Shown here: in pieces, positions 1 to 46,410 of the stretch
Numbering within the stretch: position 1 is the first letter of the stretch
Layout: each line of letters opens with the position of its first letter
Source: Eubacteriaceae bacterium
Lineage (GTDB): Bacteria; Bacillota; Clostridia; Lachnospirales; Lachnospiraceae
Direction: 5' to 3'
DNA length: 46,410 nucleotides
NCBI GenBank assembly: GCA_910575665.1
Contig: CAJTFB010000031.1
Coordinates: 1 to 46,410, forward strand
Notes under the pieces: generated by a model
What the model was told of the DNA's origin: nothing
Seen by the model: only the letters and a program-made list of their open reading frames with translations
Databases searched by the model: none
Made by a program: the position numbers and the translations under genes

Positions 1-63
1 GGAGGGCTTCCTCCTATGGTTAAACGACAGCAATACTATGATTCCCTGAAAGAAGCAGCATAG
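1..63 (+). CDS. IS3-family transposase OrfB, C-terminal 20 residues (partial)
   Basis: This is the open frame from the window edge to the TAG at 61-63, with tail GGLPPMVKRQQYYDSLKEAA. The tail resembles the end of the DDE integrase-type OrfB of IS3 elements, and the degenerate IS3 remnant near 7.5 kb ends similarly (ELKKAA). The catalytic core is not in the window, so activity cannot be judged. Confidence 0.55.
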   Translation, partial: GGLPPMVKRQQYYDSLKEAA

Positions 64-111
64 GATACAAAATCCTTGAAGAAAATGTGTCAACTAATCT
101 TGACAAAATCA
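1..111 (+). mobile_element. Right end of an IS3-family insertion sequence (partial)
   Basis: Bases 1-63 read in frame as the last 20 residues of an IS3-type OrfB transposase, ending LKEAA and a TAG stop. About 45 bp later the sequence TGTGTCAACTAATCTTGACA resembles, on the other strand, the terminal sequence of the element at the right end of the window. The end at about 111 (TGACAAAATCA) is inferred from the TG..CA ends usual in this family. The remainder lies outside the window. Confidence 0.6.
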
Positions 112-188
112 AATGAATAAGATACAATTTTAAAAAGGAAAATCTTAAAGGAAAGTTCACCTGCGATAAATTTAGTGTTTTCAAGGGT

Positions 189-217
189 TTGCGGATATTT
201 TAATAACAAAATATAAC
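189..217 (+). promoter_or_regulatory. Sigma-A-type promoter of the P-loop gene
   Basis: TTGCGG at 189-194 and TATAAC at 212-217 are separated by 17 bp, about 60 bp upstream of the ATG at 278. It lies outside the inferred IS end, so the gene probably has its own promoter. Confidence 0.5.
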
Positions 218-277
218 AGCTAATATTTCCCTTAAAAATCATCAAATCACAATCGGAATTTGTAAGTGAGGTGTGTT

Positions 278-766
278 ATGGCAAAATTACTTTGTATATG
301 TGGAAAGATTGGTTGTGGTAAAACATATTATGCTAATCGATTAAAAGAACAAGAGCATGCTGTGATTTTATCTACAGATGAAGTAACCTATGATTTAACA
401 AATAATCAACAAGGTGAAGGTTATGATGAATTTGCTAGAAGAGTTAATTTATATTTAAGAAAAAAAGCAGTGGAAATTGTAAATGCAGGATGCACTGTAA
501 TTTTAGATTGGGGATTTTGGACAAAAGAAAATAGGAAAGAAATAAAAAGATATGGAGAAAATAATGGGGTTTTGGTAGAAATGCATTATATTGATATTGA
601 TGATAAGACTTGGTATGAAAATATTGAAAAAAGAAATAATGAAGTCATATCTGGAAATGGCGGATCAAGTTTTTATGTTGATGAGGGATTACTAAATAAA
701 GTTTCTTCTCTGTTTGAAATTCCAGAAAAAGAAGAAATAGATATTTGGTATAAACCACACCAATAA
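278..766 (+). CDS. P-loop (zeta-toxin/phosphotransferase-like) kinase
   Basis: The 162-residue protein opens with a Walker A loop (GKIGCGKT, about residues 9-16). Next comes LSTDEV, the position where small P-loop kinases bind substrate, and then a VILDWGFW strand. Size and layout resemble AAA_33/zeta-toxin/chloramphenicol phosphotransferase-type kinases that phosphorylate small molecules; the substrate cannot be predicted. I chose the ATG at 278 because GTGAGG lies 6 nt upstream; an in-frame GTG at 266 would place the start on that ribosome site. Codons are strongly A/T-ending compared with the genes to the right, which suggests acquisition. It stands alone between an IS end and a small ORF, with no antitoxin-like partner. 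Confidence 0.6.
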   Translation: MAKLLCICGKIGCGKTYYANRLKEQEHAVILSTDEVTYDLTNNQQGEGYDEFARRVNLYLRKKAVEIVNAGCTVILDWGFWTKENRKEIKRYGENNGVLVEMHYIDIDDKTWYENIEKRNNEVISGNGGSSFYVDEGLLNKVSSLFEIPEKEEIDIWYKPHQ

Positions 767-832
767 ATTACAATTTGTCTAAACAACCATTACCACAATC
801 ACAACTGAATAAGTAATATAAAACACAGCGTC

Positions 833-861
833 AGAGCGTATAGAAACAGTCTATGCGCTCT
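833..861. other. Hairpin upstream of the 58-residue ORF
   Basis: AGAGCGTATAG and CTATGCGCTCT form an 11-bp stem with one wobble pair around a 7-nt loop. It ends 10 nt before the AAAGGAG ribosome site of the ORF at 886. It could terminate upstream transcription or be a leader structure; the T-run after it is short. Confidence 0.4.
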
Positions 862-885
862 ATTTTATTGTAAAGGAGCAGATTT

Positions 886-1059
886 ATGAGCAAAGACAGC
901 AGTACACAGCAAAGAGCCACCCGACAGCACCCACCCACAAAAATAATCGTGGAAAGACACTATGTAGGCACTGAAAAAATGGAAACGGTATTTAAGCGGA
1001 TAGCCGAGGAACAGATAACAAAAAAGGTTAAGGAGATAGCGGAAAACAACGCAAATTAG
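886..1059 (+). CDS. Small basic protein of unknown function (58 aa)
   Basis: ATG at 886 is preceded by a clear AAAGGAG (872-878) at good spacing and runs to TAG at 1057-1059. The first 18 residues are polar (MSKDSSTQQRATRQHPPT). The rest has a beta-strand-like KIIVERHYVG and a charged amphipathic helix rich in K, E and I. I do not recognise the family firmly. Short proteins of this kind occur as cargo in clostridial conjugative elements, which fits the surroundings. A longer ORF can be read on the opposite strand (865-1062) but it has no ribosome site and a low-complexity aromatic translation, so I take the plus-strand frame as real. Confidence 0.55.
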   Translation: MSKDSSTQQRATRQHPPTKIIVERHYVGTEKMETVFKRIAEEQITKKVKEIAENNAN

Positions 1060-1106
1060 CACTGGAAACGGAAAAGGGAATTGATTTTTGAAAGGAGCGC
1101 AAAAAA

Positions 1107-1131
1107 GCCCGGCTGCAAAACGCAGTCGGGC
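1107..1131 (-). terminator. Possible rho-independent terminator (minus strand)
   Basis: GCCCGGCTGC pairs with GCAGTCGGGC across a short A-rich loop. On the minus strand the stem is followed directly by TTTTTT. It would stop minus-strand transcription that passes the larger hairpin at 1308-1367. Confidence 0.5.
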
Positions 1132-1307
1132 GCAAGTGAAATATAAACAGTATTATAATGATGCGTGTAATCATCTATGAAGCCGGAATATCCCGTGTCG
1201 GTGGGCGGGCTTTTTTTGATAAAAAGTTGTTTGTCGGAATGTGTCGATTGAGTTTTTGTACCACGGCAGCGTCCTCCTTTACGCCGCCGTGTATGAATAG
1301 GCGTGTG

Positions 1308-1367
1308 AAAATACCTCTGCTGTACGACGGCTTTTTTTCTTTTGCCGTCGTACAGCAGAGGTATTTT
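1308..1367. terminator. Bidirectional terminator hairpin, 24-bp perfect stem
   Basis: Positions 1308-1331 and 1344-1367 are exact reverse complements around a 12-nt pyrimidine loop. The stem outer edge is AAAATACC/GGTATTTT, giving short T-runs on both sides. It begins 20 bp beyond the stop of the ABC ATPase gene, so it probably ends that operon. Confidence 0.7.
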
Positions 1368-1387
1368 TATTCGGCTAAATGGTGTGG

Positions 1388-2074
1388 TTATTCAAGTAGT
1401 CCGTCACTTACGGTGATAACACGGTTGCTGCTTTTCGCCGCTTCCGGTGAATGAGTAACCATGATAATTGTCTGTTCGCGTTCCTTGTTGATACGCTGCA
1501 ACAAACTCATTATCTCTGCTCCTGTATGACTATCAAGGTTTCCCGTAGGTTCGTCTGCAAACAGGATTTCGGGATTTCCAATTAGTGCGCGGGCGATTGC
1601 GACACGTTGCTGTTGTCCCCCGGACAATTCGCGGGGGGTATGCCCTCGTTTGTCCGATAAGCCGACTACCTCTAAAATATCTTTCAGAGGTTTTTTATAG
1701 TCCCGCATTTTCTTTCCGTCCAACAAAAGCGGAAGCATGATATTTTCTGCCACATTCAAGTTGGGGATAAGGTTGTAAAACTGAAAAACAAATCCTATAT
1801 TCTGCCGCCTTATCCGGCTCATTTTTTCATCATTGAATTTTGAAATATCCATGCCGTTCATAAAGACAGAGCCGCTTGTAGGTACATCAAGCCCTCCGAG
1901 AATATAAAGCAGCGTACTTTTTCCAGAGCCGGACTGTCCCATGATGGAAACAAATTCACCCTGTATCACTTTCAGCGATATGTTTTTAAGCACTCTTGTT
2001 TTGGTATCACCAAGCTGAAAGTCCTTAATTATATTTTTGCCCTCAATGGCAACTTCCTCTGTTAATATGTTCAT
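1388..2074 (-). CDS. ABC transporter ATP-binding protein (MacB/LolD type)
   Basis: This 228-residue nucleotide-binding protein is the ATPase partner of the FtsX permease encoded just upstream (15-nt gap). All core motifs are present: Walker A GQSGSGKS (46-53), Q-loop at VFQFYN (97-102), signature LSGGQQQR (150-157), Walker [10 protein letters not shown] (170-178) and switch histidine H208. The sequence belongs to the MacB/LolD/SalX group, whose members drive mechanotransmission for peptide or antibiotic export and resistance rather than bulk import. The start has AGGAGG 7 nt upstream. It is the last gene of a regulated operon; the large hairpin lies beyond its stop. Substrate unknown. Confidence 0.9.
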
Positions 2075-2088
2075 TTGGCAAGCCCTCC

Positions 2089-4572
2089 TTACTCAAATTT
2101 TATTTCTTCCACCAGTTTCATTTTTCGGCTTTTAAAAATTGGTACTATGGAGCCAAGCAGGGTAACGATAATTCCTAATGTCCCCGCAACGAGAAATGTC
2201 CAAATGTCCAGTTCCGGTGTCATTGAAATTTTGGGTGCCGCAACAAGGAAAATAGTCTGTATTTCCATGTAAGAAACAACAATAGCAATGACAGCACCGA
2301 TAAGCCCGGAAGAAAAGCCCTCTATCAGTGTCATCTTTCTGTTTTGACGGTTACTTAGTCCAATGGATTTATACATGGCAATGGTGCGCCGCTTTTGTAT
2401 ATAGTTGATTAAAAGGTTATTGATAACGCCGACAGTCGCAAGCAGCAGGATAAAATAGGTCATGCTGTGCATTGGCTGTAAAAATGCGCCAACAGTTGCG
2501 AGCGCGTCGTTATTAAATTCCTCCACGGTACGGCTCCAATTTGAGGTTTCCCCAAACAAAGCCCGTATCTGTACCATGATTGCGTCGGGGTCTGCGGCGG
2601 TATAAGCTAAAAGGTCATAGTCAGACGCGCCAAAGTCAGATACGGCATACATAGATGGAATGACTGCTTCCACATCAGTTGCCCTTGATTTGAAACTGCC
2701 TACCACTACATAGGAATTTCCGCTTGTTCCGTTTGACAGCGTAATCGTATCGCCTATGGAAAAACCGCCCCGCTTCATGCAATCTTCGTTTATAATTACT
2801 GCCCGTTCACCAGAAGCAAAAGAGAGCGCAGCCTGTTCGCTCATTGGACTATCCGTGTAATGAAGTGCAAACATGGAATTATACCATTCCAAATTATCCG
2901 TTCCCTCTAAACGGGAAATGGGTTCACTATTCCCCTGTACATTGTTCTTAAATACATAAAGAGGTAATACTTTTTCTGCTCCGTCCATCTCTTTTACCTG
3001 TTCCACAAATTCCGGCTTCATGTGTCCGTCGGCAAAACCTTGAAGCTCTGCGCCATGAAATACGTCGCTGATATAAGTTGTCACAAAATTCCCCACTACA
3101 CTGATTGCAATAATCGCTGATATGCTGATGAACAGTAGCGTAATATTCTGCGTGACATTCTTATTATCTTTCATGTTGCGGGCGGCAATCCTGCCCTCAT
3201 TTCCTGCTACCGCACCATAGAAGCGCTCCAATCCTGCGCTTACTATATTTGTGAAAATCGGTATCACAAGGATAGTAGCAGCAATCAGACCTAACAGGGA
3301 AAAACCACCCGTAAGATAAAGCATAGTGCCGGACGCAAAGTGCGGCAACAAAGCAGACATGATAAACAATACAATCCCTATTCCGACAATCAGAGGACGC
3401 GGAATATGCTTTTCCTCCACCGTACCTAAGACAATATCTTTTATCGGTAGTCGGCTTGCCCTGCGGACAGGCAGCCATGCCGAAAACAAAGACACGATTA
3501 CCGCAACCGCAAAAGAAAGAATAACGCCGGGAACAGAGATAACAACGAGGATTTCAATTCCCTGTGATAATGATTTGCCCATTCCCTGCAAAATGCCTTT
3601 TAATACAATCATACCAATAGGAATACCAATCAACCCGCCTGTGCAGCCGTAAAACAGGCTTTCCAAAAGCAGAATACGGGTTACGGTCTTTTCTGTCGCG
3701 CCGATACTGCGGAATGTGCCAATGATCGGTAAACGGTCTAAGGTAATGACTTTATAGCTGCTGTAAATGATAAAAATACTCATAGTTAATGAAAAGAAAC
3801 TGATTAGAAAGAAAGGCATGGATTTCTGCCTTGCGTCGGCGGCTATCTGCGCTTCATTGACAACCTCCGATACCCGGTACTTTCCGTTATCAAGAGCATT
3901 TTTCAGTTCAGAAATAAGATTGCCTGTTGTACTATTTGGGGCGGGTTCAATCAGAATTTCGCTATAACCGTCCTCCCACCCCAAAACTTCTTTTATGGTT
4001 TCCAAAGGCAGAAGTGCTGTTGCACCCCTTGTGTGACGCAGGAAAACTGTGTCATAAGCGGCAATTTCCGCTACTTCAAAATCCACTGGCGAGCCATTTA
4101 TTTGTAATGTAACAGTATCGCCTTTTTCTATGCCATATTTTGATGTAAACCTGTCCGGCAAGATAATCTGATTGCCGGAAAATGCGGTAACTTCGCCGCC
4201 ACCAATTAGTCGTGGTTTATTGATTTGATTTAATGCTTCCATATCAGCCGCCAAGAGGTCAACCGTTTCATAGTATCCGTTTTCATGGTAAAGGGAAGTA
4301 CCCTCTACAATTCCTGCTTTTTTCTGTATGTCTGGCAAGGCGGGAATATCGTCTGCATGAATACTGCCCTCCACACTCTGAACAGAAACAGTCGCACTCC
4401 CCGCCATGCCGCGCGCCATTTTCCGTTGTGCGCTTTCATAAGAAACGCCAATAGAAAAGGAAACGAACAGCAGCATAGCAGACAGCAGGATTGAAAGAAG
4501 CATAACGAAAGTTCTTGCTTTACGCTCTTTTACGTTTGTTAAGATATACTTTAGAATAATTTTCAAGTCCAC
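2089..4572 (-). CDS. ABC transporter permease with two FtsX domains
   Basis: The 827-residue membrane protein has an N-terminal membrane helix (about 20-43), a large extracytoplasmic MacB-like domain, a first FtsX helix bundle (about 250-370), further helices (about 395-445), a second extracytoplasmic domain and a C-terminal FtsX bundle (about 705-815). Duplicated FtsX domains are typical of Firmicutes permeases linked to antimicrobial-peptide resistance or lipid/peptide export. The start is a GTG at 4572 with GGAAAG upstream; no ATG in this frame lies near. The two-component genes immediately upstream are its likely regulators. The ligand cannot be told from the sequence. Confidence 0.85.
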   Translation of the reverse strand: MDLKIILKYILTNVKERKARTFVMLLSILLSAMLLFVSFSIGVSYESAQRKMARGMAGSATVSVQSVEGSIHADDIPALPDIQKKAGIVEGTSLYHENGYYETVDLLAADMEALNQINKPRLIGGGEVTAFSGNQIILPDRFTSKYGIEKGDTVTLQINGSPVDFEVAEIAAYDTVFLRHTRGATALLPLETIKEVLGWEDGYSEILIEPAPNSTTGNLISELKNALDNGKYRVSEVVNEAQIAADARQKSMPFFLISFFSLTMSIFIIYSSYKVITLDRLPIIGTFRSIGATEKTVTRILLLESLFYGCTGGLIGIPIGMIVLKGILQGMGKSLSQGIEILVVISVPGVILSFAVAVIVSLFSAWLPVRRASRLPIKDIVLGTVEEKHIPRPLIVGIGIVLFIMSALLPHFASGTMLYLTGGFSLLGLIAATILVIPIFTNIVSAGLERFYGAVAGNEGRIAARNMKDNKNVTQNITLLFISISAIIAISVVGNFVTTYISDVFHGAELQGFADGHMKPEFVEQVKEMDGAEKVLPLYVFKNNVQGNSEPISRLEGTDNLEWYNSMFALHYTDSPMSEQAALSFASGERAVIINEDCMKRGGFSIGDTITLSNGTSGNSYVVVGSFKSRATDVEAVIPSMYAVSDFGASDYDLLAYTAADPDAIMVQIRALFGETSNWSRTVEEFNNDALATVGAFLQPMHSMTYFILLLATVGVINNLLINYIQKRRTIAMYKSIGLSNRQNRKMTLIEGFSSGLIGAVIAIVVSYMEIQTIFLVAAPKISMTPELDIWTFLVAGTLGIIVTLLGSIVPIFKSRKMKLVEEIKFE

Positions 4573-4588
4573 ACCTACTTTCCATGCG

Positions 4589-4727
4589 TCATTTCAACGC
4601 ATTTTCGATTGCTTTCAGAACGGTATCACTGGTAAGCGTTGCGCCCGATACAGCGTCAACCTCTAAAACACACAAGGGCGGTAATCAGTATCGTTGCTAA
4701 CAATGAAAGTACCTTTTTCTTTTTCAT
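4589..4727 (-). pseudogene. FMN-binding domain protein, internally deleted remnant
   Basis: A strong AGGAGG site precedes ATG at 4727. The frame reads a lysine-rich signal-like start (MKKKKVLSLLATILITALV) and stops at TGA after 23 residues. In another frame the same DNA continues EVDAVSGATLTSDTVLKAIE and ends at TGA 4589. The SGAT motif is the flavin-attachment end of FMN_bind domains. The roughly 80-100 residues between signal and motif are missing and the frames do not match, so a deletion has fused the two ends. It sits between the two-component and ABC genes and may once have been an accessory extracytoplasmic flavoprotein of the operon. Confidence 0.75.
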
Positions 4728-4756
4728 GTTCCACCTCCTCGTCTATAAACAGAAAA

Positions 4757-4800
4757 AAGGTTGACCGTCACTACACTTAACATAGTAAACGGTCAACCTT
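4757..4800 (-). terminator. Terminator or operator hairpin after the histidine kinase gene
   Basis: AAGGTTGACCGT (4757-4768) and ACGGTCAACCTT (4789-4800) are exact complements around a 20-nt loop. On the minus strand the stem is followed by TTTTTTCT. It lies between the kinase stop and the ABC genes. The inverted repeat could also serve as a regulator site, because TTGACC on the minus strand looks like a -35 element. Confidence 0.6.
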
Positions 4801-4837
4801 AATTAAATTTTTATCCTGCCTTAATTAACCTTAATTG
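4797..4837 (-). promoter_or_regulatory. Putative response-regulator binding repeats
   Basis: On the minus strand the motif TTAATTAAGG occurs exactly twice (4828-4819 and 4806-4797), plus a third copy as CAATTAAGG (4837-4829). Start-to-start distances are 10 and 22 bp, one and two helical turns, as expected for OmpR-family regulators on direct repeats. The block lies just upstream of TTGACC and a weak TATGTT, in front of the FMN remnant and ABC genes. The first copy overlaps the kinase stop codon. Confidence 0.45.
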
Positions 4838-6255
4838 CCGGGAAAACGGATAAGAAAAGAAGTCCCAACACCGGGGGTACTATTAACTGAAATTGTACCG
4901 CCATGAAGCTCTACAATGTTCTTTGCGATTGCAAGCCCTAAGCCTGTCCCCTCGGTTTTGCTCTCCGTATTTGTCCCTCTGTAATATCGCTCAAATAATC
5001 GTTCTGCCACCACATTACTCATGCCGCCGCCATTGTCTGATACGTTTATAGTCAACTCACTTTCAGAAACCCCGATTTTTACGGTTACTTCCGTATCTTT
5101 AGTTCCATGCACAAACGCATTGATAATCAGATTTTGAAACGCCCTTGTAAAAAGCTTTGTGTCAAAGGATAAGAGTGCTGTTTCGTCTGTAATATTATCG
5201 CTGCACTCGAACAAAATCATGCGGTTTTCGTATTCGGGGCGGTTCAATATATCAATGGACAGTTCCCGCAAGAAGCGGACAATATTCTGTTCCTGCCTAT
5301 TTACCGGAAGTGTACCGTTTTCTAATTGCCATGTTAATTTTAAATCGTCAATTAGATTTTCCATATATGCCGCGTTTTTTAGCATAATGCCCGCATACCG
5401 CCTGTACTCAACTGCTGTTTTTTCTGTGTCATCATGTAAAACTTCCGCATAGCCTTTAATCGGGGATAGTGGGGTCTTTAAGTCATGGGTAATATTAGCA
5501 ATCCATTCCCGGCGCATATTTTCCGTTTCCTCCCGCAGCTTATCGCTTGTCTTTACACCCGCGTCCAATTCATTCAGACTATTGTATAGATCCCTAAATG
5601 CACCTTTTGCCTTAACAGGAAGATAACAGCGTCCAGAAATATCCTGTATGGACGTTACCAATTTGCGTATGGTTTTTGTCATAAGAAAACCATATACCAA
5701 CCCTAAAGAAATGATTACTGCTAATAAAACTCCAATCGTTGAGAAAACAATTTTTTTCCCGCCTGTAAACCGTTCCCCGTTTAAGTACATGGTTACTTTT
5801 TGAATGTTCATAGGGAAATGGAGAATATAGGCATATTCTTTTCCGCACTCTGTTACAATACCTACAAAGGAAGTCATATCCTCTGTATCAAGGTGTCCAG
5901 TCTGATTAAGCTGTAAAAGGTCAGCGTTAGAGTAAGTGTCCTGTGCATTGCCAGGCTTTTGGCACGCATATACTTCATTTCCGGCGGTGTCCAAAATTTG
6001 CAGTCCGATATGGTTATCCTGCAATCGTTCTATGCCTGTCTGTTTTACCGTGGGGCTTCCGTCTACAAAGATAATGTAGTCCGAAAAATCTAAAGTAAAA
6101 TTTTTAGCCCAATCGCTGCGAACATTTTTGCCGTTCGGGTTTGGCGCGGTAATGAGCATGGCAAAAAGGCAGCACACCACAAGGAGCGTCCCTAACAGCG
6201 ACAAGAAGAATATTGAATATATGTGAAAGGTGGTACGGTAGCCGGATTGCTTCAT
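4831..6255 (-). CDS. Sensor histidine kinase (two-component)
   Basis: The 474-residue kinase has membrane helices at about 14-36 and 169-191, enclosing an extracytoplasmic sensor of about 130 residues, then a HAMP-like linker. HisKA carries the phospho-acceptor H257 in NITHDLKTPL. The HATPase domain has the N box FQNLIINAFVHG (373-384), G1 DNGGGMS (407-413) and G2 EGTGLGLA (435-442). It follows the regulator gene with no gap (regulator stop at 6256, kinase ATG at 6255), so the two are co-translated. The downstream ABC genes suggest it senses an envelope-active compound or peptide; this is inference from context. Confidence 0.9.
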   Translation of the reverse strand: MKQSGYRTTFHIYSIFFLSLLGTLLVVCCLFAMLITAPNPNGKNVRSDWAKNFTLDFSDYIIFVDGSPTVKQTGIERLQDNHIGLQILDTAGNEVYACQKPGNAQDTYSNADLLQLNQTGHLDTEDMTSFVGIVTECGKEYAYILHFPMNIQKVTMYLNGERFTGGKKIVFSTIGVLLAVIISLGLVYGFLMTKTIRKLVTSIQDISGRCYLPVKAKGAFRDLYNSLNELDAGVKTSDKLREETENMRREWIANITHDLKTPLSPIKGYAEVLHDDTEKTAVEYRRYAGIMLKNAAYMENLIDDLKLTWQLENGTLPVNRQEQNIVRFLRELSIDILNRPEYENRMILFECSDNITDETALLSFDTKLFTRAFQNLIINAFVHGTKDTEVTVKIGVSESELTINVSDNGGGMSNVVAERLFERYYRGTNTESKTEGTGLGLAIAKNIVELHGGTISVNSTPGVGTSFLIRFPGN

Positions 6256-6960
6256 TTAATCAGTCCTTTTCTTTAGCTTATAGCCCAAGCCTTTTATCGT
6301 AATCAGTTGTTTCGGGGTTGACGGGGTATCTTCAATCTTTTCCCGAATATGGCGAATATGTACCATGATTGTATTATCACAAATGCTGCTGTATTCCCCC
6401 CACACCTGTTCATATAGTCGTTCCTTACTGATAATCTTATCTGCATTTTCCATGAGATAAGACAATAGCAGAAATTCCCTCCCGGTCAAATCAATTTCCT
6501 TTTCATTTTTATAAATCCGGCTGCTTTCTCTATCAAGCGCAAGTCCTCCGACAGTCAGCAGCCCTTTTACGTCTGTCCGCATGACAGACTGGTATTGCTG
6601 GCGGCGGAGCTGCGCTTTGATACGATAGACAATCTCCCGTGGGCTAAAGGGTTTTGTGATATAATCGTCACCGCCGCAGGACAGTCCAAGTATTTTGTCA
6701 ATATCATCATTCTTTGAGGAAAGAAACAGGATAGAGCAAAACGAGAACTCCCGTATTTGCTTGCAAACCTCAATACCGTCAATGTCCGGCAGCATAATAT
6801 CCAAAACAACCACGTCCGGTTGATATTCCCGGCATACCTGTACAGCGTCCATACCTGTGTACACTTTCTTAATATTTTCAAAACTATCTTGACGCAATAC
6901 TTCTTCTATTAAATCAGCAATGTCTTTTTCATCATCTACTAACAATATCTTACTATCCAT
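6256..6960 (-). CDS. OmpR-family response regulator
   Basis: The 234-residue protein pairs a receiver domain with a winged-helix DNA-binding domain. The receiver has acidic pair D9/D10, phospho-acceptor D54 in VVVLDIMLPD, S81/S82 at the switch position and K103 in ITKPF. The C-terminal half (about 130-232) carries the trans-activation-type helix ending IKGLGYKL. Its start overlaps the stop of the small HTH gene by 8 nt, and the kinase follows directly. The TTAATTAAGG direct repeats before the ABC genes are candidate targets. Confidence 0.92.
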   Translation of the reverse strand: MDSKILLVDDEKDIADLIEEVLRQDSFENIKKVYTGMDAVQVCREYQPDVVVLDIMLPDIDGIEVCKQIREFSFCSILFLSSKNDDIDKILGLSCGGDDYITKPFSPREIVYRIKAQLRRQQYQSVMRTDVKGLLTVGGLALDRESSRIYKNEKEIDLTGREFLLLSYLMENADKIISKERLYEQVWGEYSSICDNTIMVHIRHIREKIEDTPSTPKQLITIKGLGYKLKKRTD

Positions 6961-7138
6961 TGATTACACCACCTTTTCTCCTGCCGTCAACAGGCTTTTT
7001 TGCGTCCTTTGGTATTAGCCACATATAACTAAATTTAGAAACACCGGGAATACGGTTTTCTTCGCATAGCTTCTGTACCCGTCTTTCTGAAATGCCCCAA
7101 TTTTTTGCTGCTTCGGAAGCTGTAATGTACTCTGTCAT
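6953..7138 (-). CDS. Excisionase/MerR-like helix-turn-helix protein (61 aa)
   Basis: Nearly the whole protein is one small winged HTH: ITASEAAKNWGISERRVQKL is the helix-turn-helix, followed by the wing IPGVSKFSYMWLIPKDAKKP. This form is frequent in clostridial integrative elements, where such proteins act as excisionases or local regulators. It is the first gene of the regulator-kinase operon, with its own consensus promoter, and its last codons overlap the regulator start. That position suggests an accessory regulator of the operon, although an element excision role cannot be excluded. No integrase lies in the window. Confidence 0.75.
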   Translation of the reverse strand: MTEYITASEAAKNWGISERRVQKLCEENRIPGVSKFSYMWLIPKDAKKPVDGRRKGGVING

Positions 7139-7164
7139 ATTATCTACGCCCTTTCTTAAATCAC

Positions 7165-7193
7165 ATTATATACGGACTTACGAATAATAGCAA
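7165..7193 (-). promoter_or_regulatory. Sigma-A promoter of the HTH-regulator-kinase operon
   Basis: On the minus strand TTGCTA (7193-7188) and a perfect TATAAT (7170-7165) have 17-bp spacing, 27 nt upstream of the HTH start codon. Confidence 0.75.
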
Positions 7194-7270
7194 TAGACAG
7201 GCTACAAATAATATGTTCTATTACTGTCAACACTATGATATGTGTACTCATATCCAAGATGGAAAGGTGA

Positions 7271-7378
7271 ACGGTAAAATGTGCAAGAAAGGCAAAGGAC
7301 ATATCGCGCAACCAGTTAGCGGACAAGCTGAACATTGCGCCGCGCTATATCGCGTCTATTGAGAACAGCGGACAGCAA
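7271..7378 (+). pseudogene. XRE-family regulator fragment
   Basis: An open frame without start or proper end reads KDISRNQLADKLNIAPRYIA and then SIENSGQQ, the recognition-helix part of a Cro/C1-type HTH common in clostridial mobile elements. A stop precedes it in frame at 7268-7270, and after SGQQ the homology ends abruptly in a 12-bp inverted repeat (7381-7392/7395-7406). No start codon or dimerisation half remains, so it is a relic. The rest of 7139-7470 holds only this fragment, the promoter and short hairpins. Confidence 0.65.
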
Positions 7379-7492
7379 GGAAACGGGGGATTAAAATCCT
7401 CCGTTTCTTCATCTGTGCAGCTATGGGAAGCGTCGCAAACTGCGGCGTTTTTTGGATCTATGTCAATGCTTTGGACAAAAAAAGTCGAAAGA

Positions 7493-7919
7493 TTATGCTG
7501 CTTTTTTAAGTTCCTTTTGTATCCCTGACGTTCAGGCAGGCATTCTCTACCGCTTTCACTGCCAGTTCCGCTGTCATAGATGTGCCATAGGCATAGCCGA
7601 TGATTTTACGGCTGCACAAATCCATGACAGACGCCAGATAAGTCCATCCTTCTTTCTGCACATGGATGTAGGTAATATCTGTGCACCATTTTTGGTTGAT
7701 GGTTTCTGTTCCAAAATCACGTTTCAGGATATTCACTTTATCATCTGGGATACTGCCGTGATTGGCATGGTGGCTGTACTTCTTTACTACCACAGAGCGC
7801 AGTCCCTGCTCTGCCATATGCCTCTGGACCCGCTTGATGCTGCAGGGTGTCCCGGCGCCATTGAGTACACGGCATAGTTTGACAGCCCCGTATCTGCGTT
7901 TGGAATCCTCAAAGGCTAT
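7493..7919 (-). pseudogene. IS3-family transposase OrfB, doubly deleted
   Basis: The frame begins abruptly at IAFEDSKRRYGAVKLCRVLN, which normally lies about 60 residues into OrfB. It continues through the integrase-core segments QKWCTDITYIHV (first catalytic Asp) and LASVMDLCSRKIIGYA. After NVRDTKG it breaks: the next in-frame codons stop, while another frame gives the normal tail ELKKAA and TAA at 7493-7495. The second Asp and the Glu of the DDE triad are gone. Clearly inactive. Confidence 0.8.
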
Positions 7920-8158
7920 ATTTCATTCTCGGTCTTAAGGCGCTGGATTTCTTTCTGGAGAGCCTTATACTCCTTGAGGGTGACCGTTTCCTCCTCTGAT
8001 ACCTTGATAGGGGAAAGCTGCTTTACCCAGCCGCTAATCATACTCCAGTTTACGCCATATTCACGTTCCAGTTGTGGATACGAAGTTCCTCCGGCATGAT
8101 ACAGATCCACGATCTGCTGTTTAAATTCCGGAGTGTAAGATTTTTGATTTTTCGCCAT
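7916..8158 (-). pseudogene. IS3-family OrfA (HTH) truncated at its C-terminus
   Basis: This reads MAKNQKSYTPEFKQQIVDLY and then GGTSYPQLEREYGVN, an HTH_Tnp_1 domain. It ends in a short coiled coil (LKEYKALQKEIQRLKTENEI) and a TAG created at the deletion junction. Normal OrfA proteins continue for another dozen residues before the -1 frameshift into OrfB. I chose ATG 8158 because AAAGGAG lies about 9 nt upstream. The next in-frame sequence after the stop belongs to the middle of OrfB. Confidence 0.75.
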
Positions 8159-8305
8159 GTTGAACATCTCCTTTGCTCTTTCATTTGATAGTATAGGTTG
8201 TTCAACTTTTTCTGTCCGCATTTATATACTAACACCATTTTTGAGTTTACACAAAACTTGAAAGTCTCTCAATACGAAACAGACCAGCTTTTATCAAATC
8301 TCTCG

Positions 8306-8404
8306 TTACATATCTTCTATCAGGATAAAGCCTAATCCCTCTCTTTCAGTCCTTTGCCAGGATGTGTCATAATTTTTTTCATCAAAGATCCTTATTGTTT
8401 TCAT
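8306..8404 (-). pseudogene. Nudix hydrolase, N-terminal stump
   Basis: ATG at 8404, preceded by AAGGAA-like sequence, encodes 32 residues beginning MKTIRIFDEKNYDTSWQRTE. That is the start of a Nudix family resembling clostridial NTP hydrolases. It is followed by REGLGFILIEDM and TAA where the real protein would continue toward the Nudix box. The Nudix box (GX5EX7REUXEEXGU) is absent. The break lies near the end of the IS3 relic and may reflect deletion linked to it. Confidence 0.55.
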
Positions 8405-8461
8405 AAGTATTCCTTCATCTTTTTATTATATGTCTTCTCTACCATGCAATAAACGGGACTG

Positions 8462-8902
8462 TTAATCTTCTTTCATATAATCAAAATAATCCGCTCCAAC
8501 ATAAATCACCTTATTGTTTTTTACAGCAAAACCAACCACATCACCCCAGTCCCCTTCACCTTCAACAACATAGGCTACCTCATCATTCTCGCTTAACATG
8601 TTTACATATAGTGTTGTAAACCAGCAGTAATTTAAAATATCAAGAGCATTATCAGGAACAGGCAATTCATATTCCTCATCCATACCACATTCTTTTGCAC
8701 AATTTAAGATTTCTTTACAGATTTCATTAATCACAGACTCCGATAAATTATTAAATGCCTCAACACATCTTTCAGCACATTCTTTCAAAGCAGCACTTTT
8801 AACACCAACTCTCAGCTCATTACCGTTTTCTTCATCATGAAAAACATGACTTTTGAAACTTCCTTCACAAAATCCATCTTCCTGATGCAACCAATTAATC
8901 AT
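8462..8902 (-). CDS. Acidic hypothetical protein (146 aa)
   Basis: The soluble protein is rich in D and E, without signal peptide or membrane helix. It opens with the GFCEGSFKSHVF beta segment, has a central helix of cysteines and acidic residues (KECAERCVEAFNNL) and ends with strands VVGFAVKNNKVIYVG. Small acidic alpha/beta proteins with this look occur as immunity or orphan proteins near polymorphic toxins, but no toxin gene is adjacent. It has a strong AAAGGAGGAG site before its ATG and is flanked by relics on one side and the Rnf terminator on the other. Function unknown. Confidence 0.65.
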   Translation of the reverse strand: MINWLHQEDGFCEGSFKSHVFHDEENGNELRVGVKSAALKECAERCVEAFNNLSESVINEICKEILNCAKECGMDEEYELPVPDNALDILNYCWFTTLYVNMLSENDEVAYVVEGEGDWGDVVGFAVKNNKVIYVGADYFDYMKED

Positions 8903-9015
8903 AAAACTTCTCCTCCTTTAAAACCTTTTCATTTTCATGAGTTTTAATTCACTTATCAACTAATATTGGAATTCAAAACAACATGGGGCTGTCGGGAAAT
9001 AAAAACTCTAAAATA

Positions 9016-9050
9016 GGAAGAGTGTGATTCGCGATGAGTCACACTCTCCC
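9016..9050 (-). terminator. Terminator of the rnf operon
   Basis: AGAGTGTGA (9019-9027) pairs with TCACACTCT (9039-9047). On the minus strand it is followed by TCCTATTTTAGAGTTTTT. It starts 21 bp after the rnfB stop. Confidence 0.7.
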
Positions 9051-9070
9051 ATAACGTTCCGTATATATCT

Positions 9071-9856
9071 TTACATAATAATCTTCTTCGGACATTTCTC
9101 CGCACATTTGCCACAGTTCTGGCATTTCTCGGGATCAATGACCGCCAGGTTATTTTCCAGCGTAACCGCACCGAACTCACACTGTTTCACGCAGAGTCCG
9201 CAGCCGATACATCCAGACTTACACACACTCATCACGTCTTTGCCCTTATCGTGGGAATTACACTGCACCTGATATTTAGTGTCGTATGGCTCCAGGGAAA
9301 TGACAGAATTTGGACAAGTGTCCACACATTTTCCGCAGGCCACACATTTTTCTTTATCTACCACAGCGATGCCATCCTGGATCGAGAGTGCACCAAACTG
9401 ACAGGCTGCCACACAGGAGCCAAGTCCAAGACAGCCATAGGTACAGGATTTGTCACCACGTCCTGGTACCATTACCGCCTGGCGGCAGTCCTGGGCGCCG
9501 ATGTAATTATACTTCACAGACGCCTGCTCGCAGGTTCCAGCGCAACGCACCTTCGCCACCATCTTCACGGCAGATCCAGCCTCTACACCGAGGATCGATC
9601 CAATCTTCTCTGCCACCGGAGCTCCGCCTACAGGACAGCCGTTTACTTCCGCTGTGCCGGCAACGATCGCCTCTGCCAGACCATCACACCCTGGGAATCC
9701 ACAGCCGCCGCAGTTATTGCCCGGAAGACATTCTCTTACCTGTTCCACCCGCTCATCTACCTCTACTGAGAAAAACTTTCCAGCCACGCCCAGAAGAAGT
9801 CCGATGGCGATACCAAGCACTCCAAGGAGTACCACTGATATTATGATCGTATTCAT
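9071..9856 (-). CDS. rnfB: Rnf complex subunit RnfB (multi-cluster ferredoxin)
   Basis: RnfB is the ferredoxin-facing electron entry subunit of the ferredoxin:NAD+ oxidoreductase, which couples this reaction to Na+ or H+ export. The 261-residue protein has an N-terminal membrane helix (about 5-25) and the Fe-S domain motif GNNCGGCGFPGC (about 45-56). Further clusters follow: CLGLGSCVAAC, CVACGKCVDTC, CIGCGLCVKQC and CQNCGKCAEKC, each usual for 4Fe-4S binding. Ferredoxin-like extensions are typical of clostridial RnfB. It is the last gene of the operon, 18 bp after rnfA and preceded by AAAGGAGGG; a terminator follows. Confidence 0.95.
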   Translation of the reverse strand: MNTIIISVVLLGVLGIAIGLLLGVAGKFFSVEVDERVEQVRECLPGNNCGGCGFPGCDGLAEAIVAGTAEVNGCPVGGAPVAEKIGSILGVEAGSAVKMVAKVRCAGTCEQASVKYNYIGAQDCRQAVMVPGRGDKSCTYGCLGLGSCVAACQFGALSIQDGIAVVDKEKCVACGKCVDTCPNSVISLEPYDTKYQVQCNSHDKGKDVMSVCKSGCIGCGLCVKQCEFGAVTLENNLAVIDPEKCQNCGKCAEKCPKKIIM

Positions 9857-9874
9857 ATAAGTGCCCTCCTTTTA

Positions 9875-10450
9875 TCAAAAGCCGACGCCGCCAAAGCCAC
9901 AGAACGCAATCGCCATCAGACCAGCGGTGATCAGAACGATCGGTGTGCCTTTGAAGACCTCAGGAATATTACTGTTTTCAAGTTTCTCACGAATACCTGC
10001 CATCAGAACAATGGCGATCAGGAATCCAATAGAAGCGCCGATACCGTTGATCACACTCTCCAGCACATTGTACTCGTTCTGTACGCTGAGCAGCGCCACA
10101 CCGAGTACAGCACAGTTCGTAGTGATCAGAGGAAGGTACACACCCAGGGATTTGTAAAGGGCTGGCATCTTCTTTTTCAATACCATCTCCACAAACTGTA
10201 CCAGGGCTGCGATCACGAGGATAAATACAATGGTATTCAGGTATTCCAGCTCAAAAGGTACCAGAAGATAATTATACAACAGACTGGTACAAAGGGATGC
10301 GATGGTGATTACAAAAAGTACGGCACCACCCATTCCCGCCGCTGTCTCCACTTTCTTGCTGACGCCGAGGAAGGGGCAGATACCCATAAACTGGCTGAGC
10401 ACGAAGTTGTTTACGAGAGCAGCGGTAAAGAGAATTGTAAATATACTCAT
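9875..10450 (-). CDS. rnfA: Rnf complex subunit RnfA
   Basis: This integral membrane subunit (191 residues, about six helices) belongs to the RnfA/NqrE family and forms part of the ion-translocating core. It opens with the family signature FTAALVNNFVLSQFMGICPF, whose conserved cysteine lies at the buried 2Fe-2S site in Rnf/Nqr structures. Its ATG overlaps the rnfE stop by 4 bp (ATGA), indicating translational coupling. Confidence 0.95.
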   Translation of the reverse strand: MSIFTILFTAALVNNFVLSQFMGICPFLGVSKKVETAAGMGGAVLFVITIASLCTSLLYNYLLVPFELEYLNTIVFILVIAALVQFVEMVLKKKMPALYKSLGVYLPLITTNCAVLGVALLSVQNEYNVLESVINGIGASIGFLIAIVLMAGIREKLENSNIPEVFKGTPIVLITAGLMAIAFCGFGGVGF

Positions 10451-11166
10451 TCTTTTTCATCCTCCTCTCTGCTGGCAGCCGCCTCCTCAGGAGCTTTTCC
10501 GCAGGTTTCCACATGACCTGCACAGGCTGCACAGTTACCGGTACAGGAGATCTCCTCTGCCTCCGGCGTATTGGTGGCGCATGGCATCTTCAGCTTGTTC
10601 TGAAGGGCTGTCAGCCCGGCAAGTACGAAAAATGCTCCCGGCGCCATAACGAACATTGCAATATGAAAATCATCTGGAATAAATTCAAATCCGAAAATCG
10701 CACCACTTCCGAGAATCTCGCGGAAAATACCGATGCAGGTAAGACCCAGAGTAAATCCAAGGCCCATTCCCACTCCGTCCAGGGCAGACAGCAGTACCGG
10801 GCTCTTCGAAGCATAAGCCTCCGCACGGCCAAGAATGATACAGTTTACCACGATCAGCGGAATGTATACACCCAGGGCGCTGTCCAAAAATGGCAGATAT
10901 GCCTTCAATAGCAGCTGCACGATCGTCACGAAGGACGCGATTACTACGATGAACGCCGGGATACGTACCCGGTCCGGAATCACTTTACGAAGCGCCGAGA
11001 TCATCATATTGGAGAGGATAAGCACTACAGTTGTAGACAATCCCATGCCAATGGCGTTCACTGCGCTGGATGTAACAGCAAGCGTCGGACACATTCCAAG
11101 CATCATGACAAAGGTAGGGTTTTCTTTGATGATTCCGTTTTGAAGCCGTTCTGTATATTTACTCAT
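10447..11166 (-). CDS. rnfE: Rnf complex subunit RnfE with a cysteine-rich tail
   Basis: This is the 239-residue RnfE/NqrD-type membrane subunit and paralogue of RnfA, with the early segment NPTFVMMLGMCPTLAVTSS carrying the conserved cysteine. Helices run to about residue 190. An extra hydrophilic tail of about 45 residues follows, with five cysteines (CATN, CTGNCAAC, ETC) and many acidic residues. The tail could bind metal or a cluster, which is my inference. The gene overlaps rnfG and rnfA by ATGA junctions. Confidence 0.93.
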   Translation of the reverse strand: MSKYTERLQNGIIKENPTFVMMLGMCPTLAVTSSAVNAIGMGLSTTVVLILSNMMISALRKVIPDRVRIPAFIVVIASFVTIVQLLLKAYLPFLDSALGVYIPLIVVNCIILGRAEAYASKSPVLLSALDGVGMGLGFTLGLTCIGIFREILGSGAIFGFEFIPDDFHIAMFVMAPGAFFVLAGLTALQNKLKMPCATNTPEAEEISCTGNCAACAGHVETCGKAPEEAAASREEDEKE

Positions 11167-11888
11167 CCCTGAACACCCCCTTCCTTATCGTATAAGAGAA
11201 TTCCTTTCACCGCGTTGGTGATGGCGCGTGAGGTTACTGTCGCACCGGACATCGCCTCAATCTGCCCTTTGGAATCCTTTGGTGTCGTTCCCGCTTTAAA
11301 ATACATCGGCAGACTGTCCGAAGACGGGTACTGGATTCCCTTTTCAAAACTAAATTTAGATTTAAACTCGTCACTGGTACAATTGGCACCAAGACCAGCT
11401 GTCTCCGACTGATTTGTAATCTCAATTCCTGTGACCACGCCGCCACAGACACCCATTACGAAGGAAATGCTACCGCCATATCCTTTTTTCGCATCCGCGA
11501 TATAGACATGACCCACATCCTGGCCATCTGCCTGAATCTTTTTCACTGTGGATACCACAACATGCTTTGAGTAGGAATCCCCGGATTCTTCCTCTACTTT
11601 TCCTTCTGCAGATGATTTATCAATCACGTGTTCCTGTAGGAATTTATTGGCCTTCTCTGCTGCGTCCTCCGCATCATCTGCCACTTTCAACTCCATGCCG
11701 GCAGCCACTTTTTCCACTGCCTTTAACACAACCTCGCAGGCTTCATTATCGGTCTTCGCCTGGGCATTCTCGATAGGTTTTTTCGTCACCATGTACACAC
11801 CGGCGAGAATCCCGCCGAGTATCAGGGTAATTAAACAAAGGATTACGGCATCAACCACAAATGAACGCTCTTTCTTTTCACTACTCAT
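11163..11888 (-). CDS. rnfG: Rnf complex subunit RnfG (covalent FMN)
   Basis: RnfG carries FMN bound through a phosphoester to threonine on the outer face of the membrane. The 241-residue protein has one N-terminal helix (about 11-32), an extracytoplasmic domain and the flavin motif MSGATVTSRAI near residue 220. I place the start at ATG 11888 (MSSEKKER), which has AGGAGG 9 nt upstream and overlaps the rnfD stop by 8 bp; a start 21 bp further up would lack a site. Confidence 0.93.
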   Translation of the reverse strand: MSSEKKERSFVVDAVILCLITLILGGILAGVYMVTKKPIENAQAKTDNEACEVVLKAVEKVAAGMELKVADDAEDAAEKANKFLQEHVIDKSSAEGKVEEESGDSYSKHVVVSTVKKIQADGQDVGHVYIADAKKGYGGSISFVMGVCGGVVTGIEITNQSETAGLGANCTSDEFKSKFSFEKGIQYPSSDSLPMYFKAGTTPKDSKGQIEAMSGATVTSRAITNAVKGILLYDKEGGVQG

Positions 11889-12891
11889 TCCCTTTGCCCT
11901 CCTTTCCAAATGCTTTTGGAATGGTGACCATCTCGATCAACGGCACAAACAGGTTACCGATGATGATCGCAAATGATACACCCTCTGCGGACTCTCCGAA
12001 GAAACGGAACAATCCGGTCAGAAGTCCCAGAAGAACGGCATATATAATCTTTCCTTTATCGGTGATCGGGCTGGTCACATAATCCGTCGCCATAAAGAAC
12101 GCTCCCAGCATGAGACCGCCGCCGCATACCTCATAAAATACCGGCATGTAAGCATCTTTTGCCACACAGACATAGATAAAATTAAATACTACAAAGGTTC
12201 CAATGTAGATCACCGGGATCTTCCAGTCGATAATTTTCTTTACGATCAGATAAATACCACCGATCAAAAGAGCAAGAACAGAGGTCTCACCGATGGTACC
12301 CCAAGTCGTACCAAGAAACATATCCTTGAGACTTGCCACCACATCAGCGCCGCCAGCAGCTTCTTTTACCTGCATCAGCGGCGTAGCGCTGGATGCTGCA
12401 TCCAGTGTCGCCTGATAACCACCCCAGACTGTATCCAAGACGGACTTCCCTTTGGGGATGGCAAAACTGTTTGTCATGGCGCTGCTAAAGGAAAGCATCA
12501 GAAAACATCTTGCCCCCAGCGCCGGGTTCATAAAGTTCTGTCCCAGACCGCCAAATAGCTGCTTCACGATGATAATAGCAAACACGCCTCCTAGAACACA
12601 CATCCAGAGCGGCAGAGTTGCTGGCAGGTTCAATGCCAGTAATAGTCCTGTAAGCAGGGCACTGAAATCACTGGTAGTAACCTGCTGCTTCATACATCTC
12701 TGCCATATGTATTCTGCAAGTATCGCACTTACACACGTTGTCAATATTACAAGTACCGCTCTCGCACCAAAATTGGCAACACCTACCAGCGTCGCCGGTA
12801 CAAGAGCAATCACAACATCTCTCATGATTGATTTTGTCGAAGATTTATCACGGACATGAGGAGATGATGATACATTCAATAACTTATCCAT
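11881..12891 (-). CDS. rnfD: Rnf complex subunit RnfD
   Basis: This 336-residue membrane subunit has about nine helices and the FMN-attachment motif SSATPL (about residue 165-170), where threonine binds flavin in the RnfD/NqrB family. The NPALGARCFL segment is another family hallmark. It lies 23 bp after rnfC and overlaps rnfG. Together with RnfA and RnfE it forms the ion path. Confidence 0.95.
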   Translation of the reverse strand: MDKLLNVSSSPHVRDKSSTKSIMRDVVIALVPATLVGVANFGARAVLVILTTCVSAILAEYIWQRCMKQQVTTSDFSALLTGLLLALNLPATLPLWMCVLGGVFAIIIVKQLFGGLGQNFMNPALGARCFLMLSFSSAMTNSFAIPKGKSVLDTVWGGYQATLDAASSATPLMQVKEAAGGADVVASLKDMFLGTTWGTIGETSVLALLIGGIYLIVKKIIDWKIPVIYIGTFVVFNFIYVCVAKDAYMPVFYEVCGGGLMLGAFFMATDYVTSPITDKGKIIYAVLLGLLTGLFRFFGESAEGVSFAIIIGNLFVPLIEMVTIPKAFGKEGKGNE

Positions 12892-12914
12892 TCTTTACCT
12901 CCATTCTCCGCAGA

Positions 12915-14243
12915 CTATTTCGTTTTACGGGCATTATCCATAACAGCCCGTCTCGCCTGCTTAAATGCCTGAGTGAGTCTCCTCTTTGCCGGGCACACAT
13001 AAGTACAGGTTCCACATTCATAACACTCCATACCATTTAACTTCTCAAACAGAGCCAGGTCTGAGCGCTCTGCTGCCTCTGCCATTTTCTGCGGCACCAG
13101 ATGGCTTGGACAGACTGTGGCGCAGCGTCCACACCGGATACAGTTGGTCGGCTCACATGCCGCCACCTCATCCTTTGACATGGCAAGGATCGAAGAGCTG
13201 GTCTTCGTGATCGGGACATTCAGTTCATACATCGCCATTCCCATCATCGGTCCACCAGAGATGATCTTTTCTGCTCCAGCTTCCACCAGCCCGCCAGCGT
13301 CTTCCAGAAGCTCAGCATGGCTCATTCCAAACTTCACCTCATAGTTCTGGGGCTCCGCCATGGCGTCTCCTGTCAGTGTCATAACGCGGCTCATAGACGG
13401 CGTACACTTACAAACAGCATCATAGACCGCCAATACGGTCTGCACGTTGTCTACAACGCATCCCGCATCCGCCGGAAGCATTTTGGAATAAATCTTTCTT
13501 CCTGTAGTCACATAGATCACCTGGCGCTCTGCGCCCTGTGGATATTTGGTCTTCAGAGTTTTTACTGTGATCCGGTCATCATCCTGAGTCAGATATTCCA
13601 GCTTGGCGATTGCCTCTGGTTTATTGTCCTCAATGGCAATGATTCCCTGTGCGTGGTCAAACAGCCTCAGAAGCACCTTAAGTCCTGTGATAAGCTGCTC
13701 TGGCTTTTCCAGCATCAGCCGGTAGTCAGAAGTCAGATACGGTTCGCATTCTGCTCCATTGATGATCACATATTCGATCTCATCCTCGTTCTTCGGCGTC
13801 ACCTTGACATTGGTAGGGAAACCGGCGCCTCCCATACCGACGATACCAGCCTCCTTGATGATCTGACGGACCTCCTCTTTGGAAAGAGCAGTATAATCCC
13901 TGTCCTCTCCCAATCCATCAATCCCCTGATACTCGCCATCGTTTTCAATGACGACACAGGTTGTCTTTGCGCCGGACACAGTCAGTCTCGGTTCGATCTT
14001 AGTAACTTTTCCGGATACAGAACTCACGATATTGGCGGATATAAATCCACTGGCCTCACCGATCACCTGTCCCATCTTCACCGTATCTCCAACAGATACC
14101 GTAGGTGTTGCAGGGGCTCCGATATGCTGGCTCATTGGAAAAACGAGTTCGTCCTTAGGCAGCAAACTTTTAATCGGAAGATCCATACTGAGCTCTTTTC
14201 CCTCATATGGATGTGTTCCCCCTCTAAAGGTTGAATTTCCCAA
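12915..14243 (-). CDS. rnfC: Rnf complex subunit RnfC (NADH/FMN and Fe-S)
   Basis: RnfC is the NAD(H)-side subunit. In 442 residues it shows the N-terminal FRGGTHP motif, a biotinyl-like hammerhead (VSVGDTVKMGQVIGEA), the NADH/FMN fold signature GIVGMGGAGFPTNVK, an SLBB segment and two C-terminal 4Fe-4S motifs (CIRCGRCATVCP and CYECGTCTYVCP). The start is a TTG at 14243, positioned 7 nt after AGGAGGGG. It is the first gene of the operon, with a promoter about 55 bp upstream. It is close to the usual clostridial length. Confidence 0.95.
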   Translation of the reverse strand: MGNSTFRGGTHPYEGKELSMDLPIKSLLPKDELVFPMSQHIGAPATPTVSVGDTVKMGQVIGEASGFISANIVSSVSGKVTKIEPRLTVSGAKTTCVVIENDGEYQGIDGLGEDRDYTALSKEEVRQIIKEAGIVGMGGAGFPTNVKVTPKNEDEIEYVIINGAECEPYLTSDYRLMLEKPEQLITGLKVLLRLFDHAQGIIAIEDNKPEAIAKLEYLTQDDDRITVKTLKTKYPQGAERQVIYVTTGRKIYSKMLPADAGCVVDNVQTVLAVYDAVCKCTPSMSRVMTLTGDAMAEPQNYEVKFGMSHAELLEDAGGLVEAGAEKIISGGPMMGMAMYELNVPITKTSSSILAMSKDEVAACEPTNCIRCGRCATVCPSHLVPQKMAEAAERSDLALFEKLNGMECYECGTCTYVCPAKRRLTQAFKQARRAVMDNARKTK

Positions 14244-14298
14244 GTAAATCCCCCTCCTTTATAATTTTCTTAAATTTATTTATATATTGATAAATTCT

Positions 14299-14327
14299 AT
14301 CATAGCACCTTTTTCGACAAAAAACAA
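14299..14327 (-). promoter_or_regulatory. Sigma-A promoter of the rnf operon
   Basis: On the minus strand TTGTTT (14327-14322) and TATGAT (14304-14299) are 17 bp apart, giving a leader of about 50 nt to the TTG start of rnfC. No riboswitch fold was recognised in the leader. Confidence 0.65.
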
Positions 14328-14439
14328 GAAAGGAAATCACGAAGTCAATTCCTTTTTTCCCCAAAAGCTGTATCTGCCAAAAGAGAGCTGTCTGAAAACC
14401 AGCTCAAGTCCTCTGGAAAAGATTCCTCCCCCATAAAAA

Positions 14440-14475
14440 GAAGGCTTGTGCAGGGCACTCCCTTCACAGACCTTC
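14440..14475 (-). terminator. Terminator downstream of spoIIID
   Basis: On the minus strand GAAGGTCTGTG pairs with CACAAGCCTTC with two wobble mismatches, enclosing an inner AGGG/CCCT stem, and is followed by TTTTTAT. It lies 59 bp past the spoIIID stop. Confidence 0.65.
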
Positions 14476-14491
14476 CTTTTTCACACCAGCG

Positions 14492-14517
14492 TAGCGCAAT
14501 GGCGCGAATTTGAGCTA
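14492..14517. repeat. Short dispersed palindromic repeat (copy E, diverged)
   Basis: TAGCGC..GAGCTA encloses GCGCGAATTTGAG, whose complement CTCAAATTCGCGCC resembles the core TTCAAATTGGCGCC of the copy at 32118. It sits in the intergenic tail of spoIIID, between its terminator and stop. Confidence 0.4.
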
Positions 14518-14533
14518 ACCGCCTGTCACTGTT

Positions 14534-14809
14534 TCAGATCGCTGTATTCGCCTGATGTTCATGCAGCTGATGGTATTTTTCCTTTGTCGCCATCCCTCCC
14601 CGGATGTGCCGTTCCGACTTATTGATATCAAGTATCTTTCTCGCCTGAGAAGCAAGCGCGGGATTGATCTGCATCATCCGCTCTGTGACATCCTTATGTA
14701 CCGTGCTTTTGGACACCCCAAACTTTTTCGCAGTCTGCCGCACCGTGGCGCCATTTTCCACTATATAGTTTCCGATCTCAATAGCGCGCTGTTCGATATA
14801 TGATTTCAA
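14534..14809 (-). CDS. spoIIID: Sporulation transcriptional regulator SpoIIID
   Basis: SpoIIID is the small DNA-binding switch protein that acts in the mother cell after sigma-E and before sigma-K. The 91 residues match the family along their length: YIEQRAIEIGNYIVENGATV, the HTH QTAKKFGVSKSTVHKDVTER, then INPALASQARKILDINKSER and the basic HIRGGMATKEKY. The start is TTG with AGGGGGT upstream. A sigma-E-type promoter lies 30 bp upstream. It is monocistronic with its own terminator, and implies an endospore-forming lineage. Confidence 0.95.
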   Translation of the reverse strand: MKSYIEQRAIEIGNYIVENGATVRQTAKKFGVSKSTVHKDVTERMMQINPALASQARKILDINKSERHIRGGMATKEKYHQLHEHQANTAI

Positions 14810-14838
14810 AAAACTACCCCCTGAATACTCGTTGATTC

Positions 14839-14867
14839 ATTGTATGCAGGGGGAAAATAAAATATTC
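14839..14867 (-). promoter_or_regulatory. Sigma-E-type promoter of spoIIID
   Basis: On the minus strand GAATATT (14867-14861), 14 bp, then CATACAAT (14846-14839). Both match the B. subtilis sigma-E consensus (GKATATT, CATAYAHT, spacing 13-15). No sigma-A -35/-10 pair fits better here. Confidence 0.7.
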
Positions 14868-14900
14868 TGCAATCTACAGGTGTTTTTAGGCCCAAATCAT

Positions 14901-17597
14901 TTATACTGTGCCGATAAAAATAGCTCTCAGATAAAACAGTGTTGGGATCACAAATAATGCGATGATAAAGAGGATAAATGCCCCGACAAACGCCGTATAT
15001 GCTGCATAACCGACAAGGTCTGCTGCCTTTTCAGGAATGACGATTTTCTTTCTGACAAACACGAACGCCGCCAGTGCTAATAACCCGCAGATCGATAACA
15101 CAGCTCCTGCTTTTTGTCCTGGCGCAGTATATCTCAGCTTGATATCATTCTTGCCCTCGACAACAGGGATCGACAGCATTCCATCCAGGTTCTGAAGATC
15201 CGATACCTTCTCGCCATTTACTTTACACTCCCAGCCCTCATCATAAGAAATAGGCAAAAAAAGATTCGATTTGGTCACACCCTCCAGTTCCATGCCTACA
15301 CCAGATTTGCTCTGTTCCAACGACACAATCTTGGGATTTTCCTGTTTCACTTTCTCAATCCCGTTTACAAAAGTAGAATAGTCCAACATTCCCAGATGAA
15401 GGTCCGATGGATTCACTCCGCCGCTAAACTGAACCTGCACGGTTTCATTTTGAAATGCTCCCAGGCATATGAAACCATTTCCAAAATCCGCAGGGTACTG
15501 CTGATTCTGCATGGAAGAGGACGCCGGAATCCGCACCGGAACTCCGTTGACCTTGATCTCCACCGGATTGTCGCTCGTATTCGTCCCATAAAAATACAAA
15601 ATCTTTTTCTCATTCCCGATCTGTATCTCACAGAAATTACTATAAATCTGACTGGACACATCCTGGATCAGCTTCTCCTGACTTCCTGTTACAGCCGCAA
15701 ACAAAGTATTCTGTGTCTCGAACTTCTCGCTCTTTGGAGAGAGAGAAGCGGTATCTGTATTGATCACAAAAGGAAGTTCGAACTTGTTCTTATATAATTG
15801 TATGACATCTCCACTCTCATCTATAACCTCGCAAAAATCGTATAATTCCTCTGTCAAATCATCCTGGCTCAAAAAATACTTTATATTAAAAAGAGTGTCA
15901 GAAAAAACAGTTCCTCCTGTGTCCAGCAATTGAGTCCAGTTGATGGAATAGCCAAGCGCTGCAAATTTTGGCTGGACAGATGGATTGATCACATGCCAAT
16001 AATTCGAAATCGCCTCTTTGCCAAGTACCAGCGAATATTCTATGTGATCCACCTTATAATCTGTATTCTTAATTCTTTCAAAATCTTTGATCTCAGTCTC
16101 CATCCCCATAGCAACATCATTTGCCGCTTCCAAATAGTCAGCGGAAAACACCGATACATTATCTTTGTTCGGGGCAAAACTGATAACCGAAGCACAGGTA
16201 ATCTCCACACATAATAATACTAGTATAACCCCCTTAGCCCTAGATTTTAACAGGCACCAGTAGACCGCCGCAAAAATTAATTCTACAAGAATACAGAGGA
16301 AGCCATCTCCCAATGCCGAATAGGAAGACTGCTCACAGTAGGCATGGTATATTCCATAAAACAGCCATCCGGAAAAAATCAGGGCAGCTGCGCCAATACC
16401 GACCCATATTTTTTTCTTAAGCCAATTTCCAGCAGCTTCTAGACTCTCCTTATTTTCCTGATAGAGCACAACTGCAAAATCAATCAATACAAAGGAAATG
16501 ATATACACAAATCGCAACGGCCAGCTGGCACGGCTTCCCCCATGCCACAGTGATTCCACCCCAGCAACAGCCACTGAAAGGAATAAAAGACCAATCATGC
16601 ACATATAGCTCTTATATTTTCTGATTTTCTCAGAAACCAATCCTTTTCCGTGCACCAGAAAAAACAATATGCAGGCGCAGGGCAAAGCGGTATTTACCAG
16701 CATGGTCTCTACTGTTTTCCATTCACCAAGGCTCCATCGGTTCTCAAGCGCCGCCCTGTATACATTTAAAAAGCCTCCCTCTCCACTCCTCGGCGTATCC
16801 GTCACACAGAGCAGCGCTGGAATACTTACAAAGGCGCTGATCAAAATAGCAGCAACGACAGACCCACCAAGCCACAGGGCACACCTTCTTTTCTCCGCCT
16901 TTTCCTCCGTATCCCAAAACGTTCTCAGAGCGCTTGACAGGAATAGAAAAACCAATGTAATACAGCCTGTATAGACATTCACCATCAAACACAGCGCAAA
17001 GACGAAGATAAAAAATTTGCACCCTTTCTTTTCAAAAATACGGTCTAACCCAATCATAAGCAAGGGAAGCAAAAATGCGATGTCCATCACAAGCATAATC
17101 TGAAAATGAATCAGAGAGGCCGCGCCAAAAGCATACAAGACGCCGCCGGCCATGTGCACGATGTTTTTCACCTCATACTTTCGCAAATAAAAATACATGG
17201 AGAAAGCAATGGCAATCATTTTAAGTATCATAAGGATATTAGCAAAATTCGCCAGATTTTCCCTTGTAGAAAAATATAAAAACAGATTCAGCGGACTCAT
17301 CAGCGCTCCCAAGGAGGAAGCTCCTGATATATTCATGCCAAAAGCTGAATTCCATGTAAAAAACGGACTTGCTTGTCCATGCAGAATATCCCAAACATAG
17401 TACATCCCCGCCGGGATCGTCTGCTGAACCATATCACCGCGGGCGATAGTCCCATCACCAAAAGGATAAATATCATTCAACATGTACACGACAAACACCA
17501 CGACGCTAATCACAATAGCCATAATTGACAAGTCTCTGGCGATCGCTTTCTTTTTCTCTGTCACTGTAAACCAGCTATGAATATTTTTTTCTATCAT
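14901..17597 (-). CDS. YfhO-family multi-spanning membrane protein
   Basis: This protein of 898 residues has a short cytoplasmic N-terminus, about 12 membrane helices over residues 20-480, a large extracytoplasmic C-terminal region (about 490-840) and one or two final helices. The first loop has DGTIARGDMVQQTIPAGMYY and then FTWNSAFGMNISG, the acidic loop and G/N-rich segment typical of YfhO proteins. These are GT-C-like glycosyltransferases proposed to decorate teichoic acids in Firmicutes (YfhO in B. subtilis, relatives in Listeria). The substrate here is unknown. It is monocistronic, with its own promoter divergent from fabF. Confidence 0.85.
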   Translation of the reverse strand: MIEKNIHSWFTVTEKKKAIARDLSIMAIVISVVVFVVYMLNDIYPFGDGTIARGDMVQQTIPAGMYYVWDILHGQASPFFTWNSAFGMNISGASSLGALMSPLNLFLYFSTRENLANFANILMILKMIAIAFSMYFYLRKYEVKNIVHMAGGVLYAFGAASLIHFQIMLVMDIAFLLPLLMIGLDRIFEKKGCKFFIFVFALCLMVNVYTGCITLVFLFLSSALRTFWDTEEKAEKRRCALWLGGSVVAAILISAFVSIPALLCVTDTPRSGEGGFLNVYRAALENRWSLGEWKTVETMLVNTALPCACILFFLVHGKGLVSEKIRKYKSYMCMIGLLFLSVAVAGVESLWHGGSRASWPLRFVYIISFVLIDFAVVLYQENKESLEAAGNWLKKKIWVGIGAAALIFSGWLFYGIYHAYCEQSSYSALGDGFLCILVELIFAAVYWCLLKSRAKGVILVLLCVEITCASVISFAPNKDNVSVFSADYLEAANDVAMGMETEIKDFERIKNTDYKVDHIEYSLVLGKEAISNYWHVINPSVQPKFAALGYSINWTQLLDTGGTVFSDTLFNIKYFLSQDDLTEELYDFCEVIDESGDVIQLYKNKFELPFVINTDTASLSPKSEKFETQNTLFAAVTGSQEKLIQDVSSQIYSNFCEIQIGNEKKILYFYGTNTSDNPVEIKVNGVPVRIPASSSMQNQQYPADFGNGFICLGAFQNETVQVQFSGGVNPSDLHLGMLDYSTFVNGIEKVKQENPKIVSLEQSKSGVGMELEGVTKSNLFLPISYDEGWECKVNGEKVSDLQNLDGMLSIPVVEGKNDIKLRYTAPGQKAGAVLSICGLLALAAFVFVRKKIVIPEKAADLVGYAAYTAFVGAFILFIIALFVIPTLFYLRAIFIGTV

Positions 17598-17661
17598 TTA
17601 CCTTTTTCCTTCCAAACGTATACTTTAAACATCTTTTTTATATAACATTATATATTTTAAC

Positions 17662-17690
17662 ATTATACGTGTTTTAAGGAAAAAAATCAA
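17662..17690 (-). promoter_or_regulatory. Sigma-A promoter of the YfhO-family gene
   Basis: On the minus strand TTGATT (17690-17685) and TATAAT (17667-17662) have a 17-bp spacer. It lies back to back with the fabF promoter. Confidence 0.7.
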
Positions 17691-17721
17691 TGCCAACTGT
17701 CCAAAGAACCCAAGGGACGTC

Positions 17722-17750
17722 TTGACCGCCTTTTCTTATTTTGATACAAT
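17722..17750 (+). promoter_or_regulatory. Sigma-A promoter of fabF
   Basis: TTGACC (17722-17727), 17 bp, TACAAT (17745-17750), 25 bp before the ATG. No FapR-like palindrome was noticed around it. Confidence 0.7.
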
Positions 17751-17775
17751 ATTAGCCAAATGGAGGTATACATAA

Positions 17776-19026
17776 ATGAAAGAAAGATTAGTAATTACCG
17801 GCATGGGAGCAGTAACCCCCATCGGTATTGGAGTAGAAACTTATTGGAACAGCCTGATCGGTGGCAAATGTGGTGTTGAACGGATTACCCGCTTTGATCC
17901 GAAAGAATCACCGGTAAAGATCGCCGCCCAGGTAAAGAATTTTAATCCAGATGATTTTATGACGAAAAAGCAGAGTCGCGAGATGGATCTGTTTATGCAA
18001 TACGGTTATGCTGCTGGTGAAGAAGCACTGGCAGACGGTGGGATCAAGGAAGACACGATTCCCGCTGACCGCATGGGCGTCGTTGTGGGAACTGCCATGG
18101 CGGGCGTATCCATCATCGCTGAAACCCAGGACGGGTTGAGCACTGGGGAACACACAAAAGTTAGTCCTCGTTTTGTACCAAAATTTATCGGTAACATCGC
18201 CGCAGCGCAAATCGCCATCGCCAAAGGTTACCGCGGACCAAGCCTCACGGTCAGCACCGCATGTTCCTCTGGCGCCGATGCCATTTCCACGGCTGCTATG
18301 CTACTTCTTGCCGGAGAAGCTGATGCCATTCTTGTAGTGGGTGCCGAGGCAAGCCTTTGCCCAGTGGTGGTGGCAGGTCTTGCCTCCGCTCATGCTCTCA
18401 GCACAAACAACGACAACCCCCAGACTGCCAGCCGTCCATTTGATAAGACCAGAGATGGTTTTGTATTTGGCGAGGGCGGCGGAGCTCTTTTAATGGAGAC
18501 AGAAGCCCATGCTCTGGCAAGGGGAGCAAAGATCCACGCGGAACTGATGGGCTTTGCCAACTGCACCGACGGGTATCATGTGACGGCTCCCCATCCGGAA
18601 GGAATTGGCGCCATCGCATGCATGGACAATGCGATCAAAAAAGCTGGTCTGATCCCAGAGGATATCGGTTACATCAATACCCACGGCACCTCCACTCCGA
18701 TGGGAGACACCATTGAGACCAACGCCATCAAATCCCTGTTTGGGGATCATGCCTATCAAATGGCTGTGACTTCCACAAAAGGAGCTACCGGACATATGAT
18801 GGGCGCCGGCGGCGTCACAGAGACCATCGCCTGCATCAAAGCAGTTCAGGCGGGAATGATCCCGCCAACGCTGAATCTGAATACACCAGATGATGAGTGC
18901 GACCTGAATTATGTTCCAAATAAGGCAGAAAAACGGGATGTCCGCTATGCCATGACCAACGCCTTCGGGTTCGGCGGACAGAATTCTAGCCTGATCATAG
19001 GAAGGTATGAGGCCTCTGTATCATAA
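17776..19026 (+). CDS. fabF: 3-oxoacyl-ACP synthase II (FabF)
   Basis: FabF extends acyl-ACP with malonyl-ACP in type II fatty acid synthesis. The 416-residue protein carries the full Cys-His-His triad at C163 (STACSSGAD), H303 (NTHGTSTPMGD) and H340 (KGATGHMMGAGG), the same numbering as E. coli FabF. The terminal NAFGFGGQNSSL is also canonical. The ATG has GGAGG 9 nt upstream. Other fab genes are not adjacent, unlike the usual clostridial fab cluster, so this may be an additional copy. lrgA follows after 54 bp. Confidence 0.95.
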   Translation: MKERLVITGMGAVTPIGIGVETYWNSLIGGKCGVERITRFDPKESPVKIAAQVKNFNPDDFMTKKQSREMDLFMQYGYAAGEEALADGGIKEDTIPADRMGVVVGTAMAGVSIIAETQDGLSTGEHTKVSPRFVPKFIGNIAAAQIAIAKGYRGPSLTVSTACSSGADAISTAAMLLLAGEADAILVVGAEASLCPVVVAGLASAHALSTNNDNPQTASRPFDKTRDGFVFGEGGGALLMETEAHALARGAKIHAELMGFANCTDGYHVTAPHPEGIGAIACMDNAIKKAGLIPEDIGYINTHGTSTPMGDTIETNAIKSLFGDHAYQMAVTSTKGATGHMMGAGGVTETIACIKAVQAGMIPPTLNLNTPDDECDLNYVPNKAEKRDVRYAMTNAFGFGGQNSSLIIGRYEASVS

Positions 19027-19080
19027 TGTAAAAGACAGGAAATAATAACATTATAGATCTTATACAGAATCGAGGCTTAT

Positions 19081-19455
19081 ATGAAATACATCCGACAATT
19101 TTTCATTATACTACTATTTTGTTTTTTGGGTGAGCTTCTAAAATATCTGATTCCCCTTCCCATACCCACCAGCATCTATGGGCTGATCCTGATGCTCACA
19201 GCGCTGCTCACCGGTATCCTGAAGGTGGATCAGGTGGATGAAACCGCTGTTTTTCTAATTGACATCATGCCGGTCATGTTTATTCCGGCAGGTGTCGGTC
19301 TTTTGACCAGCATCGAAGCACTGCGTCCGAATCTAGCCGCCATCATCGTGATCACGATCCTCACTACAGTCCTCGTTATGGGCATCACCGGAATCACTGC
19401 CCAGTTTATTATGGAACGTAAGAAGGGCAGAAATGATAAAGAGGTGGCACAATGA
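19081..19455 (+). CDS. lrgA: CidA/LrgA-family holin-like protein
   Basis: The 124-residue protein has four membrane helices: an N-terminal one (FFIILLFCFLGELLKYLI), IYGLILMLTALLTG, the conserved FLIDIMPVMFIPAGVGLL and IIVITILTTVLVMGI. LrgA/CidA proteins act with LrgB/CidB in programmed lysis or, in some species, in pyruvate uptake. The basic tail ERKKGRNDKE is cytoplasmic. It overlaps lrgB by 4 bp. Confidence 0.88.
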   Translation: MKYIRQFFIILLFCFLGELLKYLIPLPIPTSIYGLILMLTALLTGILKVDQVDETAVFLIDIMPVMFIPAGVGLLTSIEALRPNLAAIIVITILTTVLVMGITGITAQFIMERKKGRNDKEVAQ

Positions 19456-20144
19456 ATGATTTTTTTATAAGCTCACTTTTCTTCGGCGTCCTGGTAAGCC
19501 TGGGCGGCTACGAGCTGGGAATCTTTTTAAAAAAGAAAACCGGCCTCGCCATCATGAATCCGCTGCTGGTGTCCATTCTTCTGGTGATCGGCATCCTGCT
19601 ATTGTTCCCTGTGGACTACGGCACCTATGAAGCCGGAGGAAAATATCTTAGCTATCTTCTCACACCAGCCACAGTCTGTCTTGCCGTTCCACTTTACAAA
19701 CAGATCCATCTGTTAAAACAGTATCGTACCGCCATCTCCTTGTCCGTGCTGGCGGGTACGCTGACCAGTCTGGCGGGTGTTCTGGTACTGGCCGTCCTGT
19801 TCCGCCTCTCCCACTCCATATACGTCACTCTTCTTCCTAAGTCCATTACTACCGCCATCGGAATGGGCGTGAGCGAAGAACTGGAAGGAATTGTAAATAT
19901 CACAGTAGCAGTCATCGTGGTCACCGGAGTTCTTGGAAATGTTATGGGAGAATGGATTCTCAAACTCTTCCGCATCGAAAATAAGATTGCCAAAGGACTG
20001 GCACTGGGCACTGCTGCCCACGCCATCGGCACCAGCAAGGCGATGGAACTCGGTGAGATCGAAGGCGCCATGAGCAGCCTCGCCATCGTGACGGCTGGAC
20101 TCCTCACCGTCATTGGAGCCAGCATTTTCTCCATGATCTATTAG
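19452..20144 (+). CDS. lrgB: LrgB/CidB-family membrane protein
   Basis: The 230-residue partner of LrgA has about six membrane helices. It shows the family signatures LLTPATVCLAVPLYKQ (about 70-85), LLPKSITTAIGMGVSEELEG (about 125-145) and the late AHAIGTSKAMELGEIEGAMS. ATGA overlap with lrgA indicates coupled translation. Depending on lineage, the pair controls murein hydrolase activity or transports pyruvate. The nearby fatty acid gene might point to pyruvate/acetyl-CoA balance, but this is speculation. Confidence 0.9.
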   Translation: MNDFFISSLFFGVLVSLGGYELGIFLKKKTGLAIMNPLLVSILLVIGILLLFPVDYGTYEAGGKYLSYLLTPATVCLAVPLYKQIHLLKQYRTAISLSVLAGTLTSLAGVLVLAVLFRLSHSIYVTLLPKSITTAIGMGVSEELEGIVNITVAVIVVTGVLGNVMGEWILKLFRIENKIAKGLALGTAAHAIGTSKAMELGEIEGAMSSLAIVTAGLLTVIGASIFSMIY

Positions 20145-20202
20145 TGTTGACAGCAAAATAATATGCGACGAATTGACACCGCCAAAAGAAAGGAACAAAT
20201 CC

Positions 20203-20853
20203 ATGGATGCTCTGACAGAACAGATTATAAATTCCGATGCCTTAAGCGACGAAGCGCTGGCAAAAAAAATAGACCATTTCTTACAAATACACACAGAGGA
20301 GGTTCAGACCGACGGCAGGGACACTTTTCACTGCCACCGCTACGAACCAACTTCCTACCGCGTGCTGCATACTCTGTTTGAAGCCATTCCCCTGACGGAT
20401 CAGGATACCCTGCTGGATTACGGCAGCGGCCTAGGCCGTCTGAGTTTTTACACAAACCACCGTTTTCACAACGGCGCCATCGGCATCGAACTGTCCGAGA
20501 CCTTTCACCGGGAAGCGCTTAAAAATCTGAACCAGTACCGGGGTGTTCACAGAGAACGTTTGGCGTTTGTTCACGGAAAGGCAGAGGATTTTGCCATTCC
20601 GGATGAGGTTACCACTGTCTATTGTTTTAACCCATTTTCGACAGACATTTTCCGAAAGGTACTAACAAATATCGAAAAATCCTATGAAAACAAACCACGA
20701 AAGGTCACTTTGATCCTGTATTACCCAGAGGACAACACCATCTTTTACATTGAGCGGCATACCGGATTTCGGCTGGTAAACGAGATCGCCGTCCCGGAAC
20801 TGTTTGAGGGAGACCGCAGAGAAAAATTCTGCATTTATGAACTGAGTGAATAA
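20203..20853 (+). CDS. Class I SAM-dependent methyltransferase
   Basis: The 216-residue Rossmann methyltransferase has motif I LLDYGSGLGRLSFY (about 69-82) and the acidic end of strand two in GAIGIELSE. Motif IV reads VYCFNPFS, where NPPY-type enzymes have a similar N-P pair. I use ATG 20203, preceded by AAAGGA at about 9 nt; a TTG 30 bp upstream is less well placed. The substrate cannot be inferred. It follows lrgB after 58 bp and may share its transcript. Confidence 0.8.
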   Translation: MDALTEQIINSDALSDEALAKKIDHFLQIHTEEVQTDGRDTFHCHRYEPTSYRVLHTLFEAIPLTDQDTLLDYGSGLGRLSFYTNHRFHNGAIGIELSETFHREALKNLNQYRGVHRERLAFVHGKAEDFAIPDEVTTVYCFNPFSTDIFRKVLTNIEKSYENKPRKVTLILYYPEDNTIFYIERHTGFRLVNEIAVPELFEGDRREKFCIYELSE

Positions 20854-20877
20854 TACGGTCTCCGGAGCAAAATTATA

Positions 20878-20906
20878 TTGCGGTTCTGACATTTTTCTAG
20901 TATAAT
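20878..20906 (+). promoter_or_regulatory. Sigma-A promoter before the tandem-repeat locus
   Basis: TTGCGG (20878-20883), 17 bp, TATAAT (20901-20906), placed 13 bp upstream of the first possible start codon of the 77-residue ORF. The -10 is a perfect match. Confidence 0.65.
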
Positions 20907-20918
20907 AAATCTATAGAG

Positions 20919-21152
20919 TTGAGAAAGGAAGTGGAGAGATTGATTGATGAAGAGCTGTTTAAAAAAATGCTCATGACCTTCGACCACAAATACGAGGCAG
21001 CTTCCGTATTTTATGACAATCTCCCTTACGTGAGAGATTATGACCTCTGTAATTGGACCCCTCTTCGTATGGTAAGCGGCAATATCATAAAATATTATCA
21101 GTATAAACTTGACAAGCCTGTAATTCTTCAAACCGATCCTGATGGCTTTTAA
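20919..21152 (+). CDS. Hypothetical protein truncated by a tandem repeat (up to 77 aa)
   Basis: The frame starts at TTG 20919, or at GTG 20931 or TTG 20940 behind GGAAGTGGAG. It gives a soluble protein with segments RLIDEELFKKMLMTFDHKYE and then VFYDNLPYVRDYDLCNW. I do not recognise it. The last about 26 codons (GNIIKYYQYKLDKPVILQTD) are the first copy of the 107-bp repeat. The next two copies encode the same peptide after a stop, so the C-terminus has been multiplied and the original end is uncertain. A promoter in front suggests it is expressed. Confidence 0.5.
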   Translation: MRKEVERLIDEELFKKMLMTFDHKYEAASVFYDNLPYVRDYDLCNWTPLRMVSGNIIKYYQYKLDKPVILQTDPDGF

Positions 21153-21378
21153 AAGAACATCCTTTTGTCACAAGCTATACATGCGGCAATATCATAAAAT
21201 ATTATCAGTATAAACTTGACAAGCCTGTAATTCTTCAAACCGATTCTGACGGTTATTAAAAGAACATCCTTTTGTCACAAGCTATACATGCGGCAATATC
21301 ATAAAATATTATCAGTATAAACTTGACAAGCCTGTAATTCTTCAAACCGATCCTGACGGTTATAAAAAAAACATCCTT
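21076..21378. repeat. 107-bp tandem repeat, about 2.8 copies
   Basis: Copies begin at 21076, 21183 and 21290 with GCGGCAATATCATAAAATAT, a constant 107-bp period. Differences are few: GATGGCTTTTAAAAG, GACGGTTATTAAAAG and GACGGTTATAAAAAA at the same position. The third copy runs into the terminator hairpin. The low divergence suggests recent slippage or unequal exchange. Confidence 0.9.
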
Positions 21379-21420
21379 TTATCCCGGTCTCAAAACCTTC
21401 GGAGTAAAAGGATGTTTTTT
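21366..21420. terminator. Bidirectional terminator between the repeat locus and eno
   Basis: AAAAAACATCCTTTT (21366-21380) pairs exactly with AAAAGGATGTTTTTT (21406-21420), giving T-runs on both strands. It serves the convergent repeat ORF and enolase genes. Its left arm belongs to the last repeat copy. Confidence 0.8.
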
Positions 21421-21490
21421 ATTTCGCTCGACGCGCCACTGGAGGAAATCAAGTTTAAATCAGCGGCGTCAACCCATTTCGCCGGATCTG

Positions 21491-22786
21491 CTATACCAGC
21501 TTCATGAAGGCTGCAGATTCTCCCAGCTGTTCTTCGATGCGTAGCAGCTGGTTGTACTTGCACACACGGTCGGTACGGGTCGGCGCCCCCGTCTTGATCT
21601 GGCCGGCATTGAGCCCCACTGCGATATCGGATATGGTGGTGTCTTCTGTCTCGCCGGAGCGGTGGCTGACTATAGCGTTCCACTGGTTGTTTTTCGTCAT
21701 GCGAATCGCCTCCAGTGTCTCCGTCACACTGCCGATCTGATTTGGTTTGATCAGTACCGCATTGGATACCCTGAGATCCGCGCCTTTGGCGATACGCTCA
21801 GTATTGGTGACAAACAGGTCATCTCCCACCAGCTGTACCCGTTTTCCCAATCTGTCCGTTAGAAGTTTCCAGCCCTGCCAGTCTTCCTCTGCCAGACCAT
21901 CCTCAATCGAGAAGATCGGATATTTATTGCAAAGTTCCTCCCAATAAGAAACCATGTCCTCCGCGGAACGCAACTCTCCATTTTTCCAGAACAAATATTG
22001 TCCTGTCTTTCCCTGTTTCACTGCTTCATCATACATCTCTGTGCAGGCCCCATCAATGGCGATGCGAAAATCTTCGCCAGGGCGGTATCCAGCCAGTTCG
22101 ACAGCCTTCACGATATATTGCAGAGCCTCTTCGTCGTTGCGCAGTTTCGGAGCAAAGCCACCCTCATCTCCCACACTGGTTATATGGCCTTCTTTTTTGA
22201 GAAGATTCTTTAACTCCCGGTACACATTACAGCACCATTCTAGACAGCCGTGGAAAGATTTCGCCCCCACTGGCATGATCATAAATTCCTGAATATTTAA
22301 GCTGGAATCCGCATGTTTTCCTCCATTTATGATATTCATCATCGGCACCGGAAGAATTCTGCCATCCGGTCCTCCAAGATACTGATAGAGAGGCAGACCT
22401 ACCTGCAAGGCCGCCGCTTTTGCCACAGCAATCGATACGCCAAGGATGGCATTGGCACCAAATCTCCCTTTATTCTTTGTTCCGTCCTCCCGGATCATCA
22501 TCTGGTCGATCTCCACCTGATTCAGCGCATTCCTTCCATCCAGCACATAGGCAATGTTGTCATTTACATGATCCACCGCCTTCTTTACTCCCATACCGCC
22601 GTAACGGGGAAGTTCTTTGTCTCTCAATTCGACGGCTTCAAAAGCACCCGTAGAAGCCCCAGAGGGAACCGCCCCTCTTCCCGTTGCCCCGCCGCAGAGC
22701 CCCACTTCTACTTCCACCGTCGGATTCCCTCGGGAATCCAGAATTTCTCTCGCCCGTACAGATTTGATTCTGAATTTATGTTCCAT
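21491..22786 (-). CDS. eno: Enolase
   Basis: Enolase interconverts 2-phosphoglycerate and phosphoenolpyruvate. The 431-residue protein has all key parts: [10 protein letters not shown] (mobile loop), NGGKHAD, the GDEGGFAP glutamate, Mg2+ ligands in [23 protein letters not shown] and [10 protein letters not shown], catalytic lysine in [13 protein letters not shown], and [10 protein letters not shown]. It lies 47 bp after the small zinc-ribbon gene and appears to share its promoter, an unusual partner for eno. The start has AGGAGG 7 nt upstream. Convergent to the tandem-repeat locus. Confidence 0.97.
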
Positions 22787-22833
22787 AAAAAAGCCTCCTG
22801 TTTTTTTCTTAGTATCAAACAGAAGACTTTTTT

Positions 22834-23022
22834 CTATTCATTCTTTTTGTTCAATTCGCCAACAAATACATTCCGTATACTGTTCACTGTCCGAAAGGTG
22901 TATGTACTTCTTCCACAATGAGCACACACCTCGTCGTCATTACTAAAATCGTCCATCTCTTCGCGATAACCACAGATCGGGCATGTCACCAATACTTTTC
23001 TGCCGTTTTTTCTACTGTCCAT
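22834..23022 (-). CDS. Small zinc-ribbon protein (62 aa)
   Basis: Two knuckles, CPICG (about 19-23) and CAHCG (about 33-37), separated by an acidic loop, form a zinc ribbon. Basic residues lie at the N-terminus ([11 protein letters not shown]) and the tail is charged. Such small ribbons may bind nucleic acid or protein; no specific role is known to me. A promoter lies 43-71 bp upstream and eno follows, so it may be co-expressed with glycolysis. Confidence 0.7.
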
Positions 23023-23064
23023 CTAACACACCTCGTTATAATAAAGTTACTTTTATGTCTTTTT

Positions 23065-23093
23065 ATTATACTATAAAATGTCTCAGATTGCAA
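23065..23093 (-). promoter_or_regulatory. Sigma-A promoter of the zinc-ribbon/eno unit
   Basis: On the minus strand TTGCAA (23093-23088), 17 bp, TATAAT (23070-23065). The -35 overlaps the last codons and stop of the upstream ABC permease gene. Confidence 0.7.
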
Positions 23094-23841
23094 GTCCGCG
23101 CTTCTTCATGATCCGCCGCTCTATCGCCGAAAATATGCCTTTTTCGATAACAACTCCCACCAAAACAATAATTACCATAACAAGCATAACCTGGTTAATA
23201 TCTGCCAGATCCCTTCCCATAACCAACGTCTGTCCCAGACCAATGGAAGTAGTCATCACTTCACCCGCCATCAGTGCCCGCCAGGCGAAAGACCATCCCT
23301 GTTTGAGTCCGGTGATCAGTTCTGGAAGACTGGCAGGAAGGATTACATGCAGATAAAGCTGCTTTTTGTCCGCCCCCATCGTAAGAGCCGCAAGGCGGTA
23401 AATAGGTGGCACATTTTTTATGGCATTATCTACAGAGATCGCCACACTAAACGCAGCTCCCATCACTACGACAAAAAGAATTGCCTGGGTGGACAGTCCA
23501 AACCATAAGATCGAAAAGGGTACCCAGCACACACTGGGCAGTGTCTGAATTCCCAGCACCAGCGGTTTCATATGTTTTTGCAAATAAGAAAATTGATGAA
23601 TCAGAAGTCCGAGGATTACCCCGATGACAACCGCCACAGCAAAACCAATCATGCCCCTCAGCAGAGAGTTACCAGTGGCCTTCAGCAATGTCCCGTCGCT
23701 GCAGAGCTCCACAAACCGCTCTGCCACCCCTGCTGGTGAGGGCACCGAATAACTTTTGAAGACCTCCAGCACATCCACAGTGAGCCAGAAGCCCCCCTGC
23801 CACAATAAGACTAGTATAATTAAAAATAAAATGGTTCCCAT
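23083..23841 (-). CDS. ABC transporter permease, SsuC/TauC type
   Basis: This 252-residue permease has six helices and the EAA-type loop (ALTMGADKKQLYLHVILPAS, about 150-170) that docks on the ATPase. The family imports sulfonates, taurine, nitrate or thiamine precursors. Its ATG overlaps the ATPase stop at 23841. The substrate is unresolved because the binding protein lacks a diagnostic motif known to me. Confidence 0.85.
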   Translation of the reverse strand: MGTILFLIILVLLWQGGFWLTVDVLEVFKSYSVPSPAGVAERFVELCSDGTLLKATGNSLLRGMIGFAVAVVIGVILGLLIHQFSYLQKHMKPLVLGIQTLPSVCWVPFSILWFGLSTQAILFVVVMGAAFSVAISVDNAIKNVPPIYRLAALTMGADKKQLYLHVILPASLPELITGLKQGWSFAWRALMAGEVMTTSIGLGQTLVMGRDLADINQVMLVMVIIVLVGVVIEKGIFSAIERRIMKKRGLAI

Positions 23842-24584
23842 CAGACAGCCTCCCCTCTCACTTCCTCCAGAATTTTGTGCCGAAGTTCTACAAATTCCGG
23901 CGAATACACATGTCTTGGCCTCTCTATGCCGACTTCTACGATCTCGGCAATGCCGCCTTTCACGGCAGATAGTACCACGACCCTGTCCGCCAGATAAACC
24001 GCCTCTTCCACACTGTGGGTAATAAACACTATGGTTTTCCGTGTCTCCATCCAGATCTTCTGCAGTTCTTCCCGAAGACGGTTCGATGTCTGTTTGTCCA
24101 GTGCAGAAAAGGGTTCATCCATCAGCAGGACGTCGGAGTCCATCGTCAGCGCCCTGGCAAGGGCAGTTCTCTGCCGCATTCCCCCGGATATCTGATGAAT
24201 CGGATAATCTCTGTATTCACTGAGATGAACCATATCCAGATAATGCTCTGCCTTTCTCTCCCGCTCCTCTTTGGGAAGGCCCGCAAGCTTCATGCCAAAG
24301 GTCACATTTTCCATGACGGTAAGCCACGGATACAGGCCATGGTCCTGAAACATAACGGTGCGGTCAGCTCCGGGACCTGTCACCTCCCTGCCATCCAGCA
24401 GGATACGGCCTCCGGTGGGACGCTCCAGGCCTGCCACCAGGTTCAAAAGAGTGCTCTTCCCGCAGCCAGAAGTGCCCACAAGACATACAAATTCACCCTT
24501 TTGAATCTCAAGATCGATCTGGCTTAAGGTTGCTTTATCACTGTTTTCAAACTGTTTACTTACACCTTTTAATACAAGCGACAT
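23841..24584 (-). CDS. ABC transporter ATP-binding protein, SsuB/TauB type
   Basis: The 247-residue ATPase has Walker A GTSGCGKS (about 37-44), Q-loop MFQDHGLYPW, signature ISGGMRQR, Walker B VLLMDEPFSALD and switch VFITHSVEEA. This group energises SsuC/TauC permeases. It lies 17 bp after the binding-protein gene and shares its final base with the permease start. Confidence 0.9.
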   Translation of the reverse strand: MSLVLKGVSKQFENSDKATLSQIDLEIQKGEFVCLVGTSGCGKSTLLNLVAGLERPTGGRILLDGREVTGPGADRTVMFQDHGLYPWLTVMENVTFGMKLAGLPKEERERKAEHYLDMVHLSEYRDYPIHQISGGMRQRTALARALTMDSDVLLMDEPFSALDKQTSNRLREELQKIWMETRKTIVFITHSVEEAVYLADRVVVLSAVKGGIAEIVEVGIERPRHVYSPEFVELRHKILEEVRGEAV

Positions 24585-24601
24585 ACGACATCCCCCTTTT
24601 A

Positions 24602-25579
24602 TTATTTTGCAAAAAGAGTTTCTTCTTTTGGCACTTCCTTGATAAAATCCTGCTCCTTGCTGATCTGGGCATATCCCATCACAGACTCTTTGTTCAGCTC
24701 TGTGCTCACGCCGATTCTCTGGAAGGCCCCAGTAATAACGGATTCTGCCAAAGATTTTCCGGTGGCTGCTTTCAGCTCTTCGTTGATCTTTTTCAGAGAA
24801 TTTTCTTTGTCATTGTTAATCTGATCCGTGACCGCTTTGTGCTCCTCCAAAAACTTCTCCACCAGCTCCGGATTCTTCTCACGGAACTCCTTGCGCACTA
24901 CCACGACAGCCACATCCGATTGTCCCTGCATATAAATCTTATCATAATCCAGAAGCAGCTCAGCGCCTCCTTCTAATAAGGTAGACCCCCATGGCTCCGG
25001 CACCAGGGCAGCATCGATATCTCCCCGTCCCATCATATTAGCCACGTCAGCATTTGCCACAGCAGATACATTTACATCACCGCCCTCTGTCACCGGCTTC
25101 AGGTTATTTTCCTGCAACAGACGTAAAAGATCCAGGTGCTGGGTGTTTCCAATCTGAGGAATGGCTACCACCTTTCCCGCCAGCTCTGCCACACTGTTTA
25201 TACCAGAGTCACTGCGCTTGATCAGCACCGCTCCGCCCTTGGTAGCGGAGGATAGAATGACCACATCCCCGTTGGACTTAACATTGGCGCTGACTGCTGG
25301 TACCGGACCGATATATCCAATATCTATGTCACCGGCAAAAAGCGCTTCTACCTCAGCTGGTCCCGCATTAAACGCGGTCCAGGTCACTTTTATGTCCTCT
25401 CCCATTCTCTTTTCCAGGCTCTTCTCAGACTTCATCAAAAGCGCCTGAGCATGGGTTACATTATTAAAATATCCTATATGAATTTCTTCCGCCTTTTTGT
25501 CTCCTGCCCCGCAGCCTGTCACACCGATGGTCAAAAACAGACACAGCACAAGTGCAAAACCTTTTTTCAAACATTTCAT
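24602..25579 (-). CDS. ABC transporter substrate-binding lipoprotein, SsuA/TauA type
   Basis: The 325-residue protein has a lipoprotein signal (LFLTIGVTGC, cysteine about 23) and a type II binding fold: GYFNNVTHAQALLMK, FNAGPAEVEALFAGDIDIGY, GPVPAVSANVKSNGD and later AALVPEPWGSTLL. This is the NMT1/SsuA family, which delivers sulfonates, nitrate or pyrimidine-like compounds to the membrane. It is the first gene of the importer operon, divergent from a LacI-type regulator with two operator-like palindromes in between. Confidence 0.88.
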   Translation of the reverse strand: MKCLKKGFALVLCLFLTIGVTGCGAGDKKAEEIHIGYFNNVTHAQALLMKSEKSLEKRMGEDIKVTWTAFNAGPAEVEALFAGDIDIGYIGPVPAVSANVKSNGDVVILSSATKGGAVLIKRSDSGINSVAELAGKVVAIPQIGNTQHLDLLRLLQENNLKPVTEGGDVNVSAVANADVANMMGRGDIDAALVPEPWGSTLLEGGAELLLDYDKIYMQGQSDVAVVVVRKEFREKNPELVEKFLEEHKAVTDQINNDKENSLKKINEELKAATGKSLAESVITGAFQRIGVSTELNKESVMGYAQISKEQDFIKEVPKEETLFAK

Positions 25580-25621
25580 ACTCTTTACCTCATTTCTGTA
25601 GTCGTTTAGTTTCTAAATACA

Positions 25622-25642
25622 TAGCTCGACGGCAGCACCGCC
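25622..25642. repeat. Dispersed palindromic repeat (copy A, half)
   Basis: TAGCTCGACGGCAGCACCGCC shares TAGCTCGACGG with the copy at 32118. It lies in the leader region of the importer operon, so it is not restricted to gene ends. Confidence 0.45.
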
Positions 25643-25703
25643 ATGAATAAAAGTTTATAATTAGTTTACATTAAAATGAAACGAAAAGAAAATTCTATCT
25701 TTT

Positions 25704-25715
25704 GCAAACGTTTTC
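25704..25715. promoter_or_regulatory. LacI-type operator O1 (GCAAACGTTTTC)
   Basis: The near-palindrome GCAAACGTTTTC has the central CG typical of LacI/PurR/CcpA-family sites. It lies just upstream of a plausible plus-strand promoter for the regulator (TTGAAT 25718-25723, 17 bp, TATTTT 25741-25746) and about 125 bp upstream of the importer start. It also fits a cre site at 12 of 14 positions, so CcpA is an alternative. Confidence 0.6.
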
Positions 25716-25790
25716 TATTGAATTTTTCTATTAATTATGATATTTTAATATAAAAAATGATTCTGTACTAATTTGAAACGCCGTTTTTTC

Positions 25791-25802
25791 GCAAACGTTT
25801 TC
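25791..25802. promoter_or_regulatory. LacI-type operator O2 (GCAAACGTTTTC)
   Basis: A second identical 12-mer, 87 bp from the first and 29 bp before the regulator ATG, downstream of the likely -10. Two identical sites around the promoter suggest autoregulation by looping or roadblock. Confidence 0.6.
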
Positions 25803-25831
25803 ACATTTTTAGGAAGGGACGACTACATACT

Positions 25832-26911
25832 ATGTCTTTAAAAAAAATTGCAGAGTTAACAGGAACTTCCGTGTCCACGGTGTCACGCGTATTGAACCAG
25901 CCGGGGCACACCTGTCATGATCCCCGGCTCTTTGATCAGATCTGGGAGACCGCAGCAGCATTGAATTATCTCCCCAATTCGGCAGCCAGGAATCTCCGTA
26001 TGGGGCTTCAGGAGGAGAAACGTCATTTTACTGTGGATATATTTTTGACGAGATTTGACACCATGGACCAAGATCCTTTCTTCCGTGAATTGTTTCAACA
26101 TATCAAAAAAGAACTGCTGGAGCACAACTGCCATATGGGCGAGCTTCAAACTTTAACCGATATAACCAAATTATCCACCCTTTCCTCTGTCTCCGACAAA
26201 ATTCCTTTTCGTTCTGCCTCACGGTCCCATTCTGAGAAATCTGTCCACTCTCCAGCTCTGATTACTCCAAAACAGGATACAGGGCTTATCGTCCTGGGCA
26301 GGTGTCCGTCCAAATTAGTGCCTCTTCTAAAGAAAAGGTATCCTTTTTTGATCGGTATCGACCGAAATCCTACGAATTTTGAATACGACGAGATCATCTG
26401 CGATGGCGTAGCGGCAGCGGAAAAGGCAGTGGAGTATCTAATTTCCCTGGGGCACAGAGACATCGCCTATATCGGAAACTGTTCCTTTGAATCCCGCTAC
26501 ATCGGTTACTATCAGTCCCTGCTCAATCATAAGATTCCTCTGGATTATGACAATATCCACCCCAGCAGCCAGACGATGGAGGAAGGGGAACGCATTATGG
26601 AGACCATCCTTCGTTCCTCCCATCTGCCCAGCGCCCTGTTCTGCGCCAATGACTGTACCGCGCTGGGGGTACTGGAGGCTTTAAAAAAGCATAAAAAAAG
26701 AAGGTATCTGCCCTCTATTATCTCCATTGACAATATAAATGATTCACAAAAGACGACGCCGCTCCTCACCACCATAGACATCCCCAAAAAAGAAATGGCG
26801 CATCTCGCCGTAACCCTTCTTGTGGATCGGAGAAATGAAGCCCGCGATGAAAATATTCGTATCGAACTTCCCAGTCGGTTGATCGTGCGGGAAAGCTGCA
26901 CATGGCATTAG
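25832..26911 (+). CDS. LacI-family transcriptional regulator with a serine-rich insert
   Basis: The 359-residue regulator starts with the family HTH (LKKIAELTGTSVSTVSRVLN, residues 3-22) and a hinge helix (NSAARNLRMG). The ligand domain continues to FCANDCTALGVLEALKKH and LLTTIDIPKKEMAHLAVTLL. Between about 112 and 148 there is a serine/basic stretch (SSVSDKIPFRSASRSHSEKS) absent from typical 330-340 residue members. It is divergent from the SsuABC-like operon and flanked by two identical palindromes, so it probably regulates both. Inducer unknown; the family mostly binds sugars or nucleobases. Confidence 0.88.
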   Translation: MSLKKIAELTGTSVSTVSRVLNQPGHTCHDPRLFDQIWETAAALNYLPNSAARNLRMGLQEEKRHFTVDIFLTRFDTMDQDPFFRELFQHIKKELLEHNCHMGELQTLTDITKLSTLSSVSDKIPFRSASRSHSEKSVHSPALITPKQDTGLIVLGRCPSKLVPLLKKRYPFLIGIDRNPTNFEYDEIICDGVAAAEKAVEYLISLGHRDIAYIGNCSFESRYIGYYQSLLNHKIPLDYDNIHPSSQTMEEGERIMETILRSSHLPSALFCANDCTALGVLEALKKHKKRRYLPSIISIDNINDSQKTTPLLTTIDIPKKEMAHLAVTLLVDRRNEARDENIRIELPSRLIVRESCTWH

Positions 26912-26941
26912 CATTAGGCGAAAATCCTTATAGAACCATAA

Positions 26942-26984
26942 AAAGATGTCCCTTTCCGTATTTTTTACGAAAAAGGACATCTTT
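26942..26984. terminator. Bidirectional terminator, LacI regulator and NYN gene
   Basis: AAAGATGTCCCTTTCCGTA pairs over 19 bp (two wobble mismatches) with TACGAAAAAGGACATCTTT around a TTTTTT loop, with T-rich sequence on both strands. It separates the convergent genes. Confidence 0.8.
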
Positions 26985-26995
26985 CTTAATTTTAT

Positions 26996-27745
26996 TTATC
27001 CATTCCAAATACCGTCTTTTTCCACTTTATCCCAATCTACTGTCAGGACATCTATCTTTTTTCCTCGGTATCCTGTTTTTCGGCTCTCTGTAATGTATTT
27101 CTGACGCATAAGGTTGTCCAGAGCCCTCTGTACCCGTTCTTTCGGTACTTTATTATACTCTGCCACGTTGTTTACCGTCTTCCAGTAGGTAACTAATGTC
27201 CTCGGCCTGGACCGCAGCCTGTTCAGGCTGACAAATATCAGGTCATAATAATGATTCTTTTCCTGGGACTGCCTTGGCATTTCCACATAGCTTGTAGATA
27301 CGGATTTCAGCTGATTACTAAAAGATGATTTAACTCCATAAATGATCACACGCTTACCGAGTTCTTTCAGATATTCCGCAGCTTTTGTAAAATGTGCATC
27401 CCCTGTAAATAAAATATAAACCTCTGGGCTCTTTTTCTTCGACGCATAACGATAAATATAATCCAGAATGATCACATCTGTGAAATCTTTATCAATGCCC
27501 AGTTTTTCGCTGGCTGTATGGACAATTCCTGAAGTTATTTTTTTCAGGCGGTTCATCTCGTGTTCAATATTGGGTTCTGAAAAATCTCCAAAGATATACA
27601 AATTCTTTATCTTAAAATCCTGTTTTAACTCTGCAATCCACTGCTCTACATTGGGCTTCATCTGAAATTGATTCATGTATCCATAAAACCAGTGCTCATA
27701 ATCCACAAAAGCAACCGCATCGGTCAGCTTACGCTTTCCAAACAT
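26996..27745 (-). CDS. NYN-domain protein (LabA/DUF88-like) with C-terminal winged helix
   Basis: The 249-residue soluble protein has a PIN-like NYN nuclease fold. The first acid is in AVAFVDYEHWFYG (about D14); further acids are in KDFTDVIILDYIYRY and ILFTGDAHFTKAAEYL (about 115-130), where the NYN active site lies. The C-terminal third (about 170-240) looks like a winged helix: YWKTVNNVAEYNKVPKERVQ then RALDNLMRQKYITESR. NYN proteins are generally RNases or RNA-binding proteins; the target is unknown. It has its own promoter and AGGAGGGGG before ATG. Confidence 0.8.
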   Translation of the reverse strand: MFGKRKLTDAVAFVDYEHWFYGYMNQFQMKPNVEQWIAELKQDFKIKNLYIFGDFSEPNIEHEMNRLKKITSGIVHTASEKLGIDKDFTDVIILDYIYRYASKKKSPEVYILFTGDAHFTKAAEYLKELGKRVIIYGVKSSFSNQLKSVSTSYVEMPRQSQEKNHYYDLIFVSLNRLRSRPRTLVTYWKTVNNVAEYNKVPKERVQRALDNLMRQKYITESRKTGYRGKKIDVLTVDWDKVEKDGIWNG

Positions 27746-27785
27746 TTTCCCCCTCCTTTCCTATTATTTTTTTACAACATTACAT

Positions 27786-27815
27786 AGTATAGCACAACTA
27801 TGATCCCTGACGCAA
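27786..27815 (-). promoter_or_regulatory. Sigma-A promoter of the NYN gene
   Basis: On the minus strand TTGCGT (27815-27810), 18 bp, TATACT (27791-27786) with a TGC extended -10. It lies between the phosphoesterase stop and the NYN ATG. Confidence 0.55.
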
Positions 27816-27822
27816 GTTCGAC

Positions 27823-28464
27823 TTAGCATTTGTTTTCCAATAAAGTCATATTTCTTCGTCGCTCTGCGTCCACTTCGATCCACTCATCCAGTGTCAGGGG
27901 CGTGTAATCCGAGAACATGCAAAAGCAATTGATCATGTTACATGGGATTGGTTCCGGCTTATCTACATATCTGGATTTCACCCTGGTGGCCGCCGTCTGC
28001 CGGATAAAATCATTGACCAGAATCTCATCCTGGGAATTGTGGACATGGCCATAAAGCATATAGCTCCTCGGTCTTCCTTCATCATCCACCCGGTACTGGC
28101 CATTGTAGCAGAACACGGGATAGTGGCAGAGCACCACCTTGCGCTTGTTATCCCGCAGCTCCTCATAGGTTTTTACCCACTCAAACAGGCTTCGGTCAAA
28201 TTTGCGATGGCGGAGAAAATGGTCGTGATTTCCCTCGATCAGCATAAGATGCCCCTTTAGGCGCCTCAATATGTCATTGGTTTGCTCTGCATTTCCCGCT
28301 GACACATCACCCAGGATCACCACCTCATCCCCATCTCCTACTTTCCGGTTCCACCGCTCCAGGATATACTCATTCATGGCGTCAGCGGACTCAAATCCTC
28401 GACAGTCCAGACGTTGGTTCAGATTTTCATGAAAAAAATGCAGATCGGATATATAATAGCGCAT
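27823..28464 (-). CDS. Metallophosphoesterase
   Basis: The 213-residue calcineurin-like phosphoesterase carries the complete metal motifs: SDLHFFHEN (D7, H9), GDVSAGN, GNHDHF, CHYP and GHVHNS. Its family acts on phosphodiesters or phosphomonoesters in the cytoplasm; the short form resembles uncharacterised prophage and genomic phosphoesterases. It lies 13 bp after the amino-acid ABC ATPase gene and probably shares the transcript, though a functional link is not evident. Confidence 0.88.
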   Translation of the reverse strand: MRYYISDLHFFHENLNQRLDCRGFESADAMNEYILERWNRKVGDGDEVVILGDVSAGNAEQTNDILRRLKGHLMLIEGNHDHFLRHRKFDRSLFEWVKTYEELRDNKRKVVLCHYPVFCYNGQYRVDDEGRPRSYMLYGHVHNSQDEILVNDFIRQTAATRVKSRYVDKPEPIPCNMINCFCMFSDYTPLTLDEWIEVDAERRRNMTLLENKC

Positions 28465-28477
28465 ACACGTCCCCTGA

Positions 28478-29221
28478 TCACAGTATTTTTGATAAAAATT
28501 CTTTCAACCGCTCATTTTTTGGATGGTCAAATACTTCTTCCGGCGTCCCGTCCTCGGCGATGACACCACCATCCATAAACAGCACCCGGCTGGCTACTTC
28601 TCTGGCAAATCCCATCTCATGGGTTACACAGATCATCGTAATGCCGCTGGTGGCAAGTTCTTTCATCACATCCAGAACCTCTCCCACCATCTCCGGGTCC
28701 AGCGCAGAGGTTGGTTCGTCAAATAAGATCACCTCTGGGTCCATCGCCAGTGCCCGACAGATCGCCACCCTTTGCTTCTGTCCACCGGAAAGCTGGTTGG
28801 GATAAGCTTCTGCCTTATCCCATAATCCTGTCCGCCGCAGCAATTCCTCGGCTTTCTTTTTCGCCTCTTCTGGGCTCTTTTTCAAAAGCCGTATCGGCCC
28901 GATCGAGATATTGTCGAGAATGGTCATGTGGGGAAACAGATTGAAATGCTGGAATACCATCATCATCTTCTGACGTTCCTTATTGATATCTGTCCCAGAG
29001 GCTGTCAACTCCGTCCCATCCAAAAAGATCTCGCCTTCCGTCGGCTGCTCCAGAAGATTCAGGCAACGCAAAAAGGTAGATTTGCCACATCCAGAGGGAC
29101 CTATAATGGCCACTACTTCTCCCCGGTGGATCTCCGTCGTGATCCCCTGCAGTACTTTATTGTCTTTAAATTCTTTTTTTAGATTGTTGACCTTTATCAT
29201 TTCCTGTATCTCAGCGCTCAT
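28478..29221 (-). CDS. Polar amino-acid ABC transporter ATPase (GlnQ/HisP type)
   Basis: The 247-residue ATPase has Walker [10 protein letters not shown]-loop [12 protein letters not shown], signature LSGGQKQR, Walker [15 protein letters not shown] and switch CVTHEM. The sequence from Q-loop to D-loop is characteristic of glutamine, histidine or arginine importers. It overlaps the fused permease gene by 11 bp and is therefore coupled to it. Confidence 0.93.
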
Positions 29222-30737
29222 TTCTCTTCAGCCTCCTCTCCATTCTTCCTACCAGCCATGTCAATATCATGACGATAATAAGATATACCAGCGCCACAGC
29301 GATCAGTGGCAGGAATGCCTCATAGGTCCGGCTGCGGATATAATCACCGCCCCTGGTAAGATCTACAATTCCAATATAACCAGATATGGATGTCTCTTTG
29401 ATCAACACGATAAATTCATTGGCAAGAGGTGGCAGTACATTCTTAAACGCCTGGGGCAGAATAAAATACCACATGGACTGAGCATAAGTAAAGCCCAAGC
29501 TCCGCCCTGCCTCTAGCTGTCCCTCATCAATGGAATTAATTCCGGAGCGGACGATCTCTGCGATATAGGCAGAGGAATTCACGCCGAAAGCGATCACCGC
29601 CACCACAACTTTATTGATATCCGATGAGGCAAAGATTACGTAATATATGATCAAAAGCTGTATCATCGCCGGCGTCCCCCGGATCACCGTCAGATATGCC
29701 CTGAGAATCCAGTTCAGCAGCTTTGCCTTTCCAGTCTTGTCACAGGTGCTGCGAAGGATGGCGATCAGGAATCCAAGTACGATACCGATCAACACGGCAA
29801 AGAAACTGATGCAGAGCGTTGTCCGAAGTCCCTGGATTATGTATTTCCAGCGGTTTTCTTTGACAAAATTGTTATTCAGTTTTTCTAAGAAACTCGCTGC
29901 CGGGGAAGTGCTCTCCGCCCTCAGTATGATCACCTGGGTAGCCGTGGTATAAGACTGAGTAAAATCTATGCTCTTTAACCGGTCCTCCGTCACGGTCATC
30001 CCCGCGATGCCCACATCTGCCTTTCCAGACTGTACTGCATTGATGATGGCGTCAAACTCGATGTTTTCAATCTTTAGCTCCATATCGAGAATATCGCAGA
30101 CCGCCCATGCCATATCCACATCGATCCCTGTGATATCTCCGTTCTGCATAAACTCATAGGGCTCAAAGGCGGCATTGGTCGCCATCGTCAGGGTGCCATT
30201 GGCACGCTTCAGGTCCTTATCCGGCTCATATTTAAACTTTCCCCTGGTTTCGTCGCCGATATAATTCTTAACGATCTGATCCAGCGTCCCGTCTTCTTTG
30301 ATCTGGGCAATCGCACCATTGATCTTCTCTTTTAGTTCCGTATTTTTTTTGGAGATACAGATGGCGTATTCCTCCACCGCAAACTCTTCTTCCAGTATCT
30401 GCAGGTCCCCGCTGGTCTCCACAAATTTCTTTGCCGGATTCTCGTCCAGAATAATACAGTCGATCTTTCCGAGCTTCAACGCCTGCACGGCATCTGCCGC
30501 CTTGTTAAACCGCTCTACGGTACTGCCTTCCTCTTCGTAATCTGAGGCATAGATGTCTCCCGTAGTTCCCAGCTGGACTCCGATCTTCTTTCCCGCAAGG
30601 TCATCTACCTTCTGGATCGCCTGCTGCTCGCTGTCTGCTTCCTTTTTGCTGCCACAGCCTGTCATCAGAATCGCTAACGCCAGCAGTCCCAGAACCAGAA
30701 GCCGCACTTGTTTATTACATCGCTTCATATCTTTCAC
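29211..30737 (-). CDS. Amino-acid ABC importer: circularly permuted binding domain fused to permease
   Basis: The 508-residue lipoprotein-membrane fusion has a signal with lipobox LMTGC (C28). Residues 43-162 read as the second half of an SBP_bac_3 domain ([20 protein letters not shown] to the terminal helix [17 protein letters not shown]). After a linker, residues 181-273 read as the first half ([48 protein letters not shown]). A HisM/GlnP-type permease follows (about 300-500, loop [12 protein letters not shown]). In E. coli GlnH the order is the reverse. All fold segments are present once, so this looks like circular permutation or a deletion within a tandem pair, not loss of function. The start is GTG 30737; ATG 30728 is possible. 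Confidence 0.85.
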
Positions 30738-30778
30738 TTTTTCTCCTTCTCCGTATATTTTTCCAAAGAATTTGCCGC

Positions 30779-30800
30779 TAGTCGGGCGGCGCTGCCTAAC
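30779..30800. repeat. Dispersed palindromic repeat (copy G, diverged)
   Basis: CTAGTCGGGCGGCGCTGCCT resembles the GC-rich centre of the copy at 32901, and directly follows the stop codon of the thioesterase gene, as the copy at 32901 does with hisC. Confidence 0.3.
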
Positions 30801-31180
30801 TACTTCTGGTTTGCTTTTTCCTGGAACTTCTTATTATCGATGATAAATCTTTCGTGTATGCCGCTTCCGATCTTTCCCCGCTCATCCCGTGCCTCTACTT
30901 CAAAGGTCAGTTTTCTGCCATCGATACCGGTGAGTACACTCTCGCAGGTCACTTTCATCCCTATTGGTGTAGGGGCATCGTGGGTGATCTCCAGACGGAT
31001 GCCCACGGTACCGCATCCCTCCTCCAGTTCTTCGGCAACACTTTTCCATGCCGTCTTCTCCATCAGTGCTGTCATCGCCGGAGTAGCAAATACGTCCAGT
31101 GTGCCGCTCCCCATGGTCTTCGCTGTATTACTCTCATCAACGATCGTTGTCTCTTTTCCTTTTATACCTGATTTCAGCAT
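30800..31180 (-). CDS. Hotdog-fold thioesterase (FlK-like)
   Basis: The 126-residue single hotdog domain has the conserved beginning of the fluoroacetyl-CoA thioesterase-like group (GSGTLDVFATPAMTALMEKT) and the central GTVGIRLEITHDAPTPIGMK segment with the His-Asp pair. Relatives hydrolyse small acyl-CoAs. Its substrate here is probably not fluoroacetate, since the family is common in gut Firmicutes. The gene stands upstream of the amino-acid importer, with a cre-like site just before its start. Confidence 0.8.
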   Translation of the reverse strand: MLKSGIKGKETTIVDESNTAKTMGSGTLDVFATPAMTALMEKTAWKSVAEELEEGCGTVGIRLEITHDAPTPIGMKVTCESVLTGIDGRKLTFEVEARDERGKIGSGIHERFIIDNKKFQEKANQK

Positions 31181-31194
31181 ATTATCCTTCTTTC

Positions 31195-31208
31195 TGGAAA
31201 CGTTTACG
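31195..31208. promoter_or_regulatory. cre-like palindrome before the thioesterase
   Basis: TGGAAACGTTTACG matches the CcpA cre consensus TGAAARCGYTTWCA at 12 of 14 positions. It lies 15 bp upstream of the ATG, where binding would block transcription or initiation. A LacI-family regulator such as the one at 25832 is an alternative. Confidence 0.5.
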
Positions 31209-31219
31209 TCCCCTTCTTA

Positions 31220-31251
31220 TAGCTCGATTTCAAATTGACACCGTCGAGCTA
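31220..31251. repeat. Dispersed palindromic repeat (copy B)
   Basis: TAGCTCGA and TCGAGCTA end a 32-bp unit whose complementary strand has TTCAAATTGACACCGTCGAG, two mismatches from the equivalent stretch of the copy at 32118. It lies in the AT-rich spacer upstream of the thioesterase. Confidence 0.6.
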
Positions 31252-31348
31252 ACTGTATTTATACCTATTTTCTTATAAATGCCTTCACAAGTCAATCACT
31301 TTTACAAGAAATTTTTTATAACTTTTTAAATTTTTTTGCAAAAAGATG

Positions 31349-31377
31349 TTGACATTTGTTTCATGCTATAATATAAT
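31349..31377 (+). promoter_or_regulatory. Consensus promoter of the tRNA cluster
   Basis: Perfect TTGACA (31349-31354), 17 bp, perfect TATAAT (31372-31377), 31 bp before tRNA-Pro. Confidence 0.9.
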
Positions 31378-31407
31378 AGGTCTTGCGTTGTGACGAGCAA
31401 CACTCAT

Positions 31408-31482
31408 CGGGGTGTGGCTCAGCTTGGCTAGAGCGCCTGATTTGGGTTCAGGAGGCCGCAGGTTCAAATCCTGTCACCCCGA
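31408..31482 (+). tRNA. tRNA-Pro (anticodon TGG)
   Basis: The acceptor CGGGGTG pairs with CACCCCG, discriminator A. The anticodon loop TTTGGGT places TGG between CTGA/TCAG-type arms, and the T arm GCAGGTTCAAATCCTGT is canonical. CCA is not encoded. Confidence 0.95.
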
Positions 31483-31550
31483 TTCATGAGGCATCAGCCT
31501 TTATTCAATTATATAAAATGCTGTGGGTTTGATTTTCTGCAGCGACACAT

Positions 31551-31621
31551 GCGGGTGTAGTTCAATGGTAGAACACCAGCCTTCCAAGCTGGATACGTGG
31601 GTTCGATTCCCATCACCCGCT
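31551..31621 (+). tRNA. tRNA-Gly (anticodon TCC)
   Basis: GCGGGTG pairs with CACCCGC. The anticodon arm CCAGC-CTTCCAA-GCTGG reads TCC. T arm GTGGGTTCGATTCCCAT. CCA is not encoded. Confidence 0.95.
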
Positions 31622-31691
31622 TTTTTCTATGCCCGGAGAGTTGAAGGAATCCAGCCATGGAAATATACATGGGAATCCTCGAAATTTTTTC

Positions 31692-31720
31692 TTGACATGT
31701 CCCTTTTTTTATGATAGTAT
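31692..31720 (+). promoter_or_regulatory. Second promoter inside the tRNA cluster
   Basis: TTGACA (31692-31697), 17 bp, TAGTAT (31715-31720), 50 bp before tRNA-Arg; it splits the cluster into Pro-Gly and Arg-His-Gln units. Confidence 0.8.
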
Positions 31721-31769
31721 TTTTAAGGTACTGATTTGATAGATCAGCACTTCAAATCAAATAGATTGT

Positions 31770-31843
<74 letters not shown>

Positions 31844-31856
31844 ATTAATCTCACAT

Positions 31857-31931
31857 GGTGGGTATAGCGCAGTTGGTTAGCGCGTCAGATTGTGGCTCTG
31901 AAGGCCGTGGGTTCGAATCCCATTACCCACC
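31857..31931 (+). tRNA. tRNA-His (anticodon GTG)
   Basis: GTGGGTA pairs with TACCCAC, with the extra G at the 5' end (31857) facing C73, the histidine identity pair. The anticodon loop TTGTGGC reads GTG. Confidence 0.95.
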
Positions 31932-31956
31932 CTTTCCTATCATTAATGTAGGATGT

Positions 31957-32028
31957 TGGGCTATCGCCAAGGGGTAAGGCATAGGACTTTGACTCCTACA
32001 TTCGCTGGTTCAAATCCAGCTAGCCCAG
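31957..32028 (+). tRNA. tRNA-Gln (anticodon TTG)
   Basis: TGGGCTA pairs with TAGCCCA. The anticodon arm TAGGA-CTTTGAC-TCCTA reads TTG. T arm GCTGGTTCAAATCCAGC. Confidence 0.95.
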
Positions 32029-32055
32029 TATGGTTTATTGCAAGCCACGCAGGAC

Positions 32056-32109
32056 AAAAAGAGCAAGATTATCTTTGTGATCACACAAACAGATAATCTT
32101 GCTCTTTTT
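32056..32109 (+). terminator. Terminator of the tRNA cluster
   Basis: A 19-bp perfect stem (AAAAAGAGCAAGATTATCT with its complement at 32091-32109) ends in CTCTTTTTC. The loop contains its own small palindrome TGTGATCACA. It also separates the cluster from the convergent lysozyme gene. Confidence 0.9.
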
Positions 32110-32117
32110 CATTTACA

Positions 32118-32140
32118 TAGCTCGACGGCGCCAATTTGAA
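32118..32140. repeat. Dispersed palindromic repeat (copy C)
   Basis: TAGCTCGACGGCGCCAATTT and GAA follow the tRNA terminator. Best-preserved half copy; GGCGCC is itself palindromic. Confidence 0.6.
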
Positions 32141-32174
32141 CCCTGCCTCCGCCTGCGATTCTCAGCTGGGCTTT

Positions 32175-32819
32175 TTAGTCACAGTCTTCTTCGTTCTTAT
32201 CCTTCATCACGGCTCCCCGGAACACCAGCATCTCCTCTGTAAACAAATTCCGGTCCACGGTACCGCTGATGCCCCGGACACGTCCCCGGTCCGTATACTG
32301 CCAACCACTCCACTGTCTCCAATGGTTCTGCATTTCGGGATGGGAAATCCCATACTGTGCGATCCAAAGTGGGTATACCGACAATCTTACATCAAAGGTA
32401 TTCTTGGCATTATTCGCATCGCTGTAGACCGCCACTGGTTTTCCCGTCGCCTCCCTCAGCTCCTGCAGAAAAGCAAGTGAAATCTCATTGATCTGCTCTT
32501 TGGAGAGACTGCCAAAGGATTCAAAATCCATAACCGGCCGTCCCTGGTATCTCTTCCCCTGGATCACTTCCGCAAAGTGCCTCGCCTCGTTTCTCGCCGC
32601 CTCTACCGTCCGCGCCGTCACATAGTGATAAAAACCAATCTTTAGCCTCGCCTTTCTCGCCTCCCGGTAGTTGCGCTCAAAGTCCGGGTCGATATATGTA
32701 TCTCCCTCACTGGACTTGATATAGACAAATCGTATACCGTCCCGCTTTACCTCCCGAAAGTCTATGTCTCCCTCCCAATGGCTCACATCAATTCCCTCGA
32801 TCTCTCTTCTCTCCCGCAT
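32175..32819 (-). CDS. GH25 family lysozyme (N-acetylmuramidase)
   Basis: GH25 enzymes cut the MurNAc-GlcNAc bond of peptidoglycan. The 214 residues begin directly with IEGIDVSHWEGDIDF (catalytic Asp in GIDVSHW). The second acidic motif PVMDFESFG (Asp-x-Glu) is at about residue 95-103, and the fold ends with WSGWQYTDRGRVRGISGTVD. No signal peptide or membrane anchor is visible. So it would need a holin or lysis for access, act in sporulation or spore germination, or be cytoplasmic. The C-terminus is short and acidic. It is convergent to the tRNA cluster and followed by its terminator. Confidence 0.88.
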   Translation of the reverse strand: MRERREIEGIDVSHWEGDIDFREVKRDGIRFVYIKSSEGDTYIDPDFERNYREARKARLKIGFYHYVTARTVEAARNEARHFAEVIQGKRYQGRPVMDFESFGSLSKEQINEISLAFLQELREATGKPVAVYSDANNAKNTFDVRLSVYPLWIAQYGISHPEMQNHWRQWSGWQYTDRGRVRGISGTVDRNLFTEEMLVFRGAVMKDKNEEDCD

Positions 32820-32860
32820 CGTAGTTTTACCCCGCTGGTTATTTTATCACTATTATATGG

Positions 32861-32891
32861 AAAAGAAAAAAGAGCGTTCCGAAAAACGCTC
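32861..32891 (-). terminator. Terminator downstream of hisC
   Basis: On the minus strand GAGCGTT and AACGCTC form a stem with a 6-nt loop, followed by TTTTTTCTTTT. It lies about 30 bp after the hisC stop, next to palindrome copy D. Confidence 0.75.
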
Positions 32892-32900
32892 CTGATCTCT

Positions 32901-32924
32901 TAGCCCGACGGCGCCGTCGAGCTA
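32901..32924. repeat. Dispersed palindromic repeat (copy D, complete palindrome)
   Basis: TAGCCCGACGGC is followed by GCCGTCGAGCTA; the halves are complementary with one mismatch. The terminal TAG on the minus strand is the stop codon of hisC, so the repeat overlaps the gene end. Confidence 0.7.
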
Positions 32925-33986
32925 ATGCAAGATCCTCTCCAACGCCCGCAGAAATAGTTCCATTTGTTCCTCCGTCCCGATGGTGATGCGCAGATAATTG
33001 CTGATCTTTTCTTTATTAAAATACCTCACATAGATTCCCTGGTGTTTCAACGCCTCAAATATCTCCTTTGCCGGAACCGATTCATGGGCGGCAAACAAAA
33101 AATTGGTGCAGGATTCCTTCACATCAAATCCCATGGTCTCCAACGCTTCTTTCGTTCGCTCTCTGGTCGCCATGACCTTTTTCAGATTTTCCTGAAAATA
33201 TTCCTCATCCTCCAGAGCTGCTGCCCCGATACGGATGGACTCTGTATTCATGGTGTAGGAATTGATGGATTCCTTTACGTCATTCATCGCCTCAATCAGC
33301 GCTTCATTTCCCATGGCATAGCCAATGCGCATACCCGCCATGGAACGGGATTTTGAGTAGGTGCGCACCACCAGCAGATTATCGTATTTCTGAATCAGGG
33401 GGAGTACCGTCTCACCGCCAAAATCCACATATGCCTCATCTATGATCACCACAACCTCAGGATTTGCCTGAATGATCTCCTCCACCTGGGAAGCGGCCAT
33501 GGATATCGATGTGGGGGCATTGGGGTTGGCGATCACCACACCGCCGTTTTCCCTTTTGTAATCCTCAGGATCAATGGTAAAATCCTCCCGGAGTGCCGGG
33601 CACTCATAAGGGATCTGGTAGACCTCTGCCCAGACGGGGTAAAAAGAATAGGTAATATCGGGAAACAGCACCGGCTTCCCGGAATTGAAGAAGGTGAGGA
33701 ATGCCAGGGACAGCACGTCATCCGAACCAACCCCCACAAAAACTTCTTTGTCTGAAATGCCGTGATACTCCGCCAGCGCATCCCTAAGGGATGCGGCAGA
33801 AAGCTCCGGATACAGGGCAAAACGGCTCACATCCATCTTCTGGTGAACCTCAAATACTTTGGGCGAGGGCGGATATGGATTCTCATTGGTATTCAATTTG
33901 ATGATATTTTTTTCCTGGGGCTGCTCGCCTGGGACATAGGGCGTCACTTTCCGGACATTGGCGGCCCATTTTTTTGTACTATTCAC
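32922..33986 (-). CDS. hisC: Histidinol-phosphate aminotransferase
   Basis: The 354-residue class II PLP aminotransferase carries out the HisC step, converting imidazole-acetol phosphate to histidinol phosphate. It shows the HisC pattern NTNENPYPPSP near the start, GVGSDDVLSLAF, NPNAPTS, DEAYVDFGGE and the PLP lysine in VVRTYSKSRSMAGMRIGYA. HisC-like enzymes may also act on aromatic amino acids. No other his genes are adjacent. The start has AGGAGG 9 nt upstream, 12 bp after the second aminotransferase, so the two are co-transcribed. Confidence 0.9.
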   Translation of the reverse strand: MNSTKKWAANVRKVTPYVPGEQPQEKNIIKLNTNENPYPPSPKVFEVHQKMDVSRFALYPELSAASLRDALAEYHGISDKEVFVGVGSDDVLSLAFLTFFNSGKPVLFPDITYSFYPVWAEVYQIPYECPALREDFTIDPEDYKRENGGVVIANPNAPTSISMAASQVEEIIQANPEVVVIIDEAYVDFGGETVLPLIQKYDNLLVVRTYSKSRSMAGMRIGYAMGNEALIEAMNDVKESINSYTMNTESIRIGAAALEDEEYFQENLKKVMATRERTKEALETMGFDVKESCTNFLFAAHESVPAKEIFEALKHQGIYVRYFNKEKISNYLRITIGTEEQMELFLRALERILH

Positions 33987-33998
33987 ACTTTTCTCCTC

Positions 33999-35183
33999 CT
34001 ATCGGTATACTTCTGCCAGTTTTTCAAAAGCAGGCAGGGCGCGAAGGATCATTTCATGATCCACGCAGTAAGCGATTCTCACATAGCCAGGGCAGGCAAA
34101 AGAACTCCCCGGCACCAGCAGGAGTTTAAATTCTTTGGCTTTTGCCACAAAAGCAGAATCATCCGGCTCCAGCGATTTGACAAAGAGATAAAAGGCCCCG
34201 TCGGGTCTGGCGCACTCATAACCGTAGTTTCTCAGCTTTTCCACCAACAGCCTGCGGTTTCTATCATATACTGCCACATCCACTCTGGCATCCACACAGC
34301 GGGCTATGACCTTCTGCTGAAAGGAAGGGGCATTCACAAAGCCAAGGACTCGGGTGGCTACATTGGCCGCCGCTGCTACCTGTTCATAATCCGCTGCCTC
34401 CGCCGGGATGACCAGATAACCGATGCGCTCTCCCGGAAGGGAAAGGGACTTGCTGTATGAGTAACCTACAATAGTATTGTTATAATATTTCGTCACATAG
34501 GGCACTTCTATGTCTCCGTAGACCAACTCCCGGTAGGGTTCATCAGAGATCAGATAGATATCCGTTCCAAACTCCCTCTGCTTCTCTTCCAGGACAGCCG
34601 CCAGATCTTTCAATGTCTGCTCGGAATACACAACTCCTGTCGGGTTATTCGGGGTATTGATCAGGACGGCTTTCGTCCGCTGGCTGATCCGTTTTTTAAG
34701 CTCCTCCAGATTCGGCATAAAGGTGCTGGTATCCGGAGGGACTACGACCACCCTGCCGCCCGCATTTGCCACGTAGTTGTTATATTCTCCAAAAAATGGA
34801 GCAAAGACGATCACCTCGTCGTCGGGATCAAGTAAGGTTTTCAATATTACATTCAAACCGCCTGCTGCCCCCACGGTCATAATGATATGGTCCCTGGTAA
34901 AATGGGTATCAAAGCTCCGGTTCAGATGATCGGCGATCCGGTCCCTCACATCCTCAAATCCCGAGTTGCTCATATAACCGTGCAGCGTGCCGGGATCTAC
35001 TTCCTGGATCACATCCATCATCGCCTGCTTTACTTCCTCCGGCGGCTCCACACTGGGATTTCCCAAGCTGAAATCATACACATTTTCGGCGCCGTATTTC
35101 TCCGCCATCTTTTTTCCCTCTTCAAACATGGCGCGGATCACAGAACTTCCATGAACCAGTTTTTCCATCTGTTTTGAAATCAT
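33999..35183 (-). CDS. Class I/II aminotransferase (aspartate-aminotransferase-like)
   Basis: This PLP enzyme (394 residues) has the N-terminal segment VYDFSLGNPSVEPPEEV, NTPNNPTGVVYS, SDEPYRELVYG and the PLP lysine in VGYSYSKSLSLPGERIGYL. It belongs to the I-gamma-like aminotransferase group found next to hisC in clostridia; the amino donor cannot be predicted. I set the start at ATG 35183 (MISKQMEKL), which has AAGGAGG 11 nt upstream; a longer frame to 35309 would include the promoter. Confidence 0.85.
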   Translation of the reverse strand: MISKQMEKLVHGSSVIRAMFEEGKKMAEKYGAENVYDFSLGNPSVEPPEEVKQAMMDVIQEVDPGTLHGYMSNSGFEDVRDRIADHLNRSFDTHFTRDHIIMTVGAAGGLNVILKTLLDPDDEVIVFAPFFGEYNNYVANAGGRVVVVPPDTSTFMPNLEELKKRISQRTKAVLINTPNNPTGVVYSEQTLKDLAAVLEEKQREFGTDIYLISDEPYRELVYGDIEVPYVTKYYNNTIVGYSYSKSLSLPGERIGYLVIPAEAADYEQVAAAANVATRVLGFVNAPSFQQKVIARCVDARVDVAVYDRNRRLLVEKLRNYGYECARPDGAFYLFVKSLEPDDSAFVAKAKEFKLLLVPGSSFACPGYVRIAYCVDHEMILRALPAFEKLAEVYR

Positions 35184-35216
35184 CTCTGTCTCCTCCTTCT
35201 GAACATCCTGTCTTCC

Positions 35217-35245
35217 ATTATAATCATTTTCAGCGAAACAAGCAA
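35217..35245 (-). promoter_or_regulatory. Sigma-A promoter of the aminotransferase-hisC operon
   Basis: On the minus strand TTGCTT (35245-35240), 17 bp, TATAAT (35222-35217), 34 bp before ATG 35183. This supports the short start. Confidence 0.7.
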
Positions 35246-35280
35246 GAACCCAGAGACTTTTTATAAATTTCGCTGTCAGG

Positions 35281-36936
35281 CTATTCGAAGGTGATGCTCT
35301 CATAGGCATCCACCGTACCGTATCCCCATTCCCGGCTGGGAAATTCTTCTCCCCGTCTCTCGGCCCCCCGGATCAAAAGCTCCCTGACTGAGTTGCCGCT
35401 GATGCCATAGTCGGAATATTCCTGCATGAACAGCGCCGCGATTCCTGTGGTAATCGCCGCTGCCACACTGGTTCCCGTCATCGTTCCATAGTTATTTTTC
35501 GGCAGGGGACCATAGATATTTACGCCCGGAGCTGTCACATCTGGCTTAATGGTTCCGTTGGGGGTAAATCCCCGGCTCGCCTGGAGAAAAAAGGCTTCGT
35601 CTACAGGATTGTAGGCGGACATACAGATCGAGCGCCGGCTGTTCCCCGGCTCACAGATCGTTACGTCAGGATCGGGCTTTACAAAATAAGTATTTCCTTC
35701 CAGGAACTGGGTGATTGGCAGCCACATATGATACCGTATATTGGGTTCTGTGGTATACACCCGGATCTTCCACACCCCCTCCTTGCTGTTTTCAAACCGG
35801 AACATGATTACCTGGTCCCTCGTCTGCTGCTGAATTTCCCCGCCGATCACCTCCAGCATGGTATTTTCCACGACAAACCGGTGCCTTTCGCGGATATACG
35901 CCGCCGCCCGGGTAATACCCAGAGTATTTCCTCCCGGGGCAACGACATCAAACTGAAGAGTGCCTGGCGTTCTCCACCAGAGCTCCGCCACAAATCCCAG
36001 GGAGGACTTTTCTACATTAATAGAAATCTCCTCGTATTCCTGGGTGATGAGATAATGATGTCCGGCATTTCCCTCGTTTCCGGCACAGGTAACAATACTC
36101 ACCCCCGGCAGCATATTCAGATAATCGATCATATTACAGAGAGGGGTTTCCCCTTCGTGATTTCCCAGATTCGAACCCATGCCAATGCAGATCACCGCCT
36201 GCTTGCCGAGATCTCTTGCTTTTCGCAGGATATAAGAAATCCCGCACATGATATCGTTTTCCTGGTAACAGGGCGCATTGCCGGGAACCCTGTAGAATTC
36301 ACGGTAGCTGCTCTTAGCCTCCTTACATTTGACCACCACAAGCTGGGAGAGGGGCGCCACTCCGGAAAAATCTTTTTCCGGCACCTCATTTCCCGCTGCC
36401 AGTCCAGCCAGAAATGTACCATGACCGTTATCGTCGCGAGAGGGAAGTCTGGACAATGGTTCCTCGTCCGCCAAAGCGGCATTGATCTCCTCTTCGGTAT
36501 ACTCTCTGCCGTACTCAAAATCTTCTGGTGTATTTCCATCCCGGATCGTCTGGTCCCAAATAGAATAAATCCTTGTTGTATTGTCCGCATTGATAAATAC
36601 CTCATGGGTAAAATCAATGCCGGTATCCACAATGCCAACAAGGAAATTCTGTCCGTACAGGTCCAGATAAGGCTGCCTGCGAATCTTCAATACCCCGGTC
36701 GCCTCCAACGCCTCCTCTGACATCAGTCCATACACATGGGGTATCGCCCCATAGCCAAATCTGCCTATACTCTCGCTATTTATTTTTTCTTCTTCCTTAT
36801 AGATAACAGCTCTATAATCATCTACCTCAGTAATACAAATGGGATCATACCGCCGCCGAATAAATTCGGTTTCGCGATAAAAACTCAGAATATAATCCAG
36901 CACATTATCCGAATAAATTGCCTCCTTGCACGTCAT
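35281..36936 (-). CDS. S8 subtilisin-like peptidase (clostridial Csp-like)
   Basis: The 551-residue serine peptidase has an intact triad: D104 (FLVGIVDTGIDFTH), H172 (RDDNGHGTFLAGLAAG) and Ser near 490 (TMTGTSVAAAITTGIAAL). An N-terminal prodomain-like part (1-85) and a large insert (about 300-440) with beta-rich segments resemble the clostridial Csp group (CspB/CspC germination proteases) and their paralogues. No signal peptide is visible. I chose ATG 36936 because AGGAG is 8 nt upstream. Whether it works in germination is inference. ClpX and HtrA genes lie just upstream. Confidence 0.85.
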   Translation of the reverse strand: MTCKEAIYSDNVLDYILSFYRETEFIRRRYDPICITEVDDYRAVIYKEEEKINSESIGRFGYGAIPHVYGLMSEEALEATGVLKIRRQPYLDLYGQNFLVGIVDTGIDFTHEVFINADNTTRIYSIWDQTIRDGNTPEDFEYGREYTEEEINAALADEEPLSRLPSRDDNGHGTFLAGLAAGNEVPEKDFSGVAPLSQLVVVKCKEAKSSYREFYRVPGNAPCYQENDIMCGISYILRKARDLGKQAVICIGMGSNLGNHEGETPLCNMIDYLNMLPGVSIVTCAGNEGNAGHHYLITQEYEEISINVEKSSLGFVAELWWRTPGTLQFDVVAPGGNTLGITRAAAYIRERHRFVVENTMLEVIGGEIQQQTRDQVIMFRFENSKEGVWKIRVYTTEPNIRYHMWLPITQFLEGNTYFVKPDPDVTICEPGNSRRSICMSAYNPVDEAFFLQASRGFTPNGTIKPDVTAPGVNIYGPLPKNNYGTMTGTSVAAAITTGIAALFMQEYSDYGISGNSVRELLIRGAERRGEEFPSREWGYGTVDAYESITFE

Positions 36937-36989
36937 AATAAATCTCCTGTAAATCCACAATTACTATATGATATGCTGGTTTTCACAAA

Positions 36990-38429
36990 TTATCCGTTGC
37001 CCCGCATCTCGATCTTCGGAGCGCCTGTTCCCTCAATATACTCTTTGGTAATAGTCACTTTGCCGATCATGTCGTCCTTGGGAATCTCATACATGATGTC
37101 CAGCATAAGATCCTCGATGATGGACCGCAGCGCCCTGGCTCCCGTTTTTTTCTTCATCGCCTTAGCCGCGATGGCGAGTATCGCCGGATCCTCAAATTCC
37201 AGTTTTACCTCATCCATGGCAAGGAGCTTCTGGTACTGCTTGATCACCGCATTCTTCGGCTCTGTCAAAACCTTCACCAAAAGCCGTTCATCCATCTGTT
37301 CCAGCGAATATACGATAGGAAGTCTTCCGATAAACTCCGGGATCAGGCCATAGGCACGGATATCTTCCGTTTCCACATGGGAAAAAATATCCCTGTCTTC
37401 GTCAAATCGGTCTTTCAGATCTGAGCCAAACCCCATGCTTCCATGCTTTGTCAGCCTCTTTTTGATGATCTCTTCCAAGCCCGGAAAAGCGCCGCCGCAG
37501 ATAAATAATATATGGCTCGTATTCACAGTGGTCATCGGAACCATGGCATTTTTATTGGTCGCTCCTACAGGAACTTCCACATCAGCGCCTTCTAACAGTT
37601 TCAGCAGTGCCTGCTGTACGGATTCGCCGCTGACATCCCTCTGGTTGGCATTTTCTTTCTTTGCCAGCTTATCAATCTCATCGATGTAGACGATACCGCA
37701 CTCTGCCCGTTCCACGTCATTGTCCGCATTGGCGAGAAGCTTTGAGATCACACTTTCCACGTCATCCCCGATATAGCCTGCTTCTGTCAGCGCCGTAGCA
37801 TCTGTGATCGCCAGTGGCACATGAAGAAGTTTCGCCAGTGTTTTTACCAGATAGGTCTTGCCGCTGCCGGTAGGCCCCAGCATGAGCATATTGGATTTTT
37901 CGATCTCTACGTCGCTGGCCAACACATGGTCGTCACCCTCCAGCTCTGCCTTTTCTACCTCTTTCATGGCTATGATACGCTTGTAGTGGTTATAAACCCC
38001 TACAGATATCACCTTTTTCGCCTGTTCCTGCCCCATCACATATTCATCCAGATTTCCCTTGATGACATGCGGCGCCGGAAGACGGTGTATATCTAGCACG
38101 GGCTCGTTTGCTATTGCTTTTTTCTTTTTTTTCGGTTTTACAGAATGTTTCGCCTGCATCTCCTCTGGCATCCCGGCAAAAGGACCGGCAAAATTGATAA
38201 ACTCTACTCCCGGTATATTGGGCATCCCGTTTAAATTGGGCATTCCTTGAATACCGATCTGGTCAAAGGTCTTCTGCATACAGTCGGAACAAATACATAT
38301 ATTATTCGGAATGGTGATCATTTTCTCCACCTTATCCTCTGTTCTATGGCAGAGATAACATACCCGGTTGTAACCATCCCGGTCATTTGTATGATCTATC
38401 TGATCTGTTTTCGTAATATCCTCGCTCAA
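36990..38429 (-). CDS. clpX: ClpX-type AAA+ unfoldase
   Basis: ClpX unfolds proteins for ClpP. The 479-residue protein has the C4 zinc finger (CYLCHRTEDK..NICICSDCMQ, residues about 24-54), then an unusual proline/glycine/methionine-rich linker (GMPNLNGMPNIPGVEF) and lysine run, then the AAA+ module: Walker A GPTGSGKT, pore loop EAGYIGDD, Walker B IVYIDEIDKL. The ClpP-docking tripeptide is MGF (GSMGFG), not the usual IGF, and the protein is about 60 residues longer than standard ClpX. No clpP or tig lies next to it, unlike typical loci, so it may be a second ClpX. The start is TTG behind GGAGG. Confidence 0.85.
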   Translation of the reverse strand: MSEDITKTDQIDHTNDRDGYNRVCYLCHRTEDKVEKMITIPNNICICSDCMQKTFDQIGIQGMPNLNGMPNIPGVEFINFAGPFAGMPEEMQAKHSVKPKKKKKAIANEPVLDIHRLPAPHVIKGNLDEYVMGQEQAKKVISVGVYNHYKRIIAMKEVEKAELEGDDHVLASDVEIEKSNMLMLGPTGSGKTYLVKTLAKLLHVPLAITDATALTEAGYIGDDVESVISKLLANADNDVERAECGIVYIDEIDKLAKKENANQRDVSGESVQQALLKLLEGADVEVPVGATNKNAMVPMTTVNTSHILFICGGAFPGLEEIIKKRLTKHGSMGFGSDLKDRFDEDRDIFSHVETEDIRAYGLIPEFIGRLPIVYSLEQMDERLLVKVLTEPKNAVIKQYQKLLAMDEVKLEFEDPAILAIAAKAMKKKTGARALRSIIEDLMLDIMYEIPKDDMIGKVTITKEYIEGTGAPKIEMRGNG

Positions 38430-38465
38430 AATAATCCTCCGTTCTTTATTCGTTGAAGTTCAAAA

Positions 38466-38495
38466 GGAACTGCTATCCCCAAAGATAACAGTTCC
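38466..38495 (-). terminator. Hairpin in the clpX leader (attenuator or readthrough terminator)
   Basis: GGAACTGTTATC and GATAGCAGTTCC pair over 12 bp with one wobble, followed by TTTTG on the minus strand. It lies between the clpX promoter and start, so it may attenuate clpX or stop readthrough from htrA. Confidence 0.5.
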
Positions 38496-38538
38496 ATTCA
38501 TATGAATCCAGGGTTAAGGGAAACCTTTCCCAAAACCA

Positions 38539-38567
38539 ATCATACTATATTTTTTTGTATTCGTCAA
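38539..38567 (-). promoter_or_regulatory. Sigma-A promoter of clpX
   Basis: On the minus strand TTGACG (38567-38562), 17 bp, TATGAT (38544-38539). It gives a leader of about 100 nt containing the hairpin at 38466-38495. Confidence 0.65.
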
Positions 38568-38585
38568 AGTCCCTCTGAAAAATAT

Positions 38586-40118
38586 TTACCATGGGACAAT
38601 CTGATCTCCGCCATAGGAATCATTTCCGTATCCGAAGGGATTACCGCCATTGTTTCTACCGGAACCATTGCCACTGTTTCCGCCCTCCTGAGTCCCATTA
38701 TCCAATTCATCCAGTGTCTCGGAGCTCTTCAGGACCACCTTGACATCCTGCTCTTTATATTCTCCCTCCTGGCTTCTGGCGATGGTCACCGTGATCTCCG
38801 TTCCTGCCTTCGTATTGTTCACCTTGTTCTGCACCTGCTCGATGGAGGTCACTTTGTTCCCATTAATCTTCGTGATAATATCTCCCTGTTTGATTCCCGC
38901 CTTCTTCGCTGCGCCGCTTTCTGATACCTCTGAGATATAGATACCGTTCGGGAATCCATAGGCCTCACTGACTTCGTCACCGATGGTCCGTCCAGTGATT
39001 CCCAGATATCCTTTTTCTTCATCTTTGAGTACTTCACGGTTCATCAATTCATTGATGATCGGAATCGCATTGCTCATAGGAATGGCATACCCGATTCCCT
39101 CTACTTTCGTATCGGCATACTTCACAGAATTGATTCCAATAACGTTTCCGTTTACATCCAGCAGAGCACCTCCGCTGTTTCCTGGGTTGATTGCCGCATC
39201 TGTCTGCAGAAGCACCATGGTATTGGCACTGGAGGAATTTCCGTCCCCCACCTCTACCTGTCTGTCCTTGGCACTAATATATCCCACTGTCACCGACTGA
39301 CCATAGCCCAGTGCGTTTCCAATGGCGATCGCCATCTGTCCCACTTTGACATCTTCGGAATGTCCCAGACTTGCCACTTTGATGTTTCCTCTGGTCTCTT
39401 GTTTCAGATCGCCGACTTTTACTGATATAACTGCCAGGTCTGCTGTGGGATCTGTCCCTTTCACAGTAGCTTTTGCCGTAGTATCGTCGATAAACGTAAC
39501 GGTGATGCTGTCCGCCCCTGCCACCACGTGATTGTTGGTGACGATCAATAGTTCATTGTTATCTTCTTTTACGATAAATCCAGAACCTGCTCCCTCTGTG
39601 GGATAACTCTGTCCAAAATAGGATGTTGCGGTGCTGGTCTCCGTGATGGAAACGATGGATGGCATAACCGCTTCTACGATAGAAGATACATCTCCCGGAC
39701 CTGCTGCCCCACCTGACACCGCTGTAAGCCCATTGTCTGTCTGAAAAGGTTCCACAGTTCCGATAGATCCTCCACTGGATTTCTCTGGGCCCCACACTCC
39801 GGTGATCTTCACTAGCGCAAAGAAGCAGAGCGCCGCCACCACGCCAAAGACCACTGCCGCCACGATCGTTCTTTTCATTCCGCCAGACTTCTTTTCCCTG
39901 CTTTTCTTCTCCGCAGTCTCTTCCGGCCTGACATTCTGGAAGCGATACATATTATCCGAAGACGGCATGGGCTGCGGCCCCTCATCCACGGAGTCCGCCT
40001 GCCAGATGGTGCTGTCTTTCACCGGTTCCTGACTCTGTTCCGCTCCTTCATAATTTCTATTTTGTGAAAATTCCGATCCACCCTGATCATCTGCCTGATT
40101 CCAATTTTCTTCGTTCAT
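38586..40118 (-). CDS. HtrA/DegP-like serine protease, membrane anchored
   Basis: This envelope quality-control protease (510 residues) has a long polar cytoplasmic N-terminus, one membrane helix (about 82-105) and an extracellular trypsin-like domain with triad motifs TNNHVVAGAD (His), DPTADLAVISV (Asp) and INPGNSGGALLD (Ser). One PDZ domain follows (GYLGITGRTIGDEV to NKVTSIEQVQNKVN). The C-terminal tail is Gly/Asn rich (GGNSGNGSGRNNGG). The start is ATG 40118, with AAAGGA about 10 nt upstream; a start 21 bp further up lacks a better site. Confidence 0.92.
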   Translation of the reverse strand: MNEENWNQADDQGGSEFSQNRNYEGAEQSQEPVKDSTIWQADSVDEGPQPMPSSDNMYRFQNVRPEETAEKKSREKKSGGMKRTIVAAVVFGVVAALCFFALVKITGVWGPEKSSGGSIGTVEPFQTDNGLTAVSGGAAGPGDVSSIVEAVMPSIVSITETSTATSYFGQSYPTEGAGSGFIVKEDNNELLIVTNNHVVAGADSITVTFIDDTTAKATVKGTDPTADLAVISVKVGDLKQETRGNIKVASLGHSEDVKVGQMAIAIGNALGYGQSVTVGYISAKDRQVEVGDGNSSSANTMVLLQTDAAINPGNSGGALLDVNGNVIGINSVKYADTKVEGIGYAIPMSNAIPIINELMNREVLKDEEKGYLGITGRTIGDEVSEAYGFPNGIYISEVSESGAAKKAGIKQGDIITKINGNKVTSIEQVQNKVNNTKAGTEITVTIARSQEGEYKEQDVKVVLKSSETLDELDNGTQEGGNSGNGSGRNNGGNPFGYGNDSYGGDQIVPW

Positions 40119-40262
40119 GAAAATCCCGTCCTTTCTCACCGGACTGTCTGCAGCCTGTGGGCTGCGCCCGGCTCAATTATCTGACTTGATGTATTTTTTC
40201 CCTATCTCAAGTTGCATTATACCCATCAAATGTGTTTAGTTTGTGAATATATTAATTTTATA

Positions 40263-40291
40263 TTGTGAAATTGCACAAAATAATTTATAAT
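40263..40291 (+). promoter_or_regulatory. Sigma-A promoter of the sugar-phosphate transferase gene
   Basis: TTGTGA (40263-40268), 17 bp, TATAAT (40286-40291), leaving a leader of about 90 nt before the TTG start. Confidence 0.65.
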
Positions 40292-40384
40292 CTAATAAGT
40301 ATATGATTTGAAAATGTTGCCTTAACTTCTATATATTAGAAAAGAACCGTCACCAGACATGAAAAACGAAAGGAAGGATTCAAA

Positions 40385-41815
40385 TTGATAAAGGGAAACC
40401 AAAAATTACTTAATGTCATTCGTTTTATCATTGACGTACTTATATTGATATTTTCTTTTGTGCTGGCATACAAACTTCGTTTTGATGAAGAATTCAGTAT
40501 TCTGATCCGCTATGAGTTTATACAGGAACCGCTTGGCTTTTATGGATCTCTGGAAGAATATATGCAGCTGCTTCTTCTTTTAGTTCCCTGCTATTTATTT
40601 TCCTACTATTTTTTCCATCTGTACGATCCCAAGCGAGTGACGAGCCGCAAATCCCAGATGTATAATATTTTCAGGGCAAATATAGTCGGAATTCTTTATT
40701 GTACCGCAGGTCTTTATTTTATCCGCAGCGGTAACTACGCCCGCCTTTTTATCATTATATTTGTAGGAATCAATTTTATTCTTGAACTTATTTTCCGGCT
40801 GCTCATCACAACGATCCTACGCCGTTTCCGCAGGAAGGGACACAATTTAAAGCATATTCTCCTCATCGGCTATGGTCGTACTGCGGAGGGTTATATTGAC
40901 CGCATCTGTTCCCATCCGGAATGGGGCTACGTCGTTCACGGCATCCTTGACGACAGCAAACGCAACGGAAAATCCTACCGGGATGTTCATGTCATCGGTG
41001 ATATCGATGATCTGGAGACCGTTCTCGCTGACAATTCCTATGACGAGATCGCTATCACCCTTGGTATCGATCAATATGAGCGCCTGGAGGGAATTGTCGC
41101 CATCACGGAAAAATCTGGTGTGCACACCAAGTTTATCCCGGATTATAACAACATTATCCCCACTAAACCTTATACTGAAGATATTGATGGGCTTCCGGTC
41201 ATCCATGTGCGGAATGTTCCCCTCACCAATTCTTTTAATAAATTTGTAAAACGAACGATGGATATCGCCGGCTCCCTCGTACTCATTTTACTGTTTTCAC
41301 TGCCAATGCTGGTAGTTTCTATCATCGTAAAGGCCACCTCAGAGGGAGAACTGATCTTCAAACAAGAGCGGATCGGACTCCACGGCAAGCCCTTTATGAT
41401 GTACAAATTCCGTTCCATGGCAGTCCAGAAGGCGTCGGATGAGAAAAAAGCCTGGACAACTCCCGACGATCCGAGGGTTACCCCCATCGGGAAATTTATC
41501 CGCAAGACCAGCCTGGACGAGCTTCCCCAGTTTTTCAATGTCCTCAAGGGCGATATGAGCCTTGTAGGACCAAGGCCGGAACGACCCTTTTTTGTTGAAA
41601 AATTTAAGGAAGAGATCCCCCGCTATATGATCAAGCACCAGGTTCGTCCAGGTATTACCGGCTGGGCACAGGTAAACGGCTACCGGGGTGACACTTCCAT
41701 CCGCCTTCGCATCGACTGTGACCTGTATTATATCGAAAACTGGTCCGTGATGCTGGATATCAAGATTCTTCTGCTGACGGTGATCAAAGGCTTTATTAAT
41801 AAAAATGCCTACTGA
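40385..41815 (+). CDS. Undecaprenyl-phosphate sugar phosphotransferase (WcaJ/CpsE-like)
   Basis: The enzyme attaches the first sugar-phosphate (often glucose-1-P or galactose-1-P) to the polyprenyl carrier at the start of exopolysaccharide or capsule synthesis. The 476 residues comprise four N-terminal helices (about 12-130), a CoA-binding-like domain (LKHILLIGYGRTAEGYID, about 155-172), a fifth membrane segment (about 290-312) and the PF02397 catalytic region with KPFMMYKFRSM, SLDELPQFFNVLKGDMSLVG, PRPERPFFV and GITGWAQVNGYRG. The start is TTG with AAGGAAGG upstream. No other polysaccharide gene follows; a terminator does, so it is an isolated initiating enzyme. Confidence 0.9.
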   Translation: MIKGNQKLLNVIRFIIDVLILIFSFVLAYKLRFDEEFSILIRYEFIQEPLGFYGSLEEYMQLLLLLVPCYLFSYYFFHLYDPKRVTSRKSQMYNIFRANIVGILYCTAGLYFIRSGNYARLFIIIFVGINFILELIFRLLITTILRRFRRKGHNLKHILLIGYGRTAEGYIDRICSHPEWGYVVHGILDDSKRNGKSYRDVHVIGDIDDLETVLADNSYDEIAITLGIDQYERLEGIVAITEKSGVHTKFIPDYNNIIPTKPYTEDIDGLPVIHVRNVPLTNSFNKFVKRTMDIAGSLVLILLFSLPMLVVSIIVKATSEGELIFKQERIGLHGKPFMMYKFRSMAVQKASDEKKAWTTPDDPRVTPIGKFIRKTSLDELPQFFNVLKGDMSLVGPRPERPFFVEKFKEEIPRYMIKHQVRPGITGWAQVNGYRGDTSIRLRIDCDLYYIENWSVMLDIKILLLTVIKGFINKNAY

Positions 41816-41838
41816 CTTAAAAAATATTTATAGATAAC

Positions 41839-41877
41839 AAAGAGGGTGAATCATAAGGCGAGCCACCCTCTTTTTGT
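41839..41877 (+). terminator. Terminator after the sugar-phosphate transferase gene
   Basis: AAGAGGGTG (41840-41848) pairs with CACCCTCTT (41864-41872) and is followed by TTTTG. Confidence 0.8.
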
Positions 41878-41964
41878 GTCACTAAAATTTGATGTTATTC
41901 GGCTATTGAAATGATTACAAAGAATTTCTTACTGTAATTTGTCGTGCCAACTTCCCCAGGTTAT

Positions 41965-41972
41965 GCTATACT
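41965..41972 (+). promoter_or_regulatory. Extended -10 promoter of the LytTR/GHKL pair
   Basis: TGCTATACT has an extended TG at one base from TATACT (41967-41972), 27 bp before the ATG at 42000. A clear -35 was not found. Confidence 0.45.
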
Positions 41973-41999
41973 GATAAAAAACGTAAAAAGGCTGGTGTC

Positions 42000-42737
42000 A
42001 TGAAAATGTCATTGATAAAGACCGTAATATGCGATGATATACAAAAAGATCTGGAAATGATCCGGGCAGCTTTAAATGCCTATGCAGAGACACATTCTGA
42101 ATTGCATTTTGATATTGACGAATACGGTACAGCAATAGATGTCTTACATGCAATGGAAAAGGGAAAAGTATATGATATTGCCCTTCTGGATATTTGTATG
42201 CCGGGTGTACTTGGAACGGATGTCGCGGAGGAAATGCTTGCGAAAAGTCCGGATATGGGTATTGTTTTTCTGACAACCAGCGATGAATATGCAGTGACGG
42301 CATTTGCACTGAATGCCACCCATTATCTGCTCAAGCCTTTTTCACAGGAACAATTTAACGCCGCCCTTGACCGAGCGGTAAAAAAAACAGAAGATCAGGA
42401 TTTCCTTTCCCTTGCCTGTGTGGATGGTATGTACCGGGTCTGTGTAACTGAAATTGTATCCATAGAGTCGCAGAACCACTATCTGCTGATCAGTCTGTCT
42501 TCCGGAGAAACTCTCCGGCTGCGCATGAAATTATCGCAGATGTTTGAGGAAATTCAGAAGTATCCCGGATTTATCAAAGTGGGAGCCTCTTATGTTGTGA
42601 ACCTTGCTTTTGTACGGAGGATTTCCAGAAATACTTTGGAAATGCTTAACCGTGTTAAAATCCCCATTCCGAGAAGGGGCAGTGAAGAAGTGCAGAAAAA
42701 ATATATGGATTTCTGCCGGAGGGAGGCGCTGAAATGA
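42000..42737 (+). CDS. LytTR-family response regulator
   Basis: The 245-residue regulator has a receiver domain with acidic CDD (11-13) and phospho-acceptor D64 (DIALLDICMPG), then a LytTR DNA-binding domain (about 140-240) typical of AgrA/VirR/LytR: VCVTEIVSIESQNHYLLISL and FIKVGASYVVNLAFVRRISR. Such regulators bind 9-bp direct repeats. It overlaps the kinase gene by 4 bp (ATGA). No AgrB protease or AgrD-like peptide gene is visible beside it. Confidence 0.92.
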   Translation: MKMSLIKTVICDDIQKDLEMIRAALNAYAETHSELHFDIDEYGTAIDVLHAMEKGKVYDIALLDICMPGVLGTDVAEEMLAKSPDMGIVFLTTSDEYAVTAFALNATHYLLKPFSQEQFNAALDRAVKKTEDQDFLSLACVDGMYRVCVTEIVSIESQNHYLLISLSSGETLRLRMKLSQMFEEIQKYPGFIKVGASYVVNLAFVRRISRNTLEMLNRVKIPIPRRGSEEVQKKYMDFCRREALK

Positions 42738-44002
42738 GCACACCATATCAGATCCCGGCTTTGTTCCTTACGGCATTATGCCATGCAGTCGTTGCATACC
42801 ATATTTCAGAGCATAAGTATTCCGAAAAGAAATTCAAAATATATGGCTGTATCTATATCGCCAGCTTTGTCAGCCTGATGGGTTACGGATTTGCAGCAGG
42901 GGGAATGGCTGCTCTTTTCTCATACTTGGCAATTGTTATATGCACATTTCTTTTTTTCTGTATTATTTCGCAGGACTGCTTTTCTAAAAAGTGTTTTTTA
43001 TTTATCACTTACTTCTGTCTGTTTTCTGTTCTGGACAATATGCTGAAACTGATGGTTAAATTATTTCTGCCACAGATTTCTGAAATGGCAGGATATTATG
43101 TGGCGATTGTGCTGCGCACGATGCTTTTAATGCTGGTGCTGGCTCTGTATAAAAAGTATGTCATAGCAATTTTCCGTTCTTTAATGGATCGTAGTAAAAG
43201 ATGGTGGAATCTGGCACTGATCGCCCTGCTGTTCTATCTGTTACAGGCTGCGGTGAGTGTTTTGAATGCAGGAAATGTCATGGCGGAAGTGTATCTGCTT
43301 TTGACGTTTGTCGCAATCAGCTTTATTATGTGTGCGGTATATGGCGTTGTTTTCAGCAACATCAGTTACATGATAAAAGATGCGGATGCGGCGTTAGTCC
43401 GCCAGAACGCAGAATATCTTTCTAACCGGCTGTCTGCCTTGCAAAATGCAGATGAGGCAAACCGCAGACTCCGGCATGATATGCGGCACCACATTGAAGC
43501 GATTGCGGAATATGCAAAAGCGGGAGACACTTCTGCCATCCTTGCATACATCGGAGAATACAGCACGGAAATCTCGGAATCTGCAATAAAGAGGTACTCT
43601 GAAAACCGGACGGTAAACAGTATTCTTTCTGCCTATGCGGGCAAGGCAGGGGAAGGCGGCATTGATTTTTTGATCCGATGTAATGTCCCGAAAGAACTAA
43701 AGGTGCGGGAAATCGACCTGATCGCCCTTTTGGGAAATCTGCTTGAAAATGCCCTGCATGGGTGCCTGGAGTCTGGAAAAGAAAAACCATGTATGGAAAT
43801 TCATATCCGGCTGCAAAACAACAGGCTGATTATCCTTTGTAATAACACCTGCTCTGATAAATTGAAACTTTCCGGCAGTCTGCCCACGGGTAAAAGTATC
43901 GGTATTTCTAGTATTCATGCCGTCTGTCAGAAACATGACGGCAATCTGGATTACAAGATAGAAAAGGATGTCTGTTCTGCCTGTGCGGTCTTGAATCTGT
44001 AA
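42734..44002 (+). CDS. GHKL sensor histidine kinase (AgrC-like)
   Basis: The 422-residue kinase has six to seven N-terminal helices (about 5-213), the H-box NRRLRHDMRHHIEAIAEYAK (H248), the N-box LLGNLLENALHGCLES (about 333-348) and a GHKL G-box GKSIGISSIHAVCQ. The family senses peptides in agr/com-type systems or cell-wall states. It is coupled to the regulator; a terminator follows and then the secreted protein gene, its possible target. Confidence 0.9.
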   Translation: MSTPYQIPALFLTALCHAVVAYHISEHKYSEKKFKIYGCIYIASFVSLMGYGFAAGGMAALFSYLAIVICTFLFFCIISQDCFSKKCFLFITYFCLFSVLDNMLKLMVKLFLPQISEMAGYYVAIVLRTMLLMLVLALYKKYVIAIFRSLMDRSKRWWNLALIALLFYLLQAAVSVLNAGNVMAEVYLLLTFVAISFIMCAVYGVVFSNISYMIKDADAALVRQNAEYLSNRLSALQNADEANRRLRHDMRHHIEAIAEYAKAGDTSAILAYIGEYSTEISESAIKRYSENRTVNSILSAYAGKAGEGGIDFLIRCNVPKELKVREIDLIALLGNLLENALHGCLESGKEKPCMEIHIRLQNNRLIILCNNTCSDKLKLSGSLPTGKSIGISSIHAVCQKHDGNLDYKIEKDVCSACAVLNL

Positions 44003-44067
44003 GCCTGTCAACAGATTTCGTGAAATTCTATTTAACCAAATCTGCCTAAAAACCGACCAATTATGCC

Positions 44068-44094
44068 AAAACCACTTTTATGAGTGGTTTTTTG
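44068..44094 (+). terminator. Terminator after the kinase gene
   Basis: AAAACCACT and AGTGGTTTT pair over 9 bp with a 6-nt loop, followed by TTTG. Confidence 0.75.
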
Positions 44095-44148
44095 TTATAT
44101 TAGAAATAAATCGCCATATTGAAGAAAAATAGAAGGGGGTACAAAAAA

Positions 44149-46257
44149 ATGAAGACATATCGAGAATGGAAAAAACGGGGAGGAAAGAGGCAGCTACGTC
44201 TGTTAGCGATCATGCTCTGTTTCTGTCTGCTGATTACAGCCTGTCTGGGCATGCCGGGGACGGTTTCTGTTCATGCAGCGGCTGTTACTGCCACCCCTGG
44301 CGTCATAAGCTCAAATCAGGAATGGGGTGAGCAGACGTTGGCTGCAGGAACTTATACGATCAATCCGGGTGTGACGGTGACGGTGTCGGGAAGACTTACG
44401 GTTACGGGAAATGTCACGATAAAAGGCGGAGGAAAGCTGGTTAGAGCGAGCTCTTATCAGGGCAGTTCTGATACAGGTTATGACGGCAGTATATTTTGTG
44501 TGAACGGCGGTACACTGACCTTAGAAAACATGACTGTAGATGGGGAAAATGTAAATGCCTATGGTTCTGCTATTTACATATATAGCAGCGGAACCGTAAA
44601 TCTGAAGACCAATGCAGTCATTCAGAACAATATCAATATGGATACGGGCAGTGCTGGCACTCATTCAGCGGGAGGTATATATTGTGAGGGAATATTGAAT
44701 ATAGATGGTGGAACAATTAAGAACTGCCGTACAAGTAAAGAGGTGGGAACTAGTGCTTATTCGCATGCAGGCGGGGGTATTTATCTCAAGGGAACCTGTA
44801 ACATGACTGCCGGCAGTATTACAGGTAATGCAGCCTCCAATGGTGGTGGAATCTATCTTGCTTCTACAGGTGCGGAGTTACGTCTGTCCGGAGGTGTGAT
44901 GTCAGGTAATTCCGTAGCCGGAAAAGGAAACGGAATCTATTATTCAACATTAAATGCTGCAACAAGTAAAGTATATATCAGTGGAAATGCCAATGTAAAA
45001 GATAACATTTATCTGGATAATACATCAGGGGAACTGTATCCCTATATCACCTCCGCTCTGCATTATCCGGTTACGTTAAGCTGCAGCTCTACGGCGGAAG
45101 GGAAAATTCTGGCGGGAGGCAGTGGCCATACTCTCACAAGTGTAGATGCCAGCAAGATTTCCATGACAGGAACCACCTTATATTCCAGACTGAATAAGAC
45201 TGCCAATCAGATTTATTTAAGTGCGACAGAGGAACCGGAGGCAACGTGGCAGGAAGGCGCGGGGGGAGCATGGAAGACGGGCAGATTTACGACCGCACTG
45301 GAAAAGGTTTACGATGGTGGAACTATAAAACTTTTGAATGCCATTGTCATTACGGAAAAGGCAGAGATTACCAAGTCAGTCACGATAACCAGTAACGATG
45401 CCTCTGAACCCTGTGTTATGACAAGAATGCCTATTGCACAGTGGGGCAATATTACGATAAATGGTGGTAATTTGACATTGACAAATGTGATATATGACGG
45501 TAACCGGGACTGGATACAGGGGACAGAGGATGCAAAAAAGCAGTCGCTGATTAAGGTGGGAGATAGTGCCAGTGATACAGAGGCGCGCCTGACGCTAGGG
45601 ACAGGTGTAGTTGTCCGGGATGGTTATAAAACCGGCGGTTCCGGTCTTTTCGCCGTATATGGAACGATGACGATGAATAACGGAGCAGTCATAGAAAACT
45701 GCGAAGTGACAAATAATGGGGCAGGTACTGGCGGAGGTGTCTGGGTAAGCGCTGCTGGTAACTTTATAATGAACGGAGGAACAATCCGTGACTGTAACGC
45801 GGATGGAGGCGGTGCTGCAATTTCCACTGACGGAACGTGTACGTTAAATGGTGGCAGCATTACAGGCAATACAGATACTTCTAAAAAGGAATGTGCGGTT
45901 TATCTGCGAAATAGCGGAAGCGGAAAGTTGACTTTAAATGGCATAAACATTACAGGCAATACATATAGTGTTTATAATGATGACAAGAGTGTCTCTGTCG
46001 TAGGAAACTCTACACTTTCAGGCAGTATTTATACCACGAATGCCATTATGGCAAATGGAACTGCCGTGAGCGGCTTGACAAAGGCTTATGCGATTACGCT
46101 GCCGGATTCTCCGACTGTGGGAACGGTAGTAGTGAGTGGCAGTAAAGATACACAACATTATCAGCTGGCAAATACCGGCTATGCATTGATGCCTAAAAGT
46201 GACGGGAGCAGCAATCTCGTAGTCGCACAGAAATATAAGGTTTCATTTGGACTATAG
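44149..46257 (+). CDS. Secreted beta-helix-like surface protein, truncated by an IS
   Basis: The 702 residues start with a long signal peptide (RLLAIMLCFCLLITACLGMP, cleavage near VHA-AA, about 44). Many beta-helix rungs follow, with the repeated pattern GGGIYLxxxG..MNGGTIxxC/GNxA: AGGIYCEGILNIDGGTIKNC, SNGGGIYLASTGAELRLSGG, GGAAISTDGTCTLNGGSI. Such right-handed helices occur in clostridial adhesins and carbohydrate-binding proteins. The last residues KVSF resemble the start of an InlB-type repeat, and the final GL and stop come from the IS at 46248. No sortase motif is seen, so the anchor is lost. I chose ATG 44149 behind AGAAGGGGG; an upstream TTG (44119) lies before that site. Confidence 0.75.
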   Translation: MKTYREWKKRGGKRQLRLLAIMLCFCLLITACLGMPGTVSVHAAAVTATPGVISSNQEWGEQTLAAGTYTINPGVTVTVSGRLTVTGNVTIKGGGKLVRASSYQGSSDTGYDGSIFCVNGGTLTLENMTVDGENVNAYGSAIYIYSSGTVNLKTNAVIQNNINMDTGSAGTHSAGGIYCEGILNIDGGTIKNCRTSKEVGTSAYSHAGGGIYLKGTCNMTAGSITGNAASNGGGIYLASTGAELRLSGGVMSGNSVAGKGNGIYYSTLNAATSKVYISGNANVKDNIYLDNTSGELYPYITSALHYPVTLSCSSTAEGKILAGGSGHTLTSVDASKISMTGTTLYSRLNKTANQIYLSATEEPEATWQEGAGGAWKTGRFTTALEKVYDGGTIKLLNAIVITEKAEITKSVTITSNDASEPCVMTRMPIAQWGNITINGGNLTLTNVIYDGNRDWIQGTEDAKKQSLIKVGDSASDTEARLTLGTGVVVRDGYKTGGSGLFAVYGTMTMNNGAVIENCEVTNNGAGTGGGVWVSAAGNFIMNGGTIRDCNADGGGAAISTDGTCTLNGGSITGNTDTSKKECAVYLRNSGSGKLTLNGINITGNTYSVYNDDKSVSVVGNSTLSGSIYTTNAIMANGTAVSGLTKAYAITLPDSPTVGTVVVSGSKDTQHYQLANTGYALMPKSDGSSNLVVAQKYKVSFGL

Positions 46258-46410
46258 TCAAGAGAATGGACACATTTTTGTGTAATTTATTTTTGAGAGC
46301 AGCAGCTTAGTGCTGCTCCCAGTATAACATTTCTTTCTCGTTTGGGGTCAGGAGACCGAGGGAACTGTGTGGTCTTCTGGTGTTATAATAGCCTTCTATG
46401 TATTCAAAGA
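46248..46410 (-). mobile_element. IS3-family insertion sequence (partial, right end of window)
   Basis: The element appears to begin at TGGACTATAGTCAAGAG, the IR-like end with TG, and contains the OrfB 3' end on the minus strand. Its termini resemble those of the element at position 1 (TGTGTC, CTTGAC core). It extends beyond the window. It interrupts the surface-protein gene. Confidence 0.75.
46307..46410 (-). CDS. IS3-family transposase OrfB, C-terminal part (partial)
   Basis: Reading on the minus strand from the window edge gives FEYIEGYYNTRRPHSSLGLL and then TPNEKEMLYWEQH with TAA at 46307-46309. YNTRRPHSSLG is the diagnostic end of the IS3 integrase core, placing the catalytic Glu upstream, outside the window. 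Confidence 0.9.
   Translation of the reverse strand, partial: FEYIEGYYNTRRPHSSLGLLTPNEKEMLYWEQH

Follow-up and report, generated by a model that had tools for sequence, protein, structure and literature searches.

The window, by which we mean the whole stretch of 46,410 nucleotides analysed here, carries an importer gene on its minus strand (29211-30737) that encodes 508 residues from a GTG start. Pfam assigns two PF00497 stretches to its binding part, followed by PF00528. The match to the SBP_bac_3 family is well above threshold (PF00497, 124.2 bits, cut-off 26.4), the permease scores 73.6 bits with the His/Glu/Gln/Arg-type model TIGR01726 (cut-off 42.2), and an ABC ATPase gene adjoins the importer gene, as in PAAT importers. 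The binding part also matches PF10613 and PF12974; no Peripla_BP model, as would mark a Type Ic (TpMglB-2-like) protein, matches it at E 0.001. Features of the locus are collected in Table 1.

Table 1. Features of the importer locus; residues are numbered in the importer protein.
Feature	Positions	Residues	Strand	Basis and remarks
Signal peptide and lipobox LMTGC	30654..30737	1-28	-	Sequence; Cys28 is the likely lipidated residue
D2, lobe 2 segment, canonically the middle third of SBP_bac_3	30402..30614	42-112	-	Pfam, NCBIfam, PDB, segment models
D1C, lobe 1 C-terminal segment, canonically the domain end	30252..30401	113-162	-	PDB matches, segment models
Linker, old C-terminus to old N-terminus	30198..30251	163-180	-	Alignment
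D1N, lobe 1 N-terminal segment, canonically the domain start	29913..30197	181-275	-	Pfam, NCBIfam, PDB, segment models
Linker, binding domain to permease	29847..29912	276-297	-	D1N-permease spacing in fused type A ORFs
PAAT-type permease domain	29223..29846	298-505	-	PF00528, 80.9 bits; TIGR01726; 4yms_D, 1.9e-48
ABC ATPase gene	28478..29221		-	PF00005, 6.2e-40; overlaps the importer gene by 11 bases

A fluoroacetyl-CoA-thioesterase-like FlK gene (30800-31180, minus strand) lies directly upstream of the importer genes, and five tRNA genes (Pro, Gly, Arg, His, Gln) cluster at 31407-32029 on the opposite strand. The ATPase gene is followed on its own strand by a calcineurin-like phosphoesterase gene and an NYN-domain gene (26996-28464). 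In the window and in the 13 loci of the protein search described below, no riboswitch or T-box reaches Rfam's threshold; only tRNAs do, and upstream RNA elements give no pointer to the ligand.

In which order do the pieces of the binding domain follow each other? By NCBIfam and PDB sequence matches, residues 39-162 correspond to the second half of SBP_bac_3 (4zv1 residues 107-233, i-Evalue 3.1e-20) and residues 180-274 to its first half (4zv1 residues 9-104, i-Evalue 1.6e-19). As in Table 1, the canonical domain is divided into thirds: D1N, with which lobe 1 begins, D2, which is lobe 2, and D1C, with which lobe 1 ends. The normal order is D1N-D2-D1C, the chain order lobe1N-lobe2-lobe1C of type II (cluster F) proteins; the protein in the window instead reads D2-D1C-D1N-permease, which we call type A. 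Each segment occurs once, the set is cyclically rotated and a linker joins the old termini, the arrangement of a circular permutant. Fusion to a permease is shared with GlnP-like importers, their normal domain order is not. Pfam merely lists two SBP_bac_3 stretches, and domain annotation thus masks the permutation. A sequence-only reading of the gene had set the halves at residues 43-162 and 181-273 with a linker at 163-180, which is correct to within a few residues. It had also placed the permutation at the hinge, and the cut does fall at the first inter-lobe crossover; here the segment matches are computed, and the hinge position and lobe borders are those of LAO-binding-protein structures.

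Could the order be an artefact? Among the 13 loci returned by a protein search of genome contigs, all of them metagenome-assembled, 12 (L013-L023 and L025) keep the order of the window at 66-96% identity, five of these at 93-96% in separate assemblies. The thirteenth, L024, is a contig end at which the binding-protein end is out of frame with an unfused permease. The sequence-only reading had named misassembly as a danger. Since the same order recurs in 12 other assemblies and in many further genomes, and nothing was found in its favour, we give practically no credence to an assembly error as the source of the order. Chance matching is ruled out by the segment models, since the scores of 164 real ORFs (5th percentile 80.8, 36.5 and 35.1 bits for D1N, D2 and D1C) lie far above the maxima for one shuffled copy per ORF (10.1, 3.3 and 2.9 bits). 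It had also been suggested to look for the same order in relatives, and a search of 299 genomes of the family found a colinear D2-D1C-D1N match at 49% identity or more in at least 54, counted by eye. In 31 of these the match continues through the permease, in some cases past stop codons, where it comprises two ORFs, and in 23 it covers the binding domain only. Outside this set, at least six genomes hold colinear matches at 32-37% identity and at least one a partial match.

Judged from sequence, there are three non-normal orders in the SBP_bac_3 family beside the normal one: type A (lobe2-lobe1C-lobe1N), type B (lobe1C-lobe1N-lobe2) and type C, which is cut inside lobe 2. By LAO numbering, the cut of A lies at the first crossover, that of B about ten residues before the second and that of C in lobe 2. 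Type B emerged from a second kind of match in 391 genomes of the class, D1C-D1N alone in one piece, which on reading gave D1C-D1N-D2. With a D1C-linker-D1N query, at least 58 of these 391 genomes, the window's own included, gave a colinear match with an E-value no higher than 1e-21 that began within the first 8 query residues (counted by eye). One near-colinear match, in G413 (query 24-163), proved to be of normal order on reading and stands outside the census.

Segment models sorted 152 ORFs of loci L001-L164, a sample picked from matches, with order counts that are biased by the queries, into 84 of type A (43 alone, 35 fused, 6 tandem fused), 36 normal (34 alone, 1 fused, 1 triple fused) and 32 of type B, none of them fused. 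One of the 34 is a cut-off copy, in L005, of the L004 gene, so that one gene is counted twice among the normal ORFs; four ORFs with a lone D2 match of 8-11 bits are excluded from the 152. The L140 ORF (460-2316 in reverse-complement coordinates, 619 aa) has about 390 unexplained residues before its permuted unit, and was entered as type A stand-alone all the same. Fused ORFs thus number 41 of type A, 2 normal and none of type B among 43; as the sample was partly drawn with a fused query, we claim no association of fusion with type A. Type C (D2b-D1C-D1N-D2a) was recognised by segment models in two genomes of family f152, which belongs to another class of the phylum. A type C query found the unit entire and colinear within a single ORF (266-321 aa) in 8 of 19 genomes, cut by contig ends in 2 and not at all in the other 9. 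Type A is likewise present outside the class, in L178/L198 and, in tandem, in L183. On plasmids, only two-piece matches were seen among the matches listed (25 of 867 records).

Is the permuted unit sufficient in itself? In the best 29 loci of the family search (L026-L054), it is fused to the permease in 19, among them L026 and L027 with the same ORFs as L019 and L023, and forms a stand-alone ORF in 10. The 10 stand-alone units stop one or two residues past D1N, and the permease is the next ORF. At 6 of 14 junctions read (L032, L033, L035, L038, L044, L058), the permease frame resumes after a single stop, so that fusion and fission are one codon apart. An ORF of the permuted unit alone is the best evidence that sequence can offer for the sufficiency of the unit. 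All 32 type B ORFs have a lipobox-like motif ahead of their leading segment, as do 33 of 36 normal and 74 of 84 type A ORFs. Between model edges, the D1C-D1N linker of 90 type A units measures 17-23 aa (median 20), and the D1N-permease spacing of 41 fused type A ORFs 17-38 aa (median 18).

We propose that the product of the gene unites the lipid-anchored binding domain with the permease of a PAAT ABC importer, with the next gene supplying the ATPase, and that the permuted type II domain very probably folds within one chain into the bilobed amino-acid binder of this importer. The chain would start at the first inter-lobe crossover, make lobe 2 and cross once into lobe 1. The 18-residue linker would then tie the old C-terminus to the old N-terminus, and lobe 1 would be made in one stretch. 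Folded in this way, the segments should yield a single bilobed domain that has the customary amino-acid site and would dock on the dimeric permease in the manner of other PAAT importers; polar amino acids are the presumable ligands and transport the presumable function. The lipid anchor would then be attached to lobe 2 and the permease to lobe 1, as opposed to both on lobe 1 in the normal order, and only one of the two crossover strands would be covalent; the sequence-only reading had added that the cleft might be shifted relative to the membrane. The earlier suggestion of an importer with a circularly permuted, permease-fused binding domain is supported by segment order, conservation, the stand-alone form, dN/dS and pocket residues.

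Lobe 2 and lobe 1 of different chains might instead pair, in a domain swap that completes the site only in the importer dimer. According to PMC8025302, GlnPQ consists of two subunits that form a homodimer, and swapped elements have been reported in engineered circularly permuted constructs of ribose-binding protein. Against this, the linker of 17-23 aa matches in length the linkers between the domains of GlnPQ, given as 14 and 19 aa in PMC8025302, and is long enough for one chain; moreover, stand-alone lipoproteins bear the same permuted unit and the lobes are joined by one intact crossover. We consider the swap improbable, though the most serious of the alternatives, and retain folding within one chain.

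The domain is under purifying selection. When the gene in the window is compared with those of the near relatives L013, L014 and L016, dN/dS of the binding domain is 0.04-0.06; synonymous sites are saturated in the comparisons with L018 and L019. The positions that line the pocket in relatives (N188, F191, F228, A245, G246, T248, R253, T58, T59 and D98 in the window) share their majority residue across normal, A and B sequences; several neighbouring positions differ in type B, and a divergent A group is more variable. Conservation of alignment columns, in a comparison that leaves out 14 divergent loci, correlates at 0.76 between normal and A and at 0.67 between normal and B when all rows are used, against 0.01 for shuffled columns. 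In equal samples of 12 rows, the correlation is 0.84 within normal and 0.80 within A, and between orders 0.65 (normal-A), 0.60 (normal-B) and 0.55 (A-B). At 66 columns conserved in normal proteins, the majority residue is kept at 61 in A and at 53 in B. By this measure, constraint across the orders is similar, not identical, and the conserved columns argue for the same fold in permuted and normal proteins. That the gene is a degenerate remnant of a tandem importer, its binding lost, might be suggested by halves that look like the left-overs of a tandem pair; the low dN/dS, the retained pocket residues and the wide conservation make this reading hardly credible.

How might a rotated domain arise? 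Tandem arrays exist in both orders: in L144, three normal units that are almost identical to one another are fused to a single permease, and in L022 two type A units in tandem are fused to a permease. The triple normal-order ORF (L144 / L177:4910-7813, minus strand) is 967-973 aa long. In L143 (588-4034, plus strand), a single ORF of 1149 aa comprises two permuted binding domains, a permease and an ABC ATPase, that is, a whole importer. Duplication followed by partial loss, with the outer pieces of an array disappearing as the sequence-only reading had proposed, could give any rotation. Measured from one segment edge to the next, the D1C-D1N linkers span 17-24 aa and resemble an inter-domain linker of GlnPQ (14 aa). 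In L199 (G880), about 17 residues after D1N resemble the start of lobe 2, with 6.4 bits against at most 4.5 in shuffled sequences, and this stretch is a possible fossil of a lost second domain, although a weak lead. A BLAST of the L199 linker with the lobe 2 of L199 itself gave no match, and among 13 linkers of 20 aa or more between binding domain and permease, none except L199 exceeded shuffles in a search for second-domain remnants. Given the live arrays of L144 and L022 and the weak remnant in L199, a tandem-pair origin of the window gene is plausible. The arrays also invite a nested reading, in which the middle halves of L022-like tandems form a normal domain, the outer halves pair, and the single unit is a by-product. 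Pfam indeed gives L022 three SBP_bac_3 stretches, the best of which spans the middle (179-396, profile 1-131 of 132). However, 78 of 84 type A ORFs, that of the window included, have one unit only and thus no middle domain to nest, and we regard this reading as very improbable; a self-contained permuted unit remains our interpretation.

A change of order can be followed within one genus, g354. There, a gene order of phosphopentomutase-like, PAS-GGDEF, dehydrogenase-like, binding protein, permease and ATPase genes (the first three named by eye) is common in full to L165 and L167, which are type B, and to L168, L169, L170 and L172, which are normal; L166 (B) and L171 (normal) have only the last three genes in common with it. 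Within this one operon, species differ in rotation at 75-85% identity. When the DNA of L172 and L165 is aligned, the upstream region and signal peptide match (L172 bases 1-488, 71%), D1N-D2 match over 531 columns (83%), and the downstream side matches again over 65 columns (83%). A D1C piece of 149 bases is the gene end in L172 and lies directly behind the signal peptide in L165, at 81% identity. On this alignment, a piece of about 150 bp has been transferred from the end of the gene to a place just after the signal peptide. Derotated, the L172 protein is 80-85% identical to three B proteins and 77% and 80% identical to two other normal ones. Values of dN/dS differ little between the kinds of pair, at 0.10-0.13 for B-B, 0.10-0.14 for normal-normal and 0.09-0.16 for mixed pairs, with several synonymous distances above 1. 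The D1C-D1N linker of L165 ends in FTTIEEGKLIMATN, and the mature start of L172 ahead of D1N reads FTTVESGKLIMATN; from this comparison, the N-terminal spacer of the normal g354 protein seems to have turned into the type B linker.

Did the orders arise once or repeatedly? A quick tree of 132 derotated units requires at least seven rotation changes, and an independent quick tree of 115 permeases nine, with 54 of its 112 inner branches weakly supported. A more careful tree of 78 units, which leaves out the 14 divergent loci and, of the 60 type A rows left after that, uses 26, requires five; its starred branches force three changes for B, two for A and four for normal. On the careful tree, AU tests reject type B as one clade (p 0.0005) and do not reject type A as one clade (p 0.098). 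A split of all permuted (A+B) from all normal units is also rejected, in two runs (p 3e-5 and 3e-4), as is a grouping of the two young B groups, chosen after viewing the tree (p 1e-4). Since three changes may also be made up of a single gain plus two losses, some of the supposed gains may instead be returns to the normal order.

The protein in the window has relatives among well-described systems. Free SBP_bac_3 proteins of the GlnH/HisJ/LAO type (type II, cluster F) share its family and pocket motifs, but have the normal order lobe1N-lobe2-lobe1C; in the class, relatives of normal order are up to 60% identical in D1N and up to 58% in the D2-D1C half. The best solved match to the permease is that of Art(QN)2 (PDB 4yms, 1.9e-48), a system in which, unlike in the window, the binding protein is a separate chain. 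A paralog in the same genome (G000:C6, L002; 498 aa) also fuses SBP_bac_3 to a permease, which is 48% identical, yet its domain order is normal. GlnP of Lactococcus lactis (GlnPQ, PDB 6h30) is likewise a PAAT importer with SBP_bac_3 domains N-terminal to a fused permease, but has two in tandem and in normal order, as opposed to one permuted domain in the window. A naturally circularly permuted ABC binding lipoprotein is TpMglB-2 (Tp0684), for which, in the passages of PMC4990184 consulted, a Type Ic / Cluster Bc is proposed, homologues in gut Gram-positives are mentioned, and a crystal structure and glucose binding are reported. TpMglB-2 differs in having a type I sugar-binding fold rather than SBP_bac_3, and these passages describe it without a permease fusion. 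In the open-access literature that we searched, mostly titles and the beginnings of abstracts, this type I protein was the only natural permutation of an ABC binding protein found.

What, then, might rotation mean for these proteins? We tentatively suggest, as an idea that may prove wrong somewhat more readily than right, that circular permutation of type II amino-acid binding proteins in Bacillota is recurrent and still going on at the gene level, with new ends at the cut of A, B or C. The rotation would set which lobes carry the anchor and the permease and how many crossovers are covalent, and so would tune hinge opening and docking. Natural circular permutations are mostly known from the comparison of distant homologues. 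Here, a full natural series is at hand, which comprises four orders counting the normal one, tandem arrays of two of them, forms with and without a fused permease, and the swap within genus g354. This series makes the route of duplication and partial loss directly testable with natural proteins, and the same holds for asking if both crossovers and fixed tether points are required in a Venus-flytrap.
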